Shown here: positions 1 through 64,000 of the stretch, in pieces
Layout of the letters: every line of letters starts with the position of its first letter
How positions within the stretch are numbered: position 1 is the stretch's first letter
DNA from: Mesotoga prima MesG1.Ag.4.2
GTDB taxonomy: Bacteria; Thermotogota; Thermotogae; Petrotogales; Kosmotogaceae
DNA: 64,000 bases
Direction: 5' to 3'
Assembly: GCF_000147715.2 (NCBI RefSeq)
Contig: NC_017934.1
Coordinates: 806,001 to 870,000 of the forward strand
The notes under the pieces: model-generated
Database searches by the model: none
Told to the model about the DNA's origin: nothing
What the model saw: the letters and a program-made list of their open reading frames with translations, nothing else
Translations under genes and position numbers: made by a program

Positions 1-34
1 TCAATAGAGTATAATTTCTATGAGGTGATCCACA

Positions 35-355
35 GTGGATGACAAAGTAAACCATTCCGAAGAGGAAATAACGGAACGCTATAGGAGGGCCCTTGAATCA
101 GCGGTTCAGAAAGCACCGATCAGATCGGGCGAGAGGCTTTATCTTACAGATCTCTGGGCCATTACCTCTATTCCCGAAGAAGTCATCGTAGAGACTCTGG
201 GTTCTTCCGAAGTGAAGTTACCCGAAGGAGTATCATGCATTGTTGACGATAGAAGGAAGAAGAAGAGGATAATATATGGGAAACGGGAGCCAAACGAAAA
301 GGGTAGCAATCCTAAGCAGTCCAGAATACAAAAAGTGCAGGGAGAAGATCAGTGA
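35..355 (+). CDS. Hypothetical protein, 106 aa
   Basis: I do not recognise this small, charged protein. It starts at GTG 35 behind a GAGGTGAT ribosome binding site (22-29); a TATAAT -10-like box lies at 10-15, with any -35 outside the window. The body (residues 1-80) reads like a small folded domain with acidic and hydrophobic stretches, followed by a Lys/Arg-rich tail. Its last 80 bases overlap the start of the next gene, so the basic tail may simply be a read-through of that start region. The overlap suggests translational coupling with the DUF362 protein downstream. No catalytic motif is visible. Confidence 0.55.
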   Translation: MDDKVNHSEEEITERYRRALESAVQKAPIRSGERLYLTDLWAITSIPEEVIVETLGSSEVKLPEGVSCIVDDRRKKKRIIYGKREPNEKGSNPKQSRIQKVQGEDQ

Positions 356-1349
356 GGGGCTAGATCTGATCGGTTTCGACGAAACTCTCCGGGGAAAGAA
401 GGTTCTTCTGAAAGTCAATCTTCTATCGGCAAGATCACCGGAAAGTTGTGTAACCACGAACCCTTTGTTTGTTAGAGCAGTTGCAGAATTATTTCTTGGA
501 AGAGGAGCAGAGGTGAGTGTTGGGGATTCTCCCGCTAGCGTAAGCACTTCTGTTGCGGGATATGCTTCTGGAATCTCCCAAGTGTGCAAAGAGTTGGGAA
601 TACCTCTGCTGGATTTTGATGACCCCGTTCAAATCGTCTTTGACGAGGGGACATACAGGAGTTTCCTTATTTCAAAACCAGTTCTTGAAACTGATCTCCT
701 GATAAATCTGCCTAAGCTCAAGACTCATGCACTAACTCGGGTTACACTAGGGGTGAAGAACCTTTTTGGATGTGTTCCTGGTGCAAAGAAACAGGGCTGG
801 CATTTCAGAGTCAGAAACATGAAGGAGTTTTCGAAGATGCTGTTAGATCTCGCCGTTCATCTGAAGGCAGATCTGACCGTAATTGATGGTATAAATGGGA
901 TGGACGGTAACGGTCCCTCGAACGGTAGGATTATCAAACCAGGAATAATTGGGATGTCAAGAGATGTTTTTGCACTGGACGATGCTATAGCGGAATTATT
1001 CGGCGTCAACCATTCAAAAGTTCCGATACTGCAAATAGCTAGAGACAGAGGCCTGGTCGGTGACTATGATATAGTTGGTGACGAAGTACACCCTGAGAAA
1101 CTCCTTCTTCCCGAAACTAACTTCATTGGTGTCTATGGCGCAGCTATACCGAGAAGAATAGTTACGAAATTTCCGAAGATAGATAGAGAAAGATGCAGGA
1201 GCTGTCGTGTTTGCGAAAACGCGTGTCCAGCAAAAGCTATTGACATAAACAGATTTGCCATAGACTACAACAAGTGCATAACATGTTACGTCTGTCACGA
1301 GCTTTGTCCCGAAGATGCTATTGTTTTTACGAGACGTCTTTTTAAATAG
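276..1349 (+). CDS. DUF362 domain protein with C-terminal 2[4Fe-4S] ferredoxin domain
   Basis: A 357-residue protein with an N-terminal DUF362 domain (about residues 8-290) and a ferredoxin-type end (about 300-350). The two cluster motifs are CX2CX2CX3C at C307/310/313/317 and C334/337/340/344, each followed by P, as in bacterial 2[4Fe-4S] ferredoxins. DUF362 proteins are cytoplasmic iron-sulfur proteins of unknown reaction; a redox role is all that can be inferred. The start at ATG 276 is supported by the RVAILS strand expected at the beginning of the family and by a purine-rich AGAGGATA site. It overlaps the preceding small gene by 80 bases, and glpK follows after only 10 bases. Confidence 0.9.
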   Translation: MGNGSQTKRVAILSSPEYKKCREKISEGLDLIGFDETLRGKKVLLKVNLLSARSPESCVTTNPLFVRAVAELFLGRGAEVSVGDSPASVSTSVAGYASGISQVCKELGIPLLDFDDPVQIVFDEGTYRSFLISKPVLETDLLINLPKLKTHALTRVTLGVKNLFGCVPGAKKQGWHFRVRNMKEFSKMLLDLAVHLKADLTVIDGINGMDGNGPSNGRIIKPGIIGMSRDVFALDDAIAELFGVNHSKVPILQIARDRGLVGDYDIVGDEVHPEKLLLPETNFIGVYGAAIPRRIVTKFPKIDRERCRSCRVCENACPAKAIDINRFAIDYNKCITCYVCHELCPEDAIVFTRRLFK

Positions 1350-1359
1350 GAGGGGTTTG

Positions 1360-2820
1360 ATGAACTACATTCTTGCTATCGATCAGGGAACAAGTAGCAG
1401 CAAAGCGGTCCTTTTTGATCATGAGCTATATCAAGTTGCGGTTGCGCAGGAGGAATTCAAGCAGATCTATCCTAAACCGGGATGGGTGGAACATGATCCT
1501 AGAGACATTATTCTCAGTACTATGAGCACAATTGAGAGAGTGGTCTCAGATGCAAGAATTTCATTCAGGGAGATAGCGGCTATAGGTATCACAAATCAGA
1601 GGGAGACGGTTGTTGCCTGGGATGCTCTCACGGATCAACCGCTTTACAATGCCATAGTCTGGCAAGATAGAAGAACTGCCGGTAGATGTAAAGAGATAGA
1701 AAGCTCTTATGGAGAGTTAATTAGACGGAAGACGGGACTCAAACCGGATCCATATTTTTCCGCCACAAAGATGGAGTGGCTGCTAGAGAATGTACCTGCC
1801 GTTAGAGATGCAGCAAATAGGGGAAGATTGAGATTCGGAACGATAGACTCGTGGCTGGTATGGAATCTAACGAGGGAGAATCTTCATGTGTGTGATTTCT
1901 CTAATGCGTCTAGAACAATGCTATTTAATATAGAAGAGCTGAAATGGGATAATGATTTGCTCAATCTCTTTGGTGTGAAAGAGGAATATCTGCCAACAGT
2001 CGTTGAGTCCTGTAAGCTCCTCGGCCCTTCGATATATGGTCCGAGGATAGGTGGAATGGCTGGAGATCAGCAGGCTTCGCTCTTTGGGCAAACTGCATTT
2101 CAGACTGGAGACGCAAAGTGCACTTACGGAACGGGCTCGTTCATTTTGATGAACACAGGGAAAAAGCCAAAGATATCTGAACACGGTTTGCTGACCACTA
2201 TAGGATGGAAGTCCAAGGAGGAAATTGTCTACGCTGTTGAAGGGTCGATATTTGCTACTGGAGCTTTGATAAGCTGGTTAAAAGACGGACTTGGAATAAT
2301 CGACAGTCCTTCCGAAACCGAGTCTCTTGCCAGAGAAGTCGCCGATAATGGTGGTGTGTTCTTTTCCGGAGCGCTTACAGGTCTTGGAGCGCCCTACTGG
2401 AATTCTTCCGCCAGGGGTATGATGATCGGTTTAACTAGAGGAACGAGGAAGGCTCATATAGTGAGAGCGGTCCTTGAATACATTGCCTTCAGGACAAGGG
2501 AAATACTAGATTTGATGGAAGAGGAAACGGGTATTAGATTGAATAAGCTACTCGTGGATGGAGGGGTAACCCGAAACAATTTCCTCATGGAGATGCAGGC
2601 AAATGTATTGAACATTCCCGTCGACAGATCTCTCATAAAAGAGACAACAGCGCTTGGAGCGGCAATGCTTGCAGGAATATGTACAGGCTTATGGGATCTC
2701 GAGAGTCTTAAGAATAAGAGAATCAGCGAGGTGGTGTTTGAACCATCAGGTGACAGAATGGAGGAAGAGTTCAGAAGGTGGAAAGAGGCGCTGAAGAGAT
2801 CTATGAATTGGGCGAATTAG
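1360..2820 (+). CDS. glpK: Glycerol kinase
   Basis: Phosphorylates glycerol with ATP to glycerol 3-phosphate in the cytoplasm, feeding glycerol into glycolysis and lipid synthesis. The 486-residue length is normal for the FGGY carbohydrate kinase family. The N-terminal phosphate-binding stretch AIDQGTSSSK, the GITNQRET and WQDRRT segments of glycerol kinases, GDQQASLFGQ and the C-terminal DGGVTRNN adenosine-binding motif are all present. I chose ATG 1360 because AGGAGGGG lies just upstream and the protein then begins right at the first strand; the frame is open 45 bases further upstream. The 3' end overlaps tsaE by 43 bases. No glycerol facilitator or G3P dehydrogenase gene is adjacent. Confidence 0.97.
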   Translation: MNYILAIDQGTSSSKAVLFDHELYQVAVAQEEFKQIYPKPGWVEHDPRDIILSTMSTIERVVSDARISFREIAAIGITNQRETVVAWDALTDQPLYNAIVWQDRRTAGRCKEIESSYGELIRRKTGLKPDPYFSATKMEWLLENVPAVRDAANRGRLRFGTIDSWLVWNLTRENLHVCDFSNASRTMLFNIEELKWDNDLLNLFGVKEEYLPTVVESCKLLGPSIYGPRIGGMAGDQQASLFGQTAFQTGDAKCTYGTGSFILMNTGKKPKISEHGLLTTIGWKSKEEIVYAVEGSIFATGALISWLKDGLGIIDSPSETESLAREVADNGGVFFSGALTGLGAPYWNSSARGMMIGLTRGTRKAHIVRAVLEYIAFRTREILDLMEEETGIRLNKLLVDGGVTRNNFLMEMQANVLNIPVDRSLIKETTALGAAMLAGICTGLWDLESLKNKRISEVVFEPSGDRMEEEFRRWKEALKRSMNWAN

Positions 2821-3335
2821 ATCTGAGGGAATTCGAGAGAATTGCTAAGAAAATAGGAGAGATGCTCGAAGGAGGAGAGACGGTTCTCCTCTTTGGCGAC
2901 CTTGGAAGCGGGAAGACAACTTTTGTGAAGTCGATGGCCGATGGATTGGGTATCGATCGCGACTACGTTAGAAGTCCGACCTTTAACATTGTCAACTCCT
3001 ACCCGCGACTATCATCAAGAAAAGAGGACAATGAAAACCCGGTGGAAGTGGAGAGGCCTGGTCTTATTCATGTAGACCTTTACAGGGTTGAAAGCGAAGA
3101 AGAGATGTTAGATCTTGCACTTCACGACTTGGTGGACCTGGATACTGTTGTAGCGGTGGAGTGGCCTGAGCTTTATGTCAAGTATGTCTCTCAACCTTAC
3201 TTGATTGTAAGGTTGGAACACTGCGACGAGTCGACACGAAGCGTGAGAATAGAGCCTCATGGTCGTAAAATGAAGTCACTTTTGAATCGTCTGGTTACGA
3301 TAATTAATGAAGATGAAAGAAGGGAAGGTGAATAG
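2778..3335 (+). CDS. tsaE: tRNA t6A biosynthesis ATPase TsaE
   Basis: TsaE is the small ATPase of the TsaB-TsaD-TsaE complex that makes N6-threonylcarbamoyladenosine at position 37 of ANN-decoding tRNAs. The Walker A motif GDLGSGKT is at residues 40-47, followed by the family's SPTFNI switch segment and HVDLYR. The C-terminal EWPE motif is present. At 185 residues it is a little longer than usual (about 150), partly from a polar loop after SPTFN. The GTG at 2778 lies within glpK; a TTG at 2808 is an equally possible start. The stop codon abuts the lon start (TAGATG). Its partner tsaD is 32 kb away beside clpX. Confidence 0.93.
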   Translation: MERGAEEIYELGELDLREFERIAKKIGEMLEGGETVLLFGDLGSGKTTFVKSMADGLGIDRDYVRSPTFNIVNSYPRLSSRKEDNENPVEVERPGLIHVDLYRVESEEEMLDLALHDLVDLDTVVAVEWPELYVKYVSQPYLIVRLEHCDESTRSVRIEPHGRKMKSLLNRLVTIINEDERREGE

Positions 3336-5711
3336 ATGGCTCAGAAATTTGAATTACTGGAAAAGGCGGCCGTTGGTAGCGAACGGAAGATAGAAATTCC
3401 GGAAAAGTTGCCAGTGATTCCCACGAGAACAAACATGCTTGTCTATCCTTCGGCAGTTATGCCGTTGTACGTGGGGCGTGAAAAGTCGCTGGCCGCTCTG
3501 GAAGAATCAATTGGTAAGTTCAATCAGATGGTCTTTCTCGTATCTCAAAGGGATATTACGAAAGAGGACCCGGAAATTGAAGAGCTTTTCGAGATAGGCA
3601 CTATTGCCAGAATTGTTCAGCTCATGAAGATGCCCGACGGAAATTACAAGATACTTGTTGAAGGCTTGACAAGAGCAAAGTTGGTTTCAGTTGAAGAAAA
3701 GGAAAATTCACTGATTGTCGTGGTCGAAAAACTAAAGGGAAAGGGTAGAAAGAGCAAGATGCTTCAGGCGCTAGTAAGAAAGGTGAAAGAACTTGCGCTT
3801 AGGTATGTCTCAATGAGCAGACGTTTTCCCGACGAAGCAATAATGGCTCTAGAAGACACATCTGATGCGGACAAGTTTGGAGATTTCGTTTCCTCGATGA
3901 TGCCTTTTTCGCTTGAAGAGAAACAGCGGCTTCTCGAGGAGATTGAAGCGAAGGATCGTCTCAACACCCTGATGGAACTACTCACAAGGGAGATAGAAAT
4001 TCTCTCTCTGGAAGAAGAGCTGGATAAAAGGGTTAAGGAAAAGATCGAGCAAGGACAGAAGGAATACTATCTCAGGGAAAAAATGAGAGCTATTCAAGAG
4101 GAATTAGAGGGCGAAGAAGATGAGGAAATAAAAGAGCTTAAGAACAAGGCAGAGTCAGGGGAGCTTCCGCAGGAAGTTAAAGAAAAAGCGGAACAGGAGA
4201 TATCACGACTTGAGAAGATGTCGCCATACTCTCCGGAAGCGACAGTTGTAAGAACTTATCTTGACTGGTTGTTGAATCTTCCCTGGCAAGAAGAGACCGA
4301 CGACGAAATAGTGATCAGAGATGTTAGAAAGACTCTTGACAGCAACCACTATGGACTCGACGATGTTAAGGAAAGAATACTCGAGTTTCTTGCTGCCAGG
4401 AGATTTTCAAAAAATCTCAGGGCTCCAATTCTATGTCTTGTAGGTCCTCCGGGGGTTGGAAAGACCTCACTTGGAAGGTCGGTCGCTGAAGCAATGGGCA
4501 GGAAGTTTGGCAGAATCTCTCTTGGAGGGATGAGAGACGAGGCGGAAATAAGGGGCCATAGGCGTACCTACGTTGGGGCGCTTCCGGGACGAATAATGCA
4601 GATGATAAGAAAGCTGAAGACAAGAAATCCGGTAATTGTCCTTGACGAAGTCGATAAAATGGGGATCAGCTTTCAGGGTGATCCGGCCTCCGCTCTTCTT
4701 GAAGTGCTTGATCCAGAACAGAACAACAATTTTACCGATCACTTTTTGGAAGTGCCCTTTGATCTTTCGAGAGTGTTGTTCATAACCACTGCTAACGTTC
4801 TTTATTCAATTCCTGCTGCGCTCAAGGACAGGATGGAAATAATTGAGATTCCAGGTTATACGGAATCGGAGAAGTATCACATAGCAAGGGATCACATTCT
4901 TCCAAAGCTATTGGAAGAGTACAACATGGATTCAAGCAAATTCAGGATAACGCCTGCGGCAGTGAGGGATGTGATAAGAGATTATACAAGAGAGGCAGGA
5001 GTCAGAGAGCTCGATAGAAATCTTGCGAAGATAATCAGAAAAGCGACGCTTAAGATTGCAGAAGGCAGCGATTCGATCTCTGTTGGCGTGAATGAACTCG
5101 GTGAGTTTCTCGGGGCGCCGCTTTTCAAAGAGAGCGATTTCAGAAAGCATCCCGAGGTTGGTGTCGTGACTGGTCTGGCCTGGACTTCAGTGGGAGGAGA
5201 AATCATGTACATAGAGGTCTTGCCCGTTGCAGGAAAGGGAAAGACGATCATTACGGGTCAGTTGGGCGATGTTATGAAGGAGTCGGCACAGATAGCGGCA
5301 TCGCTGGCCAGAAAGCTCTGCGATGATGAGAGGTTCTCAGAGGTTTTCGAAAAGAAAGACTTCCACATTCATGTTCCGGAAGGAGCCGTTCCAAAAGATG
5401 GTCCCAGTGCAGGAATAACTCTCACCACGGCGATTGTCTCTGCCGTTACTGGAAGAAGGGTGAGAAATGATATCGCAATGACGGGGGAGATTACTCTTCG
5501 TGGTAAAGTACTGCCGATTGGAGGTCTGAAAGAAAAACTGATGGCAGCTTATCGGGCAAGGATGAAAAAGGTTCTAATCCCGCTGGCCAACAAACGAGAT
5601 CTCGAAAAAGTCCCCGATGAAATAAAGTCAAAATTGGAGTTCGTCTTTGTCGAGGACATCGGAGAGGTGCTGAAGGAGGCGCTGATCCCCGGTGACGGTA
5701 AAGAGCACTGA
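3336..5711 (+). CDS. lon: ATP-dependent protease La (Lon)
   Basis: Cytoplasmic AAA+ serine protease that degrades misfolded and regulatory proteins. The 791-residue chain has the full LonA order: N-terminal substrate-binding domain (about 25-220), coiled-coil region (about 225-300), AAA+ module with Walker A starting near G370 (GPPGVGKT) and Walker B VLDEVDK, then the peptidase domain with the Ser-Lys dyad S691 (DGPSAG) and K734 (GGLKEK), spaced 43 residues as in E. coli Lon. It begins immediately after tsaE and overlaps engB by 20 bases, so the three are co-transcribed. The lon-engB order is conserved in many bacteria, where clpX often precedes it; here clpX is elsewhere. Confidence 0.98.
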
Positions 5712-6264
5712 GCTAGTGAGGACGGTTTTTTCTAAGGGTGAATACCCCCCTCCTCTTAGAAGAGAAATCGCCTTTGCCGGTAGATCTAACGTCGGTAAGT
5801 CTTCTCTCCTTAATTCGTTGTTTGGAAGGAAGCTGGCGAAGACGAGCTCGACTCCCGGAAAGACCAGGTCGATCAACTTCTATGGCGTAAATCGAGAGAT
5901 CTACTTTGTGGACCTGCCCGGTTACGGGTATGCAAAAGCCTCGATGTCAGAGAGAGAGAAATGGAAGAAGTTGATTATCGATTATTTTGAATCAAGAGAA
6001 GAGCTCTCCCTCGTCGTTGTTCTTGTCGATATAAGGCATCCGCTGCAGCCGGCCGATATACAGATGCTCGAATGGGTTACATACTATACTATACCTTTTA
6101 TTCTAGTCCTTACTAAGGCCGACAAGCTCTCAAGGAACCAGCAGATAATAGCCGAGAAGTCAATTAAAGATGAATTGGCTTCACTTGGAGTCTACCCGCC
6201 TGTATTTGTCGTGTCGGCGGTCAAAAAGCAGGGAATTGAGGAGTTATTGATTGCGCTTTTATAG
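5692..6264 (+). CDS. engB: Ribosome biogenesis GTPase YsxC/EngB
   Basis: TRAFAC-class GTPase needed for late assembly of the 50S ribosomal subunit. G1 is GRSNVGKSS (residues 30-38), G2 lies in the TPGKTRS segment, G3 is DLPGYG and G4 is TKADK, all as expected for the family; 190 residues is the normal size. The GTG start at 5692 lies inside the end of lon, with AAGGAGG (5673-5679) upstream. It is the last gene of the tsaE-lon-engB run: a strong hairpin terminator follows about 20 bases after the stop. Confidence 0.96.
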   Translation: MTVKSTELVRTVFSKGEYPPPLRREIAFAGRSNVGKSSLLNSLFGRKLAKTSSTPGKTRSINFYGVNREIYFVDLPGYGYAKASMSEREKWKKLIIDYFESREELSLVVVLVDIRHPLQPADIQMLEWVTYYTIPFILVLTKADKLSRNQQIIAEKSIKDELASLGVYPPVFVVSAVKKQGIEELLIALL

Positions 6265-6281
6265 ATATTCAGGAAAAGGAA

Positions 6282-6310
6282 AAAAGGCGGGGATTCCCCG
6301 CCTTTTGTTT
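6282..6310. terminator. Bidirectional intrinsic terminator between engB and hppA
   Basis: A GC-rich inverted repeat AAAAGGCGGGG / CCCCGCCTTTT (6282-6306) with a tiny loop is followed by TTTTGTTTT on the plus strand. It is flanked by an A-run on the other side, so it can end transcription of engB (+) and of hppA (-), whose genes converge here. Confidence 0.9.
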
Positions 6311-6320
6311 TAATTGCCTG

Positions 6321-8315
6321 TTATTTGAAGACAGCATAAAGAATAACAAGCGGGCTTATCAAAGAGGCAACGAGTGAGATAACCGTTATTAGCGTGTTAA
6401 GCGAGGGCCCGGCGGTGTCTTTGAAGGGATCTCCCACGGTGTCACCAATGACAGCCGCTTTGTGTGCATCGGAACCCTTCCCACCGAAGGCCCCATCCTC
6501 GATAAATTTCTTTGAGTTGTCCCACATTCCTCCACTGTTAGACATCAAGAGCGCGTTGAACAATCCGGAGAGGATCGCACCACCCAGGAAACCGCCAAGG
6601 GCATGTATTCCACCTATGAATGCCACAAGGAGGGTAATCCCAATCGCTATTAGACTTGGAAGCATTAGCTCCTTCAGAGCTCCGGTTGTTGCTATCTCTA
6701 CGCATCGAGCATAGTTCGGTTTGGCCGTTCCTTCGCTCAACCCTTTGATCTCTTTGAACTGTCGCCTGATCTCGGCTATCATTCGAAAAGCGTTTTTGCT
6801 AACCCCAAGCATGATCATTGCGGAAAAGAGTGCAGGAACGCAAATACCAATCAACAACCCGAGCATCACTAGAGGGTTCATTAGATCAAATGTTATGGTA
6901 AAGCCAGTAATTGCTGCAACTCGTTCTTGATAAGTTGCCAGCAGAGCAATAACTGTGAGTCCCGCCGCGCCAATCGCAAAGCCTTTTGTAATTGCCTTCG
7001 ATGTGTTACCCGCAGCATCTAGTTTGTCCGTCATTGATATGACCTCCTCGCTCAGTCCCGACTGCTCGGAGATCCCCTTGGCATTGTCGACAATAGGCCC
7101 GTATGCATCACTAGAAATTACCATTCCTACAATTGCCAACATGGAAACAGCGCTTATCGCAATTCCAAATACTCCGCAAAGCGCAAAGGCAACTCCCGAA
7201 GCGACTCCGATTCCCGCAAGCGATGGTAGAAGACTCATTAATCCGTAAGAATAGCCGGTGAGAATGGTTATTGCTGCTCCCGACTGAGAAGCTTGTGCAG
7301 TCTTTTTAACGAAACGCCTATCAATAGAAGTGAAGTAGTCGGTAGTAAACCCTATGACAGTACCGGCTACGAGTCCCGCCATTGCAGCACCCCAGTACTT
7401 TAGATCGTATGACATAATTAAGGAGATTACTAGGGTGGTCAAAGCAAAAACAGCCGATGTTATGTAGGTACCAAAGTCCAGTGCACGTCCGGGATTCTTC
7501 TCCCTTCTAACTCGAACACTGAAGATTCCAACCACCGAAGAGACGATCCCCACCGAAGCGAGAATCAGAGGTAGTACGACCATCTTCACACCCAGGGTTT
7601 GTCCCAGAACCATTGCAGCCACTATACTTGCAACATAAGAATCAAATAGATCAGCCCCCATACCAGCGACATCGCCCACATTGTCACCAACGTTGTCCGC
7701 AATAACAGCTGGGTTTCTTGGATCATCTTCAGGGATTCCTATTTCCACTTTACCAACTAGGTCGGCGCTAATATCAGCAGTCTTGGTGAAAATACCACCA
7801 CCGGCCTTTGCAAACAGTGAAAGAATGCTAGCTCCGAAACTGAAACTAAGTAGTATCTCTGGCTTCAAAGTGATAGCGTAAATCAAGCTCACACCGGCAA
7901 GTGCTAACCCGACGACGAGAAGGCCCATTACGGAACCACCACGAAAAGCTATTAAAAAGGCCTTACTAAGACCTTCTTTATCTGCTGCCGTAGCAGTTCG
8001 AACATTAGCTTTGAGAGCTACTTTCATTCCCAGCAAGCCGGCGATAGCAGAAGAAATCGCCCCAACTATGAAAGCTATCGCTGATGAAAGCCCCAAGAAA
8101 ATCGCGAGAAGGGCACATATGGCTATCGAAAAGAACATAAGAATTGTGTACTCCTTCCTTAGAAAAGCATTGGCTCCTTCACGTATTGCTTCGCCGATTT
8201 CTCTGATACGATCACTTCCAACAGGGTGCTTACTGACCCATTTGAAGAGATAGATACCAAGTAATACTGAAAGGAGTGAAATAACAGCAGCAGAAATTGC
8301 AGAGATCATTTCCAT
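6321..8315 (-). CDS. hppA: Membrane-bound ion-pumping pyrophosphatase
   Basis: Integral membrane pyrophosphatase of about 16 helices that couples hydrolysis of pyrophosphate to H+ and/or Na+ export. The 664-residue protein carries the family signatures: DDPRNPAVIADNVGDNVGD with the Asp-rich substrate site (about residue 200), the GNTxxA motif at residues 436-441, and GDTVGDPFKDTAGPS near the C terminus. Position 440 in GNTSKA is Lys; in this family K+-dependent enzymes have Ala there and K+-independent ones Lys, so I infer a K+-independent enzyme. Start ATG 8315 has GAGGAGG 11 bases upstream. It is monocistronic and shares a terminator with engB. Ion specificity cannot be read with certainty from the sequence alone. 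Confidence 0.97.
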   Translation of the reverse strand: MEMISAISAAVISLLSVLLGIYLFKWVSKHPVGSDRIREIGEAIREGANAFLRKEYTILMFFSIAICALLAIFLGLSSAIAFIVGAISSAIAGLLGMKVALKANVRTATAADKEGLSKAFLIAFRGGSVMGLLVVGLALAGVSLIYAITLKPEILLSFSFGASILSLFAKAGGGIFTKTADISADLVGKVEIGIPEDDPRNPAVIADNVGDNVGDVAGMGADLFDSYVASIVAAMVLGQTLGVKMVVLPLILASVGIVSSVVGIFSVRVRREKNPGRALDFGTYITSAVFALTTLVISLIMSYDLKYWGAAMAGLVAGTVIGFTTDYFTSIDRRFVKKTAQASQSGAAITILTGYSYGLMSLLPSLAGIGVASGVAFALCGVFGIAISAVSMLAIVGMVISSDAYGPIVDNAKGISEQSGLSEEVISMTDKLDAAGNTSKAITKGFAIGAAGLTVIALLATYQERVAAITGFTITFDLMNPLVMLGLLIGICVPALFSAMIMLGVSKNAFRMIAEIRRQFKEIKGLSEGTAKPNYARCVEIATTGALKELMLPSLIAIGITLLVAFIGGIHALGGFLGGAILSGLFNALLMSNSGGMWDNSKKFIEDGAFGGKGSDAHKAAVIGDTVGDPFKDTAGPSLNTLITVISLVASLISPLVILYAVFK

Positions 8316-8854
8316 ACTTGCAAACGCCTCCTCATGGACGAACTACAGTAGGTAATATATCAAAGTGATTCTAGCACTGCAGAGCGAGTAAAGATCATTA
8401 AGCTTCAAGAAAGACTTGATTTCACAGTCTCTTTGGGTAATAGTTAAATCGCTCCTAATAGCAATGAATACAGTTAGAATTTGCCTCCAATTATTTTTTT
8501 GGTAACGGATCTCTAGGGTCGAGTTCCGTTGTTAATAATTGGTTTGCTGAATGCTCTATTTGAAGCCGTTATTGCATACCTTGAGTCTATTGAATCTGGA
8601 AGGGCAAAAGATTTCACGGTCAGCAAAAATACCATTGAATATGGGCCATAAGGTATTTGCATACTGCATAAAGACTAATATGTGTGAGAAGCCAAATCCA
8701 CGGAAAGCAACATATCTCACATTGTTTGCATGTTCTCTTTCCAAGTACTCCGCGCCAAAACTGCGGAAGTCACCGAGTTGAAAACGTGAATTCCTTCGAC
8801 TGATCACCAAACTACTGTAGGTTCTTTCTTTAAGTATCAGAAATTTAATTTTTG
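8316..8854. other. Gene-poor intergenic region between hppA and the GH1 gene
   Basis: About 540 bases without a convincing gene. It holds the upstream region of hppA at its left end and the 3' end of the GH1 transcript at its right. Short open frames exist on both strands (84 codons on the minus strand at 8556-8810, 76 codons on the plus strand at 8551-8781), but they overlap each other, lack good ribosome binding sites and resemble nothing I know. A 43-codon plus-strand frame around 8520-8648 has a protein-like composition and could be debris of a decayed gene. I see no tRNA fold or riboswitch here. Confidence 0.5.
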
Positions 8855-10096
8855 TCAGGAGAGGCTCTCTCGAATGAAATCCCTGAACTTGTCGGCACTA
8901 CCACGGGGTCTAAGTTCTAGATTTTCTCGCACCGTTTCGTAAAGCCCGAACTTCATCGAATAACCTTCCTTCCATTCGAAATTATCCATTAAAGACCAGT
9001 AGATGTACCCAAACACTCGGGCACCCTTATCCATTGCGTCTCTAAGGCTCTTTAGGGCTGTTTCTATGTATTCCCATCTTCTCTTGTCTGTACCGTCGGC
9101 TATACCATTTTCTGTGATCATGATCGGTAATTCATACCTGTTGTAGGCCTTCAGTACTAAGTCTTCAATTCCCTGCGGAAAGAATTCGTAACCCATCTCT
9201 GTCTTTTCAAATTCATCTCCGACAACGATCTCGGGAAGCGGTTTTGCATATTTAGCAAACATTCGGGTGTAGTAATTTATTCCGAGGTAATCTAGCTTTG
9301 AGGATATCCCCGATACTGCTTCTCCGGTTCCGAGAGGTCTAATCATCTTCCCATTCTTCAGGCTGTCCAGAAAGCTGTAGTTGTAAACCCTGTCAAGATA
9401 CTTTGACACAATTCTGTCTCCAGGGTGGAACGTTCTCAGAGGAAAGAAAGGCATCATGTTTACTGCCACGCCCACCATAGAGAGGGGATTGGACTCTTTT
9501 ATGACATCGTACGCCTCACTATGAGCGTAAAGTAGATTTGCAAGAACCCTCATCGCTCTCCCCATGTCTTTGATTTCCGGGGGCCATTCTCCCATGAGGT
9601 ATGACATTACCGCATAAACATTCGGCTCGTTTATTGTCACCCAGTAATGAATATTCTCACCCATAGATGAGACGATTCTCGAGACGAAACGGCGAAAGTA
9701 AGGTAGATTTTCTCTGTCCTCCCAACCCCCAATTTCAGAGAACCACTGGGGAAGCACGAAATGATTGAGAGTGAGAATGGGCTGTACTCCGTTTTCAATT
9801 AGCATCGTTACGAAATCTTTATATCTTTCTATTACACTGTCTTCAAATCTGTTGACTTTGGGTTCGATTCTCGCCCACTCAACTGAAAACCTGTACGCAT
9901 TCACACCCAAAGCCTTTATAGCTTCCAAATCTCTTTCGAGATGCTCCCAACTCCCACAAGCGACATCGGATGTGTCTCCATTTTTCACCTTACCTTGATG
10001 TTCCCATGCGTACCAATCAGAAAATACATTGGCCCCTTCTATTTGATGACCGGCCGTTGCAACACCCCACATGAAGCCGTCTGGAAACGAAAGCAT
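8855..10096 (-). CDS. Glycoside hydrolase family 1 (beta-glucosidase type)
   Basis: A cytoplasmic retaining beta-glycosidase, likely cleaving short beta-linked sugars such as cellobiose. The GH1 landmarks are in order: PDGFMWGVATAGHQIEG at the N terminus, the acid/base Glu E157 in TINEPN, and the nucleophile E329 in ITENG. At 413 residues it is slightly shorter than the usual 440-450. GGAGG lies 8-10 bases before ATG 10096. There is no signal peptide. It is divergent from a PfkB-type sugar kinase, and their promoters overlap, suggesting joint control and a role in one sugar pathway. The exact substrate (glucoside, galactoside, fucoside) cannot be stated. Confidence 0.95.
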   Translation of the reverse strand: MLSFPDGFMWGVATAGHQIEGANVFSDWYAWEHQGKVKNGDTSDVACGSWEHLERDLEAIKALGVNAYRFSVEWARIEPKVNRFEDSVIERYKDFVTMLIENGVQPILTLNHFVLPQWFSEIGGWEDRENLPYFRRFVSRIVSSMGENIHYWVTINEPNVYAVMSYLMGEWPPEIKDMGRAMRVLANLLYAHSEAYDVIKESNPLSMVGVAVNMMPFFPLRTFHPGDRIVSKYLDRVYNYSFLDSLKNGKMIRPLGTGEAVSGISSKLDYLGINYYTRMFAKYAKPLPEIVVGDEFEKTEMGYEFFPQGIEDLVLKAYNRYELPIMITENGIADGTDKRRWEYIETALKSLRDAMDKGARVFGYIYWSLMDNFEWKEGYSMKFGLYETVRENLELRPRGSADKFRDFIRESLS

Positions 10097-10138
10097 ATCG
10101 GAAACCTCCTAAGTATGTTATGTGTACACTCATATACA

Positions 10139-10167
10139 ATTATAATCATGAAGGTGGGCAAAGTAAA
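10139..10167 (-). promoter_or_regulatory. Promoter of the GH1 gene, overlapping the kinase promoter
   Basis: On the minus strand TTTACT (10167-10162), a 17-base spacer and a perfect TATAAT (10144-10139) point toward the GH1 gene. The opposite strand carries its own TATAAT at 10141-10146, facing the PfkB gene, so the two -10 boxes share six bases. A perfect 8-base palindrome GTGTACAC (10122-10129) lies just beside and could be an operator half; that part is speculative. Confidence 0.6.
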
Positions 10168-10194
10168 AACTACTGGAAAGATGAGGTTGGTCGC

Positions 10195-11043
10195 ATGAAG
10201 ATTTCTATTGTAGGCAATGTGAACATAGACCTAAGCGCATTTATAAGCGAAAGCGGGAATAATGAAGAAAACAGGATCAGCGAGATGAGCTTTGCCATCG
10301 GAGGAAGCGCCTCGAACACATCAATAATGTTAAGCAGGCTAAGGAAGAGCATCTATCTGCAAGGTGCGGTTGGGAGCGACTTGTTTGGAGAGATGGCGCT
10401 TGAATTGCTGAAAAGAGAAGGCCTCAACACCGATTATCTTTTAAAGCTGAATGGAAAGACGGGCTTCTGTTTTTCAGCGATCTCTGAAGATGGACAAAGG
10501 CATCTCTTCACGTATAGGGGAGTTAACGAAAAAGCGTACCCGATTGAAGATGGGTTTGACTTCTACCACTTTGGAGGTGTAACTCCCGATCAGATTGAAA
10601 GGTTTATAGATAAAACTGGCGAAGTAAGGTTTTCATACAACCCTGGAGGCATAGTCACTTTTGAGAAGACAACTGGAGTTGCGGCTATTGCAGCAAGGTG
10701 TGAAGTGCTGTTCGTTAATGAGAGCGAGTGGAATCATCTTGAACATTCGCTCACCGGAGAGCCAAAGGAAATTGTCGTAACTCAAGGAGCGAGAGGATCG
10801 AAAATCAAGAACGGCCCAGAAGAAGCTGCTTTTCCGGCGAAGGTAATTGATACAACGGGCGCCGGAGACTCTTTCATTGCAGGATTCTTGCACGCATATC
10901 TTTCTGGAAAAGATCCGGTACAATGCTTGAAACTGGGAAATCTACTTGCATCTATGGTAGTATCAAGGCCAGGAGCAAGTCCCGCTTTCACCTACAATGA
11001 AGTAAGTGATCTCGCAAATATGTATCACGTATACTTGCATTAG
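10195..11043 (+). CDS. PfkB family carbohydrate kinase
   Basis: Ribokinase-fold kinase that phosphorylates a sugar or nucleoside with ATP. The N-terminal GNVNIDL strand, the GGSASNTS substrate loop and the second signature DTTGAGDSF (residues 219-227, catalytic base D225) are clear. At 282 residues it is at the short end of the family; substrate cannot be assigned among ribose, fructose, 2-keto-3-deoxygluconate and others. I chose ATG 10195 because a GATGAGGT site precedes it and the protein then starts at its first strand; the frame is open 75 bases further upstream but through the promoter. Divergent from the GH1 glycosidase. Confidence 0.9.
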   Translation: MKISIVGNVNIDLSAFISESGNNEENRISEMSFAIGGSASNTSIMLSRLRKSIYLQGAVGSDLFGEMALELLKREGLNTDYLLKLNGKTGFCFSAISEDGQRHLFTYRGVNEKAYPIEDGFDFYHFGGVTPDQIERFIDKTGEVRFSYNPGGIVTFEKTTGVAAIAARCEVLFVNESEWNHLEHSLTGEPKEIVVTQGARGSKIKNGPEEAAFPAKVIDTTGAGDSFIAGFLHAYLSGKDPVQCLKLGNLLASMVVSRPGASPAFTYNEVSDLANMYHVYLH

Positions 11044-11223
11044 TTGTATATACTTTAATAAATATACTATACTGAATATGATGAAAGTAACTGTGTATAT
11101 ATTTGCATAGATTATGTATGGATTTGTGTTGTTCTATAATAGTTTATACAAAATATTTTGTGTATATAAAGCTTAGGTCAAACATGAACGCTTTCGTGAT
11201 AGTATATTTGTAGAGGTGATTTA
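11044..11223. other. AT-rich intergenic region
   Basis: About 180 bases, strikingly richer in A+T than the surroundings, between the kinase and the next gene. It contains repeated GTATATA-type words (for example at 11045, 11095 and 11163) and a TATAAT-like box in TCTATAATAG near 11136-11145. The 15-mer starting at 11095 (GTATATATTTGCATA) recurs exactly at 13217-13231 inside the xer gene. It probably carries the promoter of the 11224 gene, but I cannot define one with confidence. Confidence 0.5.
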
Positions 11224-12165
11224 ATGCCAGCACAAATTGCATCGGTTGATGTTGTAAGAATACTTGGTAAGCTGAGTGACGATGGAGGGGAGCAATCAAG
11301 TAGAAATAGATTCATACGCGAGTATCTTTCAAAGTACGCTTCTCCCGAATCCATCATCAGTGACATCGAGGGCCTACTTGAGGCCTATCCTACATTTGAT
11401 GGCGATTCTGAGAGTCTCGGAAGAGCTTACGCCGATCTTGTTAATAGACTTGCCGAGCTATCGGGTTTCTCCGTTGACTATGTGAAGTACTCCGGAAGAG
11501 AGAAGATAACGGGAATCTGGAAGGTGGGTGAGGCTATTCAGATCAAAGTCGCGGCGATTGTTTGTACTGATTTCGAAGAGGCCAAGGGAGTTGCGAGGAA
11601 CGCTCTCCTAATTCTTCCCGAAGCGATTGATCTCGGGAGACCGTTTGTTACAGTTGGACGTCTAGGTATGTTGTTTTCAATGATCGAGCAAATCGAGCTT
11701 CCGGTTAGTTCAGTAGCGTCGATACTTGTTACAGATGATAACTACGACAAAAGAATATCATCATTTATGGAGTTAATGCTATTAGCTTTCAAAAAGGAGC
11801 TGGCAAGAAAACCCCAGATATCGCTTCAAAAAGAGTGGTCTAAAGAAGAACTTGAAGAATTCATTATGGAAAGACTTAAGCTGCCCACCATAGGGATGCT
11901 GTTTTCCTTACTCGATTCGCCCATGTTGAGTGAAGACTTGGTAGATAGAATAAACAGTTTCCTGGAGGAAAACGAGAGCGAACTGGTGAAAGGGCCTATG
12001 GCACTAGGTGCAATAATGGGTGCTCTTTCGAAACACTACTCCGGGATCAAAGAAGAGCTTGTATTGCGCGAGGGAAAGAGATATCGACTGGCCGACAAAT
12101 ACAGACCTTTAATATCCGAAATTAAAGCACGCTTTGAAAGCGGTGTTCAGGCACGCACGCGTTAA
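11224..12165 (+). CDS. Hypothetical protein, 313 aa
   Basis: I do not recognise this protein. It is soluble, mostly helical by composition, with no signal peptide or membrane segment. The ATG at 11224 has a good TAGAGGTGATTTA site. Residues 1-60 are helical; 75-190 look like an alpha/beta domain rich in hydrophobic strands (IKVAAIVCTDF, SSVASILVTDD); 195-313 are helical again with charged segments. Codon use resembles the neighbours. It stands alone between an AT-rich spacer and the xer promoter/dif-like site, so context gives no functional clue. Confidence 0.8.
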   Translation: MPAQIASVDVVRILGKLSDDGGEQSSRNRFIREYLSKYASPESIISDIEGLLEAYPTFDGDSESLGRAYADLVNRLAELSGFSVDYVKYSGREKITGIWKVGEAIQIKVAAIVCTDFEEAKGVARNALLILPEAIDLGRPFVTVGRLGMLFSMIEQIELPVSSVASILVTDDNYDKRISSFMELMLLAFKKELARKPQISLQKEWSKEELEEFIMERLKLPTIGMLFSLLDSPMLSEDLVDRINSFLEENESELVKGPMALGAIMGALSKHYSGIKEELVLREGKRYRLADKYRPLISEIKARFESGVQARTR

Positions 12166-12312
12166 ACGGCTCATATTGCTTGTTTCTTCTGGCAAGAATA
12201 TAAATAGATACGAAAGTGAAGAAAAATTCAACACAGGGCATTTTAAGAGGTATCGCGCTGTAACCCCTATTGAATGGAGCTTACACGCGTAGCATTGAAG
12301 AAAGCCATGTGC

Positions 12313-12318
12313 TATAAT
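12313..12318 (+). promoter_or_regulatory. -10 box of the xer gene
   Basis: A perfect TATAAT sits 61 bases before the xer start codon and only 4 bases before the large palindrome. No good -35 is present at 16-18 bases, so the promoter is either weak or activator-dependent. Transcription would begin at about the left edge of the palindrome, which places the dif-like site in the 5' untranslated region. Confidence 0.5.
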
Positions 12319-12321
12319 ACG

Positions 12322-12357
12322 AAATATGAGTCATAATGACTATTATGACTCATATTT
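12322..12357. repeat. Perfect palindrome, candidate dif (Xer recombination) site
   Basis: A perfect 16-base inverted repeat with only 4 bases between the arms (12322-12337 and 12342-12357). Read as a Xer site, it has 11-base arms ATGAGTCATAA (12326-12336) and its exact reverse complement (12343-12353) around the 6-base centre TGACTA. The inner CATAA-N6-TTATG core is the same as that of E. coli dif. It lies 21 bases before the start codon of a tyrosine recombinase with a complete active site. In known single-recombinase systems (XerS/difSL, XerH/difH) the site is often next to the gene. An alternative is an autoregulatory operator or a hairpin in the mRNA leader; both could hold at once. Confidence 0.7.
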
Positions 12358-12378
12358 ATGATAATCTGGGGGTTGAAA

Positions 12379-13278
12379 ATGGACTTTTCCGAAGCAGTTG
12401 AGAGATTCAAAGAGAACATGGAATTTGTGAGAAATATGTCTTCCAACACAGTTGCCGCTTATCTTTCCGATCTCCATCATTTCGAGCTCTTTCTTAATGA
12501 GCGTGGAATTGACTACAAGTCGGTGAAGAGAAAAGACATCGAGCTGTTCGTTAAAGAGTATTCTCAGGGGAAGTATTCGAGGAAGAGACCTTCTGCAACT
12601 ACCGTGGCCAGAAATCTTTCGACGATCCGGTCATTCTACACGTTTCTCTACATAAGTGGAACGGTAAGTAAGGTTCCGACCGAGCTGATCAAGAATCCGA
12701 AGACACGGCGTAGAATCCCTGATTACATAACGCATGATGAGGTCATGGAGATCCTTTCTTCCTTCAGAAGTACCAACCTGGGCAAAAGAAACAAGGCTAT
12801 AGTTGCAATAATGTACTTCTGTGGATTGAGGGTAAGCGAAGTGTGCAAATTGAGGCTCGGGGATCTCAGAATGGGCAATTCGCCGGCGGTGAGGATCATG
12901 AGCGGAAAGGGGAACAGAGATAGAGAAGTACCGATGAACGACCAGGTTCTCTCCATTGTGAAGGAGTATCTCCAAATAAGAAGAGAGTTTCCCATGAGTG
13001 AGTATGAAGACCACGTCTTTATAGGGACACGGGGAGAGCCAATGGCAAGAAACGTAATTCCAAAAGTACTAAATACACAAGTAAAATATGTATATCCTGA
13101 AAAACGAGTACATCCACATTTATTTCGACATAGTTTTGCTACACAACTTCTACAAAAAGGTGCAAGTATAAAGATTGTACAAGAATTGCTGGGACATGCA
13201 AATCTTAGCACTACTAGTATATATTTGCATATTACAGATAAAGAGAAGAGAGCAGCTGTACAATTGCTATCGGACTGA
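12379..13278 (+). CDS. xerD: Tyrosine recombinase, XerC/XerD/XerA type
   Basis: Site-specific recombinase of the Xer class, which resolves chromosome dimers at dif. It has 299 residues, the normal size, with an N-terminal SAM-like DNA-binding domain (about 5-100) and a catalytic domain holding all six active-site residues: R151, K177, H247, R250, H273 and the nucleophile Y282. I chose ATG 12379 because GGGGGTTG precedes it; the frame is open 21 bases further into the palindrome. From about 13060 to the end the gene is much richer in A+T than before (31% versus 50% G+C in 160-base blocks), with different codon choice (CGA, CAT, TTT, ATA). The symbol is approximate: XerC, XerD and XerA types cannot be told apart here. 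Confidence 0.93.
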   Translation: MDFSEAVERFKENMEFVRNMSSNTVAAYLSDLHHFELFLNERGIDYKSVKRKDIELFVKEYSQGKYSRKRPSATTVARNLSTIRSFYTFLYISGTVSKVPTELIKNPKTRRRIPDYITHDEVMEILSSFRSTNLGKRNKAIVAIMYFCGLRVSEVCKLRLGDLRMGNSPAVRIMSGKGNRDREVPMNDQVLSIVKEYLQIRREFPMSEYEDHVFIGTRGEPMARNVIPKVLNTQVKYVYPEKRVHPHLFRHSFATQLLQKGASIKIVQELLGHANLSTTSIYLHITDKEKRAAVQLLSD

Positions 13279-13307
13279 TTTGCGAGTGAATATTGTGGAG
13301 TTGTTGT

Positions 13308-14060
13308 ATGATAGATATTCACAATCACACTACGTATTCCGATGGCAGGAATACCGTGGAAGAGGTAATACAATCGGCATTGAAGGAAGGTCTTCAGATA
13401 GTCGGAATCTCCGATCACTTTGATCCATATGTAGCCCAAGAGGTCTGCCTTCAGCCCGAAGAAGTAAGCGTGTATCTAAAAGAGATAAGAACTTTAAGCG
13501 AAAAGTATCCAATAAAGGTTCTTGCCGGGCTTGAGCTTGGCCTGCAATCGGAAGGAATTCTCTGGCCCGGTGAAGAAATGGACTATTTCATCTACTCTGT
13601 TCACACCGTTCCAGGGAGACCCGATCTCAAGACCCTTGAAAACCCTTGGGATATATACCTTCAAGAGGCTATCAGTGCGGTAGATCTCATTGACAGACCT
13701 GGCTTTTTTGGTCACCTTGATTTTCTGCGAAGGCATATCCCGAAAGCAAAGCCTCCCAAACCTGGGCAGCTTATGGATACGCTTCTGATGAAGCTTGTAT
13801 CGAATCACGTTGGACTCGAGTTGAACACCTCTGGCTGGATGTACGGAATTGGGGACCCTTCTCCCCAGCCATGGGTAATAGAGAGATATATAGACCTGGG
13901 GGGCCGCTTTGTTACGGTAGGTTCAGACTCGCACAGGGCCTCACAGATCGGAAATTTCACTGTGAAAGCGCTTTCTTTGCTTAGGCAAATGGGGATTAAA
14001 GAAGTGTTTTATTGTGAGAATGGTAGTTATATTCCCGTTCCGATAATGGAGGCAAAATGA
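13308..14060 (+). CDS. PHP-domain phosphoesterase (paralogue 1)
   Basis: A 250-residue metal-dependent phosphoesterase of the PHP superfamily, whose members include histidinol phosphatase and DNA polymerase proofreading domains. The metal-binding motifs are visible: DIHNHTTYSDG at the N terminus, GISDHFDP, GLELGL, HLDFLRR in the middle and GSDSHR near the C terminus. ATG 13308 has GTGGAG upstream. The substrate is unknown; histidinol phosphate is possible but there are no his genes nearby. It overlaps the DUF2461 gene by 4 bases. A clear paralogue of the same length lies at 17546-18298, with shared segments such as IDRPGFFGH, NTSGW and KEVFYCE. Confidence 0.88.
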   Translation: MIDIHNHTTYSDGRNTVEEVIQSALKEGLQIVGISDHFDPYVAQEVCLQPEEVSVYLKEIRTLSEKYPIKVLAGLELGLQSEGILWPGEEMDYFIYSVHTVPGRPDLKTLENPWDIYLQEAISAVDLIDRPGFFGHLDFLRRHIPKAKPPKPGQLMDTLLMKLVSNHVGLELNTSGWMYGIGDPSPQPWVIERYIDLGGRFVTVGSDSHRASQIGNFTVKALSLLRQMGIKEVFYCENGSYIPVPIMEAK

Positions 14061-14749
14061 GTGAAAAGAGGTTCGAAGGTTTTTCCGGCGAGACACTTTC
14101 ATTTTTGATAGATCTCGGGATTAACAACAACCGATCATGGATGGAAAGAAACAGGGATCGATACCGTATAGAACTGTTGGAGCCATTCAGAGCTCTTGTA
14201 AAGCAGCTAGGCCCTTCCATGGAGAGAATCGATCCATTTATAGACGTTAGACCACAGGTGGGAAAGACTATTAGCAGGATCAGCAGAGATGCGAGACGTA
14301 ACAAGGGAAAACCACCATACCGAACTAATATGTGGTTCACTTTCAGAGTTCCAGGACCCGACTGGAAAGACTCTCCTGGGTTCTTTTTCGAGCTTTTTCC
14401 AGACTGGTACCGGTACGGAATGGGTTTTTATCTGCCTTCCCGGGCGACAATGGTTAAGCTTTCTGAAGAGATCGAGAAAAACCCTGTAAGGTTTGTTGAA
14501 AAGACAGAGGTTCTGAGAGATAGCGAATTTTCTGTCTTCGGTGAGAAATACAAGAGAAGGAGGAATAGGAAGGGAGTGTCTGACAGCCTTTCCGAATGGC
14601 TTCAGTATCGAGATTTCTACATCGCCTCTAATCACGAAATCGATGAGATTCTTCTATCCTCCAGACTTGTCGGTCACCTTGAGGCGCCCTTTTCCGCGCT
14701 ATCGGAGCTTTACGAATATTTCTGGGAGTTGAAAATGAGAGATGCCTAA
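14057..14749 (+). CDS. DUF2461 family protein
   Basis: A 230-residue protein of the DUF2461 (TIGR02453) family, unknown function. The family pattern is recognisable: an N-terminal FSGETLSFL-type helix, NNNRSWMERNRDRY, then VGKTISRISRDARRNKGKPPYRTNMW and the conserved GFYLPSR strand. It begins inside the stop codon of the PHP gene (ATGA overlap), so the two are translationally coupled. No localisation signal is visible. It ends 22 bases from the end of the convergent wecB gene. Confidence 0.88.
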   Translation: MSEKRFEGFSGETLSFLIDLGINNNRSWMERNRDRYRIELLEPFRALVKQLGPSMERIDPFIDVRPQVGKTISRISRDARRNKGKPPYRTNMWFTFRVPGPDWKDSPGFFFELFPDWYRYGMGFYLPSRATMVKLSEEIEKNPVRFVEKTEVLRDSEFSVFGEKYKRRRNRKGVSDSLSEWLQYRDFYIASNHEIDEILLSSRLVGHLEAPFSALSELYEYFWELKMRDA

Positions 14750-14771
14750 AGCTTAGAGTAGGGAGCATTAT

Positions 14772-15878
14772 CTAAAGGTTCTCGCAAAGATGCTTCAAGA
14801 TTCTCTTTGATGCAGTACCGTCTCCAAACGGATTTTTTGCGTTTGCCATTCGCCTGTATTCATCAGAATCTCTTAGAAGTTTGACTGTCTCATTGAAGAC
14901 GAAATCTCTGTCTGTTCCAACGAGCTTCGCGGTTCCTGCCTTTATGGCTTCCGGTCGTTCCGTCGTTTTTCTTAGTACCAAAGTTGGTTTCCCCAGAGCT
15001 GGAGCCTCTTCCTGAATCCCGCCGGAGTCGGTCAGTATTATCCTCGCCTTTTCCATCAACGATACGAAAGGGAGATAATCGAGTGGATCCGTTAAGACGA
15101 TTCTGTCATGTTTCTCCAGCTCAGGATAAACAACCTCTCTTACGGCGGGATTCAAGTGAACGGGAAATACAACTTTCATCTTCGGAAATTCTTTAAGTAT
15201 GTCCTTTATTGCTTTCATGACCTGTCGCATCGGCTCGCCCCAGTTTTCTCTTCTATGCATGGTTACCAGTATGTACTCATCTTCCTCTACACCGAGTGCT
15301 TCTCTAAAACTCGAAGTGAGTACGGATCGATTCTCCGTTACCCAGAGCAAGGCATCAATCACGGTGTTGCCAGTTACCAGTAGTTTGTTTTCAGGAACTC
15401 CTTCTTTCAGAAGGTTGTTCTTCGCATTTTCAGTGGGGGGATAGTGGAATGATGAGATGACTCCGTTTAGCCTTCTGTTAATCTCTTCAGGAAAGGGGTC
15501 ATATATGTTTTCGGTTCTGAGTCCTGCTTCAACGTGACCTACGGGAATCTTGTGATAGAAGGAGACAAGTGCTCCTGCAAACGTAGAAGTTGTGTCGCCC
15601 TGAACCAGAGTCGCATCGAAGACGTTCTCTGAGTAAATCTCTTCGAGTTTGCTTATCAACCTTGAAGTAAGGCCTGCCAGTGACTGTCTCTCCTGCATTA
15701 TGTTTAAGTCAAAATCCGCTTCTATGCCAAATAAGGATAAAACTTGATCGAGCATCTCTCTGTGCTGTGCCGTTGCTATAACTACCGGTCTAATTGGTGA
15801 ATTCTTCAGAGCAAGATACACAGGGGCCATCTTCACAGCTTCAGGTCTCGTCCCGAAAATTAGCGCTACCTTTTTCAT
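14772..15878 (-). CDS. wecB: UDP-N-acetylglucosamine 2-epimerase (non-hydrolysing)
   Basis: Interconverts UDP-GlcNAc and UDP-ManNAc in the cytoplasm for cell-envelope polysaccharide. The GT-B fold family signatures are present: GTRPEAVKMAPV at the N terminus, QGDTTSTFAGAL, HVEAGLRT, TMHRREN, LTDSGGIQEEAPALGKP and RPEAI. I chose ATG 15878, where the family normally begins; the frame stays open to an ATG at 15929, but that codon has no ribosome binding site and sits only 6-8 bases from a TATACT -10-like box. About 368 residues from this start, normal for the family. No other ManNAc pathway gene is adjacent. Divergent from murJ. Confidence 0.95.
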   Translation of the reverse strand: MKKVALIFGTRPEAVKMAPVYLALKNSPIRPVVIATAQHREMLDQVLSLFGIEADFDLNIMQERQSLAGLTSRLISKLEEIYSENVFDATLVQGDTTSTFAGALVSFYHKIPVGHVEAGLRTENIYDPFPEEINRRLNGVISSFHYPPTENAKNNLLKEGVPENKLLVTGNTVIDALLWVTENRSVLTSSFREALGVEEDEYILVTMHRRENWGEPMRQVMKAIKDILKEFPKMKVVFPVHLNPAVREVVYPELEKHDRIVLTDPLDYLPFVSLMEKARIILTDSGGIQEEAPALGKPTLVLRKTTERPEAIKAGTAKLVGTDRDFVFNETVKLLRDSDEYRRMANAKNPFGDGTASKRILKHLCENL

Positions 15879-16034
15879 CTTCTTCAGCCGTCTGGCCGTT
15901 CCCTCCTTCTTTCCATTCACAAAAGCCATGTTCAGTATATCACAGTTTCCCGACTCAACATCTTAGAGAGTATCGACGAGCACAAGCTGCTCACCGACAC
16001 ATTTCATGTATTATAATCTTGTCTGGAGGTCTCT

Positions 16035-17552
16035 ATGACGGCAAGCACTGTGAGAAGCACCGCTATCTTTGCCATAGCAACTATGTTATCCAGATTAACG
16101 GGTCTCGCGAGAGACTCCCTCTTTGCAAACTACTTTGGTACTTCTGCTCAATATGATGCATATCTTGTGGCAATAATGATCCCCTTCTTCCTTAGAAAGA
16201 TATTCGCAGACGGCGCCTTGACCATGGCATTTGTTCCGGTTTTCAACGAAAAGCTCAAGATTTCAAGAGAAAGGGCCTTTGTCTTTGCTTCTACTGTCAT
16301 TGTCTTTGTAGTGATTGTTGCTGGATCGATTTCCGCCGGAGGGATGGTTTTTTCAGAGGGGGTAGCCTCAGTATTTGCCGGGGGTTTCGATAAGGATGCA
16401 TTGGACCTGACATCGAGATTAATTCGAATCTCCTTTCCATTCATAGCGCTTGTTTCTCTATGGGCAGTTTACTGCGGAGTTCTCAACAGTCTCGATGCTT
16501 TCTTCATTGCGGCGGTTTCTCCAATGTTCATAAATCTCTCAACTATCGCAGGGATTCTGCTTTCAGAAAGGTTTTCGCCACCAATTGTCGGACCGACTAT
16601 AGGTTTCCTGGCTGGCGGGGTAATCCAATTGGTTGTTGTAGCTCTGGCGGCCAAATCGAAGGGCTTTGTCTTCAAACCGGGATACAGCAAAAGTGATGTA
16701 AGGGAGTTCCTTATTCTTTTCCTTTTTTCGGCCGTATCTCCGGCTATAAACGAAATCAATTCCTTTGTAGATGTAAGAGTATCCACTGAACTGGGTCGAG
16801 GCGCAGTCTCTAGCCTGGGGTATGCTCAGAGGCTTTATCAACTTCCACTGGGCGTCTTCGCCGTTGCTGTCGCCACTGTAGCACTTCCAAGATTATCGAA
16901 ACTCTCCGGTTCCGATGCGCGAGACCGTTTCAGGAAGGCTCTGTGGGACTCATTGACTGTGCTCGCCTTTCTTATCATACCTTCGACTCTGGGTCTTCTG
17001 GTCCTGGGTGAAGGAATAGTTCGGATTCTCTTTGAGAGGGGTTCTTTTACACCATCCGATACTGCGTTTACCACGTCTCTTCTTTACGGATATACTCTGG
17101 GATTGCCTTTCTATGGATCGTATGGGGTTTTATCAAGGGCTTACTATGCGAGAAAGAGTCCCAGAACTCCGACTATCATCTCCGCAATCATGGTAAGCGT
17201 CAATGTAGCACTAGATATTCTGCTTGGTTTTACAATTGGGCCGCTTGGCGTTGCATTGGCAACAAGTGTGGCCGGAATCGTTGGCACAGTTACCGTTTCG
17301 GTTGCACTGTTTAGGTGGAGCGGATACGACAGAGAAAAGATTATTGCCATTTTGAAGATAATACTTGCTTCGCTTGTCATGTCATGCGTCATGATTGTTG
17401 GGAGGACTTTATTTGGAACCGGATTCATTTCGACTTCGTTGACTCTTGTTGCAGGAATAATAGTGTATTTTCTTTCGGCAAGGATACTTCGTGTTGGGAA
17501 TCTCTTCAAATTGAGAGATCTCTTGCGGAACAAAAAAAGCAGTTCTCAATAA
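16035..17552 (+). CDS. murJ: Lipid II flippase MurJ
   Basis: Polytopic inner membrane protein of the MOP exporter superfamily that flips lipid II for peptidoglycan synthesis. At 505 residues with about 14 hydrophobic segments it fits MurJ. Family features include the N-terminal TMLSRLTGLARDSLFANYFG, the GALTMAFVPVF segment, and the central LPLGVFAVAVATVALPRLS stretch; the RLTGLARD and YYARKSPRTP loops carry the conserved basic residues. ATG 16035 has TGGAGGT upstream, and a TATAAT box is at 16012-16017. Its last 7 bases overlap the convergent PHP gene. Confidence 0.95.
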   Translation: MTASTVRSTAIFAIATMLSRLTGLARDSLFANYFGTSAQYDAYLVAIMIPFFLRKIFADGALTMAFVPVFNEKLKISRERAFVFASTVIVFVVIVAGSISAGGMVFSEGVASVFAGGFDKDALDLTSRLIRISFPFIALVSLWAVYCGVLNSLDAFFIAAVSPMFINLSTIAGILLSERFSPPIVGPTIGFLAGGVIQLVVVALAAKSKGFVFKPGYSKSDVREFLILFLFSAVSPAINEINSFVDVRVSTELGRGAVSSLGYAQRLYQLPLGVFAVAVATVALPRLSKLSGSDARDRFRKALWDSLTVLAFLIIPSTLGLLVLGEGIVRILFERGSFTPSDTAFTTSLLYGYTLGLPFYGSYGVLSRAYYARKSPRTPTIISAIMVSVNVALDILLGFTIGPLGVALATSVAGIVGTVTVSVALFRWSGYDREKIIAILKIILASLVMSCVMIVGRTLFGTGFISTSLTLVAGIIVYFLSARILRVGNLFKLRDLLRNKKSSSQ

Positions 17553-18298
17553 ATAGTCAACGCAACGGGTTTGTATTCCATCTTTTCACAGTAAAAGACC
17601 TCCTTGAATCCAATGCTTTTCAGCAGAAGTAATGCGTCGGAAACGTGACTACCTACGTCCTCCCTTCTATGAGAATCTGAACCTATTGTCACAAACTTCC
17701 CTCCACAGAGAAAGTACTTCTCCACAATCCAGCGTTGCGGTGAAGGTTCTTTGTAAGGATAACGCCAACCCGATGTGTTTATCTCAATTCCGATACCGGC
17801 TCTTATGAGCTTCCTCAGTAATTCGCAAAGAAGTTCCTCGTTGTCAAGAGCTTTATGACCGGGAAGATATCTTCTGAGAAAATCGATGTGACCGAAAAAA
17901 CCCGGTCTGTCGATACCGGAAATCGCCTCGATTGCCTCTTCCAGATAAAGCGTCCAAACGTCCCCGGAAGTCAGGTCTTTAATTCCGGGAATTCCGTGAA
18001 CCGAGTAAATGAAGTAATCAAAGTCACCTTCAGGTAAGGTCTTTGCGCATGACTGAAGCCCGACTTCTAGACCCGCCAGAACCTTGATAACTGAATTCTC
18101 TTTCATGCGAGAAAGGCTCCTCAAATAGATTTCAGGATCTTTCATCCTGTAGCTATCAGGGAAGGAATCGTCAAGATCATCATGGTCGGAGATTCCTATA
18201 ACTTTCAGTCCTTTAAGAATTGCTTCCTCAACGATTTCCTCCACAGGTGTCTGACTGTCAGGGGAAAAGGAGCTGTGGTTATGCAGATCTACAGACAC
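17546..18298 (-). CDS. PHP-domain phosphoesterase (paralogue 2)
   Basis: A 250-residue PHP-superfamily phosphoesterase and a paralogue of the 13308-14060 gene. Motifs in order: SVDLHNHSSFSPD, GISDHDD, GLEVGLQS, GHIDFLRR, and GSDSHRR. The two copies share long identical or near-identical segments (YFIYSVHG/T, IDRPGFFGH, NTSGW, KEVFYCE). Here the second-motif region carries an extra acidic loop (DDLDDSFPD). The start lies 3 bases after the stop of the upstream minus-strand gene, so they form an operon. Substrate unknown. Confidence 0.88.
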   Translation of the reverse strand: MSVDLHNHSSFSPDSQTPVEEIVEEAILKGLKVIGISDHDDLDDSFPDSYRMKDPEIYLRSLSRMKENSVIKVLAGLEVGLQSCAKTLPEGDFDYFIYSVHGIPGIKDLTSGDVWTLYLEEAIEAISGIDRPGFFGHIDFLRRYLPGHKALDNEELLCELLRKLIRAGIGIEINTSGWRYPYKEPSPQRWIVEKYFLCGGKFVTIGSDSHRREDVGSHVSDALLLLKSIGFKEVFYCEKMEYKPVALTIY

Positions 18299-18301
18299 TT
18301 C

Positions 18302-18610
18302 TCAGTCACAGTCACATAGAACTTTTAGAAGCTCAGCTCGCAAAGTGCTTTCGATCCTTCCTCTAAAAGCAGCCAACGTTAAGGGTAGTTTTCCTGATAG
18401 CGTAACAGTAGAATCGGCAAACTTCACAGAACCTTCTGTCTTCATTCCGGCCGCCTTCAACCTGAATCTCAGGGAGTCGTCTTCCCAGGTCGAGTCAAGG
18501 GCGAACTTCCCTTCATATTCACTCTTCAGCTCTTCGATTTTCTTATTCAATCTCTTTATTGCCTCTTCAATTCCGAGTGTGTGCTCGATGATAACGGAAA
18601 GTTCTTTCAA
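18302..18610 (-). CDS. Small protein resembling the polyhydroxyalkanoic-acid system (PHA_gran_rgn) family
   Basis: About 102 residues. The pattern of an N-terminal HTLGIEEAIKR helix, a charged coiled region, a pair of strands and a C-terminal FRGRIESTLRAEL helix resembles Pfam PHA_gran_rgn (PF09650), a family of unknown role first noted in polyhydroxyalkanoate loci. There are no PHA genes here, so the name is only a family label. I chose TTG 18610 because GAGAGGTGA lies 6 bases upstream; the frame is open to another TTG at 18628. It is the first gene of a two-gene minus-strand operon with the PHP paralogue. Confidence 0.65.
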   Translation of the reverse strand: MKELSVIIEHTLGIEEAIKRLNKKIEELKSEYEGKFALDSTWEDDSLRFRLKAAGMKTEGSVKFADSTVTLSGKLPLTLAAFRGRIESTLRAELLKVLCDCD

Positions 18611-18695
18611 ATGAATCACCTCTCTCAATTGTATAGTAAAGAGGAAGCCGGTAGTATAAGCGGTCTCATGGTAAAATTTTGACGGAGGTTTAGAA

Positions 18696-19253
18696 ATGAA
18701 AAAGATCTACTTAGTCATTGATACAGAAACAACTGGATCCAGTCCCCTTGAAGGGGATAGGATTCTTGAGATTGCAGCTATTCCGGTCTATGGAAACAAG
18801 ATCTTGCACAATCTATCATTTCAGTCGCTCGTGAATCCGCTTGTAATGATTCCGGCGCAGATTACAGGCATTCACGGGCTGAAAAATGAGGATGTGTTAG
18901 ATGAACCGACAATGGCAGAGGTCTTCCCAAGATTCCGAAATTACGTTGGAGGAGCCACGATTGTAGGTCATAACATCGTTAATGACATGACTTTTTTTGA
19001 TATTGCATCGAAAGAAACCGGAATACTGCCCTTAGCAAATAACTACATTGACACTATTGACATAGCTCATGAAGTCTTTTCCGAAGGGCCTTATGGTCTT
19101 AAGAGCATTGCGAAGAGGTTGAGAATAAGAGATGTTCCGACTCACAGGGCGATGGACGATGCCAGGGTAACAGCAAAAGTCTTTCTGGCATTGGCAAGAA
19201 GACTCGGGGGCATATCTCAAATGGTCAAATACGAAAAGAAGTGGAGGGGTTAA
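18696..19253 (+). CDS. DnaQ-like DEDDh 3'-5' exonuclease
   Basis: A 185-residue exonuclease of the DNA polymerase III epsilon type, acting on single-stranded 3' ends of DNA or RNA. Motif Exo I is VIDTETTG (D9, E11), Exo II is GHNIVND and Exo III is HRAMDDA, so the DEDDh set is complete. There is no polymerase-binding tail, so it could be the proofreading subunit or a stand-alone RNase T/oligoribonuclease-like enzyme. ATG 18696 has GGAGGT upstream. It starts a long plus-strand operon; the next gene begins 2 bases after its stop. Confidence 0.9.
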   Translation: MKKIYLVIDTETTGSSPLEGDRILEIAAIPVYGNKILHNLSFQSLVNPLVMIPAQITGIHGLKNEDVLDEPTMAEVFPRFRNYVGGATIVGHNIVNDMTFFDIASKETGILPLANNYIDTIDIAHEVFSEGPYGLKSIAKRLRIRDVPTHRAMDDARVTAKVFLALARRLGGISQMVKYEKKWRG

Positions 19254-19255
19254 GT

Positions 19256-20542
19256 TTGATAAAAGACTTTATACTCGATACCAATGTTCTTGTTCATGAT
19301 CCATACTGTTTTGACAATTTTGAGGACAACAATCTAATCATTCCATTTCCCGTTCTTGAAGAGATAGACAAGCTGAAAAAAAACTCGGGATCTGTTGGCC
19401 AGAATGCTAGAAAAGTCAACAGGTTTCTCGATTCGTTGAGATCTAAGGGCAGACTGACCGAGGGTGTTAGGCTGGAGTCGGGCGGCACGCTGAGAATAGC
19501 AGTCTTCAATGAATTCAAGAGCCAGCTTCCGCCTTTTGCAGCAAGCGGGTACAAGGATAACGCTATCCTTCTATATATGAAAGAACTTGAACTCGTAGAT
19601 AAACTTCCTGTGATACTTGTCAGTAAGGATATCAACATGCGAGTCAAAGCCGACATAATGGGGATGAAGGCTGAAGACTACCTTCACGATAAAGTTGAAA
19701 TCGACGACAAGCTCTCAGGAGTTCACACGTTTGACGACTCAGCCCTTAGAGACAAGTTCATAGATAGGGACGAGCTTTCGGTGGATGAACTCTCCGATTC
19801 CGTTGGGGCAAATGAATTTGTTGACTTCGGAAAGGGAATATTCGGAAGGGTAACTCCCGACGGCGAAATGATAGTTCCTCTTGAAGTCACAATGGATACA
19901 AGCAACTGGGGGATAAAGCCCAGAAATTACGAACAGATGATGGCCATGGAACTGCTTTTGGACGATAGGGTGAGGGTCGTCTTTATACCAGGAATTGCCG
20001 GAACTGGTAAGACGCTGATTTCGCTTGCTTGTGGTCTGAGGAAGGTTGTAGATGAAAAGAAGTATGAGAGATTGCTTGTTGCAAGGCCTATTATCCCGAT
20101 GGGACAGGATATAGGTTATCTTCCTGGCTCGATGGAGGAGAAGATAGATCCATGGATGACTCCAATTTACGACAATCTCTATTTGTTGTTCAGCAATCGC
20201 CATATGGACATGGACTCATTCTTGAAGAAGAGAGAACAATTGGAAGTTGAGGTCCTAAGTTATATTAGGGGGAGGTCAATACCTAACCAGTACTTCATAA
20301 TTGATGAGGCTCAGAACCTTTCTCCGCATGAAATCAAGACGATTATAACGAGGGTGGGGGAGAATACCAAGATCGTCGTTATCGGTGATCCCTACCAGAT
20401 AGATAATTCCTATCTCGATGCTTACAGCAATGGCTTGACATATGCGGCGTCAAGATTTAGGGACAAAGAACTCGCAGGCCACATCACTCTGATGAAAGGT
20501 GAGCGATCAGAACTTGCAAGTCTGGCCGCAGATTTGCTATGA
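19256..20542 (+). CDS. PIN-PhoH family ATPase/ribonuclease
   Basis: A 428-residue fusion of an N-terminal PIN nuclease domain (about 1-140; DFILDTNVL with the acidic site, EEIDKLK, DNAIL, VSKD) and a C-terminal PhoH helicase-like ATPase (about 205-428; Walker A GIAGTGKT at 246-253, Walker B FIIDEAQN with D350). This is the PhoH2/YlaK arrangement, thought to act on RNA. I chose TTG 19256 because GGAGGGG precedes it by 6 bases; GTG 19241 lies inside the previous gene. Together with the DnaQ-like and YqeH-like genes it suggests an RNA metabolism and ribosome assembly operon. Confidence 0.92.
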   Translation: MIKDFILDTNVLVHDPYCFDNFEDNNLIIPFPVLEEIDKLKKNSGSVGQNARKVNRFLDSLRSKGRLTEGVRLESGGTLRIAVFNEFKSQLPPFAASGYKDNAILLYMKELELVDKLPVILVSKDINMRVKADIMGMKAEDYLHDKVEIDDKLSGVHTFDDSALRDKFIDRDELSVDELSDSVGANEFVDFGKGIFGRVTPDGEMIVPLEVTMDTSNWGIKPRNYEQMMAMELLLDDRVRVVFIPGIAGTGKTLISLACGLRKVVDEKKYERLLVARPIIPMGQDIGYLPGSMEEKIDPWMTPIYDNLYLLFSNRHMDMDSFLKKREQLEVEVLSYIRGRSIPNQYFIIDEAQNLSPHEIKTIITRVGENTKIVVIGDPYQIDNSYLDAYSNGLTYAASRFRDKELAGHITLMKGERSELASLAADLL

Positions 20543-20551
20543 GGTTTATGT

Positions 20552-20794
20552 ATGGGTGAGATATTGGAATATGATCTCTTCGTAAAAATCAGGCCAGAGG
20601 ACATTCATGTGCTTTGTTATATTGCCGAGGCAGAAGACAATCTGATGAACATCAGGCATGTTACTGACGAAGGACTACTTAAGATAATCGTCCCCGCCGA
20701 TCTGCTGGAGGAAGTCAAGAGTTTTCTTCAAAGCATTAAGAACCGTATTGAACTGGAAGTGGTGGAGATTCGTGCGAATCCTGGACATACTTGA
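20552..20794 (+). CDS. DUF4911 family protein
   Basis: An 80-residue protein matching the small DUF4911 family, unknown function: EYDLFVKIRPEDIHVLCYIAE at the N terminus, then a hydrophobic strand LLKIIVP and a helix. It resembles an ACT-like alpha/beta fold by pattern only. ATG 20552 follows the PhoH stop by 9 bases, with GAGGTTT as the weak ribosome binding site. The end overlaps the HAD gene by 23 bases. Confidence 0.75.
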   Translation: MGEILEYDLFVKIRPEDIHVLCYIAEAEDNLMNIRHVTDEGLLKIIVPADLLEEVKSFLQSIKNRIELEVVEIRANPGHT

Positions 20795-21824
20795 TAACGC
20801 AGTACCGAACGAAAAGGCAGAAAACGTAAGAGAGATAGACTACGAGAGGCTCCGAAAACTCGGTTACAGTACGATTCTCTTCGATTATGACAACACAATT
20901 GCTGTATGGAGAGAACCTTTCGACATGAGGAACAAGCCCGTTATAGATAGCTTGATTTCATCTGGAATGAAGGTTGGAGTCGTTACTAACGGACCACAGT
21001 CGAGAGTCAAGAACCTGAAGGATCTCTTCGGAGAAGACCTGAAAGTGTATCACTCGATGAGGAAACCCGGGACAAAGGAGCTGAGGAAAGTTCTCAGCGA
21101 GATGAAATCGAGACCCGAAAAGACAGTAATAATTGGCGATCTTTTCTTCACGGATATAATTGCGGGAAATAGAATGGGTATGTACTCAATTCTGGTATCC
21201 CCTTTGGTGGATATCAGCCATAAATGGTATAAGAGACTTCTGGGGAAGGTCACAATTGCGGCCTATCTCGTTTTTTTCTTCACTGTTGGTTGGATATTCA
21301 GAACCGGAAGACTAGCAACGCCCCACCTTTTCGCAACGACCGTTATGGATATTGATTTTGATTCACTTAAAGATTCTGGTTATAGACTGATAATATTCGA
21401 TTTTGACAACACCCTCGAAAAGTGGGGAGCTACCAGCGTTTCGAAGGAGAAACGATTGCTGATAAGCAGAGTAGAGCGGCTTGGCCTTGAAGTGGTTTTG
21501 ATTTCAAACGGGAAATCAAATAGACTTGGAAAAATCGAAAGAGAACTTGGTAAGACAAAGGTTATTAGTCGGGCAAGAAAACCTTTTACATTCAAAGCAA
21601 AACGTGTATTGAAAGATTTCGGTATACCTCCATACAAGACGGTAATTGTTGGTGATCAGCTATTCACAGATATCATCATGGGGAACTTATTGGGTGCTTA
21701 TACGGTTAAGGTAGAACCGATTTCCGACAGGGAGTTCTTCTGGACGAAGCTTGTGAGAAGAGTAGAGAGTCTCATATTGAGCAAGATGAGGAAGCATCCC
21801 GAAGTGGAGGCGTTGGATAGATGA
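20772..21824 (+). CDS. Tandem YqeG-like HAD phosphatase, two catalytic halves
   Basis: A 350-residue protein made of two YqeG-type HAD-IIIA domains in a row. The first nucleophile motif is FDYDNT (D38, D40), with VVTNG, RKPG and IIGDLFFTDI following. The second is FDFDNT (D210, D212), with LISNG, RKP and VVGDQLFTDI. Both halves therefore keep nucleophile, Thr/Ser-Asn, Lys and Asp motifs. A hydrophobic stretch (about residues 159-177) joins them and could be a membrane anchor. Single-domain YqeG normally precedes YqeH, as here. I chose GTG 20772 because GGTGGAG lies just upstream; the frame is open to a TTG at 20748 inside DUF4911. Substrate unknown. Confidence 0.85.
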   Translation: MRILDILDNAVPNEKAENVREIDYERLRKLGYSTILFDYDNTIAVWREPFDMRNKPVIDSLISSGMKVGVVTNGPQSRVKNLKDLFGEDLKVYHSMRKPGTKELRKVLSEMKSRPEKTVIIGDLFFTDIIAGNRMGMYSILVSPLVDISHKWYKRLLGKVTIAAYLVFFFTVGWIFRTGRLATPHLFATTVMDIDFDSLKDSGYRLIIFDFDNTLEKWGATSVSKEKRLLISRVERLGLEVVLISNGKSNRLGKIERELGKTKVISRARKPFTFKAKRVLKDFGIPPYKTVIVGDQLFTDIIMGNLLGAYTVKVEPISDREFFWTKLVRRVESLILSKMRKHPEVEALDR

Positions 21825-22927
21825 AGTGTGGTGGTTGCGGTGCTGAGCTCCAGCATGATGACCCAGCCGGTTTAGGTTACATATCCAGATCGGTCATGGA
21901 ATCCAGGCTTCAGTCGGGGAAACAAGTACTGTGTCGTAGATGTTTTTTGATCAAACACTATGGTTCTCTTTCTGAAGACGATAGAGTCGTTCATTCAATC
22001 GACAACCTAAAAGAATACCTCGATCTTGCGCAAGATGTTATCTACGTCATTGATATTTCAGATTTCGACGGGACCTGTAGAAGAGATATCTTGAGACTCC
22101 TGAAGGAGCACACCGTTCACTACATACTGAACAAGATAGATCTTCTGCCTAGGGAGGTTAAAATCGACGAGATAAGAGACTGGGCGGCCAGTATGCTTAA
22201 AGTACCTAAGGAAACCGTTAGACCCGTTTCTGTGCTGAAAAATCATGGTCTTAAATCACTCTTCTCTTATTTGAAATCGGCTTCCGAGGAGTTTGTCTCC
22301 GTAGGAGTGACAAATGTTGGGAAATCCTCTATTCTTAATGGTCTTATACAGTCTGAAGAACTTACAGTGAGCCGATTCCCTGGAACGACTGTGAAGGTAG
22401 CTTCTAAGAAAGTCGGCGGCTCCGCATTCACCGTTTATGACACGCCCGGAATCTTCACAAAGGACAGGATAACAGACCTTCTGAGTGTAGAAGATCAAAG
22501 CAGATTCCTTCCACGCAAGAAGCTTAACAAATCGACGATTCAGTTTCACGATGTTCGTACAGTTTTTCTTGGTGGATTTGTTAGGTTAGATGTAAAAAAT
22601 GAGAGCGATCCGGTCGGGATATTCCATGTCTTTGTTCCTGAAAGTGTAACAGTGCACGAGACTAATTCCGATACGGGAAACGAAGAGTGGGACAGATGGT
22701 ATGGAGGAATCTTGAAACCTCCTTTTTCGGAGTCGATTCGAAGCAATTACAAATGGAAAAGCGAAAGATTCAGACTTATAACCGGTCAAGAGCTTCATAT
22801 ATTCGGAATGGGATGGATAAATGTGGCAAAAGGTCCTCTGACGATCGCTGTAACTACCCCAGAGGGTGTTGCCACAAAAGTAAGAAAGGGACTTATTGGC
22901 GCGAAAAAATTCAAGAAGCAGAAATAA
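21821..22927 (+). CDS. yqeH: Circularly permuted GTPase, YqeH family
   Basis: A 368-residue GTPase with the permuted motif order of YqeH: G4 NKID comes first (about residue 105), then G1 TNVGKSS (about 164) and G3 DTPG (about 207). An N-terminal zinc finger is formed by C3/C6 (CGGC) and C38/C41 (CRRC). YqeH proteins bind RNA and help assemble the 30S subunit. The C-terminal third is a divergent domain with strands rather than the usual NOA tail. The start overlaps the HAD gene by 4 bases (ATGA), reproducing the yqeG-yqeH pairing of Firmicutes. Confidence 0.92.
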   Translation: MKCGGCGAELQHDDPAGLGYISRSVMESRLQSGKQVLCRRCFLIKHYGSLSEDDRVVHSIDNLKEYLDLAQDVIYVIDISDFDGTCRRDILRLLKEHTVHYILNKIDLLPREVKIDEIRDWAASMLKVPKETVRPVSVLKNHGLKSLFSYLKSASEEFVSVGVTNVGKSSILNGLIQSEELTVSRFPGTTVKVASKKVGGSAFTVYDTPGIFTKDRITDLLSVEDQSRFLPRKKLNKSTIQFHDVRTVFLGGFVRLDVKNESDPVGIFHVFVPESVTVHETNSDTGNEEWDRWYGGILKPPFSESIRSNYKWKSERFRLITGQELHIFGMGWINVAKGPLTIAVTTPEGVATKVRKGLIGAKKFKKQK

Positions 22928-22941
22928 CTGGAGGTGTTTTT

Positions 22942-23535
22942 GTGAAACTCAAGCAACCGGCAATCAAGACAGGCGTTTCAAACCGTCATCTTCATCTTAG
23001 TGCAGCAGATATCGAGAGTCTTTTCGGCAAGGGTCATGAGCTTACTCCAGTCAAGGATCTTGGACAACCTGGCCAGTTTGCATGTGATGAAAAAGTGATT
23101 CTCGTGGGTCCCAAAGGTGCGATCACAGGAGTAAGAGTTCTTGGACCTGCCAGAAAGGCAACTCAGATAGAGGTATCTAGAACGGATTCCTTTACTCTTG
23201 GCATAAAGCCACCAATTAAGGATTCCGGCGACCATACGGATACGCCCGGTCTCACGATTGTCGGTCCTAAAGGAACGGTAGTGCTGAATTCTGGAGTAAT
23301 GCTGGCTAAGAGGCACATACACATGACGCCTGAGGACGCCGAAATCTTTGGTGTTAAGGACAAGGATATCGTTATGGTGTACGCTAAAGGTTCCGGAACG
23401 AGGAAAGTAGTATTCGACGATGTTCTAGTTAGAGTTCATTCCAGTTACGCTCTGGAGTTTCATGTAGATGTAGACGAAGCAAATGCGGCCATTCTCAACA
23501 ACGACGATCCGGTATACATTGTTGAGGAGCTTTAA
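22942..23535 (+). CDS. pduL: Phosphate propanoyl/acetyltransferase PduL
   Basis: PduL-type phosphotransacylase (197 residues), unrelated to Pta, converting acyl-CoA and phosphate to acyl-phosphate and CoA. It shows two related halves, each with the zinc-binding His pair: SNRHLHLS near residue 15 and KRHIHMTPEDA near residue 125; the HVDVDEAN end is also typical. There are no microcompartment shell genes nearby, so the likely role is acetyl-CoA to acetyl phosphate in fermentation. GTG 22942 has GGAGGTG upstream and begins at the family's usual start; the frame is open far upstream inside yqeH but that part is not homologous. Confidence 0.95.
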   Translation: MKLKQPAIKTGVSNRHLHLSAADIESLFGKGHELTPVKDLGQPGQFACDEKVILVGPKGAITGVRVLGPARKATQIEVSRTDSFTLGIKPPIKDSGDHTDTPGLTIVGPKGTVVLNSGVMLAKRHIHMTPEDAEIFGVKDKDIVMVYAKGSGTRKVVFDDVLVRVHSSYALEFHVDVDEANAAILNNDDPVYIVEEL

Positions 23536-24330
23536 GTGATTTATCTGGGGACGAGCGGATACTCATTCCCCGACTGGGTGGGTACTGCTTATCCAGCGGA
23601 GATAAGCTCTTCTCAGATGCTGAGATACTATCACTCTGTTTGGAGATTCAACTCAGTTGAACTAAATTTTACTTATTATAGAATGCCAACATATAAGACA
23701 GTTACTGGAATGATTAGAAAGATACCTGGTGAGATGATCTTTGCAGTAAAAGCGCCGGGAAGAGTGACTCATGAGATATGGAAGAACGGTCTCAACGAGC
23801 TAGAAGAGATCTCGGATGAGTTCTATAATGCTCTTTTTCCAATGAAAGAAGAGGGAAGATTGGGCCCGTTGCTTTTTCAGTTTCCCTGGTCCTTCAAGAA
23901 CAACAAAGAGAATATGTCTTACATTAAAGCAGTCGCAAAGACTTTCAGTTCAGATAAGAATTTGCTCGCTTTCGAATTCAGGCACGAGAGCTGGGCAGCT
24001 GAAGAGGTCTTCGAAACCATTGACAGATTGGGTGTGGTACCTGTAACCGTTGACGAACCTTCATTTGGTGGATTGTTTCCATATCTTCCGAGATCAGGTT
24101 CCAGGGGTGCTTATTTCAGGTTTCACGGGAGAAATCCCGATTGGTTCAACAGCAAGGGCAGTGAGAGGTACAACTACGATTACCCGAAAACTGATTTGAG
24201 ACGTTTTGCACTCGATGTGCTAGAATTTCATAAGCATGATCTACCGGTCTATGTATTCTTTAATAATTGCTACATGGGAAGAGCAGTTCACAACGCTCTC
24301 CTGATGAGAGACATCTTAGGAGGTGCCTGA
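23536..24330 (+). CDS. DUF72 (YecE-like) TIM-barrel protein
   Basis: A 264-residue protein of the DUF72 family, a TIM barrel of unknown reaction. Recognisable segments are GTSGYSFPDWVG..YP at the N terminus, FNSVELNFTYYRMPT, FAVKAPGRVTH, LLFQFPWSF, AFEFRHESW, and YFRFHGRN. GTG 23536 starts directly after the pduL stop, so the two are in the same transcript. No signal peptide. Function cannot be assigned. Confidence 0.9.
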   Translation: MIYLGTSGYSFPDWVGTAYPAEISSSQMLRYYHSVWRFNSVELNFTYYRMPTYKTVTGMIRKIPGEMIFAVKAPGRVTHEIWKNGLNELEEISDEFYNALFPMKEEGRLGPLLFQFPWSFKNNKENMSYIKAVAKTFSSDKNLLAFEFRHESWAAEEVFETIDRLGVVPVTVDEPSFGGLFPYLPRSGSRGAYFRFHGRNPDWFNSKGSERYNYDYPKTDLRRFALDVLEFHKHDLPVYVFFNNCYMGRAVHNALLMRDILGGA

Positions 24331-24337
24331 ATAAAGA

Positions 24338-24667
24338 ATGACCTTTTCTGATTACATAAATGTGGTTCTCAGAATGATAGCTGAGGGAAACGAAACTCAT
24401 GAGATCTATGAACAGCTTCAGAAACTTGGCTTGAGGGAAGTTGAGATCACCGAGGTCTATAATGCCGTTATTAGCATGATTACTTCCGGTTCTGAATCAA
24501 CGGAAGTCATCTTGGACGGTTATTACGACCCAAGGAAAAGAGTCTTCCTTGATGAAGAGCTGAAAGCGATAATTAGCGTTCCAGGTCTGTATAAATCTCT
24601 TTTGTGGGGAGATATTTCCCCCGGTGATTTTGAGAGAACATTAAGCGATTTTTCTTCCTACAGTTGA
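24338..24667 (+). CDS. Hypothetical protein, 109 aa
   Basis: I do not recognise this small acidic protein. The sequence looks like two helical halves; the first (residues 5-50) has the spacing of a helix-turn-helix or of the DUF494/Smg family, but the resemblance is too weak to use. ATG 24338 has AGGAGGTG 11 bases upstream, overlapping the end of the DUF72 gene. It is the last gene of the 18.7-24.7 kb operon, and a hairpin begins 3 bases after its stop. Confidence 0.7.
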   Translation: MTFSDYINVVLRMIAEGNETHEIYEQLQKLGLREVEITEVYNAVISMITSGSESTEVILDGYYDPRKRVFLDEELKAIISVPGLYKSLLWGDISPGDFERTLSDFSSYS

Positions 24668-24689
24668 AAAACCCGCCATTAGGCGGGTT
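24665..24689 (-). terminator. Intrinsic terminator of glgP
   Basis: An 8-base stem AACCCGCC / GGCGGGTT (24670-24677 and 24682-24689) with loop ATTA. On the minus strand it is followed by TTTTTC, so it most clearly ends glgP transcription. On the plus strand the stem is followed by TTCCCTC only, so it may terminate the plus-strand operon weakly. Confidence 0.8.
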
Positions 24690-24693
24690 CCCT

Positions 24694-27261
24694 CTACGTA
24701 ATCCATTTTGCAACAGGTATGAAGTATCTGTGAGGTAGTCTTTCGGGGTTGGGAATTACTCTAACAGTGTATGCAAGCTGCCCTTCTTCAGCTACGGTGA
24801 ATTTGCCTCCATAGACATATTCGCCGTGAACATCTTCCTTAACTAACTTCATGGGGTAAAGACTAAACCCGTCCATTTCTCCTTCGTCATTCATCTTTGC
24901 CACGAAGATCTCGACCTGAACCTCAGAAGGATCCATAGTACCGAGATATATGTTCGCTGAAACAGAAATCTCCTGTCCTACCTTAACGGACTTTGCAGAA
25001 GTCTCACCTATCATATTGGGCTTGATTCTTATGGCATTCCAGCTTGAACTGAATTTGTCTTTCCAGATGGCAACACTCTTCGCGAGTTTGAAATCATCTT
25101 TTTCGACTTCTTTGGAAAGATCGGCGACTGGGAAATATAGATCCTCAGCATAGTCTGCGATCATCCTGTGAGTATTGAATTTGCTTCCGATTTCTTTGAT
25201 AGAGTTTTTCATTCTCTTTGCCCACTCTTTGGCAACTCCCTTTTCGTCTCTAGAGTAGTAAAGGGGAATTATCTCCTTTTCAAGTGAGCTGTAAATGGAA
25301 ACGGAATCAATTCTATCCTGAAGCTCGTGGTCCTTGTAATCTCTATTGTCGCCGATGGCCCAGCCGTTTACTCCGTTGAAGCCTTCTACCCACCAGCCGT
25401 CTAGAACACTGAAATTCAGAACTCCATTCATACCAGCCTTCTCACCACTGGTTCCACTAGCTTCATGAGGTCTTCTCGGTGTATTGAGCCATACATCGAC
25501 ACCGCTCACCAAGTGTCGAGCTATGTTCATGTCGTAATTTTCGACTATAATGATTCGACTTTTGAATTCAGGAGTCCTGGAAATTTCATAAAGCTTTCTT
25601 ATCAGTTCCTTTCCAGGGTCGTCTGCAGGATGAGCCTTCCCGGCAAAGACAAACTGAACCGGTCTTTCAGAGTTCGTTATTATCGACTTCAGCCTGTTGA
25701 TATCCTTGAAAATTAACGTCGCCCTCTTATATGTGGCAAATCTCCTTGCGAATCCAATCGTAAGAACATCCTCGGGAAGAGCTTCTTCGACTTCCATAAG
25801 ATCTTCAATGGTTTCGCCAAGTCTCATTCTTTGCCTCTTGAGCCTACCTTGGAGAAAGTTTCTGGCCCTGGATTTTAGCGACATATGCAATTTCCAGATC
25901 TCCTCTTCGGGTATTTTGTCCACTGCCTCCCAGATTTCGGGGTCGTACACTTTTTCGTGCCAACCGACAGGCAAATATCTGTCAAGAAGTTTGACCAGAT
26001 CTGGGTTCAGCCAGGTCCAGATATGTACTCCGTTTGTAACATGAGATATTGGGACCTCGACAGCCGGCAGGTCGGGGTAGATATGATTCCAAAGGTTTCT
26101 GCTTACCCTTCCGTGAAGTTTGCTGACTCCATTAGCTAGAGCGGACAATCTAAGGGCTAGAACGGTCATACTGTATTGCTGGCCTCCGCCCGGAAGTCTT
26201 TCAATCCCGAGATTTATGAATTCATCTCTCTCGGCTCTTATTGTGCTCCAGAAATCGCGGAAGTATTTGTCGATTATCTCGAGGCTGAACGTGTCATTTC
26301 CGGCGGGCACAGGAGTGTGAGTGGTAAAGACGTTGCCTGATTTGACAATCATTGAAGCTGTGGATAAATCTATCGAATTCTTCTGAACCAGCTCTCTGAT
26401 TCTCTCGAGAGAAAGGAAGGCCGCATGCCCTTCATTCATGTGCCAAACATTCGGCGAATAATTGAGCATTCTGAGAGCCCTCACTCCGCCGATGCCAAGG
26501 AGAATCTCTTGTTTTATCCTAGTTTCCCGGTCACCGCCATAGAGTGTAGCAGTTATGTTTCTGTCTTCCGGCTCGTTTTGGGGAATGTCTGTATCAAGTA
26601 GATAGAGAGATGTTCTTCCCACGGCTGTCTTCCAGATTTTCGCCCAGACTTTCCTGCCTGGAAAGTCGATGTTAACAAATATCTCATCTCCCGAGTCATC
26701 CTGTGCGGGAACTACGGGGAAGTCTTCAAATTCATAAGAGTGGTATATGTTCTGTTGCCAGCCCGACTCGTCGATTCTCTGTTCGAAATAACCGTTCCTG
26801 TATAAAAGACCGACGGCAACGAAGTTCAGTCCCATATCACTGGCAGTCTTCAAGTGATCTCCAGCAAGAATCCCAAGACCCCCGGAGTAGATCGGGAAAG
26901 ATTCATGGAAGCCATATTCGGCACAGAAATACGCGATACATTGTTCCTTTCTGTCCGGATGTTCTCTATCCATCCAGGTATCTTTCCCACCCATATATTC
27001 ATCAAACTCTCCTACAACACTTTCATACATCTCAATAAATGGTTTGTCTTCGGAAAGCTCATAAAGTCTGGTTTGACTTATCCTTCGAAGAAGCCTTATG
27101 GGACTCCTTCTTTCCTGATACCACATTTCTGGATCCATGTATTTGAACATCTGTTGAGCGCGGTAGTTCCAACTCCACCAAAGGTTCTTTGAAAGTTCTT
27201 CAAGTCTTCTTAGCTTCTCCGGTAATCGTGGTACTGCCATCACTCTTTCGAGGAAGTACAT
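24694..27261 (-). CDS. glgP: Alpha-glucan phosphorylase (GT35)
   Basis: Phosphorolyses alpha-1,4-glucans to glucose 1-phosphate using pyridoxal phosphate. The 855-residue chain belongs to the short bacterial/archaeal alpha-glucan phosphorylase type rather than the glycogen phosphorylase proper. Signatures: KNLWWSWN near the N terminus, FCAEYGFHESFPIYSGGLGILAGDHLK, HMNEGHAAF, FTTHTPVPAGNDTF, GFARRFATYKR, and the PLP region EASGTSGEKAGMNG with the lysine. ATG 27261 has TAGGAGG about 9 bases upstream. Monocistronic, with its own terminator. It would provide glucose 1-phosphate from storage glucan or imported maltodextrin. Confidence 0.96.
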   Translation of the reverse strand: MYFLERVMAVPRLPEKLRRLEELSKNLWWSWNYRAQQMFKYMDPEMWYQERRSPIRLLRRISQTRLYELSEDKPFIEMYESVVGEFDEYMGGKDTWMDREHPDRKEQCIAYFCAEYGFHESFPIYSGGLGILAGDHLKTASDMGLNFVAVGLLYRNGYFEQRIDESGWQQNIYHSYEFEDFPVVPAQDDSGDEIFVNIDFPGRKVWAKIWKTAVGRTSLYLLDTDIPQNEPEDRNITATLYGGDRETRIKQEILLGIGGVRALRMLNYSPNVWHMNEGHAAFLSLERIRELVQKNSIDLSTASMIVKSGNVFTTHTPVPAGNDTFSLEIIDKYFRDFWSTIRAERDEFINLGIERLPGGGQQYSMTVLALRLSALANGVSKLHGRVSRNLWNHIYPDLPAVEVPISHVTNGVHIWTWLNPDLVKLLDRYLPVGWHEKVYDPEIWEAVDKIPEEEIWKLHMSLKSRARNFLQGRLKRQRMRLGETIEDLMEVEEALPEDVLTIGFARRFATYKRATLIFKDINRLKSIITNSERPVQFVFAGKAHPADDPGKELIRKLYEISRTPEFKSRIIIVENYDMNIARHLVSGVDVWLNTPRRPHEASGTSGEKAGMNGVLNFSVLDGWWVEGFNGVNGWAIGDNRDYKDHELQDRIDSVSIYSSLEKEIIPLYYSRDEKGVAKEWAKRMKNSIKEIGSKFNTHRMIADYAEDLYFPVADLSKEVEKDDFKLAKSVAIWKDKFSSSWNAIRIKPNMIGETSAKSVKVGQEISVSANIYLGTMDPSEVQVEIFVAKMNDEGEMDGFSLYPMKLVKEDVHGEYVYGGKFTVAEEGQLAYTVRVIPNPERLPHRYFIPVAKWIT

Positions 27262-27372
27262 AGCAATAACCTCCTAATTCTGGCAATTCTGTCCAATTAT
27301 ACCTTTTTATGCAAGTCTGTGCTTTCCTACTATCATTTCGCTCGCCATTTCTACGAATTGCTAGCAGAGCTA

Positions 27373-27396
27373 CAAAAAAGGGAGCCTAGCTCCCTT
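27373..27396 (-). terminator. Intrinsic terminator after the S1-domain gene
   Basis: An 8-base stem AAGGGAGC / GCTCCCTT (27378-27396) with a three-base loop. On the minus strand it is followed by TTTTTTG, right for ending the rpmE-S1 transcript about 30 bases after the S1 gene stop. Confidence 0.85.
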
Positions 27397-27422
27397 AATT
27401 CTATCTAACTTTCGCTCTTCCA

Positions 27423-27791
27423 TTATGGTCTTTTACGGATACCTCTTTTCTTGTCGAGTCTTCTCTTATAGGCAGAAATCTTCTCGCCGCTATCTCTCAT
27501 GAACTTGGCTAGTTTCTTCTCGAAATCCTGGCTTGTAGGCGCCTCTTCTGAACCTTTGCCTTTCAAATCCTTTATAGACAGCTCCCACTTTCCGTCTTTC
27601 GTAGTTCCGAGAACCTTTGCTTCCACTTTCTGACCAACTTTGAGATAGTCTTCAATGTTCTTCACGTACTCCCTTGCGACTTTTGAAATGTGGATGAAAC
27701 CCTCTTCTCCGCCTTCAAGATTTACGTACGCTCCAAATTTCTTAACAGAAGTCACACTTCCCTCAACAACGGTACCCACTTTCACACTCAC
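27423..27791 (-). CDS. S1 RNA-binding domain protein
   Basis: About 122 residues with one S1 OB-fold domain (about residues 3-75; GTVVEGSVTSVKKFGAYVNL, EGFIHISKVA, GQKVEAKVLG) and a basic tail ending in KKRGIRKRP. It resembles the Gram-positive general stress protein 13/YugI type, which binds ribosomes. I chose GTG 27791, which has GGAGG 8 bases upstream; the frame extends to a TTG at 27806 that overlaps this site. It follows rpmE by 50 bases on the same strand, supporting a translation-related role. Confidence 0.88.
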   Translation of the reverse strand: MSVKVGTVVEGSVTSVKKFGAYVNLEGGEEGFIHISKVAREYVKNIEDYLKVGQKVEAKVLGTTKDGKWELSIKDLKGKGSEEAPTSQDFEKKLAKFMRDSGEKISAYKRRLDKKRGIRKRP

Positions 27792-27841
27792 ATGACTAAC
27801 CTCCAATTGACTATATACTTGAGTTTGCGCAAAACGCTTGC

Positions 27842-28051
27842 TCAGTAATTGTCTCCGTATTTGTTTCTGAACTTCTGTACTCTTCCCTCAGTGTCGAGAA
27901 TCATAGAAGACGCATCTCCGCGGAAGAAGGGATGGCAGCTCGAGCAAAGGTCGATCTTGATATTTTCCTTTGTTGAATAAAACTTGTGCTCCGCGCCACA
28001 CGTACACTTTACAGTCACTAGCTTCATCTCAGGGTGCATTTCTTTTTTCAT
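27842..28051 (-). CDS. rpmE: Ribosomal protein bL31
   Basis: A 69-residue 50S ribosomal protein. It is the zinc-binding (C+) form: CTCG near the N terminus and CSSCHPFF downstream supply four Cys ligands, followed by the conserved HPFFRG. Its transcript begins at a perfect consensus promoter 40-70 bases upstream. A GAGGTGAAGCCCC ribosome binding region precedes the ATG. Confidence 0.97.
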
Positions 28052-28091
28052 CGGGGCTTCACCTCTTCATGTTGTAATTTGCACAGAATTC

Positions 28092-28120
28092 ATTATATCA
28101 TAGAGAGGAAAGCGTGTCAA
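28092..28120 (-). promoter_or_regulatory. Consensus sigma-70 promoter of rpmE
   Basis: On the minus strand TTGACA (28120-28115), a 17-base spacer and TATAAT (28097-28092) match the consensus at all 12 positions. It faces rpmE, whose start lies about 40 bases downstream. It is as good as the rpmH promoter at 40065-40093. Confidence 0.9.
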
Positions 28121-28161
28121 AGACTTAATTATGGCTGAATGCTGTACTGGAACGGTGAGTA

Positions 28162-29166
28162 ATGATGACTGACGATATATTGAACTTTGTGAAAGAGGCC
28201 GCTTCTTCCCAAGGATTTTACGCCTTTTATAGTAACAGAAAGGAGCGTGTCGAGAGTTTAAATAGGGCTCTAAAGAGAAGCCCTGTAAGTAGTACAACGA
28301 TTGCAAAAATCCAAAGGAGAATAAGCGGATTGGCCCATCTCTCTTATGAAGAGATCGAATTTTCGATCGACATACTCCGCGAAAGAGACAGGGCACCCGA
28401 AGATAGGGTTGAATATGCTTCTACACTGTCCAAAGCATCAGTCTCAGATATGGGGCACCTGCTTTTTTTTGTGGATCCGAGAAACAATCCTCCAGTTACT
28501 GGCCCGGTAAAAGAGAGAATTCAATCGATCGATGATTACAAAGAATGGCAATCCCTAACTCGCTCAGTTGGTGAGCATGGGATTCAGGATTTCGTTATGC
28601 TCGAAGCTGCTTTGCTTTTCGAAAGGGAGGAGAATAATAGAAGCTCCAATCTCTCTGAAAGACTAATAAGAGCTGTTTACACAGATATCTCAGAAATAAA
28701 GACCCTTAGAAATGCTGTAGCTTCTCTTTCGAAATCCGAAAAAAGGCTGCTCAGCAATCTCAGGTTCACACATCCCTACGTTAAGACGGCCATTATGTCG
28801 AATCATTCTAGACCTGTCGTTATTGACGGCAGCAATGTTGTTTTTTCGATGACCGATCATGCCGATCTAAAAAGAATCGATGATCTCTTCCTAAGAATGG
28901 CTCTTTGCAGGATTGCTTTGTTCCCTTATAGGATAGTGTTTGATGCAAACATCAGATATACTATCGGCGGCTTTCAGCAGGAGAGTCTCAATAGGCTTCT
29001 GTCACTTCCTCAAGTCGAGACATACTCTCCTGCCGATGATCGGCTAATCTTTTTGGCGAGAGAGGGCGGTTCGGCAGTGATAACCTACGACAGGTTCCTG
29101 GACCATGCTGCTGAAGATATTACGATTATCAGACCGGAGGAAATCGATGAAAGTCTCAGACTATGA
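28162..29166 (+). CDS. NYN/PIN-like nuclease-domain protein
   Basis: A 334-residue protein. The C-terminal part (about residues 215-330) looks like a NYN-type PIN-like nuclease: PVVIDGSNVVF with the first Asp, IVFDAN in the middle, DDRLIFLA with paired Asp, and VITYDRFLD. The N-terminal 200 residues are helical and unrecognised. NYN proteins usually cleave RNA. The start is ATG 28162 or ATG 28165 with GGTGAG just before. It overlaps queA by 20 bases, so both are translated together. Specific target unknown. Confidence 0.78.
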   Translation: MMTDDILNFVKEAASSQGFYAFYSNRKERVESLNRALKRSPVSSTTIAKIQRRISGLAHLSYEEIEFSIDILRERDRAPEDRVEYASTLSKASVSDMGHLLFFVDPRNNPPVTGPVKERIQSIDDYKEWQSLTRSVGEHGIQDFVMLEAALLFEREENNRSSNLSERLIRAVYTDISEIKTLRNAVASLSKSEKRLLSNLRFTHPYVKTAIMSNHSRPVVIDGSNVVFSMTDHADLKRIDDLFLRMALCRIALFPYRIVFDANIRYTIGGFQQESLNRLLSLPQVETYSPADDRLIFLAREGGSAVITYDRFLDHAAEDITIIRPEEIDESLRL

Positions 29167-30157
29167 TTTTGAGCTTCCGGAAGAACTGATAGCTCAGAAA
29201 CCAGCCATTCCAAGAGACAGTTCCCGGCTATTGGTTATCGATAGGGAGACATACTCATTCGAGCATAGAGTATTCGCAGAAATCGAGGATTTTCTTCATC
29301 CGGGAGATGTTCTTGTCTTAAACAACAGTCGTGTTATTCCGGCAAGACTCCTCGGCAAAAAGGAAACAGGGGCCAAAGTGGAGGCCGTCCTTACGGAAAA
29401 GCTTGGCGGGGGCCTCTGGAAAGCCATAGTTAGGCCCGGGTCAAAAATCAAACCTGGAAACGTGCTCTTGTTCAATAAAATTTCCTGCAAAGTAATAGAA
29501 CACTGCGATGATTCAAGCAGGATACTAGATTTTGGTAGCGTAACAGATGAAGACGTAAAAAAAGCAGGCCTCTTAGCAATTCCACCTTACGTCAAATACT
29601 ACCCAGACAATCCAGAGTCGTACCAGACGGTCTATTCTCGGCCGGAAGGCTCCGTAGCTGCCCCCACTGCGGGATTGCACTTTACGGATACTCTTTTGGA
29701 AAGACTTAGGAAGAAAGACGTCGATGTTCAATTCATTACTCTTCATGTCGGAATTGGCACATTCAGACCCGTCAAATCAGAAACAGTAGACGGCCACAAG
29801 ATGCACAATGAATTCTTCTCCGTTTCTTCGGAGGTTGCAGAGAGATTGGAGCGAGCCAGAACCGAAAAGAGAAGAATAGTAGCGGTTGGAACTACTACCG
29901 TGCGAACCTTGGAGAGTATAGTTGCTCGCCACGGCTGCATCGTAGGTGATAGCGGTCATACGGATATTTTTATCTATCCTCCTTATACATTCAAAGCGAC
30001 CGACTCTCTCATAACTAACTTTCACTTACCGAGATCTACCCTTCTTATGCTCGTTTCTGCATTCGCCGGGAGGGAACTGATTCTCTCTGCCTACAGAGAA
30101 GCCATTTTAAAGAGATACAGGTTCTTCTCGTTCGGTGATGCCTGTCTGATACTATAG
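29147..30157 (+). CDS. queA: S-adenosylmethionine:tRNA ribosyltransferase-isomerase
   Basis: QueA transfers and isomerises the ribose of S-adenosylmethionine onto 7-aminomethyl-7-deazaguanine in tRNA, giving epoxyqueuosine. The 336-residue protein begins with DYDFELPEELIAQKP and contains VLNNSRVIPARL, the SVAAPTAGLHFT segment and the HVGIGTFRPV motif, then TNFHLPRSTLLMLVSAFAG near the end. I chose ATG 29147, which has GGAGG 6 bases upstream and the family's natural start. No other queuosine gene is nearby. Confidence 0.97.
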   Translation: MKVSDYDFELPEELIAQKPAIPRDSSRLLVIDRETYSFEHRVFAEIEDFLHPGDVLVLNNSRVIPARLLGKKETGAKVEAVLTEKLGGGLWKAIVRPGSKIKPGNVLLFNKISCKVIEHCDDSSRILDFGSVTDEDVKKAGLLAIPPYVKYYPDNPESYQTVYSRPEGSVAAPTAGLHFTDTLLERLRKKDVDVQFITLHVGIGTFRPVKSETVDGHKMHNEFFSVSSEVAERLERARTEKRRIVAVGTTTVRTLESIVARHGCIVGDSGHTDIFIYPPYTFKATDSLITNFHLPRSTLLMLVSAFAGRELILSAYREAILKRYRFFSFGDACLIL

Positions 30158-30243
30158 AGAAGCGGCTCTGAGATGCTAGAAATTCCCAAGCTGAAGTCTT
30201 ATACGAAAGAATAAGGCGTCTTCTTTGCGGGAAAAAAGGTGCC

Positions 30244-31683
30244 CTACTGCTCTTCTTCTTCGAGCATTGGAGAGAAAAAATGCATCCACGTCATCTTAAG
30301 GACTATCGCAAAAGGCACGGCAATAATCGCACCAAAAAGCCCCCAGAGCTGTCCGGCGATAACTATCATCAAGATAATTATCACCGGGTTTATCCTGTTG
30401 TATCCCTTCATGAATACCAGGAAGAGTATAAACGCAGATGCGTGTACAATCACTAGTATTATCATTAAGGTAATCACAAGAACCAGGTCTTGAGTAGACA
30501 CTGCCAGCAAGAAAAGAGGAATGAACTCAAGAGGGACACCGACAATGGGTATTAGATTTGTGAAGGCGGCCCACGTACCCATCAAAAGACTGTATTTAAG
30601 TCCCATAGAATGCACAACAATGCCAACCACCACCCCAACGATCAAGGCGATTACTACCACTGAAATTACATATCGCTCTAGATTCTTGTAAGTATCTTCG
30701 AGGAAGCTTATAGCTATTCCACGCACTTTCTTGGGGTAGAATCTGGGAATAAAATCCTTCACAGTGAGGAAGTAGTAACTCAGGTAAATCGCGCCTACAA
30801 TGGTAAAGAATAGAACAAGTCCCGTACTGGTTAAGAAGCTTGGAATCTTTTCAAGTATACCAGGCAGAAATTTCATTAGGCTGCTCTGCACTTGAATGAG
30901 AAAGTTTCTCACACTTTCGTAGGTGGCTCTTTGTGTTGATGGGTCAATATTTTTCGGCATGAAGTAATCAACTACGTTGCGCCACAGTTCTTGTGAATGA
31001 ACTACCATTGCATTATCCAGAACCGAAGCTGAAAGCAGTTCCGCCGCTTCTGGGTTAAGATAATTCGAAATGATTTTGTGTATCTCTTCATATGAAGCGT
31101 TTTTTTGCTTACTGCTGCTGATAATTACGACATAATCGCTTCTGTTTTTCAGGGTCTCCTCAAGTAAGGCAAGATCCTCATTCAGGTCTTCCGAGTCTGC
31201 GGTGATCGGGTCCATGATATCTGAGTAGTAACGTTTGAGATCTTTTGACAGCAGATCCAAGGATTCAACCTCTTCTGGAGAGAGTTTTGAAAGAAACTCC
31301 TCTTCGGAAAGAAATGTATCTATGTTTGCATTTACTTCGAAAGAAGTTATTTCGGTCTCTTCAGCGGAGGGAAAGAAGTCTCTCACTATGTTATAGAACT
31401 TGGAAGCTTCTTTTGCAACGGGGGTAGTAAGGAACACGATCAGAAGCGTGAGACCCGAAAAAATCACCGCCAGCCCTATGCCAAGAGAGATCGACCTTTT
31501 AATGCGAAAACTTCTTTCTGCAAATCTCGCCCATGGCTCCAATATTATGACAACCGTGAAAGTTGCGAAGAAAATCATTGCAGTTTGCAACGAAACTGAG
31601 AATACCATAAAAAAGAGAGCCAGGTAGAACAGGGTGAAAATTGCAGCATTGAAACGAGGTTTTTTCAAAATCTCACGACTCAC
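30244..31683 (-). CDS. AI-2E/PerM family membrane transporter
   Basis: Polytopic membrane protein of the AI-2E (PerM/TqsA) family; members export varied small molecules or act as Na+/H+ antiporters, so the substrate is unknown. It has about eight hydrophobic segments, including the characteristic GLKYSLLMGTWAAFTNLIPIVG and GLFGAIIAVP. At 479 residues it exceeds the usual 340-370 because of a polar, acidic region of more than 100 residues (about 90-240) after the first helices. It is the last gene of a three-gene minus-strand operon; its start lies 1 base from the asparaginase stop. Confidence 0.88.
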   Translation of the reverse strand: MSREILKKPRFNAAIFTLFYLALFFMVFSVSLQTAMIFFATFTVVIILEPWARFAERSFRIKRSISLGIGLAVIFSGLTLLIVFLTTPVAKEASKFYNIVRDFFPSAEETEITSFEVNANIDTFLSEEEFLSKLSPEEVESLDLLSKDLKRYYSDIMDPITADSEDLNEDLALLEETLKNRSDYVVIISSSKQKNASYEEIHKIISNYLNPEAAELLSASVLDNAMVVHSQELWRNVVDYFMPKNIDPSTQRATYESVRNFLIQVQSSLMKFLPGILEKIPSFLTSTGLVLFFTIVGAIYLSYYFLTVKDFIPRFYPKKVRGIAISFLEDTYKNLERYVISVVVIALIVGVVVGIVVHSMGLKYSLLMGTWAAFTNLIPIVGVPLEFIPLFLLAVSTQDLVLVITLMIILVIVHASAFILFLVFMKGYNRINPVIIILMIVIAGQLWGLFGAIIAVPFAIVLKMTWMHFFSPMLEEEEQ

Positions 31684-31684
31684 T

Positions 31685-32680
31685 TTATGCCCCCTTCAAA
31701 GGGAGTTTAAAGAGTCTTTCAATCTCCGAAATCTCCTTTGTGATCCCCATAAGCACTATGAGTTTTATTCTTGCTTTAATCGGGGATAGTTCCTGAGCGA
31801 AGATTGCACCAATATCGGCCAGACTCTTTCCTCCACCAACATATCCGTAAACTCCAAGAACACGGCCTTTGAAGCACCTTGAAGTAATGATTACCGGAAC
31901 CCCTTTCTCCTCTATTAGGTATTTTACTACGTGATAGACTTCTACAGGTACATTTCCCCTTCCAAATGTTTCAAGAACTACCCCTTTGAATCCAAGATCG
32001 GGAAGTATCCGCAGGATCGAACCGTCGTCTCCTGTAAAGGTCTTTACAAGGGCTATTCTCGATTCGATCTTTTCTACATTGAATACTGCCCTCAACAAAG
32101 GCTTTCTAAAGAAAATCACCGTGTCTTCATCCACGATTCCCAGTGGTCCATGACCGGGAGAGTCAAAAGTAGCAACATTGCTAGTGTATGTCTTTGTGAC
32201 TTCTCTGGCGGCGTGGATTTCATCGTTAAGGCACACCATTGTCCCCATTCCAATCGCAAGGGGACTAACTGCAACTCTAACTGAGGACAATACATTTCTC
32301 GGACCATCGGTTCCCATTTCGTCGATGTTTCTCATTGCAGCAGTACAGATAATTGGTTTCTCGCTTCTGACTGTCAGATCTAGAAAATACGCAGTTTCCT
32401 CTAGCGTGTCAGTGCCGTGTGTAATAACTACTCCACAAACTTCCTCTCTATCGAGAAGCTTCTGAACTACCTTGGAAAGCGCCCACATCGTCTCGGGATT
32501 TATGTATGGGCTTGGAATGTTTGAAAACTCGTAGTGCTCGGTACAGGCCACATCTTTAAGTCCGTCGACGTCCGCCACGTGTTTGTTCAATCCCTGAGCC
32601 GGTACAGAAGCACCAGTCGCAGGATCCGTAATCATTGCGATCGTGCCACCTGTTGTGACTATAACGACCCTCTGTTTCAT
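31685..32680 (-). CDS. Asparaginase family amidohydrolase
   Basis: A type I/II L-asparaginase-like enzyme (331 residues). The two catalytic signatures are clear: VTTGGTIAM near residue 10, carrying the nucleophilic Thr, and VITHGTDTLEETAYFL near 85. There is no signal peptide, so it would act in the cytoplasm. I chose ATG 32680, 9 bases after AGGAGG; a GTG 6 bases earlier is too close to that site. It overlaps the radical SAM gene by 4 bases. Glutamin-(asparagin-)ase activity cannot be separated from asparaginase by eye. Confidence 0.93.
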   Translation of the reverse strand: MKQRVVIVTTGGTIAMITDPATGASVPAQGLNKHVADVDGLKDVACTEHYEFSNIPSPYINPETMWALSKVVQKLLDREEVCGVVITHGTDTLEETAYFLDLTVRSEKPIICTAAMRNIDEMGTDGPRNVLSSVRVAVSPLAIGMGTMVCLNDEIHAAREVTKTYTSNVATFDSPGHGPLGIVDEDTVIFFRKPLLRAVFNVEKIESRIALVKTFTGDDGSILRILPDLGFKGVVLETFGRGNVPVEVYHVVKYLIEEKGVPVIITSRCFKGRVLGVYGYVGGGKSLADIGAIFAQELSPIKARIKLIVLMGITKEISEIERLFKLPLKGA

Positions 32681-34317
32681 AGCCACTTTCCTCCTAGTTT
32701 TGTCTTTATTAATGACAGTGTCTTGTGAGTTTCTGGGCCAACAATCTTGATTAGCTCTTCTCTTGTTCTTGGTCTCTTTATCACAAGGGACTTTGCCCTA
32801 TCCCTTCCAATTCCAGGGATGAACCTCATTTCTCTTTCACCTAGGTTGTTGAGTTCTGTTCCAACTGGAAGACCTGTAACGGATCTCATCCCGTGGCCTA
32901 TGACTACAAAATCGGTTCTATCCTCAAACCGGACGGGGCTGCCGACAAGAATAGGATATGTACCGAGCGGTCTGCCAAAGTAGATCATCCCCTCGCTAAA
33001 TTCAGGGATTACACCACGGATGATCGCTCCCAGTGGGAAGGTTTTCTTCAGCATTTCGGCGTCTATTTCCCTTCTTATACGATGTTTGTGTTTTTCGAAT
33101 AGTCTGTGGTCGATTCTTGGTCTAGTCATATTGAATATCCGGGCGCCAGGAAAGATCATTGTCTGTCTGATGTTGATTCTTCTCAAAAGAAGACCCCTTT
33201 CTTGAATTCTGACAAGCTCATCGTAGTCAATGTCGAAACTATTTCTGCTCTGTCCTGGAAGGCCGTAAAGTAAATTGATTCCCGGCAAGAGCTTCGGCAC
33301 TCCTTCAACTCTTTCTTTGCCGATTTCGTTCATCAACTCGATTGAAAACATTATGTCTTGTACGCTGCCACCAAGATTGTTCAAGGAACGGACTTCGTCG
33401 TCGAAGCTCTCAACCCCGAATGATATGGTGTCGCCGACTGTATTATACCTAACTACGGATTCTATGACCGATCTTGATTCTGACGGATGATGAGCAATAA
33501 AGATTGGATTTCCATTGTCAATATGAAAGACTTCAGGTTGGATGATACTCCTTGCTGATTTGAAGAGCTCTTCACTCAAGGATGGATCAAGAGTGTTTCG
33601 TCTACGGTCATACCCATATGCAATTACATTTGCACTCCTTCCGAATCTTATTGCCTTAACTCCAACTTGCTTAAGCTTCTCGAATTCAGCGACAATTCCT
33701 TTTATACTTCTCCATTCATAGGGGCCATAGAGAATGGATTCAGTACAAAACGAGCAGTATCCATCCAACCTCTCGCAACCAGAGGAAATATCGATTTCAA
33801 CCATCAGATCCGGGAAACAAGGATGAAGCCTGATTACATCGGCGCCGGCCGGATAAAGTCTGTTAAGAAGAGAGTAACGAGACCCTCCCGAGTCTAGGTC
33901 CAAAAAGTCTGCAATTTCAAACTCATCTCTCAAGAGGTAATCTGCTTCTCCAAAATCAGGGGTGAAGGCCGTGGTTCCACCTCTCAAAGTGTACCCAACA
34001 GACACCACTGGACCGCTGACGATTTTCGTGGGATCGGAATTTGATTTGAGCAGAAGAGATATCTCGGAACTTGAAATCGGAGTTCCTCCAATATACCTTC
34101 CTGAAGTAGTGACCCCCCCAAATACGATTAGGAAGTTATAATCATTGCCTTTCTCCCAGAGTCCTTCTTGCCTTACAGAGTCGATAGTGAGATAATCCGT
34201 TTCGATACCTTTCAACAGAAAGGCTCCTGCAATAGCGCGGATCCTTGGTGAAATGTAGGGTGGCACACCGAAAGCTGCCGGTTCATCGGTGTATCCGTCT
34301 ATAATAAGAGCATTCAT
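32677..34317 (-). CDS. Radical SAM protein with C-terminal helix-hairpin-helix (COG1031 type)
   Basis: A 546-residue radical SAM enzyme of unknown reaction. The [4Fe-4S] site lies in SSGCERLDGYCSFC (about residues 178-190), spaced CX6CX2C rather than the usual CX3CX2C, as in COG1031 proteins. The barrel follows with RFGRSANVI and GVESFDD. A helix-hairpin-helix near the C terminus (MRFIPGIGRDRAKSLV, about 490-510) suggests contact with nucleic acid. The family is known chiefly from archaea, which hints at transfer. ATG 34317 has GGAGG 6 bases upstream. It leads the operon with asparaginase and the AI-2E transporter. Confidence 0.85.
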   Translation of the reverse strand: MNALIIDGYTDEPAAFGVPPYISPRIRAIAGAFLLKGIETDYLTIDSVRQEGLWEKGNDYNFLIVFGGVTTSGRYIGGTPISSSEISLLLKSNSDPTKIVSGPVVSVGYTLRGGTTAFTPDFGEADYLLRDEFEIADFLDLDSGGSRYSLLNRLYPAGADVIRLHPCFPDLMVEIDISSGCERLDGYCSFCTESILYGPYEWRSIKGIVAEFEKLKQVGVKAIRFGRSANVIAYGYDRRRNTLDPSLSEELFKSARSIIQPEVFHIDNGNPIFIAHHPSESRSVIESVVRYNTVGDTISFGVESFDDEVRSLNNLGGSVQDIMFSIELMNEIGKERVEGVPKLLPGINLLYGLPGQSRNSFDIDYDELVRIQERGLLLRRINIRQTMIFPGARIFNMTRPRIDHRLFEKHKHRIRREIDAEMLKKTFPLGAIIRGVIPEFSEGMIYFGRPLGTYPILVGSPVRFEDRTDFVVIGHGMRSVTGLPVGTELNNLGEREMRFIPGIGRDRAKSLVIKRPRTREELIKIVGPETHKTLSLIKTKLGGKWL

Positions 34318-34388
34318 CGATTACCTCCACGTGCGAGCTATCCCATTCCAGTGTATAATAAAAATAGCGATTAATGGGAGGGAAAGTT

Positions 34389-35600
34389 TTGCCTTTTGAA
34401 AGACATTGCTCATTTTGTGGAAGATCTGCTGCACAGGTGAAAAAGCTTATTTCAGGAACAGAAGGGTACATTTGCAATGAATGTGTCGATCTGTTTCACG
34501 ACATTATTCAGCAGGACCAGAAAGCTAAGAAGGAGCCTGGCAAAAAGCTGCCCACCCCAGCAGATATCAAGAAAGAACTTGATAAGTATGTGATTGGTCA
34601 GGAGAACGCAAAGAAAACGATCTCTGTCTCCGTGTACAATCACTACAAGAGAGTTTTCAATGATGTAGATGACGTTGAAATTGAGAAATCCAATATAATG
34701 CTAGTTGGGCCTACCGGTTCGGGAAAGACTCTCATTGCTAGAGTGCTGGCCCGTATTCTGGATGTTCCGTTTGCAATCGCCGACGCTACCCCTCTTACGG
34801 AAGCCGGATACGTTGGTGAGGATGTAGAGAATATTGTTCTAAGACTTCTTCAGTCTGCGAATTACGATGTTGAGAAAGCTCAGCTAGGAATCATTTATAT
34901 CGATGAGATAGATAAGATAGCAAGGAAATCTCCGAATCCATCGATCACGAGAGACGTATCGGGAGAAGGGGTTCAGCAAGCCCTTCTAAAGATTGTCGAG
35001 GGAACTACTGCAAATGTGCCACCTCAAGGAGGCAGGAAGCATCCCTACCAGGAATTCATAAAGGTAGATACAAGCAACATTTTGTTCATAGTGGGGGGCG
35101 CTTTTGATGGCCTTGACAGCGTAATAAAACAGAGAGTTCTTGATTCCTCAATGGGTTTTGGAGCAAAGGTAAAGGGCAAGAATCAGCTTAGGCTTGGAGA
35201 AGTCCTTCAGCAAGTAGTACCGGATGATCTGATTCAGTACGGCTTGATTCCGGAGTTCGTTGGCAGATTCCCGGTTTTGGCGGCTCTGAATGATCTTGAT
35301 GTGGAGGATCTGAAGAGGATTATGAGTGAGCCGAGAAATGCGATTCTCAAGCAATACCAGAGGCTTCTGGGACTGGACGGTGTAGAACTTGAGTTTTCGG
35401 ATGATGCCATGACCGCGATCGCAGAAAGGGCTATGAAAAGAGGGACAGGCGCAAGAGCGTTGAAAAGCGTAATTGAGCAGGTCATGCTTGACATAATGTT
35501 CGATATTCCTACCATGAATAATGTTGAGAAGGTTGTTATCAACGAGGATGTGATAAGCAAAAACTCTTCTCCCGAAATAATCTCTAGAGAATCTGCCTGA
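34389..35600 (+). CDS. clpX: ATP-dependent protease ATPase subunit ClpX
   Basis: Unfoldase that feeds substrates to ClpP. The 403-residue protein has the N-terminal zinc domain (CSFC and CNEC), Walker A GPTGSGKT, Walker [12 protein letters not shown], and the sensor and arginine-finger segments GVQQALLK and [11 protein letters not shown] chose TTG 34389 because GGAGGG lies 7 bases before it and the frame's upstream ATG (34374) overlaps that site. A TATAAT box is at 34354-34359, without a clear -35. clpP is not in the window. tsaD starts in the stop codon (TGATG). Confidence 0.97.
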
Positions 35601-36592
35601 TGAAAGTTCTGGCTCTAGAGAGCTCATGTGATGAAACGGCGGTGGCCATCATCGAAGATGGCCGTCTTTTATCTTCACAGATTTCTTCGCAAATAGATAT
35701 CCACAAGAGATTTGGTGGGGTGGTTCCCGAAATAGCTGCCAGAAAGCATCTTGAAATCATAGATAGAATGGTTTCCCGTTCGCTCGAAGAAGCCGATCTG
35801 GATATCAAAGAGATAGATGTATTTGCTTCAACTATGGGTCCCGGACTTGTGGGATCTTTGCTGATTGGTCTTTCTTTTGCTAAAGGAATGGCGATCGCGA
35901 TGAATAAACCATTTGTCGGTGTTAACCACTTATTCGGTCATGTCTATGCAAATTTCCTTAGATATCCGCTTCTCAAACCTCCCTTTATGGTTCTTCTCGT
36001 TTCTGGTGGGCATACCGAGATCCTAGTTCTTAAAGATTGGGATAGGATCGAACTTGTGGGGAAGACTCGCGACGACGCTGCAGGAGAAGCATTTGACAAA
36101 ATTGCAAGGCTGCTTGGACTTGGGTATCCTGGAGGGCCGGCAATTCAAGAGGCCGCTGAGAAAGGACAAGCTAAGTATCATTTTCCTAGGCCACTTCGTG
36201 AAAAGGGGAATTTCGATTTCTCCTTCAGTGGTCTAAAGACTTCGGTGCTGTACTTCATGAAAAAAAATCCCCTGGCTTCAGTTAGTGATGTTGCCGCGTC
36301 AGCTCAGGAAGCAATTGTCGACTCTCTCGTTACCAAGGCATTCGACGCAGCTGAAAGTTTACATCTAGATGAAATAGCCTTTGCGGGAGGGGTCGCTTCG
36401 AACTCACTTCTTCGAGAATGGGCAAGAGTGCAATCTGAAGTTAGCGGGATCAAGGCTTACTTCCCACCGGTAGACCTGTGCACAGACAATGCTGCAATGA
36501 TTGCATTAGTGGCACATGAAAAAGCTAAGAGGGGGCTATTCTCCCCTCTTTCGACAAATGCCGTACCTTACCTAACTTTGGATTTCTTCTAA
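35600..36592 (+). CDS. tsaD: tRNA threonylcarbamoyladenosine transferase TsaD
   Basis: Catalytic subunit that transfers the threonylcarbamoyl group to A37 of ANN-decoding tRNAs (t6A). The ASKHA fold signatures are present: LALESSCDETAVAI at the start, the metal-binding HxxxH in VNHLFGHVYANF, VSGGHTEIL, and FAGGVASNSLLR. The 330-residue length is standard. It overlaps clpX by one base. Its partner TsaE is encoded in the lon operon at 2778-3335. Confidence 0.97.
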   Translation: MKVLALESSCDETAVAIIEDGRLLSSQISSQIDIHKRFGGVVPEIAARKHLEIIDRMVSRSLEEADLDIKEIDVFASTMGPGLVGSLLIGLSFAKGMAIAMNKPFVGVNHLFGHVYANFLRYPLLKPPFMVLLVSGGHTEILVLKDWDRIELVGKTRDDAAGEAFDKIARLLGLGYPGGPAIQEAAEKGQAKYHFPRPLREKGNFDFSFSGLKTSVLYFMKKNPLASVSDVAASAQEAIVDSLVTKAFDAAESLHLDEIAFAGGVASNSLLREWARVQSEVSGIKAYFPPVDLCTDNAAMIALVAHEKAKRGLFSPLSTNAVPYLTLDFF

Positions 36593-36826
36593 CTATTCAG
36601 ACTTGCTGGTAGAAGTTGAAGGTTTGCTACTACTTTTAGAAGCTGATGACTTCTTCGAATCGGTACTGTAGTAGCCCCCGCCTTTAAAAACAACTCCCAC
36701 ATTATTAACCAGTTTCTTAAGATGTCCCCCGCATGCTGGGCAGATCGTAAGGGGTTCATCGGACATCTTCTGGAAGGCTTCGATTTCTTCTCCACAATCC
36801 TCGCACTTATACCTGTAAAACGGCAC
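36593..36826 (-). CDS. FmdB-type zinc ribbon protein
   Basis: A 77-residue protein with a zinc ribbon: MPFYRYKCEDCG at the start and CPACGG downstream give four Cys ligands, the FmdB/CxxC_CxxC_SSSS regulatory pattern. The tail is a low-complexity run of Ser, Lys and Thr. I chose GTG 36826, which has AAGGAGGG 6 bases upstream and begins exactly at the family's conserved MPxYxYxC. It ends directly against the convergent tsaD stop. Role unknown; probably a regulator or assembly factor. Confidence 0.88.
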   Translation of the reverse strand: MPFYRYKCEDCGEEIEAFQKMSDEPLTICPACGGHLKKLVNNVGVVFKGGGYYSTDSKKSSASKSSSKPSTSTSKSE

Positions 36827-36872
36827 GTGAGTCCCTCCTTCGCATCGAATTTTTCTATTAGCTGTATCTATT

Positions 36873-37241
36873 CTATTCCTCATCGGCCGAAGATGGAATC
36901 ACACAGAGAAATTCCAGATCTCCGTTTCCCGTGTTCCTGAACTGGTGCTTTACGCCGGAGGGAACAAAAACATAGCTCCCCTTACCAGCATTAATCACGC
37001 CCTGGTCAGTAACAACGGCCGCTTCCCCGGAGATGATAAAGACTTCATGTTCCCATGGATGGCTATGGTGAGGACTATATCCTCCTTCTCCGACAGTAAA
37101 CAGTCTCATCACAAAATTCGTAGCGCCCTTCTTTTTACCAATAAGGACTCGCTTAGTAACGCTCTTTACATTTTTGTTGTCGAAAAACTGAGGCTCGACA
37201 TCAAGCGCTTTGCCTACCAGAATTCGTTCTGACATTTTCAT
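36873..37241 (-). CDS. Cupin domain protein
   Basis: A single-domain cupin of about 122 residues. The metal-binding motif 1 is PHHSHPWEHEVFIISG and motif 2 is PSGVKHQFRNTG, both complete. Such small cupins may bind metals or sugars, or act as regulators; none can be chosen here. I take ATG 37241, where AAGGAGG is 4 bases upstream; ATG 37235 two codons later has 10-base spacing and is equally likely. It overlaps the end of jag by 41 bases. Confidence 0.85.
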   Translation of the reverse strand: MKMSERILVGKALDVEPQFFDNKNVKSVTKRVLIGKKKGATNFVMRLFTVGEGGYSPHHSHPWEHEVFIISGEAAVVTDQGVINAGKGSYVFVPSGVKHQFRNTGNGDLEFLCVIPSSADEE

Positions 37242-37908
37242 AGCGCCTCCTTTTCGAATCAAACGCTTTATCGTATGAGTATTTTCTGTCTCTGTATTCG
37301 ACCACAACTTTTCTGTAAGGTTCGAGTCCTACTGAATAGCTCTTCAGATCTTCATACTGGGAAATTACTTCGTGAACGAGCCTTCGCTCAAAGGCGAACA
37401 TCGGTTCCATTACGATCTTGCTTCTCCTGGATATTGCGGACTTTGCCGTCCTATGTGCTATCTCTTCCACCAGTTTCTTTCTTTCAAGTCTGTAATCACC
37501 GATATCAACGGTTACGTTGACTTTGGTAGGCGCCATCCTGTTTGCGTAAATGTTTAATATGTGCTGTAAAGCGGCAACAGTTTTACCATGCTTCCCGATA
37601 AGTCTGGCAACCTCTTCACCTTCGATCCTGACTCTATACGTTCTTCCAACAAGCTTTACTTCGGAAAAGGTCTCTTCATCGAAATTCTTAAGTATACCCT
37701 TGAGGAAGTCGTGAAGCTTTCTTTCCCAGTGTTTGTCCAACAAGGAAACTTCAATTATCGATTCCCTGGATCCAAATATCCCTAGGAAGCCCTTGGAGCC
37801 TTTCTCTTTCACTGTGACTTGCATTTCATCGTCATAAGCACCAAGATCTGCTTGAGCTAGCCTGATGGCTTCTTCAACGGTCTCGGCTTTGTATTCAACT
37901 GGATTCAT
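37201..37908 (-). CDS. jag: RNA-binding protein Jag/KhpB
   Basis: A 235-residue protein with the three-part Jag layout: N-terminal Jag_N domain (about 1-50; EAIRLAQADLGA), KH domain with RLIGKHGKTVAAL (about 115-160) and C-terminal R3H domain with FERRLVHEV (about 190-220). Jag (SpoIIIJ-associated, KhpB) binds RNA and influences cell division. It follows yidC in the classical order. I chose ATG 37908, which has GGAGG 11 bases upstream; a GTG at 37920 lies inside that site. The C-terminal tail is basic and overlaps the cupin gene. Confidence 0.95.
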   Translation of the reverse strand: MNPVEYKAETVEEAIRLAQADLGAYDDEMQVTVKEKGSKGFLGIFGSRESIIEVSLLDKHWERKLHDFLKGILKNFDEETFSEVKLVGRTYRVRIEGEEVARLIGKHGKTVAALQHILNIYANRMAPTKVNVTVDIGDYRLERKKLVEEIAHRTAKSAISRRSKIVMEPMFAFERRLVHEVISQYEDLKSYSVGLEPYRKVVVEYRDRKYSYDKAFDSKRRRYENVRTNSGRQSA

Positions 37909-37939
37909 TTTGTTTAACACCTCCTGAGCTGGTCTAAAT

Positions 37940-39286
37940 CTACTTCACAGGTTTTTCCTGTAAACCTAGCATCTGTCTTAAAGTCAGCCCCTTTATGCCG
38001 TTGCGCTTGTATACTACCCAGCTTATGAAGAACTGAAGGACACTCTGGGTTGTCCAGTAAAGCAGCAATCCAGATGGGAATGTGGCGAAAAGGATCGGAA
38101 AGATTACTTGCATGATTACTCCCGATCTCGCAGATCTTGCGTCCTGAGCTGTGAGCAATGAACTGAAGATTCCTACAACTACCGTGATTATTATGAACGG
38201 TATGTTCAGTACGAAGTTACCTACTGAAAGATCCTTCCAAATAAGAAAACCAGGCGTATATGCCATTACTTCGCTGAAGTATCGAATGGCATTGTATAGA
38301 AGTATCAGTACTGGCAGCTGAAGGAGTATTGGAAGACATCCGGAAGCGGGATTGTATCCCTTCTCCTTATACAGAGCCATCATTGCCTCCTGTTGCTTTC
38401 TGGGGTCCTTATACTTTTTCTTGATCTTCTCTACTTCGGGTTGAAGCATCCTCATCATTAGCATTGACTTAGTTTGAATGTGATATAAGGGGTAGAGGAT
38501 GAATCGGGTAACAATTGTGAAGAGAATCAGTGCCCAACCGAAGTTTCCAGACCACTGATATAGCCAGAACAGGAAGTAAACTATTCCATGATAGATCCAG
38601 GAAAAGAAGGTAACTCCTCCAAAGTCTTGCAAGTCCTTCACAATAGCATCATAATGCTCCGGAAGAGCTTGTCTCATGTGGATCAACCTCATAGGGCCAG
38701 CAAAAGATTCAAGAATTCCCCTACCGGTTTCAGATTCGTATCTCTGGAATTTGAATGTTCCTTGCATTGCAGTAATTGCGAAGAGCGTCTTCTGACCGCT
38801 GAACTTATCATATGTCAAATAGTATGAGGAGTCGGGTCCTATCGTCTGATTCTGGTAAGAAATAAAAGGCAGAGCGACCTCAATCTTCTGATTGAAATTC
38901 AGTTCAACTCTGAAATCATAGTAAGGACTGTTCAGGATAATAAACGACTTGCTACCTTGTTCATAGTTGAAGCTAACTATTACATTGCCTTCTTCATCTT
39001 TGTCGTATGAAAAGGAGGTAGGCAGAAGCTCGGTACCCTCTACGTCAAAAACGTTGAATCCATCTTTTCCAAGGCTTTCATTGTACACATAAAACTCAAC
39101 CGTCTTATTATCGGCGTAACTTGTTACTCCTAATACCAAGCCATTTTTGGTGTCCAGAGTTACCTTTAGAGTTTTACCTGAAACTATGAGCGTACTGGTA
39201 CCTTCCTGAGTGGTAAGTTCCTTGCCCGATACCGAGAGCGTGAATAATGTCACGAAGATCAAAGTCAGAATTATCGCTCTTTTCAT
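37940..39286 (-). CDS. yidC: Membrane protein insertase YidC
   Basis: Inserts membrane proteins with or without the Sec translocon. The 448-residue protein has an N-terminal hydrophobic segment (about 3-19), a periplasmic beta-rich domain (about 25-220) and the conserved membrane core ([25 protein letters not shown], the [22 protein letters not shown] region and the C-terminal [14 protein letters not shown]). The periplasmic domain is of the Gram-negative kind, consistent with an outer membrane or toga. I chose ATG 39286, with GAGGAGG 8 bases upstream; the frame extends 72 bases further inside yidD without a ribosome binding site. Confidence 0.96.
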
Positions 39287-39525
39287 TTTTCGTGCCTCCT
39301 CAATAGCGTGAAATGATCTGGTACTTCGTCGAACCCCCCTGGATTGAAGGAATTGCATCTGATTATTCTCCAGATGCCTAGAATTAGCCCTTTCAGAGCT
39401 CCAAATCTCTCTATTGCCTCATATGTGTATGTTGAACAAGTGGGAGAAAACCTGCATCTTGGGCGGGTTCTAGGGGAGATCTTTTTTCTGTAGAAATCTA
39501 TCAGAAACAGTAGTATCTTTTTCAT
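39283..39525 (-). CDS. yidD: Membrane protein insertion efficiency factor YidD
   Basis: An 80-residue YidD (Haemolytic, DUF37) protein. The diagnostic sequence is [20 protein letters not shown] followed by [17 protein letters not shown] 39525 has TTGGAG upstream at 9 bases. Its first 56 bases overlap the end of rnpA and its last 4 overlap the start of yidC, so it is translated together with both. Confidence 0.95.
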
Positions 39526-39898
39526 CGGACGTTTCTCCAATTTTCTCAGCGATTCGTTTAATGATCTGTACAATATCAAAATATCCAACTTTTCTCTTCT
39601 TAAACAGGTCGGATAGATCCTTTCTTGCAATGAAAAGTATATCATACCCTTCGGGAAAGACTTGTTTATTAGTTCGGTAAACCTCTTTAACCAATCTTCT
39701 GAGGCGGTTTCTCAGGTGAGCCTTTCCAAATTTCCGTCTTATAGATATCCCTATACGAGAAAAAGGCAGACCATTCTTAACATACAATACAACAAAAAAA
39801 GGGTCAACAATTGATTTTCCCTTTTTGAAGACTCTGTCGAAGTCTGCCTTTCGTCTTAGCCTTTCGTTTTTACTAAGGGACTGATCTCTGAGGTTCAC
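39470..39898 (-). CDS. rnpA: Ribonuclease P protein component
   Basis: Protein subunit of RNase P, which trims tRNA 5' leaders. The family core [13 protein letters not shown] and the N-terminal [12 protein letters not shown] are present. It has 142 residues against about 115-120 usually: the extra polar tail (after about residue 118) is coded where yidD overlaps and is probably unstructured. The start GTG 39898 overlaps the rpmH stop codon (GTGA). Confidence 0.94.
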
Positions 39899-40029
39899 AC
39901 AGAAAGTCTCTTTCTTCCCTTTCTTCTTCTACTTGCCAGCACTCTTCGGCCTCCGACTGTGCGGGACCGCACAAGAAAGCCGTGTGTTCTGTTTCTTTTG
40001 ACTCTTGATGGTTGGTATGTTCTTTTCAT
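39895..40029 (-). CDS. rpmH: Ribosomal protein bL34
   Basis: A 44-residue gene read directly from the sequence. Its product starts [18 protein letters not shown] and continues with the family's [19 protein letters not shown] ending, a textbook L34. ATG 40029 has GGAGG 9 bases upstream. The stop TGA overlaps the GTG of rnpA, giving the canonical rpmH-rnpA order. A perfect consensus promoter lies about 36 bases upstream. Confidence 0.97.
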
Positions 40030-40064
40030 GATTAATAACCTCCAGTAAATGCATCACAGTGAAC

Positions 40065-40093
40065 ATTATACGGAGTGCAACCTTCACTGTCAA
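40065..40093 (-). promoter_or_regulatory. Consensus sigma-70 promoter of the rpmH operon
   Basis: On the minus strand TTGACA (40093-40088), a 17-base spacer and TATAAT (40070-40065) match the consensus completely. It would drive rpmH, rnpA, yidD, yidC, jag and perhaps the cupin and zinc-ribbon genes. Confidence 0.9.
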
Positions 40094-40226
40094 GGCGATA
40101 AAAGGATGTGAAATTAACTACAAGCGTTCCCGAAAGAATTTCTTATGCAGCTGCTGATCAATAGTATAATGGATTGAGAGACTGGATAGATGAAAGCTAC
40201 CTTTTTTGCTGTTGATGGAGGGAGAT

Positions 40227-41816
40227 ATGCTGCTTTCGCTGGCAGGGAAAGACTTTCTGACTTTTAAGGATTTCTATGTTGAGTTCTCAGGCGGTATGAA
40301 TGCCATAACCGGTGAATCGGGGGCTGGAAAGACTGTCTTCCTTAAGGCCCTATGGGCGGTGTTGGGCTTTCCCCCGCTATGGGATAATGACGGCTCGGGA
40401 AGTGTTGAAGGTAACTTTGCGGTTGATGGTTCATTGCTTTCTAAACTGGCAGACATGGGAGTAGAGATCAATGGTGATCAGCTTCTTGTAAGTGTAAGCT
40501 TCACAGGACAGCGAACCATATACAGGATGAATGGAAAAATGGTACCGAAACAAATTGTTCAGTCAGCTTTTCGTGACAGAGTCGAGATTCATTCTCAGCA
40601 TAGTAGTATAAGCCTGTTGGACGAATCCAAACACCATATAATTCTGGATCACGCGCTTGGAGGAGACACAATCCTTACCCGTTATTCAGAGCTGTATGCA
40701 GAGTACATCAAAGTAAGACGCGAACTGGATTCCTTTATTGTAGATCCTTCTCAGATTGAAAGGGAAAAGGACTTTCTGGAGTTCCAGATCAGGGAGATTG
40801 AACAGGCAGATCTTCAACCTCATGAAGACGAAGCCATTGAAATGAAATATACGAGATACAGAAACGCCCAGATGCTACTTGAGACATTTCAAGAACTCAC
40901 TGATCTTCTTAAGGATGGCGAACTATCAATTTATAATTCTCTCAATGACGCGCGAGCAACTGTCGAAAAAATAAGGAACTTTGGTTACAAGGACTGGCTG
41001 GATAACCTTCAGATTGCTCTAGAAGAACTCGATTCGCTTTACACTAAGATTGAGGAAGAGAGAAGCACTCTTGAGATCGATGATGAGGAATTCAATGCAA
41101 TTGAAAGTCGTATTACCATTATCCAGGGTCTGAAGAGGAAATACGGAGACTCTGTTGAAAAGATACTTGTGAGACTAGAGGAGTTCAAGAAAGAGCTAGG
41201 AACTCTTAAGGAGCTGGAAGGTAGAAAGGAACGCTTGAAGAAGAACGAAGAAGAGCTTCTCTCGTCTTTGAAGGAAACGGGAAGAATCCTTGATCAGAAA
41301 AGGTTGGTTAGAGCAAAAGAGATCGAGGAGCAGATCAGGGTACACCTTGAGGACCTCAGAATGAAGGGAGCGGAGTTGAGGTTTCATCTAGAGCCTGAAT
41401 TAATGCCCAGAAGCTACGGGACATCCAAAGTCACGATGGTTGTTAAGACAAATCCCGGTATGGATTTAATGGAGATTGGTAGTGTTGCGTCGGGAGGTGA
41501 GCTTTCCAGGTTCTTATTGGCTCTTGAATCCGCCTTAAAGAATCAGCTCGATCTCAAAACAATAGTCTTTGATGAAGTAGACTCTGGAGTTGGTCAACGA
41601 CTTGGAACAGTGGTGTCAGGGAAATTAGAGGAAATCTCAAGGGAGATTCAGACTATTGTAATAACTCATCTTCCGCAAATCGCATTGAGTTCAGATCGGC
41701 ATTTTGTTGTTAGAAAGCAGCAAGTCCATAACGAAACGATTTCCATTATCGAGGAGCTTCATGGCAGCTCCAAGGAACGGGAAATCGAAGAAATGAGTGG
41801 TCAAATTCCAGATTAG
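40227..41816 (+). CDS. recN: DNA repair protein RecN
   Basis: SMC-like ATPase of double-strand break repair. The 529-residue protein has Walker A GESGAGKT near residue 38, the HSQHSS motif in the first lobe, long coiled coils (about 160-360), then the second ATPase lobe with the SVASGGELSRFLLALES signature and IVFDEVDSGVGQRLG. I chose ATG 40227, which has GGAGGG 5 bases upstream; the frame is open 21 bases further to a TTG. A TATAAT box lies at 40165-40170. It begins a plus-strand operon that runs to yigZ. Confidence 0.96.
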   Translation: MLLSLAGKDFLTFKDFYVEFSGGMNAITGESGAGKTVFLKALWAVLGFPPLWDNDGSGSVEGNFAVDGSLLSKLADMGVEINGDQLLVSVSFTGQRTIYRMNGKMVPKQIVQSAFRDRVEIHSQHSSISLLDESKHHIILDHALGGDTILTRYSELYAEYIKVRRELDSFIVDPSQIEREKDFLEFQIREIEQADLQPHEDEAIEMKYTRYRNAQMLLETFQELTDLLKDGELSIYNSLNDARATVEKIRNFGYKDWLDNLQIALEELDSLYTKIEEERSTLEIDDEEFNAIESRITIIQGLKRKYGDSVEKILVRLEEFKKELGTLKELEGRKERLKKNEEELLSSLKETGRILDQKRLVRAKEIEEQIRVHLEDLRMKGAELRFHLEPELMPRSYGTSKVTMVVKTNPGMDLMEIGSVASGGELSRFLLALESALKNQLDLKTIVFDEVDSGVGQRLGTVVSGKLEEISREIQTIVITHLPQIALSSDRHFVVRKQQVHNETISIIEELHGSSKEREIEEMSGQIPD

Positions 41817-41827
41817 GAGTATGAGTA

Positions 41828-42445
41828 ATGGAAAGAGAAGAATTGATAAACAGGATTGTCGAAGAAAAAGGAGTGGAGGCCGCTCCAGTGCTTCTCAGTC
41901 TGCTGGTTAGCGAAGACAGCGAGACAGCCCAAATATGTTTTGATGCTTTAATTCAAATGGGTAAGGACGTGGTTCCTTTTCTTATCGAAAAGATGAGATC
42001 AGAGGATATCGACCCCGTATCAAGACTTTATCTAGCAGATTTGGCAGGGGAGATCGGTGATATAAGAGCCGTGACACATCTTTACGAGCTTCTGAGTAAG
42101 TACAGTGATGAAAGATCACAGATAGTAATCTACGAAGCTCTTGCTCGATTGGGGGAAGGCGAGAAAGTGGTAGATGTTTTGGCCCTGATGCTTGAGGAAA
42201 ACTATGACGCTGAACTGCAAGATCAACTAATCATGGCACTGAGCAACACCGATTCTTCGGTTGCCGTTAAGGCTCTCGCAGGATTTTATGGAAACAAGTT
42301 GGCCGATAAATCTGCAAAAGCCTTTGCGCTGGAGGGGATCCATTCGATACTTGCCAGAAGACATGAACTGAAAAACTATCTCCTGAGCCTTCATAATGGT
42401 AAGGAAATTGCTGAAAGGCTTTATCAATGGCAGAAAGAAATCTAA
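41828..42445 (+). CDS. HEAT-repeat protein
   Basis: A 205-residue all-helical protein with regularly spaced helix pairs (for example residues 15-50, 55-85, 90-120, 125-160) of the HEAT or PBS-lyase kind; GDIRAVTHLYELL and GEGEKVVDVLALML are typical repeat helices. Such proteins act as protein-binding scaffolds. It has no catalytic residues or signal peptide. It lies between recN and murB and overlaps murB by 19 bases. Confidence 0.8.
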   Translation: MEREELINRIVEEKGVEAAPVLLSLLVSEDSETAQICFDALIQMGKDVVPFLIEKMRSEDIDPVSRLYLADLAGEIGDIRAVTHLYELLSKYSDERSQIVIYEALARLGEGEKVVDVLALMLEENYDAELQDQLIMALSNTDSSVAVKALAGFYGNKLADKSAKAFALEGIHSILARRHELKNYLLSLHNGKEIAERLYQWQKEI

Positions 42446-43344
42446 CTGATTACTTTAATTCACTCTATTTGGCTGGAGCGGATGTAAGGCTCGAAGAGCC
42501 GCTTGAATGGCACACGACAATAAGGATTGGTGGTCCAGCCAGAGTATTCGTTTCACCGTATTCTGTAGAGTCTCTGAGCGAGATCCTATCCTTGTTGAAG
42601 CGGGAAAAACTTCCGTACAAAGTCATCGGAGGCGGTTCAAATGTGATCTGCCCTGATAAATATGAGGGTGTTGTTGTTTCGACTAGGAATCTGAATTTAC
42701 TCAGAAGCGATGGGGACAAGGTTTTTGTTCAGGCGGGAACGAGTATCAACTCTCTCATCTGGCATTGTTTGGCAGAAGGGTTAACGGGCATTGAGTTCTT
42801 GACGGGACTCCCAGGTTCAGTTGGTGGTGCCGTATTGATGAACGCAGGAGCCTTTGGGGGGGAAATCGGCGATCGGGTGACTAGAGTCTCTTATCTTGAC
42901 GGGAGGGGTAAAGTAATAGATGTTGACTCCAGGAACGCCGGGTTTTCGTATAGAAACAGCATATTCAAATCAGCAGATGGAATCGTTGTCGGTGCTGAAT
43001 TCTTGCTGAAGAGGGGTGAAAGATCCGAGATCGAAAGTAAGATGAAAGAAATCCTTGCAAAGAGAATTCAGAAGCAACCACTGGAATACCCTAGTGCCGG
43101 CAGTGTCTTCGTGAGACCTAAATCGGATTTCTACGTTGGTTCAACTATAGAACGCTTGGGATTGAAGTCCTTAAGAGTGGGAGGAGCTGAAGTTTCGGAA
43201 AAACATGCAGGATTCATTGTGAATAGAGGAGGCGCCTGTCAGAAGGACATTCTGACTCTGGTAGAGATAATTAGAAAGAAAGTTGAAGGGGCCACAGGCG
43301 TTATTCTCAATACCGAGATAGAAATTTGGAAGGAGGTTGAATAA
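42427..43344 (+). CDS. murB: UDP-N-acetylenolpyruvoylglucosamine reductase
   Basis: FAD enzyme that reduces UDP-GlcNAc-enolpyruvate to UDP-MurNAc in peptidoglycan synthesis. FAD-binding segments are RIGGPA near residue 33 and GGGSNV near 63; TGLPGSVGGAVLMNAGAFGGE, the YRNS segment and PSAGSVF with the active-site Ser follow. The 305-residue length is normal. ATG 42427 lies inside the HEAT gene. Confidence 0.96.
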   Translation: MAERNLTDYFNSLYLAGADVRLEEPLEWHTTIRIGGPARVFVSPYSVESLSEILSLLKREKLPYKVIGGGSNVICPDKYEGVVVSTRNLNLLRSDGDKVFVQAGTSINSLIWHCLAEGLTGIEFLTGLPGSVGGAVLMNAGAFGGEIGDRVTRVSYLDGRGKVIDVDSRNAGFSYRNSIFKSADGIVVGAEFLLKRGERSEIESKMKEILAKRIQKQPLEYPSAGSVFVRPKSDFYVGSTIERLGLKSLRVGGAEVSEKHAGFIVNRGGACQKDILTLVEIIRKKVEGATGVILNTEIEIWKEVE

Positions 43345-44321
43345 TGGTTGATGTAAGAATCGAGGAACCTGAAGATAATTTTACCGGGAACGGAGGACCA
43401 AAGAAAAGCTTTTTCTGGTCCGGCCTCTTTGTATTGCTGGTTATTGTCGCAATCGTTGCCGTGTATTTCTTGAGCGGCTTCTTTCTGGTTGGTCCCGATC
43501 AAGTGGGGCTGATAAAGCGGTTCGGCAAATTTACGAACAGCGTAGGGCCAGGACTTGGGTATCACCTGCCCTTTCCCATTGAAAGTGTAGTCGTTATCGA
43601 CACTTCGAATTTGAGAAAACAGGAGATTGGGTTCAGGACGATCAGAACTGGGACCTATCAGACCTATGCAAACGAGTCCCTAATGCTTACCGGAGATGGA
43701 AATATCGTCTCGGTCGAGCTGGTTGTACAGTACTACGTGGGTGATCCTGCGAAGTTGGCTTTCACTATTGTTGACGACGGAGATATCGTAAGATTCACGA
43801 CCGAATCGGTTCTCAGGGAGGAAGTTGCTTCGAGCACCATTGACTCGATATTGACAACAGAGAGGGACACTATTTCTATAAGGACTGCGGAGAGGGTTCA
43901 GGAAGAACTTGATAGACTTGATACAGGAATTATTGTGAAAAATGTTTTCCTTCAGGAGGTCGCTCCGCCGCAGCAGGTTATCACAGCCTTCGACGATGTG
44001 AATAGTGCCAAGCAGGACAAGGAAAAGCTAATCTACGAGGCTGAGAAATACACTAACGACATTATTCCAAAGGCCGAAGGAGAAGCTGCCCAGATAATTA
44101 AGGACGCCGAAGGCTATGCCCAGGAGAGAATCCTAAATGCCGAAGGAGAGGCCGAAAGATTCCTCGAAATTCTCGAGGAATATGAAAAGGCTCCAGACGT
44201 AACAAGAACGAGAATGTATCTTGAGACCCTTAACAAGATTCTTTCTGAAGCAAGCAAGACAGTTGTGCTCGATCAGAGCAGTGTTCTGAAACTCCTTGAT
44301 CTTGAAGGGAGCGTGAGGTGA
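43344..44321 (+). CDS. hflK: SPFH-domain protein HflK
   Basis: Membrane-anchored prohibitin-like protein that forms the HflKC complex around FtsH and regulates its proteolysis. A short cytoplasmic N terminus (about 1-28) is followed by one hydrophobic segment (about 30-55, LFVLLVIVAIVAVYFLSGFFLVG), then the SPFH domain (GPDQVGLIKRFGKF) and a coiled coil rich in Glu and Ala (KAEGEAAQIIKDAEGYA). It starts in the murB stop (TAATG) and hflC starts in its own stop. It is 325 residues, somewhat shorter than E. coli HflK, with no long Gly-rich tail. Confidence 0.95.
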   Translation: MVDVRIEEPEDNFTGNGGPKKSFFWSGLFVLLVIVAIVAVYFLSGFFLVGPDQVGLIKRFGKFTNSVGPGLGYHLPFPIESVVVIDTSNLRKQEIGFRTIRTGTYQTYANESLMLTGDGNIVSVELVVQYYVGDPAKLAFTIVDDGDIVRFTTESVLREEVASSTIDSILTTERDTISIRTAERVQEELDRLDTGIIVKNVFLQEVAPPQQVITAFDDVNSAKQDKEKLIYEAEKYTNDIIPKAEGEAAQIIKDAEGYAQERILNAEGEAERFLEILEEYEKAPDVTRTRMYLETLNKILSEASKTVVLDQSSVLKLLDLEGSVR

Positions 44322-45178
44322 TGAAATACAAAGTCATAATTTCCGTTGCGATCATCGTGGTAATTGCGATCATACTTCTGCCGAGTTTCTTCTTCATCAT
44401 CGATGAAACTGAACAGGCCGTTGTTTTGAGATTTGGCGAGATTCAGAAATCCATCACCGAGGCCGGCCTTTATACTAAGACACCTTTCATCGACAACGTG
44501 AGAAAATTTGACAAACGTATACAGATATACGACGTAGATGCCGAAAGGATATATTCGAAGGACAAGAAGACGATTCTGGCCGATACTTTTGCTTTGTGGA
44601 GAATAGTAGATCCGAGGAAATTCATAGAGACAATGAAATCAGAACTGACTGCTCTTACACGAATTGATGATGTAGTGTACTCTCACGTGCGAAACACATT
44701 TGGAAAACTCGATTACGACGAGATCATTTCCGGAAAGAGAACGGATGTCCTTGATGAAATTACCGCTCTCGCTGCAAATGATATGAAGGACTTTGGAATT
44801 CAAATAATATCTGTTCGCGTTAAGAGAGCCGATTTGCCTGACGAAAATAGGAACGCCGTCTTCGAGAGAATGAAGTCCGAAAGAATTCAGGAGGCTTCGC
44901 TCATTAGAGCCGAAGGGAATAGAGAGGCACAGAAGTTGAGAGCCGAGGCGGATAAAGAGGCGCAGATTACGATCGCCAAAGCCCAGAAGGAAGCAGACAT
45001 AATAATCGGAACAGGAGATGCTCGAGCGCTTTCAATCTATGCCGAAGCCTTCAACAGAGACCCCGATTTCTATGAATTCATGAAGAGACTCGAAGTCTAC
45101 GAGAGCACTCTAGAGGATGCGAACTACATTTTGGGTCCTGCCATGGATTTCATTGACAAACTATCCAAAGGAGAATAA
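44321..45178 (+). CDS. hflC: SPFH-domain protein HflC
   Basis: Partner of HflK. A 285-residue protein with one N-terminal hydrophobic segment (about 5-25), the SPFH domain (DETEQAVVLRFGEI, RADLPDE..RNAVFERMKSER) and a Glu/Ala-rich coiled coil (QKLRAEADKEAQITIAKAQKEA split over about 200-230). It ends with PAMDFI and a short tail. The start ATG overlaps the hflK stop; yigZ starts in the hflC stop. Confidence 0.95.
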   Translation: MKYKVIISVAIIVVIAIILLPSFFFIIDETEQAVVLRFGEIQKSITEAGLYTKTPFIDNVRKFDKRIQIYDVDAERIYSKDKKTILADTFALWRIVDPRKFIETMKSELTALTRIDDVVYSHVRNTFGKLDYDEIISGKRTDVLDEITALAANDMKDFGIQIISVRVKRADLPDENRNAVFERMKSERIQEASLIRAEGNREAQKLRAEADKEAQITIAKAQKEADIIIGTGDARALSIYAEAFNRDPDFYEFMKRLEVYESTLEDANYILGPAMDFIDKLSKGE

Positions 45179-45807
45179 TGAGCTGTAAGAAGTCTCTTCT
45201 TGAACCAGGACACTTTGAAATCAATGTCAGAAGATCCAGGTTCGTAGGTGACGGCGCAAGATGCGAATGTGAAGAAGAAGCAAAGTCCTTTATCAAGTCG
45301 CTCTCTCAAAGGTATGCGAACGCCGACCATTGTTGCTGGGCATACCGGATTTCCCTTCAGGGAAGGGAAATCGCTAATTACTCAGATGCGGGAGAACCTC
45401 ATGGATCTGCCGGTAAGCCTATTCTCGGAGCTATCGAAAGTCTTGAACTTACGGACGTTGTCGTGGTAGTTACCAGGTATTTTGGCGGAACAAAACTAGG
45501 AGTGAGAGGTTTGATTGATGCCTACGGAGAGACTGCTGCAGGAGCGCTCAGGGCCGGGAAACCGGCCCTGTACTGCCCTGGGCTAGAGTTGGTTGTAGAA
45601 ATGACTTATAGTCAGTGGAACGATTTTATCAGGCTCTTTGGTGAAGATAAAGACTATTCGGTCCGAAAAGTCGACTATTCAGAAAGGGTTTTTGCATCAC
45701 TTGCTGTTCAGGAAAAGAACATAGAAAGAATTATGGGGTTTCTTGAAGACAGAAGAATCTTTCACAAATCGGGGGAAGAACTGAGCTTTGTCAGCCCGGT
45801 CGAGTGA
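45178..45807 (+). CDS. yigZ: YigZ/IMPACT family protein
   Basis: A 209-residue IMPACT (UPF0029) protein. The N-terminal domain contains SRFVGDGARCE.., the HCCWAYRI segment and the signature DAGEPHGSAGKPILGAIE and VVTRYFGGTKLGVRGLIDAYG. The C-terminal EF-G-like domain (about 135-209) is present. The family is linked to translation control in eukaryotes; the bacterial role is unknown. It overlaps the convergent mrdA by 46 bases. Confidence 0.93.
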   Translation: MSCKKSLLEPGHFEINVRRSRFVGDGARCECEEEAKSFIKSLSQRYANADHCCWAYRISLQGREIANYSDAGEPHGSAGKPILGAIESLELTDVVVVVTRYFGGTKLGVRGLIDAYGETAAGALRAGKPALYCPGLELVVEMTYSQWNDFIRLFGEDKDYSVRKVDYSERVFASLAVQEKNIERIMGFLEDRRIFHKSGEELSFVSPVE

Positions 45808-47471
45808 TTCTGCTGCATGTATTCCTGCAAGTAATAGTCCATTATCTTCCTGGATATCTGTGATGCCAGTCCGGACCCATAGCCTCCTTCATGAACGAAG
45901 ACGGTTACCACTATTTCGGGCTCCTCAAGTGGCATGAAGCCGGTAAACCAGGAATGGGTAGGTTTTGAGCCTCCCTGTTCCGCTGTACCAGTTTTGCCGG
46001 CTGCCGTTCCTTCGAAATTCCTGAAGGCCGAATAGGCGGTTCCCGCCTCGGCAGCTCCACCCCCCTTGCTTATGACATTTCTCAAAGCCTCTGTAAGCAA
46101 GTTCCAGTCACTTTCACCAAGCTCAATTACTGCCCTGTCACTCACTCTCTCTGTACCAATATAGGGAAGTATTTCGCGGCCTTTAGTAGCAATTTCACCG
46201 GTCATCTTTGCCAGCTGCAAGGGAGTGATGCTTAGATAACCCTGGCCTATTGAAATCTGAATAGTATCCCCGGGAAACCAGTTTTCTTCGAGTTTTTCTT
46301 GTTTCCATGAGGGACAAGGCATTAGACCTGTTGATTCCTCAGGTAGATCTATGTTTGTTGGCTCGAAAACGTCCCATATTTCGGCATAATTGCTGATCGT
46401 GTCAATTCCCAACTCAAGCCCCAGCTGATAGAAGTATACGTTACATGAAACGGTTATGGCCTTAGACAGATCTGTCATGCCATGGCCGTAAAGATTCCAG
46501 TCTCTGTAAACCCCTTGAACTATGCCCTGACTGTCTTTGTACTGGAAACTTCCTCGACAATCTATTTGTTCAGTTGCATCCTTTCCTTCTGCCAAAGCTA
46601 TCATTGCAATGAACGGCTTAATCACAGATCCTGGCGTAAAAGGAGTTAACGCTCTATTGACAAGCGGCCTGGAGGGATCGAGATTCAATCTTTCCCAATC
46701 TCTATTGGAGATTCCCTTTGTGAAAGACATGTTTTCAAAGCCGGGGACCGATACCAGGGCAAGAATCTCTCCGCTTGTTGTCATCACTACTGCTGCACCG
46801 CTCTTGCCGGTTTCGTTGATTAATTCATAAATGTATTTTGACATTTGAGAGTCTATGGTTATAGTAAGGTCTTTTCCCCCTACAGGCGGCCTTTCACCTT
46901 CAAGACTTATCTGGCGTCCTAGCGCATCGACTCTTATTAACTGCTCCCCTGGAGTTCCTCTCAACAAGTCATTGTACTGCTTTTCTATTCCCATTACCGG
47001 TTCTCCGTCAGCTTTTATGTATCCCACAACGTGCGCAACACCGGGATTGTTTTGATAGTATCTGATAACTCTTTCAGAAACTTCCAGCTCCGGGAAGTCG
47101 TTGAGCCTTTCTGCGAGAGCCGCTGGAAGACTCGCCTCAACACTTCCAAACATTTCAAGGTTTTTTATAAGTGTTTCTGCTTTCTGTTTGTCGTCGAAGG
47201 CATCAATTGTCATTCTCTTCAGGTCATCAGGGAGAAACACCACCCTTTTTTCAATATTGTAGTAGGGTGCATCCCACGCAAGCGGAATTCCATTTCGATC
47301 CAAAATCATACCTCTTTGAGGAAGCAAAGAGATCGATCGATGGCTAATGCTTTCTACTTGTGCCGCGTATTTATCAGAGCTCACAATTTGGTAATCGTAC
47401 AATTTATAAATGAAGAGTCCCACTGTTAGAATGAAAAGTACGAAGAAGAGGTCGAATCTCTTAATCTTCAA
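45762..47471 (-). CDS. mrdA: Penicillin-binding protein 2 (elongation transpeptidase)
   Basis: Class B penicillin-binding protein of the rod-shape complex. The 569-residue chain has an N-terminal membrane anchor (about 7-25), the pedestal domain, then the transpeptidase domain with SxxK in PFTPGSVIKPF, SxN in VSCN and KTG in GKTGTAEQGG. It is translated from within the end of mreD (11-base overlap). No rodA gene follows; the 3' end overlaps yigZ by 46 bases. Confidence 0.96.
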   Translation of the reverse strand: MKIKRFDLFFVLFILTVGLFIYKLYDYQIVSSDKYAAQVESISHRSISLLPQRGMILDRNGIPLAWDAPYYNIEKRVVFLPDDLKRMTIDAFDDKQKAETLIKNLEMFGSVEASLPAALAERLNDFPELEVSERVIRYYQNNPGVAHVVGYIKADGEPVMGIEKQYNDLLRGTPGEQLIRVDALGRQISLEGERPPVGGKDLTITIDSQMSKYIYELINETGKSGAAVVMTTSGEILALVSVPGFENMSFTKGISNRDWERLNLDPSRPLVNRALTPFTPGSVIKPFIAMIALAEGKDATEQIDCRGSFQYKDSQGIVQGVYRDWNLYGHGMTDLSKAITVSCNVYFYQLGLELGIDTISNYAEIWDVFEPTNIDLPEESTGLMPCPSWKQEKLEENWFPGDTIQISIGQGYLSITPLQLAKMTGEIATKGREILPYIGTERVSDRAVIELGESDWNLLTEALRNVISKGGGAAEAGTAYSAFRNFEGTAAGKTGTAEQGGSKPTHSWFTGFMPLEEPEIVVTVFVHEGGYGSGLASQISRKIMDYYLQEYMQQNHSTGLTKLSSSPDL

Positions 47472-47841
47472 CGCTCAACCTCCTCAATATGAGAAATGTT
47501 GCGAAGAACGGAAAGAGTACACCGAAGCCGGTACCGGCAAAACAGACTCCTGTGATTCCTATTGCCGCCGCAACGAGAGCACCAAAACTTGGTGTTCGAT
47601 AACGGTCCTGAAAAGCAACTGCAGAAATAACAAGTATTATTGCAAGGGCGATTACCATACCGATTCCGGAAAGTGCAATTCCAACTATCCATGAAAGCAG
47701 TAATGCAAGTGAAAGCGCAAATGCGACGTTTCTCGTCGGTAGAAATACCAGGAGCGTTAGATATATGGGATATAAAGGGATCAAGTCTCCGAATCCGAGA
47801 TCAAAGAATAGAGCCGGTACTATCAGGAGCAGCCAAATCAT
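47461..47841 (-). CDS. mreD: Rod shape-determining protein MreD
   Basis: A 126-residue, very hydrophobic protein with about four or five membrane segments, between mreC and mrdA in the standard order. It is shorter than typical MreD (about 160-170 residues), with the usual charged loops reduced. Its identification rests on position and hydrophobicity more than on motifs. The start ATG 47841 overlaps the mreC stop by 4 bases. Confidence 0.85.
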   Translation of the reverse strand: MIWLLLIVPALFFDLGFGDLIPLYPIYLTLLVFLPTRNVAFALSLALLLSWIVGIALSGIGMVIALAIILVISAVAFQDRYRTPSFGALVAAAIGITGVCFAGTGFGVLFPFFATFLILRRLSVED

Positions 47842-48536
47842 TCCTGCAACTCCAGAAAGAGAAAGTAGTCACCAAATACGTTCGGATTCTTTACCAGGTA
47901 ATCGCTTCCATGGCGACCTGCGATTTCGCCTATTAGATCGAGCTTCATTGCTTTGTAGTATCCGTACCCTGGAACCGTCGAAGCAATTCTGACTGGATCA
48001 CCCGCCTCTAGATAATAAGGATCAAATGTTGAGAAATACAGTTTTCCCGCGTCTGAATAGACCACGCCTTCGATAACTGTCTCCTCTCTGTGAACAGCGG
48101 CCGAAATTCTAGTTCCCGGAGATGTGAGCGGAGCAACAAGTAAGTAGCGTTCATTTGAGCTCTTAACCACACCATAGATGGTCGATGAAAAGAACGAAGC
48201 AACGGGAGTTCCTGGCAAAGCCGGTCTGTTTGTGGTCATAACGGCTGTATTGTTTCTTTCAAAACTGAAAAACGCAACTCTCATCGGAATTGGAAACTCA
48301 AACTTGTCACTGAATGAATCGGCGTATCTATTCAGATCTCTTATTACACGATCTATGCTTCTTGTTTGAAAGAGCGCCCTGAAAAAGTTCTCGATATCCA
48401 CTCTCAGATTTATAAGGGGTAATGCCATTCCATCAAAAAACTCACTCGCTCTTCTGTTGGTACCCGTCACTTCTAGAATCGATGACAGGACAAGAAAGAT
48501 CATTAAGATTACAACCGCCACTTCAGCAAACTTCAT
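47838..48536 (-). CDS. mreC: Rod shape-determining protein MreC
   Basis: A 232-residue cell-shape protein with a short N-terminal membrane segment (about 5-25), a helical region (about 35-75) and a beta-rich periplasmic domain with the characteristic YGVVKSSNERYLLVAPLTSPGTRISAAV pattern. It is smaller than most MreC proteins (about 270-300). It follows mreB by 14 bases. Confidence 0.92.
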   Translation of the reverse strand: MKFAEVAVVILMIFLVLSSILEVTGTNRRASEFFDGMALPLINLRVDIENFFRALFQTRSIDRVIRDLNRYADSFSDKFEFPIPMRVAFFSFERNNTAVMTTNRPALPGTPVASFFSSTIYGVVKSSNERYLLVAPLTSPGTRISAAVHREETVIEGVVYSDAGKLYFSTFDPYYLEAGDPVRIASTVPGYGYYKAMKLDLIGEIAGRHGSDYLVKNPNVFGDYFLFLELQE

Positions 48537-48550
48537 TAGAGAAGTCTCCT

Positions 48551-49570
48551 CTATCTCAAGTTGCCTTTTTCAATTCTTTCAAGTATGGAGACTCTCTCCA
48601 GAACCTGACCAGCTCCTCTCGCCACACAAGTCAAGGGATCATCGGCTATGACAACCATGATTCCAGTTTCTCTTTGAATCAGTTCCTGCATTCCGTTTAA
48701 GAGGGAACCTCCGCCCGCAATAACAATACCGCTCTGCACGATATCGGAAATGAGCTCAGGAGGTGTGTTTTCCACAGTGAGTTTGACTGCCTCAACAATT
48801 CTAGAAACCGGTTCTGCAATCGCCTCTCGAATCTCTGAACCGGAGATGGAAATCTTACGCGGGAGACCTGAATTCAAGTCTAGACCAACAATTTCCGCAT
48901 AGGAACCGTCGGCTTCTTCTGTTTCGACCACATTTCCAATTTCCATTTTGACACGTTCAGCTGTTTTCTCGCCAATCATCAGTCTGTACTTTTCTTTGAT
49001 GTACTGAACGATATAATCGTCCATTTCGTCTCCGCCAACTCTTATAGATTGGCTCAAGACAATGCTGCCGAGGGAAATCACCGCAATTTCAGTTGTTCCT
49101 CCGCCGATATCAACTATCATATTCCCCGTAGGTTCTTCCACATTCAGGCCGGCGCCGATTGAACTAGCCATTGGTTCTTCAATTAGGAAGACCTTCTTTG
49201 CTCCAGCTTCTATTGCGGCATCCACAATCGCCTTTCTCTCCACTTCGGTCGCCCCGGAAGGAACGCCAATCACAATTCTTGGTTTAACAAAAGTTCGTCT
49301 GCCAATAGCTCTTCCCATAAAATACTTCAGCATCGCGAGGGCAATGTCGTAATCTGCAATTACGCCATCTTTCAAGGGGCGAGTAGCAACTATACTGGCA
49401 GGCGTTTTACCCACCATTCTTTTTGCTTCCAGGCCAACTTGAAGGATCTTTCCTGAATTTACATCGATTGCAACAACCGAGGGTTCATTAGTTACTACTC
49501 CTTGGCCTTTTACATAGACCAGAGTGTTGGCAGTTCCCAAATCTATACCCATGTCTTGCCTTAAGAACAT
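48551..49570 (-). CDS. mreB: Actin-like rod shape protein MreB
   Basis: Bacterial actin that directs lateral wall synthesis. The 339-residue protein has all nucleotide-binding motifs: [17 protein letters not shown] (phosphate 1), [14 protein letters not shown] (phosphate 2) and [11 protein letters not shown] (adenosine). The N terminus MFLRQDM is short and amphipathic. I chose ATG 49570, with AGGAGG 8 bases upstream; the open frame extends 45 bases further. A promoter lies about 115-145 bases upstream. Confidence 0.97.
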
Positions 49571-49683
49571 TCGAAGGCCTCCTGTCGGGAAAGTCTTTAT
49601 TCTCAATTCTACCATCAGGATGAGGCCGAATGACGAAGCGTGTGAAATTCCACGTCATTGTTCAATAACCTTCTGGAGAAGGT

Positions 49684-49713
49684 ATTATACAAGTTTGACT
49701 ATGCCTTAATCAA
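49684..49713 (-). promoter_or_regulatory. Putative promoter of the mreBCD-mrdA operon
   Basis: On the minus strand TTGATT (49713-49708), an 18-base spacer and a perfect TATAAT (49689-49684). It faces mreB, leaving a leader of about 100 bases. It overlaps a divergent promoter on the other strand. Confidence 0.6.
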
Positions 49714-49724
49714 AGTGATAGAAT
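49695..49724 (+). promoter_or_regulatory. Putative promoter of speE
   Basis: TTGACT (49695-49700), an 18-base spacer and TAGAAT (49719-49724) point toward speE, whose start is about 115 bases downstream. The two divergent promoters occupy the same 30 bases on opposite strands, so polymerase can hold only one at a time. Confidence 0.5.
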
Positions 49725-49844
49725 CCATGTGGCCTCGCCAATGACAAAGTAAGGGCCAATTTTTCACTATTCTAGAGCTAGATGAACTATTTTTTTTGAT
49801 GAAGTTCGATGAGATGATTGTGATGAAAACACGGAGGTGAAGAC

Positions 49845-50720
49845 ATGGAAGATAGAGAGTTAAGAACGTTGAACCATCTCATGTACATGGAATACTACAC
49901 AGGAGGAAATGCAGGACTCTTCATGAAGATGAAGCAGCTCGTGTATTCATTCCAGAGTCCTTTTCAGAGAATAGATATTTTCGAACACCCTGAGTTTGGA
50001 ATGGTTCTTGTGCTAGATGGGATAACAATGTTTACTGAAGCCGATGAATTTATGTATCATGAAATGTTAGTCCATGTTCCGCTTTTTACACATCCGAACC
50101 CAAAACGGGTCTTGATAATTGGTGGTGGCGACGGTGGTAGCTTGAGAGAGGTCCTCAAACACCCCTCTGTCGAGGAAGCGATTCTATGTGAAGTAGATCC
50201 ATATGTAATCGATGCGGCTAAGCTCCATCTGAAGGAAATGTCGGTGGAACTAGACAATCCTAAGGCATCTATCTTTAATGAAAATGGAGCGGACTTTGTG
50301 AGAAAGAACAAGGACTATTTTGATGTAATAATTGTGGACTCTACTGACCCAACGGCAGGCGAAGGAGGGCATCTCTTTACCAAGGAGTTCTATTCAAATT
50401 GCTACAAAGCTCTAAGAAAGGACGGAATATTCTGTGCGGAAACTGAAGACCCTTTCTATGATAAGGGGTGGGTTGCGATTGCTTATAATAGGATTTCCTC
50501 TGTATTTCCCATTTCAAAGATGTACACCGGTTTCATGACGACTTATCCCTCTGGTATGTGGACTTATACAATTGGATCTAAAGAACTGGATCCACTCGAG
50601 GATTACGATGAAGAAAGGGTTCTTGATTTTGGAGCGCCCCTTAGATACTATAATACTGAAATACACAGGGCCTCGTTTGCTCTTCCTACGTTCCTTAAAG
50701 AGCTGACCGGTCAGTTTTGA
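49845..50720 (+). CDS. speE: Spermidine synthase (polyamine aminopropyltransferase)
   Basis: Transfers an aminopropyl group from decarboxylated S-adenosylmethionine to putrescine or a related amine. The 291-residue protein has the MYMEYYTGGNAGL start, the MLVHVPLFTHPNP region, GGGDGG loop (about 92-97) and the DSTDPTAGEGGHLFTKEFY active-site segment. ATG 49845 has GGAGGTGAAG upstream. The gate residue region is like that of Thermotoga SpeE proteins, which accept several acceptors. Monocistronic by spacing. Confidence 0.95.
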   Translation: MEDRELRTLNHLMYMEYYTGGNAGLFMKMKQLVYSFQSPFQRIDIFEHPEFGMVLVLDGITMFTEADEFMYHEMLVHVPLFTHPNPKRVLIIGGGDGGSLREVLKHPSVEEAILCEVDPYVIDAAKLHLKEMSVELDNPKASIFNENGADFVRKNKDYFDVIIVDSTDPTAGEGGHLFTKEFYSNCYKALRKDGIFCAETEDPFYDKGWVAIAYNRISSVFPISKMYTGFMTTYPSGMWTYTIGSKELDPLEDYDEERVLDFGAPLRYYNTEIHRASFALPTFLKELTGQF

Positions 50721-50775
50721 TATACGGCAGCGAAGCTTTACATTTGATGTATTGTGAATAGGATTTTTATAGTTG

Positions 50776-50812
50776 AGAGAATGACCTCCAGTATTTTGCT
50801 GGAGTTGTTCTC
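50776..50812 (+). terminator. Possible weak terminator after speE
   Basis: A stem CTCCAG / CTGGAG (50786-50804) with a seven-base loop, extended by GAGAA / TTCTC after an internal loop, is followed by TCCCTTCTTTTG. The T-tract is imperfect, so termination is uncertain; it could also be a leader structure of lepA. Confidence 0.35.
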
Positions 50813-50887
50813 CCTTCTTTTGTTGAATTTAACCTGGTTTACCCGTGCCGTGATAGAATCATCCTTGATCGGCAGGAGGGAGTTTTA

Positions 50888-52699
50888 ATGTATAAGAGAG
50901 ATCGTATTAGGAACATATCTATAATTGCTCACATTGATCACGGGAAGACGACTCTCGTCGACAGATTCTTAGATATCACCGATACTGTGGACAGACGAAA
51001 CAAAAAGGATCAGTTCATGGATTCCATGGATATTGAGAGAGAAAGGGGAATTACCATAAAGTCTAAGCCCGTGAAGCTGAATTACCTTGCTGATGATGGG
51101 ATTACATACGAGATCAACATTATTGATACGCCTGGTCATGTTGACTTCAACTATGAGGTTTCCAGGAGCTTGGCTGCCTGTGAGGGAGCGATTTTGCTTG
51201 TTGACGCTTCTCAGGGTGTTGAAGCTCAAACGGTTGGCAACACATATCTAGCAATCGAGAATGATCTTGAGTTGATACCTGTACTGAACAAGATAGATAT
51301 TCCAAATGCAAATATCGAGGAAACACTTGCGGAAATTGTCGATCTTATAGGCTATTCTCCTGAAGACTGCCTTCAGGCGAGTGCAAAGACTGGTCAGGGG
51401 GTTAAGGAGATTCTGGAAGCAGTTGTCAAGAGAGTCTCACCCCCGTCGGGAATGCTAGAAGCACCATTAAAGGCATTGATTTTCGATGCGATTTACGATA
51501 AGTATAGAGGCGTAGTTATTCACGTAAGAATCTTTGAAGGTAGTGTCAAAGCGGGGGACAGAATTCAGATGATGGCTTCCGGTGAAATCTTTGAAGTAGT
51601 CGAAGTAGGATACTTCCTTCCTCAGATGGAAATCACCGATTCTCTGGATGCAGGTGAGGTTGGTTATATCATTGCCGTAATAAAAGACGTATCGAGTGCC
51701 AAGATAGGAGATACCGTTACTTCTGCCAATAATCCTACTGATACTGCCCTTCCTGGTTACAAAGAGGCGAAACCTATGGTCTACGCCGGGATGTTTCCTG
51801 GAATGCCCGAGTACTACGACGAACTGAGAAAGGCGCTGGATAAGTTCAAACTTAACGATGCCTCGCTCGTTTTTGAACCGGAGAACTCTCCCGCTTTGGG
51901 TTTTGGCTTCAGGGTGGGGTTCCTTGGCCTACTTCATATGGATGTTGTTAGAGAGAGGCTCGAAAGAGAATTCGAAATAGCCTGTATTCTTACCGCCCCT
52001 AATGTTGTTTATCGGGTCACTTTACAGAATGGTGAAGTTGCAGAAATAACTAATCCCGCTAGCTTTCCAGAGCCTGGTGAGTTCCTGAGAGTTGAAGAAC
52101 CGTTTGTCGACCTATCTATAATCACGCCTTCGGAATATATGGGCAACCTAATAGGGTTCATAACTTCCGAAAAGAGAGGCGACTTCAAAGCGGTGGAAAA
52201 CGCTGGAAAGAATCGGGTTGTTCTGCGTTTTGAGGCTCCGTTGTCGGAGATAATGTTTGACTTCTTCGATAGGATGAAGGCAATTTCGAGAGGTTACGCA
52301 TCAATGGATTATGAAATTCTTGGCTATCGTGAGTCGGATTTGGTGAAAGTGACAATCCTCGTCAATAAGGAGACTGTAGATTCGCTTTCATTCATAGTTC
52401 ATGTAGACAAGGAATATTCTGTAGCAAAAAAGGTAGTCGACAAGTTGAGCGAGCTAATACCGCAGCATCAATTTCAGATTCCGATACAGGCGAAATCAAG
52501 AGGTAGAATAATTGCTAGAAGCGATATAAAGGCATTACGAAAAGATGTTTTGGCCAAATGCTATGGAGGAGATGTCACAAGGAAGATGAAGCTCCTTGAG
52601 AAGCAGAAAGAAGGAAAGAAGAGAATGAGAGAAATCGGTCAGGTAACCATTCCACAGAATGCCTTCCTGGCGATTCTGAGAATCGGTGAAGAAGAATGA
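50888..52699 (+). CDS. lepA: Elongation factor 4 (LepA)
   Basis: Translational GTPase that back-translocates or rescues stalled ribosomes. The 603-residue protein has G1 AHIDHGKTTL, the G2 region ERERGITI, G3 DTPGH, G4 NKID, then domains II, III and V and the LepA-specific C-terminal domain (about 490-600), which includes ARSDIKALRKDVLAKCYGGD split over its length. ATG 50888 has AGGAGGGAG upstream. Confidence 0.97.
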   Translation: MYKRDRIRNISIIAHIDHGKTTLVDRFLDITDTVDRRNKKDQFMDSMDIERERGITIKSKPVKLNYLADDGITYEINIIDTPGHVDFNYEVSRSLAACEGAILLVDASQGVEAQTVGNTYLAIENDLELIPVLNKIDIPNANIEETLAEIVDLIGYSPEDCLQASAKTGQGVKEILEAVVKRVSPPSGMLEAPLKALIFDAIYDKYRGVVIHVRIFEGSVKAGDRIQMMASGEIFEVVEVGYFLPQMEITDSLDAGEVGYIIAVIKDVSSAKIGDTVTSANNPTDTALPGYKEAKPMVYAGMFPGMPEYYDELRKALDKFKLNDASLVFEPENSPALGFGFRVGFLGLLHMDVVRERLEREFEIACILTAPNVVYRVTLQNGEVAEITNPASFPEPGEFLRVEEPFVDLSIITPSEYMGNLIGFITSEKRGDFKAVENAGKNRVVLRFEAPLSEIMFDFFDRMKAISRGYASMDYEILGYRESDLVKVTILVNKETVDSLSFIVHVDKEYSVAKKVVDKLSELIPQHQFQIPIQAKSRGRIIARSDIKALRKDVLAKCYGGDVTRKMKLLEKQKEGKKRMREIGQVTIPQNAFLAILRIGEEE

Positions 52700-52709
52700 C
52701 GAGGTGAGA

Positions 52710-53564
52710 ATGTTGATAAGACTTGGGGCACATATGTCCATTTCTAAAGGGTTCGATAAAGTTCCCGGGGACACTGTAGGAATCGGCGGAAACACTTTTC
52801 AGATCTTTCCTCACAGTCCAAGGATGTGGAAAGCCTCTCTTCCTAAGAGTGAAATGTCAGCAAGTTTCATATCTGAAATGAAAGACAAAGCTCTAGATCC
52901 TTTCGATTGTATGGTTCATTCAGGTTATCTCGTGAACATTGCTTCTCCTAATGACGAGGTATGGGAGAAGTCTGTGAACCTTCTCTCTCTCGAGATGAAA
53001 ATCACAGCTACTTTGGGTTTGAAGTATTTGAATTTCCATCCCGGAAGTCACCTGGGCGAAGGTCTTAGTGAAGGACTAGAAAGGATTCTTAAAGGAGTGG
53101 AAATCGTTCTAGGTGAGAATCGGGACAACGATGTGATGCTTCTTCTGGAAAACGTTTCTGCAAAAGGCAATCACATTGGCAGCAGTTTTGAGGAGCTTGC
53201 AGCGATAATTGATGGTTCTATTCAGCCTGAAAGGATTGGGATAACATATGATACCTGTCACGGGTTTGACTCGGGGTTCGACATAAGGGACTTAGAGGGA
53301 ACCTTGAAGCTTATTGACAAAATCGATTCGACGGTGGGCTACGAAAAGCTGAAGATGATACATCTCAACGACAGCAAATATCCGCTCGGAGCTGGCAAGG
53401 ACCGTCATGAAATGATTGGGAAGGGTTACATAGGTATGAATGGCGGATTCAAGGAGTTTCTTTCAAACGAAAAGATACAGGAAATCCCGTGGCTTCTTGA
53501 GACGCCTGGAGACGATGCAGATCATGCTTTAGAAATTAAGTATGTGAGGGAGCTTATTGGATAG
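52710..53564 (+). CDS. nfo: Endonuclease IV
   Basis: Zinc-dependent AP endonuclease of base-excision repair, a TIM barrel of 284 residues. Motifs: RLGAHMSISKG at the N terminus, FHPGSH, LLENVSAKGN, GITYDTCHGF and IHLNDSKYPLGAGKDRHEMIGKG, which carry the metal ligands. I chose ATG 52710, preceded by GAGGTGAG; the frame is open 24 bases into the lepA end. pyrG follows 16 bases later. Confidence 0.96.
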   Translation: MLIRLGAHMSISKGFDKVPGDTVGIGGNTFQIFPHSPRMWKASLPKSEMSASFISEMKDKALDPFDCMVHSGYLVNIASPNDEVWEKSVNLLSLEMKITATLGLKYLNFHPGSHLGEGLSEGLERILKGVEIVLGENRDNDVMLLLENVSAKGNHIGSSFEELAAIIDGSIQPERIGITYDTCHGFDSGFDIRDLEGTLKLIDKIDSTVGYEKLKMIHLNDSKYPLGAGKDRHEMIGKGYIGMNGGFKEFLSNEKIQEIPWLLETPGDDADHALEIKYVRELIG

Positions 53565-53580
53565 CGGAGGAAAGCAATCG

Positions 53581-55164
53581 ATGAAAAAGTATGTTGTGGT
53601 AACAGGAGGCGTAATCAGTGGCATCGGTAAGGGGATCCTTTCCGCCTCAATTGCTAGAGTTATGAAGGAGTGCGGAGTAGAGGTGAATACTCTGAAGATA
53701 GACCCGTATTTGAACCTCGATGCAGGTACGATGAATCCAAACCAGCATGGTGAGGTTTTCGTTACCGAAGACGGTTATGAAGCGGATCTTGATCTCGGCC
53801 ACTATGAGAGATTTCTTGGCAAGAACATGAGAAGAGAGAACAACATGACGGCGGGGCAGGTCTTCAAATCAATAATCGACAAAGAGAGGAAAGGTGACTT
53901 TTTAGGAGCCACCGTTCAGATGGTTCCACATGTAACTGATGAGATCAAGTCTAGAATCAGAAAAGTGCCGGGTGATCTCATAATGATAGAAATTGGAGGT
54001 ACTGTTGGCGACATTGAAGGAGAGATATTCCTTGAAGCGGTACGAGAACTGTGGGTCGAGGAGGGGCCGGAGAACTTCCTCTTCATACATGTAACCTATG
54101 TTCCCTATCTGCGTGTCACGAACGAGTTTAAGACTAAACCAACACAGCAGTCAGTTCAACTCCTAAGAAGAATTGGAATTCAGCCTCAAATGATTGTTGT
54201 TAGATCAGAGCTTCCAATTGAAGAAAACGAACTCGGAAAGATTGCCCTTTTTGGCGGAGTAGAAAGGCAGATGGTTTACAACCTACCCGATTCAGAAAAC
54301 GTGTATGATGTTCCCAGAATTGTTTACTCCCATGGGATTCACAGAAAGATCGCATCCTGGTTAAACATTGAAATCGAAGAACGGTTCGAATGGAACTATC
54401 CCAAATCGTTTGCTCCAACCAGGGTAGCAATAGTGGGCAAGTACCTTGGGACAGACGATGCTTACAAGAGCATTTCTGAAAGCATTACTCTCTGCGGAGC
54501 AAGCAAGCCGGAAGTCATTGATTCACAGTGCTTTGAGGATATGACGGATGCACAGATAAAGGCCGAGCTTCGCAAATACGACGGAATAATCATACCCGGC
54601 GGTTTTGGCAAACGAGGTATTGAAGGAAAGATTGCCGTGATAAAGGCGGCCAGAGAAGAGGACATCCCGATTCTCGGTATTTGTTTGGGAATGCAGCTTA
54701 TGGTTATCGAGTTCGCAAGGAACGTTTGCAAGTTAGAGAATGCAAACTCGACGGAGTTCGATCCTTCTACTCCATATCCAGTCATCGATCTAATGGAAGA
54801 GCAGAAAGCAATATTGAAACTTGGCGGTACGATGAGACTTGGCGCTCAGGAGACTCCAATAGAAGAAGGTACAACTCTTTACGAGGCGTATAACGAGCGT
54901 CTTGTCTATGAAAGACACAGGCACAGATATGAGGTCAACCTCGAGCGTTTTCCCGATCTTTTTAGGACGCCAGAAGAAACGGATGAAAGTAAACTGAGAA
55001 TATCCTCTAGAGCGACATTCGTCGAGGCGATAGAACTTCCTGAAAAGAGATTCTTCGTCGGTATTCAATATCATCCTGAATTCAGGTCGAAGGTGGGTAG
55101 GCCCAATCCGATATTTGAACTCTTCCTGACGAGAGTAAGAGAGAAGAGAAGGATTCAACAGTGA
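53581..55164 (+). CDS. pyrG: CTP synthase
   Basis: Makes CTP from UTP, ATP and glutamine. The 527-residue enzyme has the N-terminal synthase domain (VTGGVISGIGKG, SLGRYE-like DLGHYERF, IEIGGTVGDIE) and the C-terminal glutamine amidotransferase domain with GICLGMQ (Cys nucleophile) and the catalytic YHPEF His/Glu. I chose ATG 53581, with GGAGGA upstream; the frame extends back into nfo. folP begins 4 bases before its stop. Confidence 0.97.
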   Translation: MKKYVVVTGGVISGIGKGILSASIARVMKECGVEVNTLKIDPYLNLDAGTMNPNQHGEVFVTEDGYEADLDLGHYERFLGKNMRRENNMTAGQVFKSIIDKERKGDFLGATVQMVPHVTDEIKSRIRKVPGDLIMIEIGGTVGDIEGEIFLEAVRELWVEEGPENFLFIHVTYVPYLRVTNEFKTKPTQQSVQLLRRIGIQPQMIVVRSELPIEENELGKIALFGGVERQMVYNLPDSENVYDVPRIVYSHGIHRKIASWLNIEIEERFEWNYPKSFAPTRVAIVGKYLGTDDAYKSISESITLCGASKPEVIDSQCFEDMTDAQIKAELRKYDGIIIPGGFGKRGIEGKIAVIKAAREEDIPILGICLGMQLMVIEFARNVCKLENANSTEFDPSTPYPVIDLMEEQKAILKLGGTMRLGAQETPIEEGTTLYEAYNERLVYERHRHRYEVNLERFPDLFRTPEETDESKLRISSRATFVEAIELPEKRFFVGIQYHPEFRSKVGRPNPIFELFLTRVREKRRIQQ

Positions 55165-56006
55165 CATTCGAAAACGGGAGAGTGCTAGATCTTTCGGAAC
55201 CGCGAATAATGGGAATACTCAACATTACCCCCGACTCCTTTTTTCCGGGAAGCAGATTCCTTGACATACCGGTTGCTCTGGATAAAGCTCTCGAAATGCT
55301 CGAAAATGGTGCAGCAATAATAGACATAGGTGGAGAATCCTCAAGACCGGGAGCTGAAAAGGTAGAGTCAAAAGAGGAAATCGCAAGGGTTCTACCTTTA
55401 ATAAAGCAACTGCGAAGCAAAAGACCTGATGCAGTGATCTCAGTAGACACTTATAACAGTGAGACTGCGAGTGCTGCACTTTCTGAAGGGGCTGACATGA
55501 TCAACGATATCACCGGGCTCAGGTCGATGAAGATGATAGAGGCAGTCTCTGAAAACCATGCAGCTGTTGTTATTATGCACATGAGAGGCGATCCTTCTAC
55601 CATGAGTCGAATGACAGATTACCGAGACGTAGTTGGAGAAGTTTCATCCTGGCTATTTGAAAGGGCCAGGCGGGCAATCGATTTCGGAGTAGATCCTGAC
55701 AGGATAATACTTGATCCCGGGATAGGTTTCGCCAAGTCCGCTGAACAAAGTATTGAGATTTTGAAAAACATAGAGAAGTTTAAGAAGATGGGTTTCCCTG
55801 TTCTTGTAGGGCATTCCAGAAAAAGCTTCATATCGAAGATTACTGGAACACCGGTTGAAGAGAGATTGGAAGAAACTATTAGCATTTCAACATACTTATA
55901 CCGTAAAAAGGTAAACATAATTCGCGTTCATGATGTACAGGAGCACGGTCGAATCTTTGGTATACTTAAGACATTGAACCCAAGCGGAGAGTATTGGGGG
56001 GAGTGA
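55161..56006 (+). CDS. folP: Dihydropteroate synthase
   Basis: Condenses p-aminobenzoate with the pterin pyrophosphate in folate synthesis. The 281-residue TIM barrel has IMGILNITPDSFFPGSRF, AAIIDIGGESSRPGA, SVDTYN, MINDITG, IIDPGIGF-like ILDPGIGFAKS and VGHSRKSFI, all expected. GTG 55161 overlaps the pyrG stop (GTGA). No other folate gene is in the window. Confidence 0.96.
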   Translation: MTFENGRVLDLSEPRIMGILNITPDSFFPGSRFLDIPVALDKALEMLENGAAIIDIGGESSRPGAEKVESKEEIARVLPLIKQLRSKRPDAVISVDTYNSETASAALSEGADMINDITGLRSMKMIEAVSENHAAVVIMHMRGDPSTMSRMTDYRDVVGEVSSWLFERARRAIDFGVDPDRIILDPGIGFAKSAEQSIEILKNIEKFKKMGFPVLVGHSRKSFISKITGTPVEERLEETISISTYLYRKKVNIIRVHDVQEHGRIFGILKTLNPSGEYWGE

Positions 56007-56007
56007 T

Positions 56008-57336
56008 TTGCCTTATAGTAGACGCTCAAAGAAATACTGGAAGGAAACCTGGAAGGCGTATCTTTTTCTGCTGCCTTCGATCATAATTCTGGGAGTGTTT
56101 GTCTTCTGGCCAATCGGTTTCTCGCTTGTTCTTAGTTTCTTTAAATGGGACTACACATCGACCACTCGTTATTTCATAGGTTTTGACAATTACAAAGAGC
56201 TCTTCAGGCTAACCTATCCCGTTTCCCTAAGTTTTGTGAACTCGCTAATGAACACTGTCGTTTATGTTGTTATCGTCCTTGTAGTAGTTCAACTAATCTA
56301 CTATCTTCTTGGACTTATGAGTAAGTATGATAAGACAGACAAGAGTCATTCGTTTTTATATGTTATTTTCATTGCTTTGCTTTCCGGATATGTTCTTTTG
56401 CGTAATACCAGTATCGGTCTCACAACTATCGGGCTGTTTGCAGGGTTGGGCTTGATGGGTTTTGGACTCTATGTACTTCTTCGCAGGAAGAGTAGCATTC
56501 AGAGCAGAAGGATGAAATCAAGCCAGTGGTCAACCCTTATCCTGTTTATTGTCGTCTATTACGTTTTTGCTTACCAGATCCTCACTCAGAGCGCTGACTT
56601 TGTTCAGTATTTCACTCTGGCAAAAGAAAGCTCGGACTTTCTTAAGTCTATCTACAATACGGTCTATTATGTTCTGCTGTCAGTTCCAACTCAGATAGCC
56701 CTGGCTCTGATTATTGCTATGCTTTTAAACAAGAACATTAAGCTGAGATCCCTTTTCAGGACTGCTTATTTCATCCCTTTTGTTACATCTGTTGTTGCCG
56801 TTTCACTTGTGTGGCAGTGGATGTTCAACGACCAGTTTGGATTGCTCAACTACATTCTTTCAATCTTCAACCTGCCGAGAATTGCCTGGCTAAAAGATGA
56901 AGTTTGGACAATTCCAACGATAGCTATAGTCTCTGTATGGCAGCATGTTGGATACACTACCGTGATCTTTCTTGCCGGTCTTCAAAACATCGATAAGTCC
57001 TATTACGAGGCCGCCGATGTTGATGGCGCAAGCGGGTGGCAGAAATTCAAGTTCATTACCTGGCCGCTCCTCTCGGGCACCACTTTCTTCATAATGATAA
57101 TCACGATGATAGGTTCGTTCAAGGTATTCTCTCAGATCTTTATTCTTTACCAGGGGCTACCTGGGCCGGTCAATAAAAGCGGATTGACCCTTGTATACTA
57201 CGTATTTGATGCATTCTACAATCAGCAGAGAATGGGAGTAGCGAGCGCGGCAGCATATGTGCTCTTTATGATTATTCTGGTCTTGACAATGGTGCAGCTA
57301 AATGTGGGTAAGAAGCGCGTTCACTACGAAGGTTGA
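56008..57336 (+). CDS. ABC sugar transporter permease, MalF/UgpA type, with internal duplication
   Basis: Inner-membrane permease subunit of a carbohydrate ABC importer. The C-terminal half is a standard MalF/UgpA permease with the EAA loop YYEAADVDGASGWQKF (about residues 332-348). At 442 residues it is about 140 longer than usual. The extra lies at about 95-205, carrying additional hydrophobic segments. The stretch at about residue 76 (FVNSLMNTVVYVVIVL) resembles the one at 212 (LKSIYNTVYYVLLSVP), so the start of the permease domain may have been duplicated. The TTG start at 56008 is one base after folP. The second permease follows 9 bases later; no ATPase or binding protein is adjacent. 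Confidence 0.92.
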   Translation: MPYSRRSKKYWKETWKAYLFLLPSIIILGVFVFWPIGFSLVLSFFKWDYTSTTRYFIGFDNYKELFRLTYPVSLSFVNSLMNTVVYVVIVLVVVQLIYYLLGLMSKYDKTDKSHSFLYVIFIALLSGYVLLRNTSIGLTTIGLFAGLGLMGFGLYVLLRRKSSIQSRRMKSSQWSTLILFIVVYYVFAYQILTQSADFVQYFTLAKESSDFLKSIYNTVYYVLLSVPTQIALALIIAMLLNKNIKLRSLFRTAYFIPFVTSVVAVSLVWQWMFNDQFGLLNYILSIFNLPRIAWLKDEVWTIPTIAIVSVWQHVGYTTVIFLAGLQNIDKSYYEAADVDGASGWQKFKFITWPLLSGTTFFIMIITMIGSFKVFSQIFILYQGLPGPVNKSGLTLVYYVFDAFYNQQRMGVASAAAYVLFMIILVLTMVQLNVGKKRVHYEG

Positions 57337-57345
57337 GGTGTTCAG

Positions 57346-59757
57346 ATGACTACATCGTCGACTAAGATTATCTCGAAAATTCTACTCTACGTAGTAATTG
57401 TCGGTGGAGCCTTTCTGATGCTGATTCCATTTGCCTGGATGGTTGCGACCTCCTTCAAGGCGCCCAGTGAAGTTTCGACTTGGCCCCCAGTATGGACGAC
57501 AAAGAATGCAGCAAGTTCCTTCACTTTCAAGACACAAATCAAGCAGAAGAGCGCAAGTGCTTCAGTAGATCTCTCGGCTTTAAGTCTCAGCGAATTCAGA
57601 AACTTCGCCGCCCTTATGGAGGAGTCTGCAAGTTTTGATACAGTGACCGTTAATCTTGATGATGACCCCATTAGGAGAGGCGAAATCGAGATCCAGCTCT
57701 TGGAGACAAACGGTTCTCCTGCCGACTATTCGACGGAGGTTGATCGGCAGAGATTTGAATCTCTAATTGAACGGTATCATACACTTGCTACCAATTTCCC
57801 GGACTCAGTTTCGAGAGATTTGAAAGATCTTCCTGTAGATGATGTTGGCCGCTTTCTGGACAGCTTCTTTAACGTGGCTGTGTATGGAGACAATGGTTTT
57901 GTTAGGCGAGTTATTCTCGTAACGTCGCTCAAAACGGAGTATTCGAAAGCAATCGAAAGACTGGCGCAAAGCGTTGAAACTGCAATGAAAGAGTTGCCAA
58001 TAGATACTGATGAAAGCAAAGCGATCAAAAAGAGAATCCGGGAAGAGTCGGCCAGACTTTTCGAAAACCCGGTAGCTGAGCTTACGCGTTCAATAGAGAA
58101 TCTCGAGCCTTATAGAACTGGGAGTACTGGGGTCACCGATTTGACCGAACTGGAGAAAGTGGTTGAAGATTTGAGAGACAGCATAAATACTATCAGGAAT
58201 GTTGCTTCTGAAGTGGTCACGCTTTCTCAAGAAATCTCTGCTGGAGATTCCAGAGTCTCTATTTCGGTGAGGCAGATCGAAAGATCTCTTGAAGCCGTAC
58301 CTTCTGGACTGATTCAGTGGATGGACTTGTTGAATCTGTATTCCGACTTGAGAATTTTCTACGACGAATCACAGAATGAGAGTCTTTCAAGCGCTTCAAT
58401 AGTGGGAAAGATACGGACCGATTCTGAAGTGCACTCCTTGCTGTCCGACTTTGTGAATCGGTGGGATATTGATGAGGAAATGAGAACCCACTTGCTTACC
58501 AAGGTTAATCCGTCTAATGTACGGAACGCAGTTGCAATCCTCCTGAACTATCTTGATAGCAATTTTAAGGAGAGTCTTTCAAAATACTTCTCGGATGTGC
58601 AGACACCACTCGAAGCAATCAATGATGCCATGAATTTCCTGAGAACTTCGCTTCTGGTTGCTTCTGATCCAGTCCTCGATGAGAAAGTCAATAGCGCGAT
58701 GGATGAAGAGACACCTTATTCGAGTCTCATCACACTGATTAAGGAAGTGGCCTCAGCGGCAGGTCAGACGATTGGAGTCGGGGGCGTTGTAGCGAGCCTG
58801 GATAGGCAGGCAAACATCAGTGGCCACGAACCGTTTGCAGAATTGATAAGACGAAGATGGAGAGAGACCGACTTAATAGGTACTTTCTCCAGAGTCCATT
58901 CCGATATATTCAGCGAACTTGATCTCTCAAGTAAACCCGATGAAGTTGAAAGAGTTTACTACAGGGGTATCATTTCCCCGTCCGGTGCGAAATCTTTCGA
59001 CATAAAGCTGAAAGGAATTCCTGCGGTCTGGCTCAAAGACGACCAATGCGCCGGCAAGGCGAATTTTACTCTGGGAGAGACTATTAGCAACTTCTTTCAA
59101 AATTATGTCACAGCATGGAACGCTGCCCCTTTCGGCAGGTATTACTTCAACACTGTGTTCGTAGCTACCGTGACAACATTTGTTGAGATAATCTTTGCAG
59201 CTATGGCGGCCTTTGCATTTGCAAAGATGGAGTTCTTCGGGAAAAATCTCTTGTTCACTCTCTTCCTGGCGACAATGATGGTCCCCGGAGAAGTACTCCT
59301 TGTGCCCAACTACATCACGCTTACTGCCCTTGGTTGGATTGACTCGTATTACGCCCTAATTGTTCCGTGGGTAGTTTCCGTTTTTGCCATATTCTTGTTG
59401 AGACAGCATTTCATGACTATCCCGAACGAACTATACGATGCGGCTATGATTGACGGCCTTTCTAAGTGGCGCTTTCTATGGACAATTCTAGTTCCGCTTT
59501 CTAAACCCGCTGTCATAACCGCTGCGCTTCTGAAATTCGTCGGTAGTTGGAATTCCTTCCTTTGGGTCCTTATAGTTACGAAGAGTCCTGAGATCAGGAC
59601 TTTACCGGTTGGACTTCAGAATTTCAGTTCTGCAACGGGAAGTGATTACCATCTACTGATGGCGGCCGCCACATTTTCCATAATTCCGGTCGTAATTCTC
59701 TTCCTGATTACCCAGAAGTACTTCATTGCCGGAATTGCCAGGAGTGGTCTCAAATAA
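57346..59757 (+). CDS. ABC sugar transporter permease, MalG/UgpE type, with giant extracytoplasmic insertion
   Basis: Partner permease of the preceding gene. The first membrane helix (about residues 8-32) is followed by SEVSTWPPVW, as in MalG/UgpE. Then comes an insertion of about 515 residues (about 55-570), polar and rich in helices with coiled-coil character and no membrane segments, facing the outside by topology. From about 573 a complete permease core follows with five helices and the EAA loop ELYDAAMIDGLSKWRF (about 695-710). The total 803 residues compares with about 280 for E. coli-type MalG. I recall unusually long MalG proteins in Thermotoga, which would be a lineage trait, but cannot verify it here. 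Function of the insertion is unknown; docking of a binding protein or the toga envelope is a guess. Confidence 0.9.
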   Translation: MTTSSTKIISKILLYVVIVGGAFLMLIPFAWMVATSFKAPSEVSTWPPVWTTKNAASSFTFKTQIKQKSASASVDLSALSLSEFRNFAALMEESASFDTVTVNLDDDPIRRGEIEIQLLETNGSPADYSTEVDRQRFESLIERYHTLATNFPDSVSRDLKDLPVDDVGRFLDSFFNVAVYGDNGFVRRVILVTSLKTEYSKAIERLAQSVETAMKELPIDTDESKAIKKRIREESARLFENPVAELTRSIENLEPYRTGSTGVTDLTELEKVVEDLRDSINTIRNVASEVVTLSQEISAGDSRVSISVRQIERSLEAVPSGLIQWMDLLNLYSDLRIFYDESQNESLSSASIVGKIRTDSEVHSLLSDFVNRWDIDEEMRTHLLTKVNPSNVRNAVAILLNYLDSNFKESLSKYFSDVQTPLEAINDAMNFLRTSLLVASDPVLDEKVNSAMDEETPYSSLITLIKEVASAAGQTIGVGGVVASLDRQANISGHEPFAELIRRRWRETDLIGTFSRVHSDIFSELDLSSKPDEVERVYYRGIISPSGAKSFDIKLKGIPAVWLKDDQCAGKANFTLGETISNFFQNYVTAWNAAPFGRYYFNTVFVATVTTFVEIIFAAMAAFAFAKMEFFGKNLLFTLFLATMMVPGEVLLVPNYITLTALGWIDSYYALIVPWVVSVFAIFLLRQHFMTIPNELYDAAMIDGLSKWRFLWTILVPLSKPAVITAALLKFVGSWNSFLWVLIVTKSPEIRTLPVGLQNFSSATGSDYHLLMAAATFSIIPVVILFLITQKYFIAGIARSGLK

Positions 59758-59792
59758 AAAGCAAGAAGAATAGGGCGAGATTTCCGCTTGGA

Positions 59793-60005
59793 TTGTTCAT
59801 CTTTCTGGCGCTGCTTTTTTCGCTCCTGTTAATCAACAACTATAACGCAATAGCACGTTACAAGCAGGCTCAGAGAAAACTCGAGAACCTCCAGAGGGAG
59901 TATGATGCTCTCGAGAAAGAAATCGAAATCAAGGAATCTGAACTGGAGCTCTTAAGGCAACTGGCTCCGGGAATGCCGCAAAATGACACTGGAGGAAATA
60001 GATGA
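59793..60005 (+). CDS. FtsB/DivIC-like small membrane coiled-coil protein
   Basis: A 70-residue protein with one hydrophobic helix (about 2-18) followed by a coiled coil rich in Glu, Leu and Gln (about 25-58), the layout of FtsB/DivIC/FtsL division proteins, though too short to name. The only standard start is TTG 59793, which lacks a good ribosome binding site and removes the basic residues expected before the helix. The same frame reaches back to an ATA at 59754 that overlaps the permease stop and has AGGAG 9 bases upstream; see the findings. It overlaps the methyltransferase start by 4 bases. Confidence 0.7.
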   Translation: MFIFLALLFSLLLINNYNAIARYKQAQRKLENLQREYDALEKEIEIKESELELLRQLAPGMPQNDTGGNR

Positions 60006-60784
60006 GATTCGTAGTAACAACCTCTCACAAGCCTACTAGAGAAGAAGTCGTGAATGCCAGAACTCTGGCAGAGGAACTGGGAGTGAAGTATGTTTCGAGA
60101 GGCCGACTTAGGGAATTTGAGAAAGAGAGTCCCGTTGATTTCTATTACGTGTTTGATAAGAATGGTCAGCTTTCCATAAAGGCTGGACAATCTGTTTTCT
60201 TCTTTCACCCGGGAATGTCGAAGGTCAGATACAAGAACATCAAGCTTCAAAATTCTGACTACCTGATAAACAGCATGGAGCTTTCAGGGGAAGAAGTAGT
60301 CCTAGACACTACTTTTGGACTGGGAAACGAGGCGCTTCTCATTGCACACTTCTTGCCTCGGGGCAAAGTCGTTGGCCTTGAAGCGTCCGAACACATATTC
60401 AGAGTAGTCGCCCATGGCCTTCGAAACTACCCTTACACTGATGAATGGATAAGAGAGGCATCAACAAGAATCGAACTTCATAATATTAATCTGCGGGAGT
60501 TCGTAAAGTCTTGTGCAGACAACTCTTACGATATTGTTTACTGTGACCCTATGTTTGACAGACCCCAGTTGAGTTCCCATTCAATCAATCCGCTAAGACC
60601 CTTTGCCGTATATGAGAGAATAATAAGGTCTGATGTGGATGAAATGATACGGGTTGCTTCGAAGAGATTCATAATTAAGAGCAGAACGAGAGACACTCTT
60701 TTCGAGGAGCTTGGTCTTCACTTCGATAGACTCTGGGGAAGTAAGAAAAGTGGAGTATTATATGGGGTGATTGAAAAGAAATGA
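60002..60784 (+). CDS. SAM-dependent methyltransferase, RsmJ/YhiQ-like
   Basis: A 260-residue class I methyltransferase. The SAM-binding signature VVLDTTFGLGNEALLIA (about 98-114), acidic GLEAS strand and the catalytic-type motif DIVYCDPMFDRP (about 178-189) match the RsmJ (YhiQ) family, which methylates G1516 of 16S rRNA in E. coli. Whether the same base is the target here is unknown. An N-terminal domain of about 90 residues precedes the SAM fold. The start ATG 60002 and the miaA start both overlap neighbouring stops by 4 bases. Confidence 0.85.
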   Translation: MRFVVTTSHKPTREEVVNARTLAEELGVKYVSRGRLREFEKESPVDFYYVFDKNGQLSIKAGQSVFFFHPGMSKVRYKNIKLQNSDYLINSMELSGEEVVLDTTFGLGNEALLIAHFLPRGKVVGLEASEHIFRVVAHGLRNYPYTDEWIREASTRIELHNINLREFVKSCADNSYDIVYCDPMFDRPQLSSHSINPLRPFAVYERIIRSDVDEMIRVASKRFIIKSRTRDTLFEELGLHFDRLWGSKKSGVLYGVIEKK

Positions 60785-61701
60785 TCCCTTTAGTATTAGG
60801 TCCAACTGCCGTAGGGAAGACTTCACTTCTGCTGGAAATCGCTGGAAGACTTCCAATAGAAGTGATTTCCGTGGATTCTCGTCAGATTTATCGCTTCATG
60901 GATATTGGTACTGCAAAACCAACACGTACAGAACTATCTCTGCTTAAGCATTGGCTAATAGACATTCGAAATCCCGATGAGAGTTTCGACGTGATGGAAT
61001 TCAGGAAGCTCTCTCTCGAATTCATCGCGGAGATTAAATCAAGGGGTAAAATCCCTGTTTTGGCCGGTGGGACGGGCCTGTATGCTGACGCCCTGATCAG
61101 AGGATTGGCGGATGTTCCGGCGAGAGATGAAAATATTCGTGAAGCCCTGCTACAAATCGAATCACAAAAAAAGGGGTTCTTAAGAGAGCTGCTTCGGAAA
61201 GTCGATCCCAAAGCCTTTGAAACGATACACGAAAATGATTTGAAACGTACTGTCAGATATCTTGAGGTTTTTCTCAGAACAGGGAAACCGTTAACTGAAT
61301 TCCATAAAGAGAGCGAGATGTCGGGAGAGTTTGGTATAGTGATTTTACAGAGAGAAAGGGACGAGCTGCACAGAAGAATCGAGGCACGTGTCCACAGGAT
61401 GATTGACTCTGGTCTTGCAGAAGAGACGGAGAGGCTTCTCGAGATGGGTTATGCTCCGGAACTCAACGCACTGAAGACAATAGGTTACGCTGAGATGGTA
61501 CAATATATAAAGTGTGGAGTATCCCTTACGGATACCAGTGAGCGGATTATCGTAAACTCTAGAAGATACGCTCGTCGTCAGATTATTTGGTTCAGAAGAT
61601 ACAGAGAAGCTTTGAGAATTGACCTGTCCACTCTCGGAAATGAGGCGGCTCAGGTTCTTGAAAATACGATTCTCTCAGTTTGGGGGGGTAAGAATGGCTG
61701 A
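60781..61701 (+). CDS. miaA: tRNA dimethylallyltransferase
   Basis: Adds an isopentenyl group to A37 of tRNAs that read UNN codons. The 306-residue protein has the P-loop GPTAVGKTSL (about 7-16), the SVDSRQIYRFMDIGTAKP segment, GGTGLYADALIRG, and the C-terminal RRYARRQIIWFRR. It precedes hfq, and its last 8 bases overlap the hfq start; this miaA-hfq-hflX order is the one known from E. coli. Confidence 0.97.
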   Translation: MIPLVLGPTAVGKTSLLLEIAGRLPIEVISVDSRQIYRFMDIGTAKPTRTELSLLKHWLIDIRNPDESFDVMEFRKLSLEFIAEIKSRGKIPVLAGGTGLYADALIRGLADVPARDENIREALLQIESQKKGFLRELLRKVDPKAFETIHENDLKRTVRYLEVFLRTGKPLTEFHKESEMSGEFGIVILQRERDELHRRIEARVHRMIDSGLAEETERLLEMGYAPELNALKTIGYAEMVQYIKCGVSLTDTSERIIVNSRRYARRQIIWFRRYREALRIDLSTLGNEAAQVLENTILSVWGGKNG

Positions 61702-61936
61702 AAAGTTCAATTTGCAGGATCGTTTCTTGAATCTTTTAAGGGTTAACCGGATCGAAGTCAAGATCTATCTCGAAGGTGGGTTCCAGACGAAGGGGATGGT
61801 CAAGTCTTTCGACAATTTCACTGTGCTGCTTGAAGATGGTCAGGAACAGACTCTTGTTTACAAGCATGCTATCAAGATGATGGTTCCTCAGAAGTATGTG
61901 AAGTTAACGAATACTTCGGGCAAGAAGGAGGACTGA
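61694..61936 (+). CDS. hfq: RNA chaperone Hfq
   Basis: An 80-residue Sm-like hexameric RNA chaperone. Sm1 is represented by NLQDRFLNLLRVNRIEVKIYLEGG and Sm2 by the YKHAIKMMVP signature. The Lys-His (KHA) motif at the end of the proximal face is intact. I chose ATG 61694; the open frame runs further upstream inside miaA but without homology. The C terminus is short and acidic. Confidence 0.96.
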   Translation: MAEKFNLQDRFLNLLRVNRIEVKIYLEGGFQTKGMVKSFDNFTVLLEDGQEQTLVYKHAIKMMVPQKYVKLTNTSGKKED

Positions 61937-61988
61937 AGAGAGTATAGACACTTTACTTGTCGCTGTTTTTTCGTCTGAAGAACAGGAT

Positions 61989-63191
61989 ATGAAAACAGAA
62001 ATACTGGGCGAGCTTCAAGAGCTCGCCCGAACTGCCGGTTATTATGTAACGGAAAGCGTCGTTCAGAATCTTGATTATCCCGATCCAAGACACTACCTTG
62101 GAAAAGGAAAGGTTGACTTTGCGAAGAGAATGATTGAAGCCTTTGGTGTATCTCTTGCGATAACGCGACATGAGTTATCGCCGTCTCAGGCGATGAATCT
62201 TGAAAGACTGCTGGGGATACATGTCATAGACAGAACGCAGTTGATTCTTGAAATCTTCGCTGAACATGCGACAACCAAAGAGGGAAAACTCGAAGTAGAG
62301 CTCGCCAGCCTTAAGTATCAACTTCCGAGACTGAAGGGATTTGGCAGGATGCTTTCACAAACCGGAGCAGGTATAGGTACAAGAGGGCCTGGGGAGAAGA
62401 AACTTGAGATAGATAGACGGCAGGCTCAGGACAGAATCTCTCGCCTCAGAAAAGAGATCGAAGAACTCGCGAAACGGAGAGAAATATCACGCAAGAAGAG
62501 ACAGTCATCTTCGGTACCTCTTGTTTCTTTTGTTGGCTATACAAATGTTGGGAAATCATCGTTAGTCTCCGAGATTAGCAGCGAGGATCTAATCATAGAG
62601 GATAAGCTTTTCGCAACGCTCGATACCCGAGTCAGGAAAGCGAAGTTGCCGGCTGGAATGCAGTTACTGGTTTCCGACACAGTTGGATTCATAAGAGAAT
62701 TGCCACACGAGTTGATGGAGAGCTTCAAATCCACGTTGGACGAAGTGAAGTACTCCGATATCCTTGTGGTAGTTTCCGATGCATCTGACATGGCAATCAA
62801 AGACAAGTACTCCGTAGTAGACCGTACTCTACGTGAAATAGGTGCGGGAGAGATCAGAAGAATTCACGTTCTGAACAAGATCGATCTCTGTACGAATGAA
62901 AGACTGGCCGAACTGGAAGGATCCTTTCCAGATTCAGTAATGGTAAGTGCACTGAGAAGCTACAACATTGAGGGCATACTTAATGAAATCACAAGGAAAC
63001 TCTTTGGTGAGAAGTCCAGAAGAACGTTGAGATTGACTCCTGCCGAGTTTTCGAATTTCATGAGATTTAGAAACTCCGTGGAAGTGCTTTCTGAGAGCTT
63101 TGACAGAGAGCTCATCGAGATCGTATATTTGTCCTCCGATGAGATAAATGAACGGCTCATTTCTTCTATATGTGAGGAGGGAAGAAAATGA
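61989..63191 (+). CDS. hflX: Ribosome-associated GTPase HflX
   Basis: Translational GTPase that binds the 50S subunit and can split stalled ribosomes. The N-terminal HflX domain (YLGKGKVDFA, QMINLERLL-type ALNLERLLGIHVIDR, LVELASLKYQLPRL) with GGRGPGE-like GTRGPGEKKLE is followed by the G domain: G1 GYTNVGKSSL, G3 DTVGF and G4 NKID. The ATG at 61989 gives 400 residues but starts too late: the strand DTLLVAVFSS expected at the very N terminus is coded just upstream in the same frame (61947-61976) with no ATG, GTG or TTG. An ATA at 61944 after AAGGAGG is the candidate start; see findings. Confidence 0.95.
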   Translation: MKTEILGELQELARTAGYYVTESVVQNLDYPDPRHYLGKGKVDFAKRMIEAFGVSLAITRHELSPSQAMNLERLLGIHVIDRTQLILEIFAEHATTKEGKLEVELASLKYQLPRLKGFGRMLSQTGAGIGTRGPGEKKLEIDRRQAQDRISRLRKEIEELAKRREISRKKRQSSSVPLVSFVGYTNVGKSSLVSEISSEDLIIEDKLFATLDTRVRKAKLPAGMQLLVSDTVGFIRELPHELMESFKSTLDEVKYSDILVVVSDASDMAIKDKYSVVDRTLREIGAGEIRRIHVLNKIDLCTNERLAELEGSFPDSVMVSALRSYNIEGILNEITRKLFGEKSRRTLRLTPAEFSNFMRFRNSVEVLSESFDRELIEIVYLSSDEINERLISSICEEGRK

Positions 63192-64000
63192 AGAGGTTAT
63201 TATCGGTCATACTGGTAATTCTGACTACTGGAATGTTGTTTTCGGCGACACTTCTTTTTCCTTTGAAGAGGGCACCGGAGATAACGGGCTATTTTGGCGA
63301 GTTTAGGGGGAATTCCAAAAATATCAACTATCCCGAGCATTTCCACATGGGAATGGATTACTCAACTGGAAGTATTGTGGGACTTGATCTTCGTTCTCCA
63401 GACGATTCGTATGTGCACCAGATCTATATAAACCATCCTATATATGGCATTGGGATAGCCCTTACGCTTCCTGAAGTCACGAATATTCTTACTAATGAGG
63501 AAGGTATCAATGTGATCTTTGCGCACGTTAATGAAGTCGGGGACACTTCTACGTTAACGGGAAGAAAACTAAATGATCTTTATCACCAGCTAATTTCTGA
63601 GTTTGGAGATCAGTATGTCGAAGTAACCTTTGACCCTAGAGAGCTTCTTTTCAGAAAGAGCGATGTTGTCGCAAAGTCAGGAAACAGCGGTAATGTTCCT
63701 CCTCATCTTCATCTGGAGGTTAGGGATTCAACAATGCAGACGATAATCAATCCGGGATTCTTTTTCGATACAGGTTCTCCAACTCCAGCAATTGAAATAC
63801 TTGACATAAGAGCGGGCGGAAAAACGTACTCATTTTCGGAAGGTAAACCAACGATAGAAATGACTCCGAACACTCCACTGGATCTTCACGCAAAGGTGCA
63901 GCTGAGGCATCCGATAAGTCCCAAGACTATTGAGCTGTACGTAGAGAACAGTTTGATCTACCAGATAGATTTCGTATCATTTGAATTGGACGAAGTCGAT
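63188..64000 (+). CDS. M23-type metallopeptidase, truncated by the window end
   Basis: Begins at ATG 63188 (overlapping the hflX stop) and stays open to the end of the window, 271 codons, so it is partial at its 3' end. The N-terminal 20 residues form a signal peptide (basic start, hydrophobic core, cleavage near FSA). An M23/LytM-like domain follows with HMGMDYS (His and Asp zinc ligands, about residue 54) and SGNSGNVPPHLHLEVRD (HxH, about 178), so the metal site is complete. An additional polar domain begins near residue 205 and is cut off. It probably cleaves peptidoglycan or modifies the envelope. Confidence 0.85.
   Translation, partial: MKRLLSVILVILTTGMLFSATLLFPLKRAPEITGYFGEFRGNSKNINYPEHFHMGMDYSTGSIVGLDLRSPDDSYVHQIYINHPIYGIGIALTLPEVTNILTNEEGINVIFAHVNEVGDTSTLTGRKLNDLYHQLISEFGDQYVEVTFDPRELLFRKSDVVAKSGNSGNVPPHLHLEVRDSTMQTIINPGFFFDTGSPTPAIEILDIRAGGKTYSFSEGKPTIEMTPNTPLDLHAKVQLRHPISPKTIELYVENSLIYQIDFVSFELDEVD

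Follow-up and report, generated by a model that had tools for sequence, protein, structure and literature searches.

The leader of the xer gene in Mesotoga prima MesG1.Ag.4.2 contains a perfect palindrome, which raises the question whether this is the dif site of the recombinase encoded just downstream or an element with another role at the promoter. We addressed this question in the window, i.e., the whole 64,000-nucleotide stretch of DNA analyzed here, as well as in the complete genome and in related Thermotogota. The palindrome very probably represents the dif site of one Xer protein that acts on both arms, takes its direction from the bases GACT in the centre and works independently of FtsK, with autorepression of xer as a likely by-product.

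The palindrome covers positions 12322-12357 (AAATATGAGTCATAATGACTATTATGACTCATATTT) and consists of two 16-nt arms, 100% complementary to each other, that are separated by a 4-nt centre. Read as a 28-bp site of the dif type, positions 12326-12353 give ATGAGTCATAA-TGACTA-TTATGACTCAT (11+6+11); neither feature is assigned a strand, and the symmetry extends 4 nt beyond the 11-6-11 site on both sides. This corresponds to the architecture of a dif site, i.e., about 28 bp with two 11-bp dyad arms, a 6-bp centre and ATAA/TTAT at the inner arms. The sequence-only reading, made from the letters of the DNA, had described 11-base arms around TGACTA, and these are indeed present and perfectly paired. The left arm (12326-12336, forward strand) is a presumed Xer half-site that recurs in the mobile-element site described below, and the right arm occupies 12343-12353 on the reverse strand. 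Between them, TGACTA (12337-12342, forward strand) is the presumed crossover region, as suggested by its sequence and the junctions of the same element; its asymmetry is confined to the inner GACT. The arms contain only 19% G+C.

An extended -10 element of the xer promoter, TGC-TATAAT, is located at 12310-12318 on the forward strand (TATAAT at 12313-12318). It is kept in the Mesotoga xer leaders and was also found in other genomes with the site. As had been stated before, the palindrome starts 4 nt downstream of this element and ends 21 nt upstream of the xer ATG at 12379. Judged from the position of the -10 element, transcription of xer would start within the left arm or immediately upstream of it. 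A second in-frame ATG directly follows the palindrome at 12358; we took 12379 as the start codon because the GGGGG ribosome-binding stretch fits this position (CTGGGGG, 12366-12372, forward strand, conserved in Mesotoga).

The xer gene (12379-13278, forward strand) encodes a 299-aa tyrosine recombinase of the XerC/XerD/XerA superfamily, as determined by Pfam, NCBIfam and alignment. With a SAM-like N domain followed by a Phage_integrase domain (PF00589), the protein (P0001) has the composition of a Xer recombinase of about 300 aa, and the claim of a full R-K-H-R-H-Y active site was confirmed by the presence of all six residues (R151, K177, H247, R250, H273 and Y282). It can be aligned over its full length with E. 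coli XerD (1a0p), and xer is the sole PF00589 gene of the genome, which is thus a single-Xer genome. The NCBIfam models for XerD and XerC score about equally and higher than the one for archaeal XerA; all scores stay below the curated cut-offs, so that the protein is not assignable to XerC, XerD or XerA. Its score against the XerS model is 113.6 bits vs a cut-off of 267, and with 299 aa and a classical 6-bp centre, enzyme and site do not match the XerS/XerH type, which combines an enzyme of about 355 aa with a difSL/difH-type site. As a separate observation, the last quarter of xer (13072-13270) has a G+C content of 30-34% vs 40-53% in the remainder. A comparable drop near the end of the gene is common to 8/8 Mesotoga orthologues compared, indicating that it is old and does not reflect a recent chimera.

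To be dif, the site should occur once per chromosome, and a search of the complete genome (2,974,229 + 1,724 bp) had been proposed as a check. At up to 3 mismatches, the search returned one copy in the 2.98-Mb genome, with the 1.7-kb plasmid contig left out as it reads as N. No palindrome match occurred in 100 shuffles of the window, which together with the one genomic copy excludes chance. Among 823 kb of sampled DNA from the same genome, the palindrome is the longest perfect one and by far the most AT-rich, the other long palindromes mostly resembling GC-richer terminators. It also contains the only 11-6-11 site in these 823 kb with at least 10/11 arm pairs and an ATAA/TTAT core, and the sole such site in 780 kb scanned from K. 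olearia is the one upstream of xer; a second strong dif-like site was found in neither sample. Across Mesotoga, the site is single-copy in 8/9 genomes that hold it. Only the sister Mesotoga G007 has more, and its extra copies are part of an integrated element.

The site is conserved in related species. A palindrome between an extended -10 element and xer was found in every member of the Kosmotogaceae whose xer leader could be read, including 9/10 Mesotoga genomes, and in addition in family f8, a different family of the same class. Its form is GAGTCATAA-N6 in Mesotoga, GGAGACATAA-N6 in the Kosmotoga-type genera and genus g2, TGGACGTATAA-GAAAAC-TTATACGTCCA in genome G013 and ATGCATGATAA-N6 or a close variant in family f8. 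The strict symmetry noted in the sequence-only reading proved overstated, since the slightly asymmetric site of G007 and G002 pairs 9/11 arm positions and the Kosmotoga site 10/11. When the leaders of seven Mesotoga were aligned, the -10 element and the palindrome including its centre stood out as a nearly unbroken conserved block within otherwise diverged intergenic DNA. Conservation upstream of orthologous xer genes, one of the proposed checks, was therefore found in Kosmotogaceae and family f8, and it comes with co-varying arms. Among 14 distinct sites from these two families, ATAA-N6-TTA is invariant and the outer arms vary on both sides. Arm pairing holds in 89.3% of cells, compared with 25-47% in slid controls; changes on both sides were counted in 32 cells (10.9 expected from shuffles), and the covariation score is 0.459 vs 0.136 in shuffles.

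The Kosmotoga site includes CATAATGTATATTA, i.e., the exact 14-base core and centre of E. coli dif, for which the E. coli sequence was checked. Overall identity of the sites to E. coli dif ranges from 13 to 18 of 28 positions, which by itself is not significant, and for this reason we used only the exact core match of Kosmotoga. What counts against dif is that most other Thermotogota families carry related Xer genes with a leader devoid of the palindrome: it is missing from the xer leaders of families f3, f4, f6, f9 and f10, and no comparable palindrome is present in those of the Petrotogaceae-like family f2. Kosmotogaceae and family f8 form separate supported groups in the Xer tree, and the leader-site arrangement may have arisen once, an origin that is compatible with this tree.

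Independent information on the function of the site comes from G007, in which the family-wide search gave three matches in one complete genome. One match lies upstream of xer, and the remaining two, with a spacing of 3,126 bp, delimit copies of a plasmid-like element, which is integrated as a tandem dimer (L207 4444-10708; G007:C1:847443-853708). The element encodes an AAA_25 RepA-like helicase with a winged helix and an HTH_17 protein, and it contains iteron-like 9-bp repeats; no recombinase gene was found in its 3,126 bp. The left junction reads GGTAGTTCTAT-TTGTTA-TTATGAATCAT, the internal junction ATGAGTCATAA-TTGTTA-TTATGAATCAT and the right junction ATGAGTCATAA-TTGTTA-TTATGAAAGCT, so that all three junctions, the two with the chromosome and the internal one, map to one dif-like site, the left arm of which is identical to the left arm in the window. 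Element and target, the latter with a poor left arm, overlap by only 13 bp (TTGTTATTATGAA), corresponding to the centre and the right half-arm. G002 shows the empty, uninterrupted target with an identical 13-mer and a surrounding identity of 94-95%, and the gene at the target is likewise uninterrupted in the window's own genome and in G009. Rejoining of the flanks is predicted to restore the open frame of a DUF4040/MnhB-type antiporter subunit.

A random junction on a 3.1-kb circle would land in a 28-bp site in about 0.9% of cases (28/3126), and integration driven by microhomology would thus have, by position alone, a chance of about 0.9% to hit these very 28 bp. For an element that brings no recombinase of its own, exchange exactly inside a dif-like site is what a host Xer would produce. 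Although this represents one event in one assembly, the position of the junctions indicates that this class of sequence behaves as a recombination site and not only as a hairpin or operator. Only distant relatives of the RepA-like helicase were found in the plasmid collection and no copy in other Mesotoga, and in the viral contigs scanned, the sites had only scattered matches that looked unrelated. Taken together, the proposal of a dif-type site in a genome with one recombinase gained support from the single copy, the one PF00589 gene, the conservation and the integration at a related site in G007.

The same check had also asked for a location at the GC-skew switch, for which no usable skew was obtained in Mesotoga. 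Skew was determined at four-fold sites, corrected for gene strand, from stretches of up to 20 kb. dnaA lies at coordinate 0 in 4/4 complete genomes, in which the site is positioned at 0.275, 0.09, 0.92 and 0.90 of the chromosome. The fit of a skew step reached significance in K. olearia (G012; score 1.79 vs a permuted maximum of 1.16), was marginal in G011 and remained below significance in the two Mesotoga (G000 and G007). In K. olearia, the skew maximum extends from about 0.95 to 0.10. The distance of the site from this maximum is roughly 5-17% of the chromosome length, which places the site near the apparent terminus but not at it. In this genome dnaA, at coordinate 0, lies near the skew maximum, where the terminus is expected, and the skew minimum lies at about 0.41-0.5. 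Owing to extensive rearrangement of the chromosomes, a consistent origin-terminus axis emerged neither from the orientation of rRNA genes nor from the gene order shared across the complete genomes.

The translocase that would control a Xer system of the FtsK type was not found either: FtsK_SpoIIIE (PF01580) was not detected in the four complete Kosmotogaceae (G000, G007, G011 and G012). Across 91 Thermotogota genomes, 18 gave short matches to this family, two of which are above the cut-off and none of which spans it. A complete FtsK/SpoIIIE translocase domain thus appears to be absent from the phylum.

The location at the promoter also allows a regulatory explanation, in which Xer or another dimeric regulator uses the palindrome solely as an operator of xer transcription and dif lies elsewhere. 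Consistent with this, the site occupies a fixed place just past the extended -10 element, over the presumed transcription start, in every genome that holds it, perfect dyad symmetry suits a homodimer, and the skew analysis placed it off the maximum in K. olearia and was not significant in Mesotoga. However, the core obeys the dif rule ATAA-6-TTAT, and in Kosmotoga it matches the E. coli core and centre exactly. Since, in addition, the site on the G007 element is away from xer, precedes rather than follows a -10-like box and coincides with an integration junction, and since no second strong dif-like site appeared in the 823 kb of the same genome or the 780 kb of K. olearia scanned, we consider a pure operator unlikely. 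At the level of the message, folding of the xer leader gives a hairpin of 16 bp (-18.9 kcal/mol, z = -4.5). Placed at the 5' terminus of the xer mRNA, such a stem-loop could stabilize the transcript or control its translation. The co-variation of the arms, in which some changes retain a G-U pair, would fit such a structure, but any DNA palindrome yields a fold of this kind, several sites contain A-C, A-G or T-T mismatches, and the hexamer is conserved within Mesotoga. A hairpin also leaves the junction of the mobile element unexplained, which renders this explanation very unlikely.

Finally, palindromes are common as terminators, and the inverted repeat might be a chance or transient structure, e.g., a terminator or the solo end of a mobile element. 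A terminator was rejected on the grounds of the AT-rich arms and the lack of a match in the terminator scan, and any transient origin is hard to reconcile with conservation in Kosmotogaceae and family f8 and with a sequence that is unrepeated in the genome, so that we regard it as extremely improbable.

For the preferred assignment as dif, we infer binding of Xer to the site, the positions of cleavage, dimer resolution in vivo and autoregulation as follows. Each arm would be occupied by one protomer of the same Xer protein. The pair would cleave where the arms meet the 6-bp centre TGACTA and swap strands with another copy of the site, and a chromosome dimer would in this way be converted into two monomers. 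The inner GACT would give the otherwise symmetric site its direction. As the genome has neither a second Xer nor a detectable FtsK, the reaction must be activated independently of FtsK, which is also the case for archaeal XerA/dif. The site sits between the -10 element and the start codon, so that Xer occupying dif would in addition obstruct the promoter of its own gene, and because the site covers the presumed transcription start, autorepression is likely. More tentatively, Kosmotogaceae in general could resolve chromosome dimers with one Xer and one near-symmetric dif in the xer promoter, needing neither FtsK nor a fixed position at the terminus, an arrangement that would at the same time set the dose of the enzyme and be exploited by small plasmids.

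Several features of this pair are already known separately, namely linkage of gene and site (PMC5357621, PMC2731167), a single Xer without FtsK (PMC2958812) and symmetric arms (PMC9765430). Perfectly symmetric dif arms were published for the XerL system of Legionella (PMC9765430), and the symmetry is therefore less unusual than the sequence-only reading had assumed. XerL/dif of the Legionellales resembles the Mesotoga pair in its single recombinase and uninterrupted symmetric arms, and the discovery of Legionella dif likewise came from a mobile element, which bears a mimic of the site and relies on the recombinase of its host. In contrast, dif and xerL of L. pneumophila are more than 400 kb apart with dif near the terminus, the Legionella arms lack the known Xer motifs, whereas an ATAA-N6-TTAT core is present here, and Legionella has an FtsK homologue (PMC9765430), of which none was found here. 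Archaeal XerA/dif shares one Xer, the lack of FtsK and a 28-bp site with few or no arm mismatches, and in some Euryarchaeota dif lies near xerA; the sections of PMC2958812 drawn on here place the sites in the terminus region and do not describe them as part of the xerA leader. The Mesotoga Xer, moreover, scores higher on the bacterial XerD/XerC models than on the XerA model.

XerS/difSL of streptococci and lactococci also combines a single recombinase with a site beside its gene (PMC5357621). XerS, however, has 356 aa and acts together with FtsK on a 31-bp difSL with an 11-bp centre and unequal arms, compared with 299 aa, 28 bp, a 6-bp centre and no FtsK found in Mesotoga. The same holds for XerH/difH of epsilon-proteobacteria, a single recombinase with a usually gene-linked site (PMC5357621, PMC2731167), in which XerH has 354-362 aa and the site is like difSL, in contrast to the classical dif core and short Xer described here. 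E. coli XerCD/dif shares the 11-6-11 architecture and the ATAA/TTAT core, with an identical centre in Kosmotoga (TGTATA), but employs two recombinases, unequal arms and FtsK control at a terminus site that is not beside xer. The G007 element resembles Xer-exploiting mobile elements (IMEX) and pdif plasmids in that it has a dif-like site, within which it is linked to the chromosome, and encodes no recombinase; it differs in its target, a pseudo-site in a coding gene (the predicted DUF4040-type antiporter subunit) instead of the chromosomal dif. No published dif site for Thermotogota was found in the literature searched, and the phylum is absent from the table of a 2011 dif-site survey. Nor did we find a description of the combination of a short XerC/D-like enzyme, a classical dif core, near-symmetric arms, a site in the xer leader and no detectable FtsK.

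If the assignment is correct, Thermotogota gain a dif/Xer pair, and a natural case of Xer recombination by a single protein on a near-symmetric site becomes available. Two questions could then be addressed, namely how the timing and the place of dimer resolution are set in a bacterium with no detectable FtsK, and whether dif has to sit at the terminus at all when the chromosome is strongly rearranged and nearly free of skew. For genetic work in these bacteria, the site might also be used as a point of integration.

Concerning the neighborhood of xer, the 313-aa protein encoded just upstream (11224-12165) has no Pfam match. Further downstream, two related PHP-domain-like proteins are encoded at 13293-14060 and 17546-18298, 3.5 kb apart and in opposite orientation; for the first, a PHP match was obtained with Pfam.
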